Below are positions 1 to 64,000 of a stretch of 64,000 nt of DNA, piece by piece. Location: positions 41,502,758 through 41,566,757 of the forward strand of contig OX485805.1 of assembly GCA_950295325.1 (NCBI GenBank). The letters run 5' to 3'. Every line of letters begins with the position of its first letter. Within the stretch, counting starts at the first letter, position 1. A program made the position numbers and the translations under genes. Origin of the DNA: Polytrichum commune (Eukaryota > Streptophyta > Polytrichopsida > Polytrichales > Polytrichaceae). A model generated the notes under the pieces. That model saw only the letters and a list, made by a program, of their open reading frames with translations. It was not told the origin of the DNA and ran no database searches.

Positions 1-320
1 ATATATTGTTTGGGTATATGCATAGATGTATGTCTATCTATGGATATTGCTAGATACATAGACCATACTCACAGGTGATATTTACAAACGCACGTTCGTA
101 AACTCTTAGCCATCACATGTGATTGAATCATTAATACAAATGCGTTCATTTGTGATTTACGAACGCGCGTTTGTAAACTCTCAATCACCATATATGTTTC
201 AACCAATACTATAAATGCGTTGATTTGTGATTTACGAACGTGCGTTTGTAAACTCTCAACCATCATCTATGTTTGAACCAATACTACAAATGCATTGATT
301 TGTGATTTGTGATTTATATT
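1..320. repeat. Outer-left palindrome repeats
   Basis: No gene is seen. Three near-copies of a 22-bp palindrome (TTTACGAACG, two variable bases, then its complement) start at 81, 156 and 231, exactly 75 bp apart. They lie in a tandem unit that also contains an 'aatgcgttgatttgtgat'-like stretch. The same palindrome builds the arrays at 766-1240 and 4204-4711, but here the spacer sequence and period differ. The repeat may continue left of the window. Confidence 0.7.
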
Positions 321-714
321 TGTACCATAGGTTGGTTGAAGCTTAGAAACATTGGATCTGGATTCGGTTTGCGAAAACCACCTTTGACCAAAAACGTTAG
401 CTAGTCATAAGGATCCGAAAACTCCACTATAGGTTGTAGAAGGTTACAAATGCCAGCTCTAAGCTTATATTATGGAAATAACATCTAAAAGTTGGCCATT
501 CAGACCAAAAACGTGAGCTCGTAGGTAGTGTCCAAGACATATTTTTTAGCCTTAAACGGAAGTTTAAGGCGATCATACGTCAAAGGAGTTTTCTAGAGAT
601 GCACTAGGTTGGGAGGTGTTTTTGCAAGGCTTGGAAATGACTAGCAAGAAAAGAGTTAATGTAGCAAGGAAGGATTGCAAACACCCATCAACAATGGGCT
701 TTCATATATACGTA
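321..714 (+). repeat. Left inverted arm (394 bp)
   Basis: It starts TGTACCATAGGTTGGTTG and ends at CATATATACGTA. Its reverse complement is found at 4777-5170 with only scattered substitutions and small indels. There is no coding potential. Confidence 0.9.
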
Positions 715-765
715 CTATGCAGCATTTGGTTGCTGCGCAGAAGTTTACGAAAATGTGGGCCGATG

Positions 766-1240
766 TTTATGAACGCCCGTTCGTAAATGTGCATCGAGGT
801 TTACGAACGCCCGTTCGTAAATGTGGGCCGAGGTTTACGAACGCACGTTCGTAAATGTGGGCCGAGGTTTACGAACGCACGTTCGTAACTGTGCAGCACT
901 TGGTTGCTGCGCAGAAGCTTACGAAAATGTAGGCCGATGTATACGAACGCCCGTTCGTAAATGTGTGCCGATGTTTACGAACGCACGTTCATAACTGTGC
1001 AGCACTTGGTTGCTGCAAAGAAGTGTACGAAAATGTGGGCCGAGGTTTACGAACGCCCGTTCGTAAATGTGCGCTGACGTTTACGAACGCACGTTCGTAA
1101 CTATGCAGCACTTAGTTGCTGCGCAGAAGTGTACGAAAATGTGGGCCGAGGTTTACGAACGGGCGTTCGTAAATGTGGCGGAGATTTACGAACGCCCGTT
1201 CGTAAATGTGGGCCGACGTTTACGAACGCACGTTCGTAAA
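766..1240. repeat. Left palindrome array, 11 dyads with 34/72-bp period
   Basis: Eleven 22-bp dyads (TTTACGAACG, two bases, CGTTCGTAAA, with few variants) start at 766, 800, 834, 868, 940, 974, 1046, 1080, 1152, 1185 and 1219. The steps are 34, 34, 34, 72, 34, 72, 34, 72, 33 and 34. The alternating 34 + 72 makes a 106-bp higher-order unit. The short linker reads TGTGGGCCGAGG or similar. The long linker adds GTGCAGCACTTGGTTGCTGC, itself partly self-complementary. The 128-aa plus-strand frame across the array is a by-product of the repeat and is not called as a gene. Confidence 0.92.
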
Positions 1241-4203
1241 ACTCCGGAATACGCGGCGGTATATGCGGTGGATATACGTTGTACATACATGAAGTGTGTA
1301 GTGTGGACGTATAGAAATGTGATATTATGCGCGCACTCCTACAAGTCTCTAGAGGAGTCTCTAGAGCATGCCGCAAAAAAGAGCTATGGTGTGGGGGGGA
1401 AGACCTTTAAGTACTGCTCTAGGGCGATTCAAAATCCCTTGGATGCTCTTTAAAAAGCGGATTCCCGCCGCCTACCTTAACCTAACAATATGTCATTCTA
1501 TCCATGCGAAACATGTATGACGCTATGTATGGAACATGTATGGCATGCATGCAACATATTGAAAATATTAATGTCGCTCGCACACCTTAGGTGTTACCAA
1601 GGCCTCAGGATAGAAACATAAATACTATAATAGTCAAATGTTATTGAAATATGATGATGCTTAACATTAAATAAATGATTTGCGACCAAGTTATGAAATC
1701 CAAGTTTTTGGGCAATTGATACCTATATGTTACCAAGGTCTAAGTGATATATATATATACACATATATACAATGAGGTAGGAGTGGGTCAAAATTAGTTG
1801 TGGAGGCCCCTAAAATTGCATATATTATATGATTCACATCAAAACATGTCCAGAATATGCTCACTAAGTGTGTGGCCACCAATAAAAAGTCGGATTAATT
1901 TGGAATGGCTTGTAAGGTAGAGGAAGGATATGATATGAAACCATACCTAGGTATAATGTAGGTCTTAATTTAAGTGCAAACCTAGATGTGGAAAGATTGA
2001 ATTAATCCGGAATGTGTGGCAAGATTGAAATTAATTTGGAATGGTACATAAGGTAGAGTAAGCATATGAATTCAAAACATACCTAGGTCGAGTCACACTA
2101 ATTGCATGTTTTTGCATCCTACGAGAAGTAGGTGCATAACTAAAAGTATTCATTTAAAGTTGAGTCTTAAGACATGCATGTTAGAATAAGATTAAGTATG
2201 GACTGTGTGATCAAAATGCACTCAACATTATTAAGGTGAAAGAGGAAGAATTCCAAACTTCACTTTTGACATAAACCAAAGTTGTATCTCAAATCCAATT
2301 TTGAATCTTGAAATGACAATCGGCATGATTCTCAATAGTTGTTATTAACCGGATGAAGCAATATCCAATCCAACCAACATTGGTAGACCAGTTGGACATG
2401 CCCACATACCACAACATGGCCACATATTTTGAATATTGGTAAGATTAAAAGATTTAGGGATGTAGGGTTTAGGGTTTGGGGTTAGGGTTTGTGAAAGTTG
2501 TGCATGTCCGACAGTTAATACAATAGATTACACACACAAACGATATTGACTACTCAATAGCCCATATTGCACTCACTTAATTATGTAGAATGCACATTTT
2601 ATACTTGCCAAACATCTGATCACATGGCTCAAGTACACTTAGTTCAAGTTGAAGTTAAAGTTCAATGCACTATACAAATGTTAGTTCAAGTTGACACCTA
2701 ATTATATGAATTGATGACATGTTCGAAATTGAATTTCCCTCCACCTCTACTAAAATTAAGTTCACTCCCTCCCCCCAATCTCAAATTGTGTATTTTATGA
2801 AGCTAATAATGATTAGAGGAACTAATGAACAACTTGAAAGATATTTCATTCTTGAAAACATTATATTTCAAAACACCATATGAGCATCCTTGGGGTTGGA
2901 TTCTTCAACAAATTTCTACTAAATGATGTGCATTGTTCACTACAAATTTATACTCCCTATGTACCTAATGTTTACAAAAGAACCAAATGTATAGGGACTA
3001 ATAGAATGGGGAGAAAAAATTCATTTGTATTTATACTAAGCTATTCAAATCAATATGATAAACACCTATACTACATATACATAATACAAAACATGAATTA
3101 AGCATGCCTTCATTACTTACAAATTCTACTTTTATTTTCATGCAAGAGAGTCATCGAACGTTTTTCCATCCTAACAAGTATGGACAAGGTAGTCATATGA
3201 CTGCCTCCATAATATGACAACAATTCATGTATCGTAACTTGGATGAAACTAACACATTTCAATGGTAACAAATTCCCTCCCCGCCCCCACCCCTATCCCA
3301 TCCCATCCCATCCCATCCCATCCCATCCCATCCCCTCCCCACACCCCATCCCACCACATCCCAACCCTTCCCACGTGCAGGAGGCCACGTAGCAACGATA
3401 GGGAAACCCTAACGGCGTTGGCTACCTCCCCGCACCCCTTCTTCTCCTTTCATTGTCATTTGGAGCATAGAAAGAAGAAGCGGAACGCTAAGCACATGCG
3501 GAGCGGAGCTCTTGTCATTTCTTACTCATATATTTTCTTTGTTTTGTTGGCGCTCGTGTTTGAGAGTCGCAGATCTCTTTTGAGAGTTGCAAGTTTGCTA
3601 GTAGAGAGCTTGAGAGCTACAAACTTGAAAGTTGCATACACATAAGAGTTGTTGCAAGGGTATGTATGTAACGTGCGAGGGCTTAAGAGTGTGAGGGAGG
3701 AATGACTAATGTGAGGGTGCAGTAGATTGAATTTACAATTCTGAGGTTTTCGAAGTTTTTCACTAAATGAGGAAGCACAAGTTTTGGATGTATACCAATT
3801 CAACGTGCATAGTGTAATCCTCCTGAACTCACTTCCTTCACATTTTGAAATTTTTTTCATTGTTGAATTCCATGTGTTTTTTTCCATGTATGTTGAGCTT
3901 TGGCATGTTTTGTTTGCAAGCTTCCCCATGTTTTTCGATTTAGTGTTCTCTCACAACCTGAAACTCAATTTTGATTTCATTCGGTTGTTTCAATTTTTAT
4001 CGTTCTCAATTTTTATCTTCACTTGCAGTATGCAAAGGCACCAATTCAAGGTTGATAGGTATCAATCACAAACCAAAAGTGGCAAGATGCAATGGACAAA
4101 TTACTGATACATATCAACCACTCCATTATAGACCAATGCATATTTGTATTTGTTTATATATGAATATAAAAACCATATGTACATGCGTAAATACCGGAGC
4201 ATG
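1241..4203. other. Interior of the foldback-like element, no recognisable gene
   Basis: Mostly AT-rich DNA with only short frames and no known domain. Small features are an interstitial telomere-like tract with TTTAGGG-type repeats at 2461-2492 and a TCCCA microsatellite at about 3296-3333. From about 3380 to 3650 there is a more GC-rich stretch with CCCTAACGGCG. It could be a captured promoter or 5' UTR fragment, but nothing identifies a source gene. Confidence 0.5.
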
Positions 4204-4711
4204 TTTACGAACGGGCGTTCGTAAACTTCAGCGCAACAACCAAGTGCTGCACAGTTACGAACGTGCGTTCGTAAACTTCTGCGCAGCAGCCAAGTGCTGC
4301 ACAGTTAGTAAATGTACGCCGACTTTTACAAACGGGCGTTCGTAAACCTCGGCCCACATTTACGAACGGGCGTTCGTTAACCTCGGCCCACATTTACGAA
4401 CGGGCGTTCGTAAACCTCGGCCCACATTTTCGTAAACTTCTGCGCAACAACGAAGTGCTGCACAGTTAGTAAATGTGCGCCGACTTTTACGAACGGGCGT
4501 TCGTAAACCTCGGCCCACATTTTCGTAAACTTCTGCTCATCAACCAAGTGTTGCACTGTTACGAACGTGCGTTTGTAAACCTCGACGAGTATTTACAAAT
4601 GCGCGTTTGTAAACCTTGGCCAACAACAAAGGTTGCATATTTACGAACATGCAATTGTGAACTTCGGCGTAATAACCAAGGGCTGCATGTTTACAAATAC
4701 ACGCTCATAAA
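4204..4711. repeat. Right palindrome array, about 10 dyads
   Basis: Inverted counterpart of the left array. Dyads start at about 4204, 4254, 4325, 4359, 4393, 4486, 4558, 4592, 4640 and 4690. Spacings of 34 and 71-72 recur, but the inward and outward ends are more degenerate than in the left array. The linker is CTCGGCCCACA, the complement of the left linker. Confidence 0.88.
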
Positions 4712-4776
4712 CCTTGGCTACATACAATGAAAATGTGCACCACCCCCCTGCTACAATAATCAATAGCGAATAGGAG

Positions 4777-5170
4777 TACGTATATATGAAAGCCCATTGT
4801 TAATGGGTGTTTGCAGTCCTTCCTTGCTACATTAATTATGTTGTTGCTAGTCATTTCCAAGCCTTGCAAAAACACCTCCCAACCTAGTGCATCTCTAGAA
4901 AACTCCTTTGACGTATGATCGCCTTAAACTTATGTTTAAGGCTTAAAAATATGTCTTGGACACTACCTACGAGCTCACGTTTTTGGTCTGAATGGCCAAC
5001 TTTTAGATGTTGTTTCCATAATATAAGCTTAGAGCTGGCATCTCTAACCTTCTACAACCTATAGTGGAGTTTTCGGGTCCTTATGACTAGCTGACGTTTT
5101 TGGTCAAAGGTGGTTTTCGCAAACCGAATCCAGATCCAACGTTTCTAAGCTTCAACCAACCTATGGTACA
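4777..5170 (-). repeat. Right inverted arm (394 bp)
   Basis: Reverse complement of 321-714, running from TACGTATATATGAAAGCCC to CCAACCTATGGTACA. It is the same length as the left arm, which argues that the two arms are a matched pair and not a chance rearrangement. Confidence 0.9.
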
Positions 5171-6203
5171 TTTTTCAAGTCATTCTAACTATTTGCTCTA
5201 GACGTCTCCTATGAGTGTCACGTTCGCGCATACCCACCCTTTCTACTTTCTAATGCATTCTTTGTTCCTACATGACAAGTTGTCCAATGCACATTTTCAA
5301 TAACACCTTCAACACCTTTGTCTTGCCAACACTAAGGACTATGTTATCTTAGAAGGAGAGCAGTAATAGGAGAATGCCAACAATGAATCTACTCTTCAAA
5401 TCCCTCTTTCAACACTTTGTTGCTTGTTTTCCAAGACTGTTGTCCGTCTGGACTGCCTCACATTTCTAGGTCTAAACTTACAAGCATACACACCTTCTCT
5501 AAGAGTCTAAGCTATCTTCACATATGTGTACTAAGAGAGCCAAAAGGTTCTAGGACAATCTTTATATACCTCAAAACAACTACCTACTAGGTGGGTCAAC
5601 TTGGTAGGTTACCACCCTGTCAAAACACTGCAACTAGCTGTCCTCACGCGTTTTTGCCCTTTGTCCAATACATGACCAACTGGCACATTGAGGTCATAAA
5701 AAATGATCAACTAGTCAAAGAAATGCAATGCTATTTAATAACTTTGGACCAACAAGTCATTATCTGACCAACTAAATTATTAACACCAAATAATTACTAC
5801 TACTGAATAAATTGCTCAGTAGTAAAACAGTAAAGAACCAATTAGTGGACGTTTTAACAACTAATTGCATTAGGGACAAATTTGACGTCAACTAGTAAAC
5901 TAGCATTCTTTTGCCCTTTCGACAATTCGTGTCCAACTAGTCAGTTTTTGATGGGTTGGTTTACTATGAACATTTTATGTTCTTAAAACACGGTGCTAAC
6001 TTCTACCTTAACTTCTATCTTATCTATGTTTGTGCAAATAAACGAAACCACTATACATATTTGCAAACACACATTCGTAAAAATACGTAATGTTGATTTA
6101 CACATTACACATTACACTGATTTACGAACGGTTGTTCGTAAATATGCTACCAAAATCTACTTTAACAATTGAATGTGGATATACTTTATATTGTGCATAA
6201 AGT
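5171..6203. other. Intergenic; two outlying palindromes at the right end
   Basis: No gene recognised. Two further copies of the 22-bp palindrome family lie at about 6060-6081 (degenerate) and 6121-6142, mirroring the outlying copies at 81-252 on the other side of the arms. Confidence 0.5.
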
Positions 6204-6574
6204 ATGGTTTTGGAGAACACGGTGCCCATTTTCAAGTTCCTCATCTGTGATCTCCCAAGCCCTTGCCTCGTTCTCGGCCAAGAAGTATGCGATGAGCTAA
6301 TTGACAAGAATGGTGTGCCAATGCCCAAGTTGGTGGTCGAGGCGGAGGGCAACATTTCCTCAAGGTCTTGAGGTCCAGGTTGTGGCTAGAAGTCCCCCTA
6401 TTGGAGGGAGTCCCCCACGGGAGCTGGCCAACTCCAGAGAACACCCTCCTCATCGACGACAACACCGCCAAGAGCCTTCTTTGTCCCCTCCTATTCTTTC
6501 ACCGTTGCTCTCATTTTCTTGCATCTGCATGTTATGCACTTTACGAGCGCCCATCCCAAACCGCCCCTCCTTAA
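6204..6574 (+). pseudogene. FCP1-like HAD phosphatase fragment (frameshifted relic)
   Basis: From ATG 6204 one frame reads a stretch containing ENTVPIFKFLICDLP and LVLGQEVCDELIDKNG, then hits TGA at 6369-6371. A second frame, shifted near 6368, continues with WLEVPLLEGV and ENTLLIDDNTAKSLL (6437-6481) and ends at 6574. The LLIDD plus following lysine layout resembles the last motif of the FCP1/NIF-type HAD phosphatase domain, and the preceding segment fits the region just before it. The N-terminal DxDxT nucleophile motif is not visible, so this is at most the C-terminal half. The frameshift and missing catalytic start suggest a dead fragment. The family call rests on pattern recognition only. 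Confidence 0.42.
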
Positions 6575-7709
6575 TTTACCCACTCCACTCTGTCTATGAT
6601 ATTGTTTCACAGGTCGCTCCACGCTCGTTTGGTGGCCGACCCTCCTTGACTTCTTCATTGGAGACGCACACAACTCAAGGTTGCATCTTCCGAGTCCGAT
6701 CGTTGTTTGGCCCTCTGGAGAAGTGCAAGACATTCTCTCTTGCAGATGCCTTTGTATTCCACTACAATACCACTTCGTACAATTCGGGAGCGCATTTGGA
6801 CATATTGAAGAACGACACATATTCGAGGCCAGTCAACAAACTTGGCTATAGTTGCGGGCCGGAGATTTTCAAAGCTATAGAGGCCATTGGAGCATTACAG
6901 AGAGAAGCCACCGTAAAAGATATGGACATGGCCGCGAGAAAAAATATAGTGGGACGTACTAAGGTACAAATACCTATAACCGATAACTTAAGCATTTCAG
7001 CATAGCATATCTCGGGTTATCGAGAAGGAGTTTATTTTTGTGCGTAGGAAAATAAGGTTCATGAAGAATGAGCTTTTTTTCAAAATTGATTAAATAAAAT
7101 TAGAATTACTACAATTTTTTTTGTTCGAAAGTTGGTTTGAGCCCATAACCAACATATAGCTTCACCCATGACCAACAACAACTATTTTGACAACTTCCCC
7201 TCCACGAAGTCATATGGTCCTCACGTTTTATATATAAAAATAACGACTTCTAGTAAAGCCATGTGCGTTTATGCATAACTCTACTTATCGGTGATGGGTG
7301 CGTTATCGGTTATGGGTGTCTATACCTTAGTGGGACTATAAACGCCTACGGACTCCCTAAATGTGTGTAGGGGTAGAGCATAGTGCTTGGTTATCCATTC
7401 TATTTGAAGGTCTTCAAGACATTAATGGTATTTCCATTATGTTTGTATTTCAAACCCGTTGAATAGATTCAATTTCCAATCATTCTCCACATCTTCCTTT
7501 CCATTAGCAACAATTTGTCATTTTATACACATATGTTTTCATGTATGGTTCATTTTTTTGTTCACTTTGATGCATTTATGTTGATGATTATATCCAATGT
7601 TATACGTATGGTATTTTAATGTTGTTAACATTGGCTCAAATTTGAAAACCACGTCCTTGAATAGTCTCAAAATCATCAAAAAGTCTCCGATTACTGAATA
7701 TAGTGTTTT
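6575..7709. other. Intergenic, nothing firm
   Basis: A plus-strand frame stays open to 7005 and ends with a hydrophilic stretch (GPEIFKAIEAIGALQREAT), but I recognise no family. It may be more of the decayed FCP1-like locus. The remainder is AT-rich with no signal. Confidence 0.35.
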
Positions 7710-9155
7710 CATTTAAAGGGGAGCCTGGGAGAGGATGGCTCATAATACTAGTAAGCACTTGGATCCCCTTTGTGGAGGTCGGAGTGGATAAAGCGTATGC
7801 AGTGTGTACGTTTGACAAATTTCATTTGACGTTCAACTTGAAATCTAAAGTGTCATGTGACATTTTCAAAAACGAAAATGAATGTCAATCGACATCCACA
7901 TTTTCTTGTAAAATGTCATTTCAATGTCACGTGTCTAGTAGTATGTGTCATTTCAATTTTTTTAAATGTCAATTGATGCGTGGTTTTTTTGTTGACAAGT
8001 CAAACTACATGTCAAAATCTAAATTGTGCGTGTCAATTGATGTGCATTTCATTTCTATGCAATTTTTTGCGTGTCAAATGCCAAAAACTTGCAATTCTTT
8101 TGTCACACATATACACTGAGTGTATGTTTGTAATATGAAGTGGTGTTCACAAGGCCATGGCTATAGGAGACAGGGGGAATTATCGTATGTGAGCGTACCT
8201 CTCATTCATTCAATATAAAAGCCTTGAAATATAGCAATACCATTACCACTTTAGCACTTATTAAATTATTTAAAGGAAAACCACATATTTGGAAATGGTA
8301 AATTTAAAATATAAAAAATTAATATGGGAAATTTGATTTTCCTTTGAATCCGGGATTGTCGAATTTAAAAGAGAAATGACAATGAATAGTTGCCTACAAA
8401 TGGCCAAGTGGTAAAGGTACTACATCAATCTGTGCACTATGTCCCTTTCAATGGTAAGTCACAAAAAGCATGACCTCAATGCTAATGAGGGTTTGGTAAT
8501 GTTTTTGACTTCCAAGTTTATTCCATGCTTTATCAACGGATCCACTTCGAAAATGAAATCCCAGTCAATTGCTTATTTACTCAATGGATGTGAACATATA
8601 TATTGGATTTTGGACTTTGAAGATGAAGTGCACTCAATATGGGTTATATGGTCAAGCGACCTTCAAGAATGCAAGGGCAATTTTATTTTTCAAAGTCGGA
8701 CAGAGCGGGCAGGGAGCATGGACTTCATCCCGGCAGTGAAGCGACCGTGCCCGGCGAGGAACCCAACCCTGGCCATATGTGATCTAGCCTGATGCGTATT
8801 TTGAGAGGAGATGCTCAAAGTATAAGATGGGGGGGAGGGGTCTGTAACTTAATGTGCAAGTCCTTGCCCAATCCATGAGATTTAGTTTTTGACCTCGATA
8901 AAATTTGGAACAAGTGTGAATGGGAGTAGCTCATACATGTGGAAGAAATGATGAAGTAGAGTGAGAAGCATAGATAATGGGGGGGGGGAGGTTTAACTTA
9001 GGAGGTCGAGAGAACAAGGTGCGTCCTCGTGATCTTATCGCTCATGTTTTTCTTATAGCTCATGGTTGGGAAGAACTAGCTTTTGAAAAATACACATCAC
9101 TCTATTTTGGTGGAAGTTGCACCCAAGGGGAATTCTAACCTGTTTACCACATAGC
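7710..9155 (+). repeat. Repeat R2, copy A
   Basis: It is homologous along its length to 28269-29430 (copy B) and is about 1.12 kb without its 327-bp insertion. It starts CATTTAAAGGGGAGCCTGG and ends CTAACC...TTTACCACATAGC. The central part (about 8440-8720) is also found in inverted orientation inside repeat R1 at about 16600-16880 and 24480-24760. Short frames inside are repeat-derived and not called as genes. G-runs occur near 8830 and 8980. Confidence 0.85.
7800..8118. mobile_element. 319-bp hAT-like MITE inside R2 copy A
   Basis: The ends are imperfect inverted repeats beginning CAGTGTGTACGTTTGACAAA and, read inward from the other side, CAGTGTATATGTGTGACAAA. Flanking bases are AGCGTATG (7792-7799) and AGTGTATG (8119-8126), an 8-bp duplication with one mismatch, as expected for hAT elements. 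The matching place in R2 copy B (about 28350) has only one AGTGTGTG and no insert. The interior is rich in TGTCA motifs. A fragment of the same family lies inverted at about 17725-17850. Confidence 0.78.
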
Positions 9156-10362
9156 TTCGAGTTTGTTCAAGGATTAAGCACCCACACAATCAAGAATTAG
9201 ATCATAGAATTATGTGACTTATCTTCAAATACCCTATGCGACCATAAGCAGGCTGGCTGTGAACAATTTGTTTTGACCCCTTTGGCACTTGTTTTGGTAG
9301 TTTTGAGATTGTTTCAACTACTTCTCTTGTTCATGTTGGGTTCCACATTGTCATGCCACGTGGATAATTTTGATTCAACAAAGTTAGCTATCTTTGGATG
9401 AATTCAAATGTGGGAGTGTTCTCTCGACAAGTTTACAGTGGAACCCGTCCTCGGATGCCTACTTGACATTTGTGAGCTCTGTGGTTAAGGGGCAACATAT
9501 CTTAAACATGGTTTTCTTGTTGATCTCCATGCGCAAATGATTCCAATTGATCTAAAAATTTGCATGACACGCAAACATACAAGATCCTTACCATCCAATG
9601 TTGGATTTTTGAGCTTCACATGTCTTGGTGGTGTAAATTCATGTGGAAGGTGCGCAGTTGTGACACCATTGCCTCAAAATTTGTAAAGCTTCCCAAAAAA
9701 TCACAAAATAATGGTTCCAAGATTTGTGAGCAAATATTAGTAGGTGTGTTTCCCTTTTTTTTTATGAGGGTAACTTTTTTCATCTGGAGATGATTTGAGT
9801 GGAGGTTTGATAAAAAGAACCAACTCCAATCTAATTTCTAAACTATTGCCCCCCAAGTCACTATATTTATATCCTACATAACAAAGTTTAATCATTTAAA
9901 ATTTGGACTTTGAAGTAATCACCTCTAATCTGCAAACATCTATACGGTTAGATTTGTCAAAGAAACTCTAGAACTTCAAATATAATCACTGAAATTGATA
10001 TCACATTATTTGGGTAGATTTGATTAAAATTGGGAATGGGAAGTTAGGGGGTTGACAAATGGTTTTGAAACACACACTACAAATGTCCAATATTCTTTGG
10101 AAAGGTCATGAAATTAATAGATAAATTGATTATGTGACCTCTTCAAAACTCCATACAAAAGCATTTATTGAACACAAGAAAATTAAACTATATATGTCTA
10201 GACTAACTTCATCTCCCATCCACATAATCACCTCATGATCATCTTCCATAATGATTGAGTACACTACCTAGCCAAGTATAAAATCATTACTAAAATCAAA
10301 ATGCAAATTCAAAAGTCTTAAATACATCTACAATGAAATTCAAGTACTATCTACCATCAATT
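9156..10362. other. Intergenic, no gene seen
   Basis: AT-rich DNA downstream of the ROCO pseudogene, with only short frames. It probably includes that gene's former 3' flank. No repeat family or RNA gene recognised. Confidence 0.4.
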
Positions 10363-13300
10363 CTATAACGTGCAACCAAGAAAGTCAATTTTGTCTTGAC
10401 TCTCCTCACGATCCTTGCATTTCTTGCAAATCCATGCTACTCTCCCATTGATATCATCTTCACAATTTTTATACGTGACCTTATACAATCCAAAACGATC
10501 TTCGAATTTGTGGTTGCATAGGAGATCCTCAAGCCATTTTCTTGCTTCGTTGTTTGCATGCAAAATGGTGTCATGTGGATTTGAGACACTTGGTGTGCCA
10601 ACGTTCAATCCACGGTCTAAAACCCTAGGAGTATCAAGTACTAATAGAAAGCCCTTAGCTATCTCAGGAATTAAGTTGCCAATTCCAGGTGCAAGAACAT
10701 GAGCACCAATTGAAATCAAAATTGACAACGATAACATTGTGTACGTTGCAATCCTCTTGAATTTTGCACTAGATTCACTTTCTACCGTGATTCTAATTCC
10801 TTTTTGGTTTTCTACCTCATGCATATGCTCTCCGATCAAGGTTTCACAAAGAATGTGAACCGTGTATTTTGTGCCATGCCAATCAATAAGAGGTTTCTTC
10901 TTGGCTTTCATTTCTTGTTTTGAGCACTTGAACCACACAAATTTGGGGTATTCTGTACTTGCAAGACCCACAGTCAAATTCAAGGATTCTTGCAATTTGT
11001 TAGACAATTTTGAGACCGATGCGTCCGATTGCGATGAAATCTCACGGAACTTGTTTTGAACCAAGAGAGTCAAGTCCTCTAACTTAATCCCAAGGAGTGC
11101 TTCTGTCTCACTTCTTTGCCTTTCATACGATAACATCAAGTTTCTCTCCATCTTGTCCATCCTCTTTCCAAAGGCTTCATCAATCTCTTCCACTAACCTT
11201 GTGAGGTCTAGTTCATGTCCTGGAATCTTCATCAAACTTTCTTTTGTAGCCGTGATCAACTTCGAGAAATATCCAATCACATCACTTTTCTCAATATCAC
11301 TTAATAATGACAATGCTTCGTCATATTCAACGTTCAAAACACCTTCTTCTTGCTTCCACGCATGTGTGAATTTCAAACTATTGCTCTTTTTGATATTTTT
11401 CTTCAACATTTTGACAGAGATGATTTGGTTCCTTCTGTTTCTGCACAAGACCAAATCTTTCACACAAGAGGGCCGTATGATGCTTTCTTCAAGAATCACC
11501 CCTGGGCACCCTCTAATCGCATCTGAACATTCTTGGAAAATGTGTTTTATGATACGATTTGTCAAAAACTCATAGACATCGCTCTCTTTGGTGTCCTGGG
11601 ATCGAATGAATATATCAATGTGGAAGCCAATGTGTCCGCTATACTCCAATATGATTTCCATCTCATTCCGTACAAAGCAAATCATGTTCTTCTCAATGAT
11701 GTATCCGTCTTGTTCAAATAAACGTTGAAAGGACACGTACAAGTGACCACATAATGGTTAGGCTCGTTTCATATGGTGGAACTTTGCAACCCATGTAATT
11801 TTAAAATGAAGGCACCAACATAAGAACATACAAAAAGGAATCAAATGATTGTCAAGATTTGTGATTATCACATTCCATAAGTATGCACGAGGATCCTTGC
11901 CATTGCTTTGATAATATACGAAGACTTACTTGCAAACGCGGGAAGAAACCCAAGGTCAACATTGTACGATTTGTGTCCACAGGGGCCACTCTTCGTCCCA
12001 CGTGAACACCTTCGTCAAAACTTTTCCTTCTGAGCCAACGAAGTTTTCTTTCACCGGAATCCGACGGATTTTTTTCGTTATCGCACAAGGATGCGGGAAT
12101 CAAAATATTGTCTTCGTCACGCTCGATGCATAAATCCAATTTTATCATGAGTTTCAACAAATCTCGGCCGGTATCCTCATCGAATTCTTGATGTTGAGAC
12201 TCTCCTAGAAAAGACATCAAACTTTTCGAACTCAACACACCCATTTGAGGCTCGAGTACGCCACAATCCTTACAAGAGATGACTTGCCCAATGACATCAT
12301 GACAAAACCAATGAGGATCCAAAATCACAAAGTTCAAGCCTTTGTAATAAATCACTTCACCCGCCTCATGCAAAGATGTTGCCACAATCTCCCTTCTTTT
12401 TGCGGCCGCTTCAAAACAGATGTCCTCCCCAGCCACCAAACTTGGAACCTTGTCACATATAGCTTGGAATACTTCCCATTTCACCAACGTATGTGTTGGA
12501 TTCATCTCTTTATATTCGTTCAAAATTTTTCGCAAATCCTCACATGCTTTAAACACATGAGGGAGAGTTGGTAACAAATCTAAAAGTGTTGCTTCCAATT
12601 CCTCCAATACAGGTCCAATACTCTTGATGTCGTGAGCATTAACATAAAATGGTTCCTTGTTGATATTAAGAGTGCCTTTGAATTGCTTTTGCAAACGCTT
12701 CACATGCTTGTCAATTTCCTTCTTGATGGTCTTAACATGACTTTTTACTTTATCAAAACATGTGAAAACCAATTTGACGCATGGATGGTACACAATTGAT
12801 TTTTTGGTGTTTGATGCAATGAACTGCAACCAATATTTGATTTCACTAGCCGTTTGCATATACGCTTTCTTTTTGGTAGGATATTCCGGCTCGAACATAT
12901 TACAAAGGAGAAGAAAACAACATGAACTCCCACCACCATGTATGTTTGAGATCACAAGGTCATGAAAAGGATGGTATGCATCGTGACCGGCCATGTCCCA
13001 CATAGTGAGGTGCAAATTGTTGAGGGTTGTAACTGCTTCCACTTCAATTCCTCTAGTGCGATTATGCATGTCCCATGTGTCCATCGCATCGCATGAATTC
13101 ATACCAACATTATCGGTAAATTTATTGTGAGATACGTTTCTTTTTTTTGATGTTGATGTAGGTTCTTCCATTTTCTCCCTCAAACTCTTGACTATAGTAT
13201 TCTTCAAAGTGGTCTTCCCTAATGACATTTAACAATGCATAAAGTTAATGTCAAAGGAAAAACTCCAAATTTGATATTGTCCACACTTATAATATATCAT

Positions 13301-15702
13301 ACGTAACATGTCATAGCCTAGCCTCGTAAGAAAACTCGCATCACATAGTTTGTCATGTAGGGATGCGTTGTCACGTGGAATGCACAAGTTCTCATCTAGG
13401 ATTAAAGTTCAATAAAAAAAAACTATACTTCTAGGATCATGTGGTATTTAAGCTCCAAATGTCATTTTATTGACATAGTTTGGGTTACTAACAAGGAATT
13501 CCTACTTGAGAATTATGTTTGGCCTTTTTTTTGTTGTAGAACTTTCCAACTTTGATAAATTACACATGGATTAAATGGTATAGAATGGAACATAGAAACA
13601 CACTCGGAGAATATATCTTGCGGAACTAAACTCATTAAATATATAACCCCCAAAAGGACATCAATTAATCATTTGTACGTGACATGTAACTTTCATCTAC
13701 AATTGCTTTGGAGTGGCATCATGATTTTTCATATTTACATCAAATGAGTGAAGGAGGTTGTATTTTCATATCCCATAAGTGTACAGTACATGGAGAGGTC
13801 CAACTTGAGACATGTAAATTACAATTTATTTTTTAACATTTTAAATTGCTTACACCAATAAGTTCATTGTGGTTGTATTACAATTTTTAACAAATTGAAC
13901 TCTTTAAGAATCAAATATCCATGTTTGGAATTTGCTTCAAATTGATCAAACTTATGTTAAGATTCTCTAAGTGATATCAACACGATAACACATGTGACAT
14001 TAGATGCTCAACATGACATTTGTTAATCATTGAAAATATATTACACATATCACAAGTAGATTCACTCAAACAAATGTCAACTCATGTTTCCCAATATAAC
14101 TCATTTAATCATAGGCCTTGATTTATTTTAAATGTATTTAGTCACGATTTCACATATTGCATGCATGTAGTATAAGAGATACACAAGCCAAAGAAAGTCA
14201 CCTGCATGTGGGTAACCACAAAAGAACAATCGAGCTGACGTTGAAGGAACAAGAACCATGTCCTTCATCACCTCCCATGGCTTGTTGGTTGCCCTCTCCT
14301 CAAATAACATTGTTAATGCCTCCACGTAATAATTGTTCCTCCATGGATACATGAAATCCTTGAGCTGATAATTCACTCTCAGTGCGTCCATGATTGTTGA
14401 AAATACAACATCTTCGTATTTATCATCAGCATCAAATAATTCACTTTGCCCAGTAAAGTGTTCCAATCCTTGATTGAATTTCAAGGCTCCAATCACCTTA
14501 AACGGTACAGCTGTCTGAAATAAGGTGATGTTCAAGGCATTTAGACACTTAGTTGTTTTGATGAACTCACAAAGAGTTTCATTCCAGTCCTTGAAATATT
14601 GAAGGAGTACGCAGTTGAGGGCAGTGATGGGATGTTGTCCTTGCGAGTCAGGCATCAACACTCTCATCACAGCCTCTTGCAAATTTGTGCAATGGATGTC
14701 AAATCGAAGAGTGTGGACTTGATTGTTGAGACACAGAACCTCCGCCAGCCTCTGAGCGAGCGACCCCTCAAAATCCACAACGTCCTCTAAAGGCTCAAAA
14801 TCTGAACTAAAAACAATTTCCTTGATGGAAGGGGTGCGTTGAAGGAACTCGCCAAGACGCTCAACTGATGTACCATTCCACTCGAGCTTGTCATCGAATG
14901 CTAATCTTTCAAGAGCCGGGCATGATCCACCCTTCTGTGCTAAAAGCATCTCTTCAAGTACCGTACACGGCAACAGCGGCCTACCAGTCTTAACAGACAT
15001 GTCCCCGGGACGTACCTCGATCGACTTTACGGTTGAGCCTGGTGCGACAATCAAGCCACATACGGCCTTGAGCTTCTGTGGTGGTAGCTCGCCCACTATC
15101 ACTATGTCTGTGAGAGTAGGATTATCCAGTTGAATTTTGTGTGTGCTAGAAACCGCTGCCTCCATCAAGTTGCACTCTGCATGGCCATTTGGTGATTCGC
15201 CATCACCGACGACATTTGACTCCTCCGCAATAGGGGTCGGCTGTAGTGCCTTTATGATCTCTGCTATGTCCTCACTGAGAGTTGCGTGTCCATCGGGGAG
15301 CTTAGCCAAATCTCCCTCTAGAAAGCTATCGAAATATTTATACTCTACAAAAAATTTCGAGATAGCTAAAGTGGATATGTTGGCCAATCTAAGTTTTTGG
15401 ATGAAGTCTTTCCTAACATGGCACGGGTACTCCTCAAGGTCAACACTAACATCTATCTCCCCATGCAATCTTAGCTCAATCTTTGAATCCTTAAAAAATA
15501 CGGTCGAAACAGTAGTTTTCCCTTGGCCTACTGCCAAAAGAAACTCCTCCATCTTGTGTTGCATTGTTGCCATTTCAACCCGTTGCAACCAAATATTCTC
15601 TACGAAATTTCCCTAACCAAGGAGGTCGTACATACTTCTCAGGACAAGTGCAAAGTTGTCATTCCACACTTCTTTGAGATGCTCAAGGCTACACCTATCT
15701 AG
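10363..15702 (-). pseudogene. LRR-Roc-COR (ROCO / TORNADO1-like) GTPase gene with in-frame stops
   Basis: Three exons are readable on the minus strand. Exon a (15702-14202) carries leucine-rich repeats. Exon b (13218-11930) carries the Roc GTPase and the start of COR. Exon c (11781-10363) carries the rest of COR, a coiled stretch and a Cys-containing tail (WICKKCKD). Introns 14201-13219 and 11929-11782 have GT and AG ends. Splicing a to b in phase 1 creates the P-loop GYPHAGKTT, so the intron cuts the Walker A motif. WDMAGHD is the DxxG switch II motif. The G4 position reads TCFDK, not a clean NKxD. COR is marked by EVIYYKGLNFVILDPHWF and GFFPRLQ. Stops interrupt the frame at 15615-15613 (TAG) and 11760-11758 (TAA). 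Another TAG (15705-15703) bounds exon a, and coding-like sequence continues above it. Known ROCO proteins are large signalling GTPases. This copy is probably dead or recently disabled, because the long remaining frames are open and the splice sites intact. Confidence 0.85.
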
Positions 15703-15705
15703 CTA

Positions 15706-16200
15706 GTAAAGGGGGAAATCGGGCCCATTTTCAATTGAGGAAGGCGCCTTCAAGCTTGACAGGACAAGGTAAGACGATAGACTCGCACGTATTTGCACTT
15801 GCAGGCACATAGGAGACCGAGGAATATCTTATGGCTATGTCCATATGCTCCAAGTGGACATGGTGAGAAACCCTTCCACAAATGACGGATTATTGAGGTA
15901 GGCGTGGATGCGCTTGTAGCGGCGAATTCCTAGCGTCGATCAAAATGAGCATGCAACAGAAATACAGAGATGCAGATTCCTCATTCATTCCATGGCGCCA
16001 GAGAAATTACAAAACTCGAAAATCTGCCACGCATACGAGACCCACCATCAAAATTGTCAGACTCATGGGGAGGAGGCTAGGGATTCATGTGCAAACAACA
16101 AAGAGCATCACATCTCCTCTCCTCCCTCAACTCTGCCGCCCAAGCCCACTCCAACTCCAACTCCTTGGCTTCAGCAGAAGTTACTTGGTGAAGTCGGAGC
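15706..16200 (-). other. Decayed 5' part of the ROCO gene and flank
   Basis: On the minus strand the exon a frame continues above TAG 15705-15703 for about 25 codons (PSSIENGPDFPLY). A different frame at about 15865-15745 reads GHSHKIFLGLLCACKCKY and VRVYRLTLSC, which looks coding. A third frame further up reads RRYKRIHAYLNNPSF. The switching frames fit a frameshifted upstream exon. No start codon is assigned. Above 15950 nothing is recognised. Confidence 0.4.
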
Positions 16201-17722
16201 ACAACATTCATGGATGCCTGCCACTAGACTACTACTACTACATACACAGCCCCTTGAAGCAGGCGGTTGAAGAAAGATTGGCAGACGTGGGGAGAATGCC
16301 GACTGACTTACAGTCAACGATGACTCTTCCGAATTCAGGAAGGGCACACAGCATTTCCGAAGCTCGTCCTTGAGATGATGCTTCCCCTGAAGTGAAAAAT
16401 CATACAAAATTCATTATTAAATTTCTTGGCCGCCAATAGAGGGCCTCAATAAAGACGGTGCACAGTTACCCATGGGGGACGTTAAAGTTCCCCCACGAAC
16501 TTATAGGGGACGTAGATTCGGGCAGGGGCAGCCGCCCGCCCAGCCATAAATTTCAGATTTTTAGGATCCGATCGAAAATTGTTGCGAGCCTGTCCGACTT
16601 CAAAAAAACCATTGTCCTTGCATTCTTGAAGACCACTTATCCATATATCCCATATTGAGTGCACTTCACTTTCAAGGTTCAAAATCCACTATATATGTTT
16701 ACTTTCATTGAGTAAATAAACAATTGACTCGGATTTCATTTTCAAATTGAAACAGCAATCAAAGTATGTAAATAACTTGGAAGTCAAAAATATTATAAAA
16801 CCCTCATTAGCACCGAGGTTATGATTTTTGTGACTTGCCATTGCAAGGGTCTTTGTCATTATTAAAACTTCAGTTGTATTGGGTTGAAATGACACGTATT
16901 ACTAGGCTAATTAAGTATTATAAACTGCAGCTCAAGTATCCAGAAAGCATAACCCAGAACATTAGGAGAACTTCCCATACTCACTTACATACTTAAGTTC
17001 AGCCTTATCCTGTAATTTTCTTTGTAGTCAAGAAGGCTCTACAGCTGAGACGGTGATGGGAGAGAGGTGGTGGAAGGTAAGTACAAGGCCGACAAGACCA
17101 TTGTTCATGGTTTCTTGCGGATGTATTTCCACAATTGTTTTGTGCATGCATGTGAATGAACAATCTGCCCCAGCAGATCTCAAAAAATGATGTTTTGGCT
17201 GGTTAAATAATGGGTTAATTATGAGGCGTCTAAGTTTAACACGAGGGTGATTTGAGGTAGACTTCGAAAAGTGCATAGATCCCCTCCAAATTGAGTATAA
17301 TGTACAATGTACAATTCACAATGCATGAAATGAAGCTAGAGTGGAAGCATAAATGTTGTTGGGTCTATGCTCTGAATGCCTCAATTTGAATTGGCACACA
17401 AATTGGCCTAAATTATGCAACCATGGCACTCATTCCATCAAGTACATCTATTTGTGAGAGAGGATTCTCCAAACAAAATGCAATCAAAAGCCACTTGCAC
17501 AATAGGTTGAACTTGAAGACCCTTGATGCTCTTATGCGGGTCTCTCCTTGTGGGCTTGAAGTGGATGCAATGGATTGGGCTACAATGGCCAACATTTGGA
17601 AAAACATGCGAGACCGAAAGATCCTTACGCTCGATTCATAGTGTTTTTTTGTTTCAAATCAAGATTATATTTTGATTCTTCAAAACATTAGGTTTTCTAA
17701 AATATTGTGTAACCCAAAATTG
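16201..17722 (+). repeat. Repeat R1, copy A (with hAT transposase tail)
   Basis: Near-identical over about 1.5 kb to 22162-22357 plus 24242-25588. It starts ACAACATTCATGGATG and ends GTGTAACCCAAAATT. Inside, about 16600-16880 is an inverted relative of the R2 core, and the last part holds an hAT dimerisation segment (17423-17641). CTTGAGAT at 16369-16376 is the uninterrupted site into which an hAT element inserted in copy B. It is probably a defective hAT-derived repeat that was duplicated recently. Confidence 0.85.
17423..17641 (+). pseudogene. hAT transposase C-terminal dimerisation fragment (copy A)
   Basis: A 72-codon open segment contains CERGFSKQNAIKSHLHNRL, the CERxFSxxNxIKxxxxNR signature of the hAT dimerisation domain. 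A full hAT transposase is many times longer, and the zinc finger and catalytic parts are absent. The same segment recurs at 25293-25511 with very few differences. Confidence 0.8.
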
Positions 17723-19444
17723 AGGTGACATTTAAGAATAGAACGGATGTCAATTGACATTCGTTTTTGTTTTTGAAAACGTCACATGACACTTTGGATT
17801 TGAAGTTGAACGTCAAATAAAATTTGTCAAATAAACACATTGTCTGGAACTATCGAATTCATATACTTTTTTGTTTTCCAACACATTTAATAACTCATTG
17901 TTTGGATGTCATATGGACAAGTTACAAGGGATTAAACTTCTATTTGTTCATGACCTAAATTAAAACCAACACCCAAAGCACATGTTCAAGTTGTGTACAT
18001 TCTCATAATTGATATAGACCTATTGCACAATATTTTTAGGTCTTGATTTCATGTCAATGTTGGTGATGAATGTACATACATTCGATTTTAGACTACACTG
18101 ATTATCCTGATTAGTGTGTGTTACCACAGAAAGTTACGCAGTGCAATAACGCCATACTCGGGAGTTTGGTTTCTACTAACAAAAGTTCAATTGGTTGCTT
18201 GGACATGACATGACATAAGTGACTTTCCTTGGTTAAAATGTTACATTCTTAGTGAATAGTTGTAGCACTCCATAAATCCGAATAGTACGATGCACTAATT
18301 GGGAGAATCAGTGTACAGAATTGGGGAGCGGAGCGTGGAAGACGTAGGAGTTTATGCCCATGGTAGAGACTATTGGTCGAAGAAGAGCCTCCACAACGCA
18401 CAACCACGTGTTGGGCCCCTACCAAAGGTAGAACTACTTTCTTTCTTAAAAATCTTCAATTGTGGCAAGCAAGAGTAATCCATGTATGCAAAGGTATGTT
18501 TAGGAATGTATGAATTGATACTAAGTGGACTACTTAGATAAGGTTACTTGATTTAAGTACATGATGTGCGTATCTGTAGAATTTTCTTTTGTGGTATAGA
18601 AAATATGGGTTGGTTAACCCCTAAGCGTCTAAGAGACGCACATTAAGCCTTCTGCAAGGAAAAAATAGCAGACATGAGCTACGTACTTTCCTGTTTAGTT
18701 AATCACGTCAAAAGTGGTCTTCTCTAAAATTCAATTATTTGTGTGAATGCCCTATTTGAATAAGTTGAACATTTGGATGTAATTCAACATTCAAGTTCAT
18801 TATGTAGAGTGGGTGCCTTTGGATGCAAATACATATATTGTATTTTCGCCATCAATGTCTAGTATGAGTATATTTTCATTTTCTCCTTGACATAAGACAA
18901 TGTATATGATGAGGTTACAAACACATACATATTATATAGAATATGATATATGAACTTGGCAAAATCCATATAAATTGTGTACATGGCCGTATATTGAGAC
19001 CCCACGTCCTTTAAGAGCTAAGAGAGGTGAGCTACTTCAAGTTGCTTTCAAATAAATGTCATTACTTCTTGAAGGACATTAAAATTATCCTTTTGACTAG
19101 ATACGGGATTTCGTCAAGAGGTGGTACCCTATGATTTTGCACTAGTTGGATTGTATAGAGAACCAACAACACCTTTATGTCCACTTGTGGTGTGCGCTTG
19201 ATTGGAGGTGGTGTTAGAAATTGAATGAAGGGCAACGTATTTGTTCAAAGCGTCGAACAAACTCCATTGTTTAATTTCATGTCTTTTTTATAGCAACTGC
19301 GGGCGTTGAGTGGAAGTATGTAACTTAAAGCAGCAGCTTCGAGTTTATGGGGGTTATCATTTTCCATCTTCCAGGCTGAGTCCCTTTGGTTATGGACCCT
19401 ACCACCCACTCCACGACTGCACACGTAGAATGGCTCATTTCCGC
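17723..19444. other. Intergenic with a MITE fragment
   Basis: Bases about 17725-17850 are the inverse of the left half of the 319-bp MITE at 7800-8118 (TGTCATGTGACGTTTTC region). The rest is AT-rich, with no gene or RNA recognised. Confidence 0.5.
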
Positions 19445-19665
19445 TACACCAAATATGATATTTAGTGTGACTTACTGTTTGGATTTACACGGTGCTATAT
19501 CTTCTTACTACTGGAATAATTTTTTACCAAGTAAAGTTGTCAATGTTCTATAATGTCCAAACTACCAATTTAACATTTGTTGGTAAAATATGAGATGTAT
19601 AGTTGATAGATATAGCATTGCGTAATTCCAAATAGTAAGTGACACTAAATATCATATTTAGTGTA
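19445..19665. mobile_element. MITE family 1 copy (221 bp), palindromic ends
   Basis: The left end reads TACACCAAATATGATATTTA and the right end, read inward, TACACTAAATATGATATTTA. Inverted similarity extends about 60 bp further in (ACTTACTGTTTGGATTTAC against ACTTACTATTTGGAATTAC). Each terminal repeat is itself a palindrome (ACACTAAATATCATATTTAGTGT type). A relative lies at 53879-54093 and a diverged one near 37577-37803. There is no coding capacity. Confidence 0.8.
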
Positions 19666-21910
19666 CTAACTTCTTGCAGCTGCAACAGCAAGTAACAACG
19701 TTGTGGTTGGTAACCTAAGACTTACCAAGGGGTATTGAAGAGTAAAACTGATATCTTATAAGTCGGTTGTTGATTCATCCCAATTTGAGTTTATTAGACC
19801 AACTTTGGGTATGTACTTTTGATTTATATTTTATTGTAGCCAAAATGACAATTACCTAGGCTCTATAACAATAATCAACATTTTCACTCCGCCCTTGCCG
19901 AGTTTGTCCTACCTCTCGGTAGATGTTGTGAACATTCACCCAATGTAGCGTCGGGGCTATGTAGTTGCATTGTTTATGGTAAAATTGGTGGGCACACTTT
20001 TGGGGTGACTTACTGTTCATTGTGTTGTATTTTGCTCAATAATAATCATCGTCACTCATTGAAATAGCGTGGAACTTTATATTTGAGTGAATTTTTTATA
20101 TTTTGTGCATCAATTTCTCCACATTCTTGTCTTACACATGAGATTTCAATGAGGTCTATGTGATTTCATACTATACCCAACTTTATGGATTTTTCTATTT
20201 TTCATTTTTACCAATAAGATTCAACGAAGAGAATTCCTAACAATGGCAATTTCCAACTTTGTTGACGTCTTAAAAACAATCTTGAATTTTAGATTCAACG
20301 TTGCCCATGTTGGACATAAATGCCAGGATTGCAGAATATACCAAACTCAAAGTTGATGAACCGAAAGTAAGTTGGGATGACGGTACTTGCAAACTTATTC
20401 ATAAGGAACATCCTTAGAAAGGTTACCACACTAACATAAAATACCATACGACATTGAATACAATATTTAGTGTACTTACAACCCGCCCCTTACCAATATT
20501 CCTACCATTGTTGTTCTTTTGTGGCTGGCAAGTCCACATGGGTAGTGTTTGGGTAGAGGTTTGTGTTTTGGCTAGTGGGTGTTGGTGTTTGCGGGTGGGG
20601 GTTACCACAAAGTGTTATGGTGATTGGTTCCGGTTGCTATGGGTTTCTCTGCGGTAGGCAAGGGTCTCCTTCAGTTTATGTTGGTTTGTATGAGGTGTTG
20701 TTCGGCTAATATGCGGTGTTGTTCGGTTGGTATGGGGTGGCTTAAAACCAAAACCACTAAAAACATAGCATTTGCGATTTAAAATATGCATCAAACATTC
20801 AATATCAACACACATTTGTCCTCGTATACCTTTAAAAGGACCAAAACCCACAAAAAGAAAGTCCTTGCCCATCAACGATCAAACAACACCACACGTTTGA
20901 CCTTCTGCTCTTCATAAAGCCAAAAATAAAAAAAGAAGACGCTCGTGTGCCTCAAAAATATGCCGCAAACAAATATTGTCCAAATTTTGTGAAAGTATTT
21001 AATCACATAATTGTTACGATTGCAAAATATACCAAACTAAAAGTGGACAATCTGAAAGTAAGTTGGGATGACGGTGCTTGCAAAGTTATTCATAAGGAAC
21101 ATCATTAGAAAGGTCATGACACTTAATACAATATTTAGTGTACTTCATGTGAGAGGGTCACCGAGTAAGTGACAAGTTGTCATTTATGGTAAGGTGGAAA
21201 TTTGGAAAACAATGATTGACTGCTACTCGTGCACTAGTAGACTAGGAGTAGAATGATTCTTGTGTGGACCCAAACTAACTAATTGTAAAATTAGTGGTCC
21301 AAAAAGGATACAGTGATTGGTGGGATACGTCCTATTCCACGCCACTTGGGATCAGTTTTGGGTGCCATTGAGTTATTTTATGAGCATTCCTATACAATGT
21401 AGGATATTATAATGCTGAAATTAGGGAGACTCTATTATACAACTAGGGAGTTCGACTTACTTGCGGTGTTGAGAAACTGCAACAAATTATTTACAGGGAA
21501 TAAAACTACGAAACACCTTGCCAATTCCTCCTCATTCCCTCACCTCCGTCTTTGCAAGAAGATTGCACAAATCTCAGCTTCTTCTCACCGTCAATTGTAG
21601 TTGTCCCTTGAGATTCACTTTCAGTCTGGAGCATTCTTGATTACACGCAAGCGTGGAGTGCAGCATAGCGTACCTTGAATTTGATGCACAAAAGTTTGTT
21701 TTGGTGTTTCCAAGGCAGACGGTGTCACATGGCAAGGCTTTTTCAATGGCCTTACACCTTTGTGTTGCCTGGGAATGACCAGGTCGTCAACGCAGTTTCC
21801 TTGCGGAGGAGATGAGCTTGAGGACCAAGTCCAGCGGAGATGGAGATGGAGATGGAGATGCTGTGTAACTTAGGCCTGATTACCGGGAGTGGCAGTCAGC
21901 AACACTGCCC
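19666..21910. other. Intergenic with a direct duplication
   Basis: About 130-150 bp at 20332-20480 recurs directly at about 21023-21145 (both contain AAGTAAGTTGGGATGACGG and end near AATATTTAGTGTACTT). The ends resemble solo termini of MITE family 1. A GGAGAT run is at 21835-21858. No gene recognised. Confidence 0.5.
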
Positions 21911-22008
21911 TGTGTTTATCGAGGCCCTGTAATGGCAGCCAAGAACTTTCATGATGAGTTTTGTATGATTTTTCACATCGTGGGAAGCATCATCTCGATC
22001 GAGGAGCA
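21911..22008 (-). repeat. Inverted partial copy of R1
   Basis: It matches the reverse complement of about 16366-16465, sharing TTTTGTATGATTTTTCAC and GGGAAGCATCATCTC. It lies upstream of R1 copy B in the opposite orientation, so an inverted pair exists with 24242-24340. Confidence 0.7.
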
Positions 22009-22600
22009 GGTTTGGAATTTGCTACGGTGGGTGGCAGAGAACACTCAACAGAGGCTGAATACTCAATTAGTTTGAATGCGTATGAATACATGTGAAAGTA
22101 GACAACATTACCTAAAATATTATAAACTATACATACTAAATCAGCACACTAATTTAATTAAACAACATTCATGGATGCGTGCCACTAGACTACTGCTACA
22201 TACACAGCCCCTCGAAGCAGGCTTCTTCCAGGAAATGGCAGTTGACATGGAAGAAAGATTGGCAGACGTGGGGAAAATGCTGACTCACTTACAGTCAACG
22301 ATGACTCTTCCGAATTCAGGAAGGGCACTGTGCATTTCTGAAGCTCGTCCTTGAGATCAATGATCGGGGAGAACCGACGGCTAGTGTATTATCAGCCGAT
22401 GGATTTTCCCTCATGGCCGGTCCAAATTTCCAACCATCGGATGGCAATCCGATTGTAATTTCAATCCTCCGGCAATTAGCCGATGTACTAGAAAATGTCC
22501 TGGAAATTTAGCCGATTCATCTTGTGAGTTACCGGATTTTAGCCGGAAGAAGTATTCAAGTACTGGCCGATACCCATGAAATGGTAACCAATACCCTCCT

Positions 22601-22696
22601 GGTCATGAGCAGGGGTATCAGGCATGTACGGAGGTCATGAGCATGGGTATCAGCCATGTATGGAGGTCATGAGCATGGGTACCAGCCGTGTATGGA
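22601..22696 (+). repeat. Three 32-bp tandem units in the hAT element
   Basis: Units start at 22601, 22633 and 22665, each beginning GGTCATGAGCA and containing GGGTA and ATGTA or GTGTA. They lie in the left non-coding part of the hAT element. Confidence 0.85.
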
Positions 22697-22978
22697 GGGA
22701 TGCAGGTTCGAACTTCGCACCTCCCTCAACGCGCACTTCAACTTCCTGCTTTGGACTGAGTCCTCTTGCAAAGCTCCAAGCTTACAACTCCATCATCTAC
22801 TAGCCTCTCTCACTTCTGCTCAGTTAGGCTCACAATTTTCGTTGAGTTATGACCGTCATTCAAACCAACAAATTCCATCACCCTGCACAGGAGCTATACT
22901 ATCAGCACATGGCAATCATCCGACATTGGTGAAAGGAGGCCGACACTCAAGGAACATCCACATTTTCGCCGAGGTTTT

Positions 22979-23830
22979 GTGTTTTGCCGTGATTGTTTTG
23001 TGTTTAGGGTTTGCTCTGAGATCAGGTGGGGAAGTTCGTTGTTTAATTCTTCTAGTGGATTTCCTATTATACCCCAATTTGGGCCTCCATGTGGATATCT
23101 ACAACGCTTATCAAGTGAAATTAGAGGTTCTAAGTTTCATTCTATAGACTTGATTCGGGATCCTTTGGGTCGTGACTTAGAGAGTGCTTTGGACTTTCAA
23201 AAAACTTATTCTGAAGCGGTTTGTAGTGCTTTAGAAGCAAGATTTGTTGACAATGACATTATAGATTGTTTTAAAATTCTTAATCCTTTACACATGCCTC
23301 GTAGACAAGTAGGTTTGGCTTCTTGGGGTGTTGTGGAGTTGGATAGGTTGTTGCAGCAATACGGTGTACAAAAAACACAAGGAGTTCAAGTCCTTCCGCC
23401 GTTGGTGAATGCAACACTGTGCAAGCAAGAGTTTTTTGCTTTCAAGATACAAGGAAGTACATAGTGGATGGATCTTACTTTTGCAGATGTATGGACATCA
23501 ATTTCTTGGTCTCCATCTTTGAAAGTGAAGTATTCTAACCTTTTGATTCTTGCTGAGATTGCTAAGTGCCAACGTGTGAGTACTGCAACATGTGAAAGGG
23601 CGTTTTCTATTCAAAATACTATTAAACAAAAACTTCGTAATCGAATGTCTACATCTAACTTAGAAAGTATGATGCTTGTTGCTATAGAAGGCCCAGACAA
23701 TGATTTTGATGACATTCTAACAAGTGCTCTAGATCTTTGGAAGGATGATGCTAAGTTTCGCTATTTGTATAGCAATCCCGAGCGTTGTTTGTCTAGGGCA
23801 TCGGATGTTGCACTTGAGGAAGTACCCTAA
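22979..23830 (+). pseudogene. hAT transposase C-terminal half, one in-frame stop
   Basis: One frame runs from 22979 to 23830 with a single TAG at 23462-23464. The upstream part contains VCSALEARFVDNDIIDCFKI and RRQVGLASWG, of the catalytic C-terminal region. The downstream part contains WSPSLKVKYSNLLILAEIA and CERAFSIQNTIKQKLRNRM, the hAT dimerisation domain. The first 40 or so codons may not be coding. The N-terminal BED zinc finger and earlier catalytic acidic residues are missing from the element, so it cannot move by itself. Confidence 0.82.
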
Positions 23831-25292
23831 ACCTTAAACTTTTTGAATTATGCAACCTTTCCATGACCAAATCCAATTGCTTCTATGAAGAATTGGGGGA
23901 TCCTTGGCCTTCAACCGGTGAAGGCATTGCTAGGTTCAATTCCTACCAAGGATATTAACTCTTCAAATTTAAAGTTTTGAACATGCATTTCTTTTCACTT
24001 ATTCAAGATTTTGTACTAAGAAATGATTTCTAATAAATTTTCATACATTTTTTAAACAATTAGTGCCGATATGAATTCAATTTAATCGGATCTTGGCCGA
24101 TGAAAATATGAAAATATAGGCAATTGGCCGATTGATTTTACAAAAGACCGGCTCTTGCCGATGTAAATTGGAAAACAGCCGACCCTTCGTAGCAACTACC
24201 GGCAATTAGCCACTAAGGCTTCAAAAACTTCCCGAACTCTGCTTGAGATGATGCTTCCCCCGAAGTCAAAAATCATACAAAATTCATTTTAAAGTTCCTG
24301 GCCGCCAATAGGGGGCCTCCATAAAGACAGTGCACTGTTACCGATGGGGGAAGTTAAAGTTCCCCCCACAAACTTATAGGGGAGGTAGATTTGGGCAGGG
24401 GTAGCCGCCTGGCTAGAAATTTCAGATTTTCTGGACCTGACCGAAAATTGTTGCCCGTCCGCTCGGCTTCAAAAAAACCATTGTCCTTGCATTCTTGAAG
24501 ACCACTCATCCACAAATCCCATATTGAGTGCACTTCACCTTCAAGGTCCAAAATCCATTATATATGTTTACTTTCATTAAGTAAATAAACAATTGACTCG
24601 GATTTCATTTTCAAATTGAAATTGCCATTAAAGTATGTAAAGAACTTGGAAGTCAAAAATATTATAAAACCCTCATTAGCACCGAGGTTATGATTTTTGT
24701 GACTTGCCATTGCAAGGGTCTTTGTCATTATTAAAACTTCAGTTGTATTGGGTTGAAATGACACGTATTACTAGGTTACTTAAGTACTATAAATTGCAAC
24801 TCAAGTATCCGGAAAGCATAACCCATAACATTAGGAGAACTTCCCACACTCACTTACATACTTAAGTTCAGCCTTATCCTGTAATTTTCTTTTGCAATCT
24901 GGAAGGCTCTACAACTGAGACGGTGATGAGAGAGGTGTTGGAAGGTAAGTACAAGGCCGACAAGACCATTGTTTATGGTCTCTTGTGGATGTATTTCCAC
25001 AATTGTTTTGTGCAGGTATGTGAATGAACAATCTGCCCCAACATATCTCGAAAAGTGATGTTTTGGCTGGTTAAATAGTGGGCTAATTATGAGGCGTCTG
25101 AGCTTGACATGAGGATGATTTGAGGTAGACTTTGTAAAGTGCATAGATCCCCTCCAAATTGAGTATAATGTACAATGTACAATTCACAATGCATGAAATG
25201 AAGCTAGATTGGAAGCATTATTGTTGTTGGGTTTGTGATTTCAATCCCATCAATTTGAATTGGCACACAAATTAGCCTAAACTTATGCAACC

Positions 25293-25511
25293 ATGGCACT
25301 CATTCCATCAAGTACATCTATTTGTGAGAGAGGATTCTCCAAACAAAATGCAATCAAAAGCCACTTGCACAATAGGTTGAACTTGAAGACCCTTGATGCT
25401 CTTATGCGGGTCTCTCCTTGTGGGCTTGAAGTGGATGCAATGGATTGGGCTACAATGGCTAACATTTGGAAAAACATGCGAGACCGAAGGATCCTTACAC
25501 TCGATTCATAG
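25293..25511 (+). pseudogene. hAT transposase C-terminal dimerisation fragment (copy B)
   Basis: It is nearly identical to 17423-17641, with the same CERGFSKQNAIKSH signature and the same stop. The difference near the end is DRRIL in place of DRKIL. The near-identity dates the R1 duplication as recent relative to other repeats here. Confidence 0.8.
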
Positions 25512-25890
25512 TTTTTTGTTTCAAATCAAGATTATATTTTGATTCTTCAAAACATTAGGTTTTCTAAAATATTGTGTAACCCAAAATTTCCGATGGTAAA
25601 TATACGTTCCATCACATTCCTTAAGTGTCCGTCAAATAGAGTATCCCAACTTGGAAGATTTGCTATGGGTTGTGTGAGTGTGTGGTTGGGGGGGGGGGGT
25701 CAAGCAAATCCCACAATGCGACTCTGAAGTGCATGGTGATACACCATCCAAGAGCTTCCTACCAACTGTGAATGACGGCACTTGATACAATATTTGGCAT
25801 GTCCCCCAAATTTGAACTCCTGGTCTTACTCAAGAGAATAAACATGCAAATCATCTCGGTACTAGGAATTAGGGTGAGAGGGAATCAATC

Positions 25891-26387
25891 CTCAGGGAGT
25901 GCACTATTCATTAAAACCAAAGCATCACGTGCGTGCATGCCCCTTATTAAAATACCCATGTATACATTTTATTTTTGCTAAAATCAAGCAATATACTTAC
26001 AAATCTCATTGCTTCAAAATACATTTTCATACGTACACAAGGGTCCAAAAACAAATACAAAAATTGTATATAACATGTGTACAAATGTTTGGAAATGCAA
26101 AAATATGGCCCTATTATATGTATAATATCAAATCATGGATTTTTAGTTATAAAGTCGTTACTTAGTGGATGAAAAAACACATGATTCTTGGTCCAGGTCT
26201 GACTTGAACGCGTAAACGCGTAAATGCGTACTTTACATATATTTTTCTATAGCCTCATGTATATCTACTTCTTGCTTAATAGCAATATGTCTCTTGTATG
26301 TACATTTTGTACATGCTTGTTTTAAATAATACCCCTTTTGTGCACCCACGTGTATAAATACAGTACTTGAACAGTGCACTCCCTGGG
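25891..26387. mobile_element. 497-bp MITE with 8-bp duplication
   Basis: The ends read CTCAGGGAGTGCACTATTCA and, inward from the right, CCCAGGGAGTGCACTGTTCA. AATCAATC flanks both sides (25883-25890 and 26388-26395). If the inner CAGGG is taken as the end, the direct repeat is GGAATCAATC, with two extra bases on the left. CAGGG termini with 8-bp duplications fit the hAT superfamily. No transposase inside. Confidence 0.78.
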
Positions 26388-26395
26388 AATCAATC

Positions 26396-28010
26396 GTATA
26401 CGAGTATAGTATCTCTCATCCATCTAACATAAAAACTTGATTCCTCTATAGATTCGTTGTTGATTCATCTCAAATGACCCCCAAGTAGATTAATTTCGGG
26501 TCTTTGAAGCTAATTTCAGTGTCAAATCAATTAAACAAATGTAATCTCCATGTTGCAAACTATTTTAGGGCTTTTGTGTTGGATGAATGAGAACACACTT
26601 ATATACAGAATTCCCTCTCTTCGGGAGTTTACAGATAACTCCTACCATTTGTATCATTTTGTACCATAACATTATAGAGTTCAGTATGTACAGTGCTTGG
26701 GCTGGAAATAAGCCAAAATTTTATTGTTATTATACTTGGTATATTCACACAACATAGCACTACATTGACAAATTCATGCTAAAGACTTGGGTGAGGCAAT
26801 GTAGTGATATTATTAGAATGGAACAATTAATATCGGTTGAATAATGCTATGTGCCATTTTTGTTTGTGAATTTTATGTAATAAGTGACTCCAATCAAAAC
26901 AAAGTAGCCAAGATCGTAGACGTGCACTACTACCTAGTAGTTACCAACATATCATTATAGCATGGATATTTTATAGTGAATGTTGCATAGCATTATCCAA
27001 TTGAGTTTGTACGCTGGGTGGAACCGTGAATAAGCCAAATTCTAGTTGGAATTATACTTTGTTTATTCTCTCAGCACAACATGTTTAATCCTGGTAAACT
27101 CAGGTGACCCAATGTCATTATTATTATTATTAAAACAGAATAATTGCTAGGATTTAAATGATATTATGTGATCTTCCTTCCTCTATATATATAGTGTTTG
27201 TGATGAGAGGCATCAATATGAGCGCATCAGGCAAAGGGTTAGGCTATATGGGGGTCGAACGGCAACTTCATACATACACAATAGAATTAATTGATAAGTA
27301 TCGGGATCGATTGGCATCACATTGTCTTAATGATCCCTTCTCTGAGTGTAACCAGAAAACCTTGGAGGGCTTCTTTGAGTTTTAGATGCCGACATGGTTT
27401 ATCGTTGTATATCTAAGAATCTTCTCGTTATCTTTGCCATCTATATGCACATGCCTCTCTTTGCTCCTCTCACCACTTGTGTACTCCTTAAATAAAATCA
27501 AACGTAAGAAAAAAAAATTTGTCAAAGTTTTTTGCCCCAAAATAAAGAAAATGGACTTCCTTCCTTAGTTTTATTTTTGGCATACTAACACAAGTGTTGA
27601 AGCGGCAAATATGGAGATTCCATCGGAAAACTTAAGTTCGTCCCCATTTTGATGACTTTTCAATTAACTTTCAAGCACATGGAGGACCGACCCCTAGGTA
27701 CAGATGAACCGGTTGAAGTTCAAGACCTTGGTAAAATTAGAGGAATAAAGAGAAAATGCCTCAAATGAATAAAAGAAAACCTGAAAATATGGACTCATAT
27801 ATTTGTAAGTAGTGCGAGTTTGGACATTCGTGAGGCCCGAGTTGGGTGGGGCGAAAGACAAGAATGGAAGGAAAAGTGTTCTCCTTTAATTTGCTCTTGG
27901 CAACAACACTCGAGGAAGGGAAGAAAATTAAAGAAGAAGAAGAAAACAAACGGACTCACTCAGTTAGGTTAGTTGGCTGCATGAAGCAACCCAGCATGCC
28001 TGCATGAGTG
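26396..28010. other. Intergenic, no gene recognised
   Basis: A 75-codon plus-strand frame (27158-27385) contains GKGLGYMGVERQLHTYTIEL but matches no family I know and has no supporting splice context. The rest is AT-rich with only short frames. Confidence 0.35.
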
Positions 28011-28030
28011 CCATTGATGAATGTTTTGTT

Positions 28031-28216
28031 TTTTGTTTTTTTTTTGGAGACAGAAGGCCGACAGGCCAGCGCCAAAGCACAGGAGGCAGTTGATCACCTG
28101 GCAAGTTTTCCGTCAAGTAGAGTGAAGATTTCACAGTCGGTATTTGAACCGCCAACCTCTTCCTTGAGATTTGGGTATCTCCCCACCATCATCTGGTAGT
28201 TTAAGGTCATCTCGGA
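28031..28216 (-). mobile_element. tRNA-related SINE candidate
   Basis: On the minus strand the unit begins near 28216, has a box A-like TGGTGGGGAGATACCC and a box B-like GGTTCAAATACC, and ends in an A-rich tail (CCAAAAAAAAAACAAAAAAC). It is flanked by CCATTGATGAATGTTTTGTT (28011-28030) and CCATTGACGAATGTATTGTT (28217-28236), which match at 18 of 20 bases. An A tail plus long target duplications is the signature of LINE-mediated retroposition. The box A match is weak. Confidence 0.72.
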
Positions 28217-28268
28217 CCATTGACGAATGTATTGTTCTCGTGAGCGAAATTTCAAAAGCCCAGAGGTT

Positions 28269-29430
28269 CATTTAAAGGGGAGCTTGGGAAAGGATGACCC
28301 ATAATATTAGTAAGCACTCGGATCTCCTTTGTGGCGGTCGGAGTGGATAAAGTGTGTGTTTGTAGTAATATGAAGTGGTGTTCGCAAGGCCATGGCTATA
28401 GGAGACAAGGGGAAATTATCATATGTGAGTATACCTCTCATTCATCCAACATTAAAGCCTTGAAATACCATAATACCTTTACCACTTTGGCATTGATTAA
28501 CCTAATTTAAGGAAAACCACAAATTTGGAAATTTTCTTTTAAATTGATAAAAATTAGTATGGGAAAGCTCATTTTTCTTTAAATTCGGAATTGGCAAACC
28601 CAAAAAGCCAAATTACAATCAATAGTTGCCTACAAATGGCCAAGTGAAAAAGGTGCTACAGTCATATGTCTGCTATGTCCCTTTCAATGGTAAGTCACAA
28701 GAATCATAACCGCAATCCTAATGAGGGTTTTGTAATATTTTTGACTTCCAAGTTAATTACATGTTTTTATTGACGGTTTCACTTCGAAAGTGAAATCCCA
28801 ATCAATTGTTTATTTACTCAATGGAAGTGAACATATATATTGGATTATGAACCTTTGAGATGAAGTGCACTCAATATGGGTTATATGGACAATATGGGTT
28901 ATATGGTCAAGCGACCTTCAAGAATGCACGGCCAATATTATTTTTCAAAGTCAGGCGGAGCGGGCGGGGACCATGGGCTTCATCTGGGCAGTGAAGCAGG
29001 CGTGCCCAGCGAGGGACCCAACCTTGGGCAGATGTGAACTAGCCCAGGGCATATTTTGAGAGGAGATGCTCAAAGTATAAGATGGGGAGGTGTGTAACTT
29101 AATGTGCGAGTCCCTACCCAATCCATGAGATTTAGGTTTTGACCTCGATAAGTTTTGGAACAAGTGTGAATGGGAGTAGCTCATACATGTGGAAGTAATG
29201 ATGAAGTAGAGTGAGAGGGCATAGATGATGGGGAGGGGGGGGGGGAGGAGGTTTAACCAAGGGTGTCGAGAGAACAAGGTGCATCGTCGTGATCTTAAGG
29301 ACGGGCTTGCTCATCACTTGTATTTTTCTTATAGCTCATGGTTGGGAAGAACAAGCTTTTGAAGAATACACGCACTCTATTTTGGTGGACGTTGCACCCA
29401 AGGGGAATTCTAACCTCTTTACCACATAGC
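28269..29430 (+). repeat. Repeat R2, copy B
   Basis: Homologous to 7710-9155 but lacking the 319-bp MITE. It carries a short extra duplication (ACAATATGGGTTATATGG) near 28890 and a G-run at about 29230-29245. Copies A and B share both boundaries, which marks the extent of the mobile or duplicated unit. Confidence 0.85.
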
Positions 29431-32400
29431 ATAACGAAGATATGCATTTGGCCGTGTGATATCGAACGTGTGGGGGATTGAGGGAGTGGAATATTTAAAG
29501 GCAGCGGCAAACACGGACTTTACGAGCAAGGTTTCAGCAAGTTCCGATAAACCCCAGTGATCGTCATCAAGATCAAGATCGTTTTGAAGGTGCACGACAA
29601 GAAACCGTGGCATGGGAGAATTCACTACACTAGAGTAATCTCCCACTTAAGTACACACCCATTTAAGTACGCATCCTGGTGAAGTGCACAATTTTTCTGA
29701 CAAAAATCAGGGTTCATACTCTATTGTTTGGACATGTCACGTAGAGTCATTTGCTGCAAATGCATGAATTTTTTACGCATGGCATTTAATGCCGGTTTGG
29801 TGACGTTTTGTTGAAATGTCTCACACGGTCGTTGTAGTTCATCATGCTTTTGTGCAATTTCCGTTTGAACATCGGAGCAAAGCAATTGGTCATCGATGCC
29901 AAGGACGGTTACGGGTAGAGAGCTTCAATGCCTTTGAAGCCGGTATCACTTTCAGATTCAACAAGGATTTCACATCATTGGGCTTCGGTCAAGCGGGTTG
30001 CCTTTGGTTTCAACCGTTTCCCGTCGCAATTTATCGAACCAGAGGGTCTAGAAAGCGATATAAGTAAAGTGCGCACCAACGGCTCCAGTTCAAAGTGCAT
30101 ACTCAAGCGGAAGATTATTGTACGTATTGTATTTAGTGCTATATGATATTTTATGTCACTGTGGTGACTTTTCTAGTAACACTTCTTATGAAGAAGTTTA
30201 GAAATGTTTTTGTCCCCATTTACTTTGGTTCATCCAGTCTTGGTATATTCTGCATCTTAACAATCCGCAATGAATATATTGTCATGTGGATGAAAATTCA
30301 CTTAGTAATTGACAATAACCGCAACATTGTAAATCTATAATGTCCAAAATTGTCAACAAGGGATGACAAATAATTGTAGGTTTGCATTTAGTGTTGGTGA
30401 CACTACATGGGCGGTTTACAATGAGTATCGAGCAAGACAAATAAAATTGGTGACACTTAATATAATATTTAGTGTAGTGTAGTGTAGTGTAGTAGGAAGA
30501 AGGGTCAGTTTCATATGGGCCCCATGGCATGGAGAAAAAACATTTATGTGTCATGGCCAAACATGGATGAATAATGTTTAATGGATTTTCTTTAACGTAT
30601 GAGAGTTGTGTCATTTCTTTGTAATGTGATAAGGTTTGTGAAAATTTTGTTATATGTTTAGTTATTCATTCAAGATTATTCACGAGATTCCACGTTCATT
30701 ATTGAATGTCCATGGAGGAATGTTCAATATTTGTTTAATTTAGAGATCTTCTTGTTTGTTTTCCCTCTTGCAAATTGTGATTTACCCATCTATTAAAGTG
30801 AGTCAGCTTCCCAAGTTACTAATGTACGAGAGAGGGAATTACCAGATACAAGCATGTCTCTCATTCATCCAACATAGAAGCACTAAAATAGTGTACATTC
30901 CAAAGGTTACTAATTTTTGTTATTTGGACACTGGATGTACATTTAAAGACCCCAAATTAATATTACTCAAGTCATTTGAAATTATGAAAATCCTATGGAT
31001 CTTCCCTCAAAGATTTCATTATTTACCGACAAATGTCATATAAATTGTTGGACAATGTAGACCATGAAAGATTTTATTTGGTAAACCCTTACATTTCAAG
31101 GTAAACTTTATAGCTTGTCATGAATCAAAGTTGTGTGTTACGAGAAATACCATAGATTGTGTAGAAAAATCTAGTTTGGAATCACCAATCTTTTTTACCA
31201 CAATATTGCCAATTTTTGAGTTCATGTTCAAAATCAAGAACATTCACAATCTTATTGTAAATGAGATTTTTTACAAATTCTCAATCAAATTGTAACTTGG
31301 TGTAATTTGACAATCATTTGAGAAGAATTTGAATGTACATATGTTCATTTTGAGAACATACGTTCACTAGTATACAAATTTAGTGTATTGTACCAATAAA
31401 GAATTTAGTGTAGCGCACCCATATTATTTACCCTGAATAGTGTACTCACTAATGAAATTGGGGGGCCTTGAACTTGGTCAATGTCGGTCCAGGAGTGGCC
31501 TTGTCATATAGAGTGCTTCAAAGCACATTGCTATAGATGTGAGTTGCAAGGAGTTGGTGGGCTAGGACATCCAAGTGAGGGCCATGAGGTCCAAGGTTGT
31601 TGTCCCTTATCCACCACTCTTGGCCTAGCCTTGTAGGTGCCTATGTACCTAAGGTCCCCTCAAAGGAGGCCCACCAACATGTTGGGTAGGCTTTTAAACG
31701 AGATAAATATAGTTATTCAATTTCAAATGTTCCTTCAAATCACCCATGGAAATTACAAATATGTCCTATTTTGCGATAATTACCATGAACAAAAAAATCT
31801 AGTTGTTGGAACGAAGAATCTATCAATGTTTTAAAATAAACATTTTGACATCGGTTGAAAGATGGAAGGGCCAAATCTTACATGTCTTCATTGCGTGAGA
31901 ACTTGCACCCATAAGCCCATAGTGGTTCAAGTTTATGTCACATTGACAGTAGGTTGTTTAATTCTACAATTTTGAAGTGAGGAAGTTGAAAATGCACAAA
32001 AAGTCATGTGAACCTAGAAACTTGCTCCACCTATCCTTGGCCCTTGCAATTCACAAGTGGTCTCTTTATTAATATAATACATGACGGTAGCTCTTCCATG
32101 AACATCTTTGAACAACACTACCTAGAGTGATCCTTAAGTCTATGAATCAAGATTTGGATGAGTTGGTGAAAGGTAGGTTTGGGAGCATATGCACAAAGTG
32201 ACTCCCACTTAGTGATAAATCACATTCATGGCTTTTTAGACCGAGCTAGCCTTGCTAGGTTCAAGAGGAACCATGATTTTAGGGAGGCATGCCCCATGGG
32301 TCACATCCAATTATAGATCCAAAGTTCTCTCAAAGGTTGTTGGATTGAAGGAGGAGGTCGGAGTCTCATTCATGTTTCAAAGTTAGGTTTTGATACAACA

Positions 32401-33637
32401 AGCTCTAATGAGCTCTTAACCCTTAAGTTCTTGGAGTGTATTGTGGTTTCAGTGAATCATCTAAAAAATAAGCTTTCCAAAGTTCAATATTTATTGTACC
32501 CAAAAGAAAAAGTTGTTGCTAATGATTTTAAGATCACACCAATACGATAGTAAACATTTAGTCATTTTCATGATTTGTTTGTAGTCCATGTAGAATAATT
32601 AAACTTCAAGAAATTGTGATAAATATATGCAATACAATCATAGTCCAAACTTCCAATATTATATTGAATAAATATAAACTTTTGAAGTAAGTTGGCTGAA
32701 AGGTGAGTTCAAGAACGTAAGCACAAAGTGACTCCCACTTAATGATAAATCACATTCATGGCTTGTTAGATCGAGCTAGTTGATAGGTTCAAGAGGAACC
32801 ATGGTTTAAGGGAGACATGTCCCATGGGTCACACCCAATCATAGTCCAAACTCTCAAGATTATATTGAATAAAGATACACTTTTGAGGTGAGAAAAAGAG
32901 TCCATAGAAATAATATGAATATATTGTATCTAGTAATATATCGATCAAAATAATATGGATATACTATATATAATAATGTATCAACATTGGGAAAAGTTAC
33001 TTCATTCTTGGCTTAAAATATCTTTTTATAACAACCATCTTCTCATATTGGAATGGGATCATCACCACTGACAAGAAAAGTTCATGAGGACCACAATGAT
33101 ACCCATTGTGACCTTCCTAGCACCTTCCTTTTGGATGAATTTGCCTTCAAGAGTCGTCCATAAGCCCAAAACGGGCCTCTCAGCAAGATCAAAGTTAATA
33201 CAAGCACCAAACTCCCCTTTGAGGTACTTTGCGGAGTACTCTCTTGTCCTGAAAACTTTGCAAACTAGAAACAATCCAGGCAATTGGGGGCATGCAAACT
33301 TGGCTGTATTGAACAATATATTCTTCCAATCCTGAGTTGCAAGAGTATGGTGCATGATATTCCAGTGATATTACATTCTGCATTCAAATTTAGTGATGTC
33401 ATGAACAGTTCTACACATTTTCCTGCTGCACTTGCTTCAATTCTCTGTCAACTTCTTCGCCCCAACAGTGGCAATCTTTGTATTCACACCCGCCACCCAA
33501 ACGTGGCTCTCAAGGGATAGAGAACTGGCCATGTGCAGCGAGTTTCAGATGTCCTGTGCTTGCCAGCTTCAAACCATGCTCTTGCTCCCCAACTCATCCT
33601 GTTTAATGACTCATGCACTGCACCCATCGCAGAAAAT
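29431..33637. other. Intergenic with a local tandem duplication
   Basis: About 200 bp around 32165-32345 recurs directly at about 32690-32850 (both contain CACAAAGTGACTCCCACTTA and TTCAAGAGGAACCATG). The adjacent TATTGAATAAAtATA segment is also repeated. A TGTAG run is at about 30473-30494. No gene is recognised. The last few hundred bases probably include the PET100 3' UTR. Confidence 0.45.
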
Positions 33638-35401
33638 TCACGATGGCGTGGCTTTGTTCTTCTTGATCAGATCACGAATCTCATCTCCTGATGGTGGCCG
33701 AGGTCCCTCTGGTGGGTACACAACGTATGAACGCTGGAAATAGTGCAAAACACACATGAATATAGTACTAAACTTATCTACGACAATATATGATCCTCAT
33801 TATAGTAATATATGACGTAAAAACACATCCTTGTAAGTATCAAGCACTATTGGACAGGTATGTAGGTCAATGCATTATATCAGTGCATAATATCACAAGA
33901 TTAGTGAATATTTGCACCCCGAGTCATTATTTGGCTCAATACCATCCTAGTACCATATTGATACTAGGGTAATTTTACCTAGGTATGTAAGTTTTTGAAT
34001 GGTATATTGAACCAAATGATATCAAAAACAGAACCCAAAAAAAAAAAATCCTCAAAGACCCATACCATCTGGTATCAGAAAAATTTAAATCCTCGTGATA
34101 TATACCCATGTTGTGTAAAACAAACGTCATACCAATCCAGCACTGCTATCGAGGCTCAGATAACACTTACAGGTATAGGTATCCAGTAAACCACAAATTA
34201 AGGATCCACTATGTTAGCATGCTAGATTCAGACAATCAAAAGGAAGCAACAAAAAACTCAAAATGAAATAGAAAATAAATCACTCATGAAGCAATAGCAA
34301 CAATGTGGCAAGCCATTTGACCAGGGGCCATCCACAACAATCTGCATGGAAAATCCGCATTCCAAGACATTCCTACTGATGAAACCTCATCTGGATGTAT
34401 CCTTCTATCGAGTTTCTGTTGGATAGCACATGCGGATTAAGGCCTCAATTTCGAAACAAGGAAACCAGGCGAGATACGACAAAACCCTGAAGCTCAAAAC
34501 AACAGCCAAATTTTTAATTCATTCAAAAAAGTGCCCTACTGTTAATCAAACAGAGTATCATAAACAAATCACGTAAAGCTCAGCTCAAATAAATTAGATG
34601 AGACAACAAAAAGCCAAAGCTCAATACTGTCCATTTTGAGGGCCTATGTAACCACTTTAGATCACAAAGAAAATGCAAAGAAAACCTTGACTCTCATAAT
34701 CATATGTACATTACACGGTGTCAGGATTTCACGTATTCAAGTGCATTAGCCTCCTGATGGATTTGCTACATCTGTGAGTTTTCGGTAACCCAAACCTGAC
34801 CTGTGTTTTTGGCCCCAAAATGGGCAGCCACATGCTTCATATCAAATTAAGGATTTAAAACGCTGCTCATTGCTTCAGAGAGACCAAAAGCCAACGCTCA
34901 ACGCTGCCCATTTTGAGGGGCCTATGTAACCACTTTAGATCGCAAAGAAAACTGGATTTGCGAATGAATCAAGAATGCCCTGAAAGTGCCTGCGGGCGCC
35001 CAACAGGGCCTCAAACCTTGATTCTCATTTTTCATATCTAAATCATACCATGTCAAAAATCATAAATTCAAGTGCATGAACCTCCTTATAGATTTGCTAC
35101 GTCGTTAAATTACCCGTCGCATCTTTTGAGCACGTTAAGGGTCTCAAGTGCTCAAAGTGTCCGTTATAGGCAAGGTTTTCCTTACTGAAGTCACCATCCA
35201 ACAGTTTCCACGAGTGTTTGAAAAGAGGTGAGGGTTAGGGTTACCCTAAGCCATACTTCGTCCCAAGAGATCAAGCAAAAGAACCTCTCAAAATAAAATC
35301 ACACGTATTTTGTTAATCCCCACCGAACTACATAAAAGCAACGCAGGCAGATTCCTCCTCACTGCTCCGAAATGGGGACACTCACCCTAACCCACTGAAT
35401 T

Positions 35402-35435
<34 letters not shown>

Positions 35436-35567
35436 CACATTGCGAATGATCTTCTCCAGATTCTCGGAGTTGTTAGCGAATGCGTACATCATGACCACAG
35501 GTATGGCCACGTAAGTAGCGAACTTAAAGACCTCTAGCAACCCCTTCTTCCTCCCCACCGACGACAT
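33638..35567 (-). CDS. PET100: PET100-like cytochrome c oxidase assembly factor (2 exons, 74 aa)
   Basis: Exon 1 is 35567-35439 (43 codons, ATG at 35567) and exon 2 is 33733-33638, ending TGA. The 1705-bp intron has a GTGAGT donor and a TTTCCAG acceptor, phase 0. The protein starts MSSVGRKKGLLEVFKFATYV, has one membrane segment at about residues 14-30 (ATYVAIPVVMMYAFA) and NNSENL just after it. Exon 2 opens with RSYVVYPPEGPRPPS, the hallmark of the Pet100 family. Pet100 is a small inner-membrane mitochondrial chaperone needed to assemble complex IV. The frame is also open upstream of 35567, but the family begins at this methionine. All parts look intact. Confidence 0.9.
35404..35432. repeat. 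AG microsatellite at the PET100 intron start
   Basis: An uninterrupted AG run lies a few bases inside the PET100 intron, immediately after the splice donor (CT repeats on the transcribed strand). Confidence 0.95.
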
Positions 35568-36039
35568 CTTCTCCTTTACCAATTCCTCCTCCTGCCTGCC
35601 TTTTGCACTCCCAAACACTCCCTCGCATTCAACAAGCGCTTCTCCAGCACTACAAAAGAAGCCTCTTTCGAGCTCACAGCCGACAATACCTCCTCCGACT
35701 ACTAAGGTTCCCGCATCAGACGCGGGTGACAACCGAAATTGCGTCTGAATTTAGTTCTTTATCAAATCCAAAAGAGGAAAGGCAGCGAGGTTGTAAGCAT
35801 TCGGGCAGGGTTTGAGTGTCGAGGGTCCGGTGAATGAAGAGATGTTGGTAAGTATCAGAGACAGAGGGAGATGAGCTTCATCAACTATGGTGACGTGTAC
35901 AAGAGCAGCCTATAACCGTGTCCTTGAACTTCATTTTGTTATACATCACTCTTTAGCAAGAAAGGTATCCTTGATAACATCGAATATGGTTTTGTTTTTA
36001 TTAAATCTTATTTGTGTGGCCACACATCAATTATCTTAA
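35568..36039. other. PET100 upstream flank
   Basis: It presumably contains the promoter and 5' UTR of PET100. No clear TATA box or motif that I can defend. Confidence 0.35.
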
Positions 36040-36503
36040 CTACACCATTTATGGTATTTGGTGTCACGTACATTATTGACGTATGGCCTAACCAAGATGT
36101 CTAGAGGCCTAGTGTCACATCCTCTCATTGGTGATTTGACACTATTTGTCACCAAAAGTAACTTTTGAAGTGTATAACTATATACAGTATGATATATAGT
36201 TTAGCACATTGGAGTGTTGAGATGATAGTTTTATGATCCGATATGCAAAAGGAAAATATTATTGAGTAGATTATTAATGCCAAGTGTCATGTGTTTGCAC
36301 TTATGGTAAACTTGTTGACCATTGTGTAATCTAGGCATAGACCTCATAACGTTATCAAGGATACTAATGCCAAGATATTAATAAGCACACTAATGCCAAA
36401 TGTCACAAGGTTACACTAATGGTCGTGTTGTTGGCCATCAATGTAACCTAGCACAGGCCTCATAACATGGTTATTGACACTATTTTGCAAGTGATACTAG
36501 ATA

Positions 36504-37495
36504 CAATCCTACCTCTTTAATATGACACGTTTGGGAAACGAGAAAAATGTCGTATTATCGAGGTGTCACATATTCAACAATATGACAAATTGGACCTGGT
36601 TGTCACAATAACGAGGTACTTCATAAAAACACACTTGAGATATTTTTCCATATGTAAAAATGAGTATTCTTTCAAATGTATTTCAAATATGCAAATTCTC
36701 CTCACTAAACCTATGTGGACTTGAAGAAGGAATCAATAGTCCGCTGATGTTGCCACTTCAAGTTAGCAACATATATCTTATTGAGCTTCTCTATTATGCC
36801 CTGCAATTTCATCATATTTGCGGGAGTGAAGTCTAATGAATTGTCCATAAAAAATGTAGCTAATAGCTGAGCATGTTGTTGAGCATCCGTCAGTTTCACA
36901 ATAGGGGGAGGTCTCTCATCAACATCTAAAGGGTTTACAGTCTCAGCAATAAGGTCCAAACTAACTAGCTCTATTCTCTGTCCTAAGGCCGTATCAACCA
37001 GCTCTGACATGCAATATTCAGCCTCAATGATGTCTTCACCTTCCATTACCACATACTCTTCAAATGGCATCTCATCTGATCCAAGCTGCAGTTTTGATAT
37101 AAGAAGGGCCAGGTCTTTGGACTCCTTGATCAATCTCGATTTTTCTCTTTGGTCCTCATGAGTAGGGTTTTAGAAAGAGAACCTAGTTCCCATGGTTCTC
37201 ATGTTTATTTCATCATTTTACATTTAAACCTCCTTAACCCAAACTTCATATGTATAAGATTTATGAATTTAAAATAAATTATGTATTTATGTATATATGT
37301 ATATATAAGTGTGTGGGATCCACCATATAAATGCATTTATTATCTCTATAACATGACATTTGGGGGGTCTAGGAGTGTCATATTAACATTGTCATAGTCG
37401 TAGTATAGAGGTAGATTTGAACTAGGAAGTTTGGTTTACGAAATTTGTGTCCAGGTTGTCGTATTATCGAGTGTCATATTAAAGAGGTAGGACTG
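36504..37495 (-). mobile_element. 992-bp Tigger/pogo-derived element
   Basis: The ends are 25-bp inverted repeats with one mismatch, starting CAATCCTACCTCTTTAATAT and, from the right, CAGTCCTACCTCTTTAATAT. TA flanks both sides (36502-36503 and 37496-37497), the target duplication of the Tc1/mariner-pogo group. The element keeps only the end of a transposase (36711-37133, minus strand), so it is an internal-deletion derivative. Confidence 0.88.
36711..37133 (-). pseudogene. C-terminal remnant of a Tigger/pogo transposase
   Basis: A 140-codon frame contains VKLTDAQQHAQLLATFF and ends in DSFFKST. It aligns with the tail of the transposase at 61831-63547 (VKLSDAQKYAKDVLNF and RSFF). The HTH and DDE parts are missing. 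The sequence differs enough to represent another subfamily of the same group. Confidence 0.8.
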
Positions 37496-37576
37496 TACCA
37501 TAACTAGTATGGTATTTTTCTTCTTTTTTCATGGGTTATTCAAAATCCTACCATCCTTAGTTTTGCAACAGAATTA

Positions 37577-37803
37577 AACTATTTATGGTATCTAGCATCA
37601 CTTAGTATTTGGAATTACAAAGTGGTAGACTTTGCTCACTCTAGGGTTTATTTATTACTAGCAAAGCTCAAGTAAATTATTTGAACATTGTAAAATACAA
37701 CTGACTTTAATTGGGGGGAAATTATATTCTCTATGAAAAGTTATTGCACTAAATAACTCCAAATAGTAAGTGGGACTAAATACTATGACACTACCATAAA
37801 TGG
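37577..37803. mobile_element. Diverged MITE family 1 relative
   Basis: It contains ATTTGGAATTAC near the left and CCAAATAGTAAGTG near the right, as in the copies at 19445-19665 and 53879-54093. The terminal palindromes resemble family 2 (CTATTTATGGTATCTAG and ACCATAAATGGTGTA), so it may be a mosaic. The boundaries are approximate. Confidence 0.45.
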
Positions 37804-37804
37804 T

Positions 37805-38290
37805 GTACACCAATTATGGCATTTAGTGTCACATGCTTAATAATGTCACTTACCCTATTTTGAGGCGCATGCTAAATTGCGTTGACGATGAACAACTTCA
37901 CCATTAGTGTCAACTCATGACACTTGGCATTCAGATGCGCTTACTAATATTTCGGCATGAGTATGTTCAACAATGTTATGAGATGTATGCCTATGATACA
38001 CAATGGTCTACAAGTTAACTAATGTGTACACAAATGACACTTGACATCAATATGCTCAAGAATATCTTCCCCTTGCATACTAGAATGCAAAATCATCATC
38101 TCAAGTATTCCAATGTGCTAAACTAAATATCATAATGTAAATAATATTTCCCATAAAGAAGTTATTTATGTCAATGAATAGTATCATATTGGCAATTAAC
38201 AGACATGACACTTTGAAATCTACAAATAATTTTTAGATTAGGCCCTTTGCAAATAGTGTAACGTGACATGAAATGCTACAAATGGTGTAG
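37805..38290. mobile_element. MITE family 2 copy (about 486 bp)
   Basis: The left end is TACACCAATTATGGCATTTA and the right end, read inward, is CTACACCATTTGTAGCATTT. The interior has several TGACACTTGGCAT repeats. No coding capacity. Confidence 0.65.
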
Positions 38291-41200
38291 TAGTTTGACA
38301 GCTACAACCACATCAACATTTACCCTCACTCTTAACTTACCTAGTCTAGGTTATGCTTAGCAATTGTTGGCTCTTGCAGAGTTCTTGCTAAGTCTGGTAC
38401 GACCATAACAACCTCACATTAAAGCAAACTTTAAACTAACTACACTATACATTTTGATTTAGTTCAGCTCAAGCCTCACTATACATCATAGATCCACATT
38501 ATTTGTCTTATGATCATTGGATGGCGACTAGAGAAGGTAGTACATGAAAATAACTCTAGTTGAAATGGCTTACACCAAATTTAATGCCACACTAGATAAG
38601 ATACTTTGAGATATAAACTGTAGCCCCTGTTGGGTTGTGAAGTCAAGGCCTTTGGGACACCTTACACTAGAGCTTGAGGGTCTGTCACCACTGAATCTAA
38701 AATCTTGCATTGGTGGAGAATGCCAATACCATCCCATTTCGCTTGAGGACCTAAGGGCCCAAGGAGGTTGGAATGGATGAAAAACCTGCATGGAGCCCTA
38801 CATGGCATACAGTGCAAAATGCTTCATGGTCTACCGGATTTTACATGAAGCTTGCCTCAAAGAGTAGGTCCGACACCAAACCTGGGACCACAACATTTCA
38901 AAATCTCACAACGCTTGATTCACTATAACTTATTGTGTACAAGGGCCCACATGATTGAAGATGGTAATGAAATGATATTCAGTTGAGAATCCAGCCATAT
39001 ACATCTCTACACTAAACCTGAAGGTTAAAATGCATTCGTATTTCTGAATGGGAATAAACTGGACAGACCTGCCATCTTTTGAGATATACAACCCAAGTTT
39101 CTTGATGGTGCAATCTGTGGTGTACCGACTTCATTTCTGCTCTGGATCTTTGGAGTTGGTGTGCAGCTGAACGGATCACAGATTTCCAGTATGAATATAC
39201 AGCTGCTCTCTAGCTCAAGACATGACTATTTTGTCTTCTTTGTTAATGTGAGCTACAATGGTTTAGTATACTGTTACTTCAAGATTGTACGCCCTTTAGA
39301 TGAGTGTGGGATGTGAAGAATAAAAAAACAAGGTATATACATCAAATGAAGGAGTGAAGTTTTGGTTATTCAAAGAACAGATCCACTTTCAAAATCAGCA
39401 ACAAAGTAGCACTCCTAATGCTACTTGGAATCCAAAACCTACCGATGCACATTCAGCAGTGCAGCTCCAGAGCCCTTCAGCAAAATTGCTCGCAAGGGTC
39501 TCCAGCATTCCTGGTAAATTCATCCCTACAAGACAGCAGGCAAAAGAACTATGTAATTCAGCCATAGAAAATTCTTAACACTCCGGATTCAACAAAGGCT
39601 CGGATAAAGACTGATTTATGAGCATCATGCGTATACCAGAGAAAGGTGTTGACAAAACAAACTTTGCAACCTCCGAACTGATTCCAGATTAAGAGTAGGA
39701 GGAATGTTTGGAGGGGTCAGCCCAGAATCTCCATAAACAACCAAGTTTGTGTTGTAATGCGTACACTACCTCCTGATGCACAGCCATGACAAGGCCAGCA
39801 GTAAAAATTACTGCATCTATTTGAATCTAAAGAACCTGCCCTATATGCAGAGCTCTGAGTATGCCCACCAGTCCCTCCGATCGTTTTTGCTACTAATGGT
39901 TTTGAGGATTTTTAAAGTACGACAGTATGTTTGCCCCTCCTTTTGTAACCAAAGTTGCTCATTGTCCACTGATCATGTTATAGAGGGCCTCTCTTTGGAC
40001 TTCTTGGCCAGATAAATGTTCTCATATTTGCCCCGCCAAGGCTTTCACAGAGAGGCCCTCTTGACCTTAGTCAATGGGAAATTTAGAATTTAGTTGATAT
40101 GTGGTGAGACAACAATGTTGCCCTACCTTATAAAGCTCAAATAGCCAACGGTAACAAATGAACAGTCTGATGGGCATGCTCAGAGTCCGCTACATTTTGA
40201 TACTACAAGAGCCACAATATAATGGTGCTCCAAACGAGGACAACCACAGAAGGGCAATTGCCACATTCCTGACCTTCTGACAGAACTCCACATATCAGTC
40301 AGCAATCCAGTAGTTCCAAACTGCCAACCCAAGTAGCAACAGGATAGACATAGATATTCTTAACAATATCACCACTGACTCCAAGTCAAGTTCGTTAATT
40401 ACAGACTGCCAACAACCAAAAATAACATACAAGGTCATGACATTGGTTTACTCAAACCCTAAACTGGCAACAATAACACTATTATAAATCTGTATCATTC
40501 AGTGAGGAAGGATTTATGAGGACATCAGACATCTTACAGAGTCAGTAAACGTCAATCCTTGGAAGTCAACCGTTTGTCCACAGTACTGCCACTCCTCCCG
40601 ATGAACCGCATAGTTATGTCTGCAACATGCTTCAAAGGAGCCCAACCAAGATTGTAGTAATGCATGAACATATGCTCTGATTCTAACAGACTGTTCCATC
40701 AAGATACTGAACACTACTTGTCACCATCTTATGAGGCAGCAATGAAACTTCCAAATTTGTAGTTGAACTCCTTCTGCCTAACAGCAGAGTCCATCCCTCT
40801 CCACCCACCAAAGAATCGATCGTCTGTCCATATCCTTGTACACACACCTTCAACTCCAGAATACGAAATTTTCCTCTAAAAGGGGACATGGCCCCTGTTT
40901 CAAAATTTGGAGCTTGCTGAAGGCTGTCAAAAATGTTGTCCTATCTATGAGTAACTGAAGCTTCTAACATCAGACATCTACATATAAAGCTTGAAAAAAT
41001 ATAACTTGCCTGATAGCCCAGCTTCAATCTACTGATGCCAACTATTAAGGATCCGAGTTTGCTTCTTGAGCTCAATTCTGTTCTGTACAAAACTCATTGC
41101 GTATGGACACGCATTAAATAGGTAGAATCCGGTCTTCAATGGCCTCAAAGATCAGGCTTTCCCTTTGTCATATCACCATAGATGTCATTGCCACAAGGTG

Positions 41201-41961
41201 AGCACCAGTTTCTTGTGGCTCAAACAAGGATCTGAGCCTTCAATCCTTCAGTATGAAGACAACCCCCCTCTTGGCATTCTCCTCTGCAAACCCATATGAA
41301 TGCCAACAGAAAACAACAGTAAAAATTACTGAAAGGAAGGTCACATCAGATCACCACATGTCCTTGATGATGCTGGAGCATATTACTGATGATCCCTGTG
41401 TGCAGACTCTCTGCAGTGTGCTGTCTGGTTGCCTTATGCCAACTGACAGTAGGAAATAAGTTTTACAGTCCATAAGATCCCAGATGAAGGACCATAATTG
41501 CACAAGGATTTCATTAAGGGATGAATTGATCATGCCATATAAATCCAGGAATTCTGCAAGCAACATCAGTGCACCCCACCCCGATTATATCAGAATGTAA
41601 CTTTTGATTCACAGCTGTATCTCCCAGTACCTTTTCCTTTTATGACATCAATTGACCAAATTAAGTATACCCTTGCAACTCAGACCAGATCATTTGTACA
41701 GCCATAGCCTAAAGTGATTACCCCACCTGTCTGTTCATCATCTCCTCTGGTGGATATTATCAAAGATCAAGATGATCACTAAGGCATCATTAGCCAGATT
41801 GGCAACCCTCTGCAGATTATAGCCTCTCAACTTCAAAGGCTGCTCAACTTCTGAAACGTCAACGGAATATATTTCAGGCTTCCAGTCACAGCCCCAATAT
41901 GTTTTAGGAAACAGCACTTGCACTGCTTGAGCTACAACAGCGGACTTGGATATGCTAAAAA
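38291..41961. other. Downstream of the UBP gene, no gene recognised
   Basis: Many short frames on both strands, none with a recognisable domain or splice-consistent continuation. The base composition resembles the UBP introns, so part may be 3' UTR or spliced 3' UTR of that gene. Confidence 0.4.
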
Positions 41962-44900
41962 TCATCTGATATTTGTGGCTTCAGAAGGGACTGCACACCT
42001 GTCTGGCATGTGCATGTACTGTGCAGTTGTAATAGACTGAGGTCCTGAATCATCAGTGAAAGATTCCGGGCGTGCAGATGATCTGGCACAGATATATACC
42101 AAACAAATTAACAATATCAAAAGTGGAATCTGAAAGAAAATATCACACGTGTCAAACATGCTGCCAATATCACAGCTTCAGGCAGTAGGCATTAGTGTAA
42201 TTTTCTAAAGGAATATACAGGCTGTACAACAGGACCAAGTGAAAGAGGGAATCGTAGAGTTCCAATATCTGGACAATTTTCTTGGCATTTTCTCAACACG
42301 TGGCATCAATAAGAATAGACAAAGTTGTTCATCTAGTAAGGGATGTGCACCTCTGAGGGTCTAAAAAATACACAAAGACTAGTTGGCAGAATGAACTGCC
42401 AAGAAGCGGAGGAATTAAAGTAGGGTAATTGAAGGGCAGTTGCAATCCAGTTCCACACTTCACTTACATATATTAAATCTAGTGCCTGTACCACTTCACA
42501 TCTATTTAATCTCATTCAATGGGTGGCACAATGTAAAACATGACAAGTTAGAGACACATATTCACCTGATATATAAGAGAATGTATGCTCGATGCGATCT
42601 CATCGTCTGCAAGTCCACCTCTGTAACCTGATCACACAAGGCACTTGTGATCAGGGTTCTTGATTGCAAGAAGTAGCAAACTAGACCTATCAAGAGTAAA
42701 TCGAATAATAGGAATCATCTGAACAATTTTCTAACATCCAAGGAAGAACTTTAAGTAAGACATAGCTACTTGCAAACTGCAAAACAAAAACATAGCAAAG
42801 AATAATTGCTGCATATGAAATCTCATTGGATTATAACAGCATCACAACAAGGTAGACTCTTCGCGTCTAAGTTCGCTGTATAGATTCTGTGAATGGGGAT
42901 GGATGGCCTACGAATCTAGTCCCACATTACTTTGACTAATATGTCAACCAGCCTAACAGGTTCTTAGCAATCGGCTTCAATGAGGACCTCGCCAAGACAT
43001 CTATGGAAGTGAACTTGCTGTTATTTGAGCTGATATACATCTCCTAACATACAGGGAGTGATGACAATGCAACCTAGAGACACAGATGTAGGAGGAGTCA
43101 TCACCAGGTCTTCAAAGGTCAGATTCAAAAGCACATGAAATGGACACTGCCAGACATTGAAGTACTACACACTTGCTCATTTGATAAGATGAAGATTACC
43201 TTTGCATCATCTGCTTGATACCAAGAGCCACGAGAACTCTTGACTAGGCAAATGTAATGCCCAAAGTAAGAAGCATTGAAGATATCCACGTGAACAATAA
43301 TAGCATAAAGCTTATAATGTGGTGGTCTATCGCCATTAGCACTCATATATGGCATCAGATCCAAATCTTCAGAAAAATGGACTTGCTTGTTCAACTTTCC
43401 AAACTTCCCACTCTGCATGAAAGAAACAGCAAGACTACTTTTAAGCATCCCATAATCCCAAAATTTGCCCTCACAGCCACCTATTAGAAGTGCAAATAAA
43501 AAGCTCCAGAAGGCCCAGTGTATACCCTCTGTGTGACCTTCCAAAACATTACATATCCAAGGAGCAAGAGTAGCCCTATATTGCTCCTCGATACAATGAC
43601 ACCAATCCATGAACGCCTTGGAGGAGTAGGCAGATACAAATTCCAAATACATGTCAGCACATATATGTCATAAGATTGACACAGCAGGACAATCTGCAGT
43701 GAGATATGGCTGAGAAGTGCAAAAATGGGAAAGGAACAGAACAAGGGAGAACAAAAAGGGCAATCAGTGCTTATCCAAATTGGCATGGATAAGAAGAGAA
43801 GTAGGCCAAAATTGAAGGAAGCAGAAGTTGAAAGCATCATTGACAAATACCTTGAAACGCTTAAGAGTGACAATGAGGATGTTAGGAGCTTCATGCACAG
43901 TGATCTGCTTGCAAGCTTCCACATATGAATTGCACCTGGATCACAAACACATGTAGAATACTTATGGGTCTGCAAAGAGGAACAAGATGACCAACTGCAC
44001 AATTTCAATATAATATTTGTGGACGCTACTTTGCAAGCTCCTCACAAATATTGTCCTACGTTGCAAGTAACTTCCAAGATGACAACAAATACAGAACCTT
44101 GCACAACTGACCCCATCCGCTTGACTCTAATGATATCCTTAACTATCTGAAAAGGTTCCTATGCCTGGAGATGAATTGGAAGCTTTGTAAGAGTGTCATT
44201 TATTAATGAATACCACGATTTTCTTCCACATTTCACTTTCTACTCTTCCAACTTCCACTTTTTAATTCATCTCAAGATCAGAGGAAACCCTTCAACAATT
44301 GAGAATAAAAGAAACCATCCCACTGCTGACATTACATGTCTTGCTATATAACATATTATCCTTTCCTGAGAATTTTGGTAGACAAACTTTTACTTTCCAT
44401 TCACTTGGTAAGTAAAGGAAGCCCAGAAACACCACAACATATTGATACTTTTAGTTGAATGCCTGCACTAGCACCACCTCTGTCAGCACATCAAACCTTG
44501 TTATGTACTAAAACGCCTAGGGAACATCCAATTTAAAGAGCTGTAAAGGAGAGACTGTAGGTGGTCCATCTAAAACTGCTTCTGGAAACAATTTGTTCAG
44601 GATAAAGTTCCACATGTCTGAATAACAAGAACACCCTTCTTTACACGACCATCGCAACCCCTGTATGATCACTAACAAGTGGACTTCAATAGAATGGAGG
44701 AACAAACCTGTCACACTTATACTTGTTGTCACCTTGCAACTTCTCAGGAGCAGTGAACTGTGCAAGAGCATCCTCCAAGGACTCAATATTTCCTTGAATC
44801 TCCACTGCAAGATCCATCATGTTTTCATATCGATTAGATTCATGGAGGCACTGCATGCACTTCACCTGCATCCCAGTCAAATAGCAGTGGTCCAAGTCAA

Positions 44901-47900
44901 CCCTTTATGCTGACTGGCAACCTGTGAACCACTGCTGACAAAACCAGGCTACCAATATGATTCACAAACCAATTAGCCACCTTTCTGCACTGATGTACAG
45001 AACCCTAATTTAATCTAAAAGTATAATAGACCTCCACAACAAATTTCTCCAAGATAACTACAGGTTCCAGTAGTATGTCTTGCGTATAGTAGGACTAGAG
45101 ACACAGAATCCATAGCAACCAGTAAAACATAATAGATTCTCAAACTTAACAAGATACCAGGTGGTTCTCAATGGGCCTAACCAGAATCCACAGAGGGCAG
45201 TGAAAAAAAACACTGGTAATAAACGTAATCAAGAAACAGAAAAGTTTGTACTATCTCAATTGTTCATATGAATTTTAAATTACCTTACATTCACAAGATT
45301 GTAGACAGGCAGTATAGACATGTATTTTTCTTTGAAAAATATGATTACCTATGATATCCTTATGTCTACCAACAGAAGTATGACAACATCTTCATCAATT
45401 ATTGGATTAATAAACTGCCTGACTGCTCACTAAATGCATGTCTCTCTAAAAGGATGGAAAGAAAAGCATGAAACTATATCCACATTCAGAGTATCTCACT
45501 TCTATCAGAGTGAAAGTTTTGTAGCACCATTGCAGGGACAAGGAAATATGAAAGACCACAAGGGTATAAATTAATGACATCCTTGTGATGAGCATCAACT
45601 GCAATTTTGTTTCTGTTTGACCTAATTTTACATGCTTAAAGCTACAGTCCCATCACTCTGAAATATGCTAGGATCAATTTCTCAAGAATAGTATCTCCGT
45701 AAGCAGCTCCCCAATTGCAGCTCCATGCTGCATGAAGAATCTTGATCCCACTTTACTAGGTCTTTATCTTATTAATAAAATCATAATTACCAACTGTCAT
45801 AACCTACCTCTAGTTCTCTAGAGAAGAGTATCTTACTTGACCCCTAATATCTTGACAGTTCAATCAACACATCAACCTAAAGTTATTTGCAGCTGTGCAG
45901 TTTTGTTGTCCTGAAGTAAGGTATTTACCTGTGATTGCAATTGTCCACCAAAAATATACTGAATGAGTGTAGTCTCTTGTGCAGAGATATCTACAGCTTT
46001 CGCCCCTCCAACTTCATCAAGGCAAATAGATTGCATCGAGTTGATGGCAAAACTGATCACATTCCATGCACAATGTGTCACCTAACTAGCAACCTCAAGC
46101 AGACAAGACAACCTCAAAGAAAAGATGCAACAAATGTCTAGAGATCTTGTATTTTCCAGGTAGCAAAAGAATACCATGGAGATCAAGAATCTACTCTCAA
46201 AAAGACACAAATGACTCCAAAACTTGAAAGTACTTTTAGAAAGTCTCCCATGAACAAGTGCACTCTTATTAACAAGGGAACATTGGCTACTCAACTAAGG
46301 ACCTCTCATCTTATTGAAACAATAAAAGGTATAGTGGAAACCTCATAAACTCATGTGCATCTTCTTGCTTGCCATAACCAAGATGACTCCCAATGTTCCT
46401 GATTCGGTTTAAAATCTTGACTGGAGAAAGGGGTGATCGACTCTGCTGTACTTTTGCAATATGTTGTTGAAGCTCACACAAGAAACACCAATCGCTTTTC
46501 CTACCTGTATTCAGGAGCAAATAATTCTATAAATGTTTTGATCCCAAGTTAAAAACAATTCTAGACATCAAACATGGCAGTCCTTTGTTCAATAAATGAT
46601 GTACAATAGTGGTCACGCACATATAGTTCAATGACAAGATATACTTACAATGTTCACTATGAACGCCTTCAAGTAGATATGCAGCCAGAGGCTGTGTGTA
46701 TGTCAAACATTGAAGGACCACATTCGCAAAGCAGCTGTACAAAAACAATAAAGAGAATATAGACAATACAGTATAGTTAGAACATTTTGTAGGCTTCACT
46801 CCATCATCTTTGAAAAATACTGAAAATTATCCCCAGCAAAAAGCTTTATTCAAAATTATTCAAAATTAACAAATTGAGCAAATAGTCAGACACCATCAAT
46901 TGCCAAACAAATTAAAATCCTGCATACATAAAGAAGTACTTGTCAATTGATCCAGGAACAATACCTATTTCCACAATTGTATAAGCCACACGGTGGGAAG
47001 CTTATCTTCCTGTTGAATAATTCGACGAAGTATGCATAAGGGAACAATATCTGACCAAAGAAATCAAATAGGACCAACATAAGAATCATACTGCACTTGT
47101 CAAAATAAAAAATCTCCATGTGCACATCATCAAAACATTATCTTCCTGTAGACTGATCGCTTCCACATTCTACTTCAGATTTTCACCTTGAAGGTCACGA
47201 TCTACCCTCATGATCCTCACCCAAATTCATGCTTGGAGGACACTCCCTCATAATTCTCTGTGGCTGCCTGGACAAACAACAGATCTAAGAGAATTTGGAT
47301 AAACTATGCTATCAAGAATGTCAGCAAGCTAAAGCTACACAGGCAAAGGAGAAAGCAAAGAAGGAAGCATCACCACTAATATGGAACTGCTCCTTTACCT
47401 CCTGGAAGGTGCAAGAACTTATCAGTTGTGATCCATTCCATCTGCTTAATTCGCCCACCTTAACTGCGCACCACCCCTCTCTTTATAAATCAAACAATCT
47501 CTCCTAAATGTTGGTTGCCTGCAGATGTGAAAGAAAGTTTGAAAGCAGGACATGAAATGCAGAGTCCTTGTATGACTCACCTTCTTGGGCTTTGTTCGAC
47601 GGCCGTCTGCTGATACAGTGGAGGATGTCTTCAGCAAAGAACCAGGTTGAGGAGACACTGGGGCTGAGTGTGAATTTGCAGAAGTCACAAATCCAGGTGC
47701 AGGTGAGAGAGCAGGTGAGAGCTGTGGTGCTATTATTTCATCCACACTTAGCGTATCTGAGATGTTATCACTCCTAGTGCTCCTTGGACTAAGGACATCA
47801 GAAAAATTTCGACTGTCACTTTCTGAGCTTCCTGGGCTGCTACTGGAATCAGGAATGCGTCCACCATTCTTGCTAATGGAATCAGGTGTGCGACAAGCAT

Positions 47901-49236
47901 TTCTGTGCCCTTCATTCCAATGTCGGAGTTGGCACACGCGAGAGCTGGGGAAGAGAACAGATGGGAGATTCTGTCAGCTCCTATAAATTTCCAACTAGAA
48001 CATGAAAAAATATAATTTGATGTCTTGCGAGTATCCCTTATGAGATTTTTTTTTATCAAGGTCACTGGCAGACATTAAATGACAACACGCAAATGGAAGT
48101 GCCTCCTCCCGCTACCCAATGTATGACAGAGACCGAAGTAATACTCATAACTTTCTTTCTGAGACAAAAATAGATAAGAGCAAGTACTTTGGACAATCGT
48201 CATGATTGCTCTGCATTCTCACCAATCACCAACCCAGCATATTCAATACAAAACTAAGGGAACTAAGAAATGTGGAAGAGGTGCAATTTCAAACACAAAA
48301 CTAGGCGAGCTCGATTCAGAAAGAAACATACCAGTAAAACACACTCTTGCAACGAGAGCATCGTCGTTTTGTGGGCTGATGGCAGACGGCACAAACAAGG
48401 TGCGAATCAGAATGCACCTTTCTTTCCACATGTCTTACAACATCCTGCTTGAGTGCTTTTTCTTCTTCTAAACCCTTTCGACTAGCCTCGTCATCTCTTT
48501 GTTTCCTTCTAATTACCTCTTCAGCCTCCGCCCTAGCCTGTGCTGCTATTTCTGCCTGTCTCTTCTTTTCTTGTTCTTCTGCTTGTCTCCTCCTGAAGAA
48601 CTCTTGCTCCGCTGCTTCTCTTTGTTTCCGCTCTTCAGCTTCAGCTTGTCTCTTTCGAACTACTTCCTCCTCAGCCTGCAATCTTCGATTGTATTCCTCA
48701 GCCTCAGCTTCCCTCCTGCGTAGTTCGTCTTCCAGTTTCCGCCGGTTGTACTCTTCCAAGTCAGCTTGTCTCCTGCGAAGCTCTTCTTCTTGAATCTTCC
48801 GATTATACTCTTCAATCTCAGTTTGTTTCGTACGCTTCTCGTCTTCTCTTCTCCGTCGATTGAAATCCACGGAGTCAATCAAATTCCTGTGTTGGGTTGC
48901 TTCCTCGGCAAGCAAATTTCTGTGAAATTCAGCATCGACGTTTCTCCAAGGTTCCTGGTTTACTTCCGCACGCTTCTGGTAGAGATTTTCAGCAGCTGGC
49001 CTACGCCGGTAATCTACTCTATAATCCGGTTGGCGATTACGACTGTACTCCTCCTCAAACTCTCGTTCAGCTCTCTCTTGCTCCTCCTCTGTTTTGCGCT
49101 TGAGCATCAGAAACTCGGCTCTCCGAAGTTCGCTCGCCCTGGCATTTTGTCGTAAGCATAGCCATACAGCAGCACCAACTATGATCAAAGGGACCAACAC
49201 CACAGCTGGAATAGCTATGTCCAAGAGCTCCTGCAT
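41962..49236 (-). CDS. Ubiquitin carboxyl-terminal hydrolase, UBP15-19 type (MYND + USP), 11 exons, 788 aa
   Basis: Exons by my splicing: 49236-48332, 47944-47581, 47050-46965, 46734-46649, 46504-46342, 46052-45929, 44865-44708, 43935-43851, 43412-43200, 42627-42566, 42082-41962. All junctions are GT-AG and the frame stays open to TGA. Residues 7-28 form a membrane anchor ([17 protein letters not shown]). Residues about 45-265 are a Glu/Arg-rich coiled coil. A MYND zinc finger starts at C282 (CAVC, CSRC, YCSRVCQ, HWNEGH). The USP domain has the Cys box NCGNSCFANVV (catalytic C453, split by an intron), zinc pairs C579/C582 and C627/C630, His box YFGHYICLV (H709) and Asp725 in WYQADDAK. Family members cleave ubiquitin from proteins and control organ growth or stress responses. 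The C-terminus is short and variable. The gene looks intact. The last two exons are the least certain. Confidence 0.92.
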
Positions 49237-50450
49237 CTAGTAAAATCCCCCTCCGTCCCTGCCTTATTATAAATCCCCCAGCTACCCAATACTCAGCTTG
49301 CTCGTGCATACCTTCACTAAAACCTTCGCGCAATACTGTCAGGCGAGGAGATCGAAGACCTGTAAGCAGAGTGTACATCGAGCGCTCTGTACGCCCTATG
49401 AATGCCAAGTAGCACAGTAGTGTCTTCAGGAGCCTACAAACACCAGTGCAGTGAAGTTATGAGGAATAAGCCTCGAAAACTTGGCTCGCTGTCAATTACA
49501 CTCTTTCCTCTATCTAGTGAGGGTACTTCAATATTGTGCCATCAAATTAGAGTGGTTCATTGTAATTGAAGGTTTTTTTTGGAATTAAATTGCCTCCATA
49601 AAGTATTTGTCGTCTGTATGTGTCATTCCGTGGGCTTCTGCCACTAATGTTGGGTCATCACTCCTTGTACACGGTCACCAATCTCAACATGAACAATACT
49701 TCTAAAAATTTCAAGACGACTTGTCATGCCTTGATGTATGCAGCCCCTGCTTCTTCTCTTGCATATTGCATATTTTGCTCGAATAGTGTGTATTATATTA
49801 CTTTTTGCGGTTAGGTGTGTCCTTTACGGGTTTCAGATCACCTTACTTAAATTGTAAAACGAATGGTTTTCACCCTACATAATTTTCTCTATTTTGCAGA
49901 ATAATGTGGTGTTCTAATATAGTGCACCACATTAGAATAAAGATAACCGAATTAGTGACAAACTTTCGAAATAATGAAGCCCACACGAAATGAAAGAAAG
50001 AGTGTACTTACCGCAGAGGAGCCAATGATCCAATCCCTTTGAGATTGAGCAACGAGCTTAAATGAAGGTGATTCCCGCCAAAGGAACCTCGAGATGCGTG
50101 ACAAGCTGGCGAGAACAAGAAGTCGTCAATGGCGTGCCGCCGACCAAAGCCAGAACAAAGTGCGAATATAATAATCTTGAAAATGTGTGCTGCGGACAGT
50201 TCGCTCTTCTTCTTATATGCCGAACTCGCGTTATTAGTAACGATGGCAGCCAATCAGCAGATCCACGTCTGCTCCTAAGAAGGGGTTCCAAGGGCGTCGA
50301 ACACCACATTGCCTAAATTTAGACGAAATTTGTTTCAAACTTCGGGAGATTTTCGCTCCGGGAAACCTAACAACAATCAGTAATAAGTGGCTTCCACAAC
50401 CTCCATATCAAATCTGCTCAAACATACCGCCGCATACAGAAGAAAGATGT
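49237..50450. promoter_or_regulatory. UBP upstream region, possible divergent promoter
   Basis: It holds the UBP 5' UTR and promoter, possibly with a 5' UTR intron. A minus-strand frame at 50008-50253 is not recognised. A plus-strand ORF starts at 50451, so the interval may drive two divergent genes. No core motif is called. Confidence 0.35.
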
Positions 50451-50865
50451 ATGTCCCCTGTCCACAAACCTCTACTACTTCTCACTACTGCTACTACTAC
50501 CTCCACCCTGCCAAGCTCCAAGTCTCAAAATACCAGCAGACTATCACAACCTCCGCAACTTGATGTAAATCTGCGCAACCTCACCCACATCAATTCACCA
50601 AAACCTGTCTGCTCGAAGCGTGTCCACCTCCAACTCTTATACCCGCCACCGTCTCCGTCCAGTCGCCTTCTAGGTCTTTCTTGTAGACTACTCTCCAAAA
50701 GCTCCAACGAGGAGCAACCCTCCAGAACTATCGATGTTGACAGCAAATTGGCTCCGGAGGTGGGGAGAAAAGGCCTCAAAAGTCCAAAAACACCTCGCCA
50801 ACTACAATCCGGACTGTCCACCACAGGTGTTCACCCGCAACGAAGGAAGGAAAGGAAGGAAGACA
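50451..50865 (+). CDS. Possible first exon of an unknown plastid- or mitochondrion-targeted protein
   Basis: From ATG 50451 the frame gives about 138 residues before a strong donor, ACA/GTAAGT, at 50866. The first part is rich in Ser, Thr, Leu and Pro and poor in acidic residues (HKPLLLLTTATTTSTLPSSK), like an organelle transit peptide. Later it becomes Lys/Arg-rich. No domain is recognised and I could not find a following exon, because the downstream DNA is a repeat array. It could be chance in a GC-richer segment. Confidence 0.28.
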
Positions 50866-51239
50866 GTAAGTAAATTAGTGAGTAAGTTCCGAAGTCACCC
50901 TGGCCTGCTACAAAGTAAACCACCTTTGCTAATTATCCTTACCTCCGATCGAACGCAGAGTAGCAGAGTTTGAAAGGTGGCAGGTGTCTGCTGCTAGCTT
51001 AGCTCCTAAGTTAGACGCAATTCCGCACCAAAACAGGTGACGAAAAGCTCAAAAGGCGTGGCCGTGATCACGCTGTTGAACGAGTCCGCGGGGACTTGTG
51101 ATGACTGTAAGTAAGTTAAGTAGGTTGCGATCGACGAAGGGGCCGGAGGGGAGGGAGCTGGAGGTTGGAAAGTGGCTATGGCGGGAGGCTGCACCACAGG
51201 CGAAGGCGCCCGCTTCCCCCCCTTGACTGTGTCAACCTT
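50866..51239. other. Short gap before the tandem array
   Basis: A minus-strand frame (51266-51006) encodes a Pro/Ala-rich stretch (PPAPSPPAPSSIATYLTYL) that matches no known family. It overlaps the array edge. Not called as a gene. Confidence 0.3.
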
Positions 51240-51614
51240 TCTCACTTCTCTAGCATAGCAAAGCATAGCGAGTCGAGCTCCTTTACCCTAGAATCACCCG
51301 CTTCCCTAGATCCTCGAATCTACAGTTCTTGTTCAGAATCAACTGGGCCCTGAGGATCTCAAAACAAACATACTGTAATTGGTGCACTTCTCTAGCATAG
51401 AATAACTGGTCGCTCATTCAAGTGCAGGGCACTTCCAACAACTCTCTTGCATGTTTCCTATCCACGCGTAGGATAATCCATTCATAACCTATATAGTTTA
51501 AGGTAAGTATACCCAAAACCATCACCCAACCTAAAATCACCAGCACCATGTACCACTTGCATACATGTGGAAGCAACAAATGTATGCATGTTGTACATAG
51601 TAGTGGTGGTGGTT

Positions 51615-51716
51615 ATACCCAAAACCATCACCAAACCTAAAACCACCGCCACTATGTATTTTAGATTTATTATGCGTGTGATACATAATGGTGGTTTTAG
51701 GTTCGGTTTTGGGTAT
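51615..51716. repeat. Long hairpin in tandem unit 1
   Basis: The arm ATACCCAAAACCATCACC...AACCTAAAACCACC is repeated inversely as GGTGGTTTTAGGTT...GGTTTTGGGTAT with a short loop. The 3' arm lacks six bases present in unit 2. Confidence 0.75.
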
Positions 51717-52144
51717 CTTTGATCCACTCTCCTCTCTATGTTATGTATTACGTAATCAACTCCCTTGAGAATCTCAAAACTTATCTTATGCACATGGACA
51801 CTTTTCGAAATACTTACTCACTTCTCTAGGATAGCATAGCATAGCATAGTAGCAGATGCAGTGAGTTGAGTTCCTTAACCCTGGAACCAACATGCTTCCT
51901 AGATCCTCGAATCTACATTTCTTGTCTAGAATAAGTTGATCCCTCATTCAAGTGGAGGGCACTTCCAACAACTCTCTTGCATGTTTCCTATCCACACGTA
52001 TGATAATCCATTCATAACCTATATAGTTTAAGGTAGGTATACCCAAAACCATCACCCGACCTAAAATCACCAGCACCTTGTACCACTTGCATACATGTGG
52101 AAACAACAAATGTATGCATGTTGTACATAGTAGTGGTGGTGGTT

Positions 52145-52252
52145 ATACCCAAAACCATCACCAAACCTAAAACCACCGCCACTATGCATTTTAGATTTAC
52201 TATGCGTGTGATACATAATGGTGGTTTTAGGTTCGGTGATGGTTTTGGGTGT
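52145..52252. repeat. Long hairpin in tandem unit 2
   Basis: Counterpart of 51615-51716 with a fuller 3' arm (GGTTCGGTGATGGTTTTGGG), giving a more complete stem. It is the likely ancestral form. Confidence 0.75.
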
Positions 52253-52494
52253 CTTTGATCCACTCTCCTCTCTATGTTATGTATTACATAATCAACTCTC
52301 TTGAGAATCTCAAAACTTATCTTATGCACATGGACACTTTTCGAAATACTTACTCACTTCTCTAGGATAGCATAGCATAGCATAGTAGCAGATGGAGTGA
52401 GTCGAGTTCCTTAACCCTAGAACCAACATGCTCCCTAGATCCTCGAATCTACATTTCTTGTCCGGAATCAATTGGGCTCTTGAGGACCTCATAA

Positions 52495-53325
52495 CAGTCC
52501 ACCCTTGATATATGTTAACACGTTGGATCAAGAAAAATTGTAACACTCATGTGATGTTAACAATTCTACACTTATTGGGGGGTCACATAGGCAATTTGTA
52601 ACACTTACATGAATAGCACCTATGTGATTGGGGAATTCAAAATAATAACACTAATATAAATAAAGGATGAAAATACACAAGATATGAATGTTATCGTACA
52701 TCTAAGCATAGCAGAAGAATGAATATAGCGTAATTTGATGACATTCTTGTGCATGCCAAGATCACATTTCCTTATGAAGTGTTTGATTACTATGGATGAG
52801 AGATGTAACATCATTAGGTTTTTGTTGTAGCATTTATTTTTCAAGATCATTATTGCACTTTGAACATCCTTGGATCCTAATCTATCTACCACCACATCAC
52901 CAATTTGCACATTACAAGCTCCTTCAATGGGTTCATTATGAGTTGCATCAACTTTTTCATCAAGCATACTATAATTTCCTTGTCAACATGGATCTCTTGA
53001 ATCAAAATCCAAGTTCATAATTGATGATCTCTTGTGCATTCATAGTGGGTCCAATTTCACTCTCTGCAAAAGTCAAATACATGATGGACCTAATTCAGTT
53101 TCATCTAGAATTTCATAGCCTCACTTTATTCAAATTAACACTTGTCAAGGTGAATTCATTGAAGAGGGGAGCATAATAATTATAATTTTTCTTAACAAAT
53201 CACAATTAACACGTACTATTGTTACTTCACGTGTTACTTTAAGAATCATTTGGAGGAGAGCAATTTTCCTTAACACATAGGCAATTTTAACACTTATCGG
53301 GGTAAAACATATCGAGGGTGGACTA
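52495..53325. mobile_element. 831-bp inverted-repeat element inside the tandem array
   Basis: The ends read CAGTCCACCCTTGATATATG and, inward from the right, TAGTCCACCCTCGATATGTT, similar in style to the Tigger ends elsewhere here. Flanks are compatible with TA insertion (TA at 52492-52493 with one extra base, and TA at 53326-53327). It interrupts the array between blocks that are close together in other units. A 116-codon minus-strand frame inside (52967-52620) is not recognised. Confidence 0.65.
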
Positions 53326-53878
53326 TAATTGGTGCACTTCTCTAGCTTAGAATAACCGGTCCCTCATCCAAGTGGAGGGCACTTCCAACAATTCTCTTGC
53401 ATGTTTTCTATCCACACATAGGACAATTCATTCATAACCTGTAGTTTAGATTCACTCTCCTCTTGCTCGTTATGTAGTGCATAATCAACCTCCATGAGGA
53501 TCTTAAAACTCATCTAACGCACGTGGACATAATCAAAGATACTCACGTGACACTTCTCTAGCATATCATATCATAACACAGTAGCAGGCAGAGCGAGTCG
53601 AGCCCATAGATACACCCTATTCCCTAGATCTTCAAATCTACAATTCCTTATCATAATCAACTAGGCCCTAAGGATCTCAAAACTCACGCACTTCTCTAGC
53701 ATAGAATAAGCAGTCCCTCATCTCATGCACTTCCAACAACTCTCTAGGACGTTTTGATCTACACAGAGGACATTTCATTCATAACCTATAGTTTCCATCC
53801 ACTCTCCTCTAGCCGTCATGTAGTACATTATGCATTGTTATTGTTGCACTTGTTCGAGAAGTTTTTCATTTCAAGAGC

Positions 53879-54093
53879 TACACTAAATATGTTAATTAGA
53901 ATCACTTACAATATGAAATTACGCAATGCTATATCTATTAACTCTATATCTCGTATTCTACCAACAAATGTTAAAATAGTTGTTTGGACATTATACAACA
54001 TCAACAACTTTACTAGGTGAAAAGTTACATCAATAGTGGAAAGATGTAGCAATTTGTAAATAGTAAGTGACACTAAATATCATATTTAGTGTA
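53879..54093. mobile_element. MITE family 1 copy (about 215 bp)
   Basis: It shares AATTACGCAATGCTATATCT, CCAACAAATGTTAAA and the right-end palindrome ACACTAAATATCATATTTAG with 19445-19665. The left terminal palindrome has decayed (TACACTAAATATGTTAATTA). Confidence 0.78.
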
Positions 54094-55591
54094 CTTTCTT
54101 CTTTAGGATCCACATATCCTCAATTCCAATTATCATGACCATAATCAAACTCCCTTGAGGATCTCAAACCTTATTTGGTATGGATTGGGCATTTTGGGAG
54201 TGACTTACATAGTACACAACCCCAAAACCAACAACCCATGTAGTTCTATGATGCCACTCCGGGGCGTTGTTTGTGCGGATGCATTGGTATCAATGCAATA
54301 TGCAACAAAACACACCGGTTCAAGAGCCATCGTTCACATCAATGCCTTTGGGAACTACTTATACTATAGATTCGTCCCTTAACCTATACCCTCCAATCTA
54401 CAAATCTCGCTCATAATCAAACTCCCTCGAGGATCTCAAACCTTACTTGCTGCGCAACAAGGGGGCAATGAGCATTTATGGAGTTGTAGAGTAACCGGAC
54501 CCATTCCCGATAACTTAAGCAATTTCACATAAGTGTAGTACATGTGATACTGGAGTGATGTGCAACAGGTATGGAAATTGATATCACAACGTTTAACATA
54601 ATTATATATATAGTTTATTTTCAAGTTTTGAAAATACGATAATTTTTCGAAAGCAAGATTTTCATAACTAGGAGGCGAAAACTTGAGTACAATTAGTGGT
54701 ATTTTCAAGGAACCCAAATCCGTGCCTTTTAAACTTAACTTTTCCATCATGCCGAATGTGATGGCAACATGTGTGAAACGTCACGGCTTTTTCCATCATA
54801 TTAGAAAATGATGGCTACATGTGTGGAACTTCACAGCTTAGGGGACTCTATGTATTAAGATTGGGGGTTAATTGGAAAAGGGTATGTCTACTCTACATAT
54901 TACACAACCACAAAATTGGGCCCAAGGAATTGTGGTGTCTATGTAAACTCATTCATTGCAAAGGTGAAAACATATTGAACTATTTTATAGCTTGTAAGTG
55001 TCTCATTTGAGAGGATTTGACTCCCAAAATAGCTCCCCGAAGTCTAGTGGAGCTCAATGAATCGGTCCTTAACCTTGTAAGGTTATAGATAGACTGGAGA
55101 CAACTCATCCATGATAGATGATTTACATAGACGCCACAAAGCCCAAAACCCAAAATTGACTTCCGATCATGTATAATGCACTTGGGAGTGTTATTGTGAG
55201 GGATGCACAAGTATCAATGTGTTATGTAGTGACATACACTAGCTCAAGACCCATTTCACATCATGTCTTTGGGAGTTATTTTTTCTCCATAGCGGATCGC
55301 TCATCCAAAATCAGAAGGGTTATCATAACTTGTCACAATTTTTCATATGTGGAGGTGTTTCATCATCCATAATACTCATGTTTTGTTCATGAAATGACTG
55401 GTTTGAGTAGGTCTCGCCACTTCCACGACTCTTTATCCACTCTCCTCTCATTTGTTGTCTTGTTTCCGGCCCCTAAAAGGGACCGGAGTTTCTATCTATC
55501 TGTTGTCTTGTACGAAATCAACCCTTAACATGGACCTTGAAATCTACATATCATGCCCATAAACAACTTCGTTAGAGATCTTAAAACTTTA
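54094..55591. other. Intergenic with a dispersed repeat
   Basis: A segment of about 200 bp at about 54190-54370 recurs at about 55100-55290 and 56430-56590 (TAGTACACAACC, GGTATC(A/G)ATGCA and TTCACATCA type blocks). Members are clearly diverged. No gene recognised. Confidence 0.5.
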
Positions 55592-56417
55592 CTACATTAT
55601 TTATGGTATTTAGTGTCACATGCGTAAGAATGTTACTTATCATGTTATGAGGCCAAGCCAAATTACACTAATGACCAACACCTTGACCATTAGTATAACT
55701 TAGTGTCCATGGAGATTTTTGGGCATACTCAGTCAAAAATCCTAGTGTTTTCAAGTCCAACTGGTTATATGGTGTGATCTTTTAGTGTTTCTTCATAGAT
55801 ATAAGGTATATTCTATATATTATGATAACTTGATCGTGTTTTTTCTCGAAGTCTTGAACTTTAATCGGTTATTCCTCATACTCAACCGATTCATTTGTTA
55901 CCAGTTGATTGGTTGTCCCTATTCATTGGTATAACCTCACAACACTTGACGTTAATGTACTTACTAATCTCTTGGCATTAGTATACTTATAATATTATGA
56001 GGTATGTGCCTATGTTCCACAATGGTCAACAAGTCAATCATAAGTATACACACTCGACACTTGGCATTAGTATGCTAAATAGTATCATCCCTTACATACT
56101 ACTAAAATGTAACCACGTGACACATAATATCATCATGCTCAACAATGTCTTCCTCTTGCGTACTAAACTGATAAACATATGACACTTGGCATTATCATGT
56201 TCAATAATATAGATTCATCTTGCATAGTAAAACGTAAGAAGTATCGTCCTAATCACTCCAATGCGTCACGCTAAACACCAAACCCTAAATGAATATGCAC
56301 TTTATGTTCATGAATAATGTCATGTTGGAAATCAATGCATGTGACACTTGTAGACTTCTAAGCATTTAGTTTAGACCGTTTGCCGATACGTGACAATAAA
56401 TACCACAAATGGCATAG
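55592..56417. mobile_element. MITE family 2 copy (about 826 bp)
   Basis: The left end is CTACATTATTTATGGTATTT and the right end, read inward, is CTATGCCATTTGTGGTATTT. The interior has repeated TGACACTTGGCATTA blocks and a segment (about 55720-55920) absent from the shorter copies, perhaps a further insertion. Confidence 0.68.
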
Positions 56418-59400
56418 TGAACATTGGATGCTTTTGGAATAATTTTATAGTACACAACCACAAAACTAACTTCCAACAACCATGTATTATGCACTTTGGG
56501 GGTGTTATTTGTGCCAAATGCACCGGTATCGATGCACTTTGCATTGAAATGCACCGCTTCAAATGTCCTTTCACGCCATGCCCGCCCTACAAGTGATTTG
56601 GAGGTGAATTGGCACTCGGGCTAGTGTGTACTTTAGGCCTTATGAATGAATGTACACGTGGCAACAACTCCCCAACATATATACAATATATATCCTAGTG
56701 GTTTCATGTGATCAAGAAACAACATAGTACCTTATTAACGAAGTATCCGCCGGAGCTCAACACCCACCTCTTTGACTTGGGTCCCCCACTAACATTATCC
56801 AAGTGAAGGGAGTCTAGTGAAAATCTAACCCTCGTAATTTTGTGACTTATTTGTGTATAATGAGGCACCCTAGATTGATTTGGGCCTTTTAATGTTAAAT
56901 ATGGAGTCAAATGTTTTAAAAAAGAAATAAATTACATAATCCAGGACTATATACTTGACTTCATTTTCACTTTGGGTAATGTTGGTGAGGGCCTACCTCA
57001 AAGAAGTGGGTGTCTAGCCCTGGTTGTGCGTATCACGTGCCTTCAGTTTTTTTTGGTTGTCTCAATGTACTCACTAGCAACAATTGTAAATGACTACATA
57101 AGTGATAAGTAGGCTTGGCATTGCCGAACTGGCAAATTCTTGAGGTGATAGATGAGATTTTGTGAAATTTTGACTAATAAGAAATGACACATGGCACTTT
57201 GCTCAATTCATTATGAATTAGTTTGTGTCGAACTTGTTTATCACATGTGGTAGATTGGAAGAGTCCCTATTGTATTCAAAAACCTCCAAAATTTGAGAAT
57301 CTCAAAGCCTCAAAGAACACAACACTGCAAGACACTTGTGGAGTAGTTTACAAAGGGTCACAACATAATATCAAATTTTTGATGACCACATATAGTAGTA
57401 CATGAGCCATGGACCAAAATTTAAATGTTATACACGTGTCTAAATGGCTCTTTTTGTGTTGAAACAAGCGTTCAAAAGAGCCATGTTTTGTATTATTGTG
57501 TAGATGTATGTTGGGACATTCTTTTTCATAGCTCGCATTGGCATCAATGCGTTACACTATATAAGGTAAATGGGCATAATTTGGTCACTCATCTTAAATG
57601 GACACCTAAATTTGAGTGGTATGTAGTTAGGTGTGGATTTGGGAACGGAAACCATAAAGACATTTGCGTGAAGGAGATTGAATTTACGTGTACAGAATGT
57701 GTTACTCGTTCTAGGTTCAATGATCAACATGATTTCATGTACGATCATTTAATTTAAGGAAAACGATATTCACTTTAACAATGGACAAGATATTCATACC
57801 AACTCCAAAAATTATAAGGAAATTGGCTACGCCTATTGGTATAATTTGGATTTACTAATCATCTTGCACTAATTGTGTGTTTTTATATTCTACGTGAAGT
57901 GGGTGCAGAGCTAAAAGTGTTTGTTTAAGACCCATGTACCTTAGTGCCCATCCCTAGTGCACTTCCACATTTCAACACTATACTAAAGAATATGGATGTC
58001 TCAAGTGCTCTAGTAAAAGTGAGATTTATGCTCATATGTAAGACAAGCTGGAAAACTACCTCATTTTTGTGCATTATAAGTTTTCCTTGATATACACTTA
58101 AGCCCCCCCCCCCCCCACCGTTGTGTTTATGTGTGAGAAAGGGATCTCTTCTTGGGTCTTGGGCCTCATTACACTCAAATGGGGTTCATATCGAATTCTT
58201 TTGAGGAAAACTTAGTATGGATGATTACACTTTATTCATATCCATGTATGCTCATGCTCAATCGGGGTGATTGGCCATAGCCATGACAAACTAGAGACAA
58301 AACGAGGGGCCCATTTGAGCAACGAAAAGTGTTCAAAGTTTTTTTCCCATCATTCTCTTGCTAGCAATTGAGGCCAATGTAACACGTAATGTGGGACCTT
58401 ACACCAAACCTACTTAGGGGCTCACAAGTGGCCAAAGTGAAGGGACCACATGGGACCCCCTTCGCATCCCTCCCTTCTTCGCAAATGGGGTCCTTCCAAC
58501 ACTTGACGTAAGCTTGGGAGGGGGGGGGGGGCACTATTTGTACATTCCACAAGCTCAATGTGTGACCAACCATATTGAAAGTAAGTTAAGTGTGTAAGTA
58601 AAGTACCCTGCCCATCATGCATTTTTGACAAAGTCCATTGCAAGAGCCCATGTGCCATTTACCCGGCATTTTAAGTTACCAAAGGCATTCACCCAATTAA
58701 CATGACAAGTCTCTTATACACTTGTGCTTAAGTCATCTTAGGGTGGGTTTACATTAGCTAGGTCTATGTCCAAGAAACTTGAAGTCCAAAACACCTTACT
58801 TTCAAACTCGAAATTAGACCCAAGCTTGAAGATTTACTTTTTTAATTGTGAGCAATTCTTTTGAATGGCAAACCACCGACATTCAGCATGGAAAATGATG
58901 CCACATTAATGTCATTATAATTTTCATATTGATAGGTAGTTTGACAATACGGTCATTGGGCCTTGGATTATCTTAACCCTTTGGGGCTAAGCCTTGTCAT
59001 TGTTCACATTTTTTTGAAGGCAAACCCCAACTACTTTGGACCCACCTTGGATAGTCATAGTTGGAGTATCTTTTCTTCAACTTAAGGGACATCATGTGGC
59101 ATCCATCATACTAATATTTTGGAGCTTTGGACAAATGGTTGCCTAGACAAATTTGATCTCGTTGGCATTTAGGGGTTAATAAAGTGTGATAGTCCAATAT
59201 GCTAATCATTTTGTACCGATCATGAGCTGGTGTGTATAAGGATTAATGTCACATTGGATTAAGGTTTCTAATGACAATCTATGTTTTTACTCCTTCATTT
59301 CTTCTTCATTAAGTTTAATTCATACTCTTATGGTTCATTGGTGTTTTCTAAGTTGTGTGTGATCACGTCTTATGTGCATAGACTCCTATCATTTTAATTT

Positions 59401-60134
59401 CATCTTCTATGTCAATCATGAAGCTCAAAAGCTTGGCAAGTAGTTAATGGCTCATAGGCAAGACAACGTCTAGGGTAATGTCTTTTGAGTAACTGCATAG
59501 TCTTTAATTGTCATAAATTATGCTTGTGATAATCTCAAAGTTAAGTTCTCTTAATCAACTTACAACCATCATGCAAATCTTCATAACTGTCATCGCCACC
59601 TTCATCTTCCGTGGACCTTGCAACTTGTCTAAAGAATCAACCACACATGTTAACACTATAGCAACACATCAACAAGATAGGCTATACCATTTGTTCATAT
59701 GATTTAGCTTGGTTTTAGTTAATCAAACAATCTCCACTAGTCACAAACCTACATCAGTGAGGTAAAGTCTTCTTCCTACCAAGGTAATGTCCTTGGCAAC
59801 CCATAGCTTGCCCCAAAATAACTTTATGCCTCATCATCTTTGTATGTAGACTCCTTGCATGCTTTGTCAAGATGGAATAGGCTTACTAGGCTATATTCTT
59901 CTCTTTGTACTTACCCAAGGTAATGCCTTTCACTCTTACTCGGCTAACTTCCAACCTAGATACACTTTTGGAACACTACATAACATACTCATGCCAAGAC
60001 ATTAACAATTGCACTTAAACACCAAGTATCATGAGGCGACACTCCCTACTGATGAAGTTGTGGATCATCAGTGCAACCTAGCATACACCTCAAAATAGGG
60101 ACAAGTGACACTATTACGCATGTGATACTAAATA
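56418..60134. other. Gene-poor stretch; MITE fragment at the right end
   Basis: A 110-codon plus-strand frame (57425-57757) contains VRCGFGNGNHKDICVKEIEF but no known domain. A C-run is at about 58106-58118 and a G-run at about 58519-58529. From about 59995 the sequence is the inner right part of MITE family 2, ending GTGATACTAAATA at 60134, where a Tigger derivative begins. Confidence 0.45.
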
Positions 60135-60896
60135 CAATCTAACCTCATTAATACGACACCCTCGATATTATGACACATTTTTGCGAAACCATACTTTTTA
60201 GTTCAAAACTCCCTCTTTTATACAACTACGACACTCAATAATGTGACATTTAGAATCTCCGTTTTGTCATATTCTTAAAAGGGTAGTTAATGCTAAAATT
60301 CCTTTCATCTATGTTATGTACATCTAAAATACACCCATTTTCACTTGGGAACTACTTGGGAACTTCACTTATCATTAGGAACTTAATGAGAATTAGGGTT
60401 ATTAGTGTAGAATGGACATGGTTAGGGTTAGAATGGCCTCTTGCCCAGTATGTTGCCTTGTACTCATGATGATATAATATCACCAATATCTTGATGCTAA
60501 ACATCATGCATCATTGTTGTCTAATTTCTTACTTGAAAACTCTTTATATATTGGTGTTAATGAAATTATTAGTTTTCAAAAGTTAATAGGGAATTTAGAT
60601 AAGATGACAGTTGCTAACTCAGGTAGGCAACACCATAGATCTTTGGATTCTTATTTCAAGAGTTCTTGAGAACATTTGTATTTATTTGGAGTTATAAGTT
60701 ATCATTTCATACCATCTAAAATGCTTAAACTCGTTGTATAGATTTCCAAGCTCATATTACTTATGTTTTTGTATTCCCTCAATAATATGATAACTTTACG
60801 CCATTTGTCATATCAATGAGAAGACGACACCTCGATAATACAACTTTTTTTGTGTGTTTCCCAAACATGTCATACTAGAGAGGGAGAACAGTATTG
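60135..60896. mobile_element. 762-bp Tigger/pogo-derived element
   Basis: It starts CAATCTAACCTCATTAATAC after TA (60133-60134) and ends with the inverse of CAATACTGTTCTCCCTCTCT before TA (60897-60898). The terminal repeats are diverged. It carries scattered TGTCAT/ATGACA motifs but no transposase frame. Its left side sits at the same TA of a family 2 MITE as the element at 36504. Confidence 0.7.
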
Positions 60897-61023
60897 TAAA
60901 CGGGATACTCCCACTGGAGGGGATCCAAACACAATTCCATAAACAATTCCAACATGCTTGGGACCATTATCCCAGTGTCACTGGATTCGACAAATTCCTC
61001 TATTCAATCAAATGAATCCTCTA

Positions 61024-63783
61024 CAGTCTAACCTTGATAATGTCACCCTTGTTAATAGAACACCTTGATATTGTCACCTAAAAGTTTGAAACCGATTTTC
61101 ATAGTATAAAACTCCCTCGTTATTATCCCTATCACCCTTGATAATGTTACTATTTTTTTCAAAATCCATAGTGTAAATGTGATAATATCAAGTATGGATG
61201 GATTGTATGGGTGGGCATGGGTTCGATATTATTGTTCATGGGTGAGCATGGACTAAAGCAAAGCATATTGGAAGGGGTCATTGAATGAGCTCTCATTCAA
61301 TGCTTTCGGCATAGTGGGATGTTGTGTGTAATTTTGATTTTGGTACGTGTTTGGGAGTCCAAATGCTCAATTCTACACACTTGCAGTTGTCTGTAAGTTG
61401 AGGCCAAAGGTGGAAGTTCACAAACACACACATACACTTCCTGCTGATTTTTCGACTCACAACACCTTGGTGGTGGTGATGGGTATCTTCCCCTTATAGC
61501 TTGCATTCCACAACTTTGAATGTTTTGTTCTAAGTTCTGTCCTTGCTCTTGCTTGTATATATGTTGATATCAGTAATTTTCCTGAAGTCTTGAATCCATA
61601 TATTTCTTTGCTCATTTGGAATCGTGGGACCATTGGTCATAATTCTCCGCAAATCTGTTGTGATCACCACATTAGAGCACACGGTGAATTGAGTGCCTAG
61701 ACAACCAGCAATCGAACCTTGGCATCTACCAGAAGAATTATTTAGCAATTCACCTTCAAATTTTGAAACAAATCCTGGGATTTTTGAGTGCTCATTTGGG
61801 GGAATGGTTTGGCAAAAATAGGTACTTCCAATGGCAAGTAAATCCATGGGCAAACGAGTGGATTTATCAACCTCTGATAAGAGGAAAATTTGTGAAGTCC
61901 ACAAAGCTCATCCAGGTTTGAAACATGAAGACCTTGCACAATATATGGTGGATCAACATAAATTCAAGCTTGTGGATTGGACCACTATTTCCAAGGTTCT
62001 TCGTTCAAAAGAGAAGTGGATGAACGTGGATACATGTGTGCGTGAAGGCAATGTACGACGTGCTCGAGTTGGAAATGGCCTCAGCTTGGAAAAGCTTTGG
62101 TTTTATGGTTTGGACAGGTCAGAGCACGGAGGGGAGTATTAACTGATGATGTCATTATGCAAAAGGCTAAGGAATTGAGGGATTCATTTGGCATATTTGA
62201 TACCGAGTTCAAGCTTTCTCATGGGTGGTTGCAAAATTTCAAAACTCGACATGGAATGAAGTGTTATTATCTACATGAAGAAAGTGGAGATGTAGATGGA
62301 GTTGGAGTTGCATTGGCCATGGCAAAGATCCCATTCATATTGAAGAAATATGATCCAGAATACATCTTCAATTTTGACGAGACAAGTTTGTATTATAGAG
62401 CCTCTCCTTGCAAGACTTTGAATATTGGGAAGGCGAAAGGAAAAAGAAACAGAAGGATCGTGTGACATTGGGGCTTTGCACTAATATCTCAGGGAAGGAG
62501 CAATTGAAGCTTGTTTTCATTCACAAATCAACGCATCCCATATGCTTTCCTCGGAGTTTTGATCCAAATAGTACAATACACTATTATTCTAACAATTCAG
62601 CCTAGATGAATGGTGATGTTTTTACACATTGGGTGAAGAGTGAGAACCGAAGAATGGCATTGAAAGACAGAAAGATTTGCATTTTTATGGATAATGCAGG
62701 AAGCTATGATATTCATGGTGAGGTCAAGAAAGTTATAGATTGGTTTAATGCTTTTGTACTCTCCCATATCACTATCTTGTTCCTTCCACCAGATGTGACT
62801 TCAATTGTTCAGCCTTTGGATCAAGGAGTGATTGCAACATTCAAAATGTGCTATAAGCGCAAGCTTGTTGCCTGGACTTTGCAACAAATTGATAACAACT
62901 CAAATGAAGATTTGGGGAAATTGAATGTTGATCTATTTCAAGCTATGCTATGGTGTATGGCGGCATGGCATGAACTAGATGATCAAACCATTATAAATTG
63001 TTGGAGAAAGTCCGCCATATTGCCTATAGAGTGGAATGTAGATATCAACAATTTTGATGAACGTATGAAGTCCAAAATGGAGGAAGCAGCTTTGGAATTG
63101 GGCAATCTCATTGCCGCATTGAATTTGGCTTTGGATGTCGAAGGCAAGCCTGTAGAAAAGCTTTGTCCTTTGGAGTACATAAACATGGAAGGTGAAGATG
63201 ATTTTGAGGTGGAATATTCTATTGAGGAGCTTGTGCAATTAGTGCAAGATGGCGAACAAGTTCTTGATTCCATGGAAGTAGACCCATTGATTGTTGATAG
63301 TAGTGATGATGAGTCTAAAGTAGTGAAGCTAAGCGATGCACAAAAATATGCTAAAGATGTTTTGAATTTTATGGCTAGCCAAGGTTCTCAGATTTTCAAC
63401 ACTCTAGAGTTGTTAGGAATGGAAAAAATCCATGACAAACTCATTAGAATTGGTGTTGCACATTTAACATCAACAAAACAATGTGACATTAGAAGTTTCT
63501 TTGTCTCTAGTGAGAGGTCTTTACCTGATCTCAATGACACATTATGATGTGCTATTGTTGTTATTCACAATTTTGAATTAGATTTTACATTCAAAAACAT
63601 TGAAGTCTCAAATTTGTTATTTTCTTTTTACATTGTAATTTTATTTTGATTTTCTACCTATTTTTTTGATAATATCACATTATGCACAAATCTTCAAAAT
63701 GTGACATTATCAAAAATGTCACACCTTATTTATATCACTCTTTTTGGTGAAACGGATGGTGTGACATTATCAAGGTTAGACTG
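61024..63783 (+). mobile_element. Full-length Tigger/pogo (Tc1-mariner superfamily) element
   Basis: A perfect 23-bp terminal inverted repeat starts CAGTCTAACCTTGATAATGT. TA flanks both ends (61022-61023 and 63784-63785). Further copies of TGACATTATCAA-type motifs lie just inside each end (for example 61125-61140 and 63697-63721). The transposase gene is present but broken, so this copy depends on another source. Confidence 0.93.
61831..63547 (+). pseudogene. Tigger/pogo transposase with two frameshifts and one stop
   Basis: ATG 61831 opens the CENP-B/Tc5-type HTH region (TSDKRKICEVHKAHPGLKHE). The frame shifts near 62100-62140, and the second frame (to 62465) carries the second HTH and FNFDETSLYY, the first catalytic Asp. 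A second shift near 62450 leads to KDRVTLGLCTNISGKE, then TAG at 62603-62605 just before MNGDVFTHWV (62606). The last frame carries FMDNAGSY (second Asp) and FLPPDVTSIVQPLDQGVI (third Asp), then an acidic tail ending in RSFF. All three catalytic positions survive. TAG sits where relatives usually have Trp. The transposase cuts and pastes at TA sites; this copy cannot make it in one piece. Confidence 0.9.
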
Positions 63784-64000
63784 TACATACCACTCTCCAC
63801 TGTTCAGGCAAGTTCGGTTAGTATATTCTAACAAGGCAGAGGCGGCTGGCCTTGACAGCCTGAGGAGTGAATCCATGTAACGTCACGAATAGTGACGTGA
63901 AGTATGTTAAGGGCCGCTTCACACTGTGGCAGAAGGTCGAGAGGCTGTCAATTTCCACCAATTAGACTGCAAGAAACCAAGAATTTGGCCCCTCGACCCT

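Follow-up and report, generated by a model that had tools for sequence, protein, structure and literature searches.

The structure at the left of the window, by which we mean the whole 64-kb stretch of Polytrichum commune DNA analysed here, is, as its anatomy shows, the interior of a DNA transposon that has short inverted ends and duplicates 4 bp of its target. The explanation that we consider probable is that of a non-autonomous 9.4-kb transposon in which an abundant 22-bp dyad is a candidate family-specific site of an element protein, and in which the conspicuous inverted arms are an inverted duplication specific to one subfamily. The whole element extends from C3:41501047 to C3:41510464 (window position 7707); its 9,418 bp include a nested insertion. 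Its left end, identified from a comparison of three copies that took in 10 kb of flanking sequence, lies 1,711 bp to the left of the window. The parts that fall within the window are listed in Table 1.

Table 1. Features of the transposon copy in the window (positions are those of the window).
Feature	Position	Strand	Evidence
In-window portion of the whole element	1-7707	+	Three-way comparison, end searches
Outer-left array with 75-bp period and degenerate dyads, beyond the left arm	80-308	+	
Left inverted arm, 396 bp, internal to the element	321-716	+	
Left dyad array, 22-bp TTTACGAACG-NN-CGTTCGTAAA and variants	766-1240	+	
Core between the arrays, blockwise colinear with the intergenic core of the coding element (between two divergent genes)	1251-4203	+	
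Right dyad array; with the right arm, the inverted duplicate of the left module	4204-4711	+	
Right inverted arm, 396 bp	4775-5170	-	
Two more dyads (6060-6081, 6121-6142) beyond the right arm	6060-6142	+	
Relic of an NIF/FCP1-like phosphatase gene, two pieces, 68-72% amino acid identity to the ORF of the coding element	6201-6487	+	tblastn
Nested small inverted-repeat element with TA duplication, in the window copy only; same site empty in copies B and C	6962-7325	+	
Right terminal inverted repeat	7680-7707	-	
Right copy of the 4-bp target duplication TTCA; left copy beyond the window	7708-7711	+	

The preliminary description of this DNA had reported two matched inverted arms, each followed inward by a palindrome array, and had taken the arms to be the ends of the element. 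The arms (396 nt each, 96% complementary, separated by 4,058 nt) and the arrays are indeed present, and dyads of the same kind also occur outside the arms (Table 1). However, in all nine copies compared, the window copy and eight fetched from the genome, the sequence beyond both arms is shared, and the arms are therefore internal. The element itself is bounded by terminal inverted repeats of about 28 bp with AACACTATATTCGNTAATCGGAGACTTT on both sides, the right end of the window copy having one base changed, and its termini read AACACTA...TAGTGTT.

The genome searched comprised 408 Mb in 64 contigs. Searched with the arm, it yielded 191 candidates, the best 40 of which are all at least 96% identical, while the searches with the ends considered the best 40 of 804 left and the best 40 of 740 right candidates. 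Among the matches listed there are at least 32 end-paired copies, 27 of which span 8,955-10,900 bp; genome-wide, the end pattern with up to three mismatches occurs 1,127 times in forward and 1,141 times in reverse orientation, against none for the control. A 4-bp target duplication was found by script in 20 of 21 copies, and in 22 of 23 when two copies with a changed end base, read by eye, are included, a count drawn from 23 of the 32 end pairs; the exception is L032/L033. The fourth base of the duplication is A or T in all 21 tabulated cases, and a flank match of 8 or 9 bp was not found in 21 copies at the offsets tried. Duplications of 3 or 5 bp had appeared plausible from three copies and were dropped after the flanks of 20 more had been inspected. 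As expected of a mobile family, several copies thus occupy different sites, have the same ends and are flanked by short duplications of the target. In addition, the flanks of copy B, once joined, correspond to uninterrupted repeats at other places in the genome, the top match being 100% identical over 296 of 296 positions (among the best 40 of 480 candidates, 39 cover positions 1-296 and one covers 2-296), so that in copy B the whole element has inserted into a repeat and duplicated one 4-bp site.

The preliminary description had proposed to look for a longer, transposase-bearing relative. Copy D (C1:25750628-25766739, 16,112 bp), which has a probable transposase, shares its ends with the window family and carries an ACCT duplication on both sides. 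Its left part encodes on the minus strand a protein with the domain DUF7869 (PF25273, E 4e-40), and its right part contains on the plus strand three adjacent ORFs, which are read here as exons of one gene, followed by an FCP1-like phosphatase (NIF, E 7.2e-16); DUF7869 and NIF are the families over the cut-off in a Pfam scan of seven ORFs of D at E ≤ 1. The DUF7869 protein is the probable transposase, on the grounds of the abundance of the family and of acidic motifs picked out by visual inspection. The genome is very rich in this domain (at least 150 matches over the cut-off, from the best 150 of 1,490 candidates). The N-terminal ORF of the gene is weakly constrained, with dN/dS values of 0.36, 0.43 and 0.81 in three pairs. 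Comparison of the protein with the PDB gave a chance-level match only, and no paper naming DUF7869 was found in the open-licence full-text literature.

The middle gene of D is labelled DGQH after a motif of its protein. It has at least 150 matches in the genome (best 150 of 955 candidates), and, to judge from substitution rates, its protein is strongly constrained: dN/dS is 0.03-0.07 in 8 diverged pairs, in which dS is saturated (1.3-2.7), and in closer pairs 0.10 (D and L054) and 0.41 (L059 and L060). Family searches with DGQH returned nothing in Pfam and only a weak DGQHR match in NCBIfam (E 0.55), nothing meaningful in the PDB with either a single sequence or a four-sequence profile, nothing in PHROGs and PADLOC, and no confirmed case among 83 pattern matches in viral contigs.

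Compared with D, the window copy is blockwise colinear, mostly at 65-79% identity, and the DUF7869 and DGQH genes are absent. No Pfam family was found in three ORFs of the window copy at E ≤ 0.1, and tblastn of six ORFs of the coding element against the whole window recovered the phosphatase relic only. No transposase gene was thus recognised inside the window copy by Pfam or tblastn, in agreement with the preliminary description. Since the DUF7869 and DGQH genes have been lost, the window element would be non-autonomous, provided that the proteins of D are the machinery.

The two modules of arm plus array are inverted with respect to each other and 78.5% identical over 969 columns. No inverted match longer than 37 bp occurs in D, L058, L059 or L061. 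Across the nine copies, the arm identity is 97.9% between left arms, 98.3% between right arms and 97.5% between the left and right arm of one copy; no fixed difference separates left from right arms, and in L008 the two arms are identical at 395 of 395 positions. This indicates that the duplication predates the spread of the subfamily and that some exchange between the arms has taken place. The possibility raised earlier of a one-off inverted duplication was therefore half correct, as the module is an inverted duplication that predates the spread of this one subfamily and is absent from the four coding copies named. As part of the joint explanation given at the outset, and with the same confidence, we regard the inverted arms as a derived duplication of arm plus array that is specific to one subfamily and dispensable for movement in general.

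The dyads consist of two 10-bp half-sites separated by 2 bp. In window positions 1-7707 there are 24 such 10-2-10 dyads with at most one mismatch between the two halves, which exceeds chance (10 mononucleotide shuffles contained 0.4 on average and never more than 1, and two 10-kb control stretches of the window contained 1 apiece). The motif TTTACGAACG-NN-CGTTCGTAAA has 2,909 exact copies genome-wide, whereas the same pattern read backwards has none, and its arrays are present in the window copy (A), copies B, C and D, L054 and L058-L061. With up to four mismatches allowed, three copies carry 31-51 sites each; as the numbers vary between copies, the exact number is not critical. Among the open-licence papers listed as containing a dyad or end sequence, none has a title concerned with transposons and none contains the end sequence.

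Six coding-family copies were compared, 13 of whose 15 pairs are diverged. In the 13 diverged pairs, the half-sites differ at 1-6% of positions, the spacers within 70 bp at 23-28% and the remainder at 18-20%, while the two central bases differ at 29-63%, although this last figure comes from small counts of 6-24 positions per pair. When half-sites and spacers were compared by Fisher tests in six of the 13 pairs, the p values ranged from 2e-5 to 1e-11. The dyads were chosen by similarity in one member of the pair (up to five mismatches), which introduces a slight bias toward conservation. These values speak for the dyads as candidate sites of protein binding, as suggested earlier. Among close coding pairs, the dyad and spacer differences are 1.8% and 7.8% for D and L054, and 4.2% and 3.8% for L059 and L060 (p 0.71); among window-type copies they are 2.3-4.2% and 4.7-6.6%, with 3.8% and 6.0% for the window copy and B (p 0.075). 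Recently separated copies (L059 and L060; the window copy and B) thus show no dyad constraint by the Fisher test. We read this pattern as dyads that would be constrained along active lineages and decay freely in individual dead copies at CpG sites. The 312 dyad mismatches in all include 138 at the outermost two bases per side and only 101 CpG transitions, the latter figure counting against the part of this reading that concerns CpG decay.

Two further DUF7869 families in the genome carry dyads of their own. Family 2 (L062, L063), whose protein is 53% identical to that of D over 257 amino acids and 39% over 437 amino acids of the N-terminal part, contains no copy of the first dyad; instead, an array of CCCACGGGTG-NN-CACCCGTGGG is located just upstream of the DUF7869 gene, with one more dyad array between two exon-like ORFs. 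CCCACGGGTG differs from TTTACGAACG by transitions only. A tblastn search for DGQH in 10 kb of L062 found nothing, a stretch that may be too short. The pattern for this second dyad class, with the first dyad excluded, has 1,083 matches per strand, against none for the control, and those listed are mainly of the CCCACGGGTG, CCCACGGGCG and CTCACGGGTG types. Among six further DUF7869 loci, L064 and L068 carry the second dyad and are counted with family 2, L065 and L066 carry a third, and L067 and L069 have no dyad array in the stretch fetched. The third dyad defines family 3 (L065, L066; 33-34% identity), in which GGGTGAGGCA-NN-TGCCTCACCC is arranged in 59-61-bp arrays. Exact dyads are few here (L065 has 3 and L066 has 1), and the central bases do not vary freely: among 30 sites of L065, 97% have A as the second of the two. 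The three DUF7869 families thus share one 10-2-10 geometry with different half-site letters.

According to the mechanism that we propose, the 9.4-kb element would move by its inverted ends of about 28 bp, producing the 4-bp target duplication, with proteins most likely supplied by the coding relatives of about 16 kb that have the same ends and with the DUF7869 protein as the probable transposase. The dyads would be putative sites of an element-encoded, probably dimeric protein, with one half-site per subunit, for which the 2 bp between the half-sites need not be conserved. Candidates for the binder are the DUF7869 protein, which is common to all three families, or a partner such as DGQH. In D, the arrays are found at element positions 4139-4911 and 8246-8856, where they border a core of 3.3 kb that separates the two divergent genes and lie near the start of each, with extra dyads inside the right-hand gene region. 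As they flank the intergenic core close to both gene starts, the arrays are probably control regions of the two genes. The dyads probably also serve mobility in cis, since the gene-less element has retained and multiplied them. The half-site letters change with the family, a pattern that co-evolution of each site with its cognate protein would produce. A wider proposal, which we put forward tentatively and with less confidence than the explanation above, is that DUF7869 marks a little-described superfamily with internal arrays of 22-bp dyads of fixed geometry, whose family-specific letters would co-evolve with a dimeric element protein; the arrays might act as a private address that switches the genes and marks non-autonomous copies for mobilisation.

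The strongest competitor, which we consider unlikely but worth weighing, is that the dyads only regulate the two divergent genes as operators or enhancers, take no part in movement and are leftovers in non-autonomous copies. The location of the arrays between the divergent gene starts of the coding element is consistent with this, as is the position of the family 2 array directly upstream of the DUF7869 gene, and because the window element also retains parts of the core, retention need not mean use. However, copies of the gene-less subfamily hold 9-27 exact dyads each (three copies), though their spacers have diverged past alignment with the coding element, and the arrays were duplicated along with the arm. 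Improbable in our assessment is the idea that the arrays are satellite-like repeats kept alike by homogenisation, or hairpin-forming DNA or RNA that might give rise to small RNAs, and that no protein binds them. It would accommodate the array length, which differs between copies, and the tandem units, which are near-identical within one copy, and the inverted arm-array modules could give a long hairpin transcript. Homogenisation would, however, equalise the spacers and the centre too, yet these differ at 23-28% and 29-63%, respectively, as opposed to 1-6% for the half-sites, and pairing alone does not account for three families whose letters differ while the 10-2-10 geometry stays the same. 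The long inverted arms with repeat arrays behind them might suggest a Foldback or Mutator-like element that ends in the 396-bp arms, but this reading is very hard to maintain, since the outer flanks of the arms are common to all nine copies, 59 of 60 arm starts adjoin an end of the larger element among the matches listed, and the 4-bp duplications stand at the real ends.

The arm starts just mentioned were located with up to three mismatches by a pattern that misses arms with an 8-bp insertion, which is present in three left arms; the sole exception is C3:35820691, and the arms were rejected as a separate mobile element elsewhere. With regard to known systems, the assumption of a new Foldback or Mutator-like family is thus retained for the mobile family but not for either affiliation. 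Foldback elements end in long inverted arms, associated with repeat arrays, that are flanked by a target duplication. The window element resembles them in having such arms and arrays, but its arms are internal and carry no target duplication, and membership fails on the shared outer flanks. Mutator-like elements produce target duplications of 8-11 bp, so membership fails on the 4 bp found in 22 of 23 copies, and no MULE transposase was found in the Pfam scan of the seven ORFs of the coding element (E ≤ 1). CACTA (En/Spm) elements have the termini CACTA...TAGTG, directly flanked by a 3-bp duplication, and subterminal binding sites for a second protein. Similarities to this group are the large size, the many short repeated candidate protein sites, the many deletion derivatives that retain them, and the CACTA contained in the ends of the window family. 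However, these ends begin with AACACTA, the duplication is 4 bp rather than 3, and the dyads lie at least 4 kb inside the coding element instead of beside its ends. Membership was therefore rejected on the ends (AACACTA...TAGTGTT) and the duplication length; the Pfam scan of the seven ORFs also contained no CACTA transposase family. In excerpts of two papers (PMC9033089 and PMC3627910), Sola1 is reported from Physcomitrella, and Sola2 is credited, in the latter paper, with 4-bp AT-rich target duplications. The window family is similar to Sola in its 4-bp target duplication, short inverted ends and plant-like host, but dyad arrays of its kind are absent from the descriptions in these excerpts. 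An affiliation with the DUF7869 elements of this genome is supported by the ends: the window copy has the same inverted ends as the copy encoding DUF7869, although it has lost that gene itself.

DUF7869, a domain of unknown function, can now be linked to elements whose ends are defined and whose insertion duplicates 4 bp of the target. The genome houses several transposon families, each with its own dyad of the same geometry in thousands or hundreds of copies, which together provide a testable system, in which the joint change of a transposon protein and its DNA site, and the reason why the families would not mobilise one another, could be investigated.

The protein encoded by the middle gene of the coding element, labelled DGQH after a motif, has a nearly invariant central domain, with a mean column identity of 95% across four copies, yet its silent sites are saturated. 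Apart from a weak DGQHR match, no known family was found for it. Because silent divergence is unequal along the pair formed by copy D and the coding copy in L054, with a dS of 0.23 on the DGQH side as opposed to 0.03 on the side of the DUF7869 gene, the sequences suggest that subfamilies have swapped parts.

Features of the coding element and the window copy (L055 and L056, stretches holding the coding element)
Feature	Position	Element	Remarks
DGQH gene	L055 8802 to L056 3334	coding element	
FCP1/NIF-like phosphatase ORF	L056 3923-4705	coding element	
Small inverted-repeat element, 364 bp	window 6962-7325	inside window copy	TA duplication

The site that the small inverted-repeat element occupies is empty in copies B and C. 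The core of the window element contains a CCCAT microsatellite of period 5 (window 3286-3373). Elsewhere in the genome (G000 C6:9712686-9714116), an arm pair with a spacing of only 1.4 kb is apparently a derivative whose interior was mostly deleted.

The phosphatase ORF, a relic of which is retained in the window element, is perhaps a host gene captured by the coding element.
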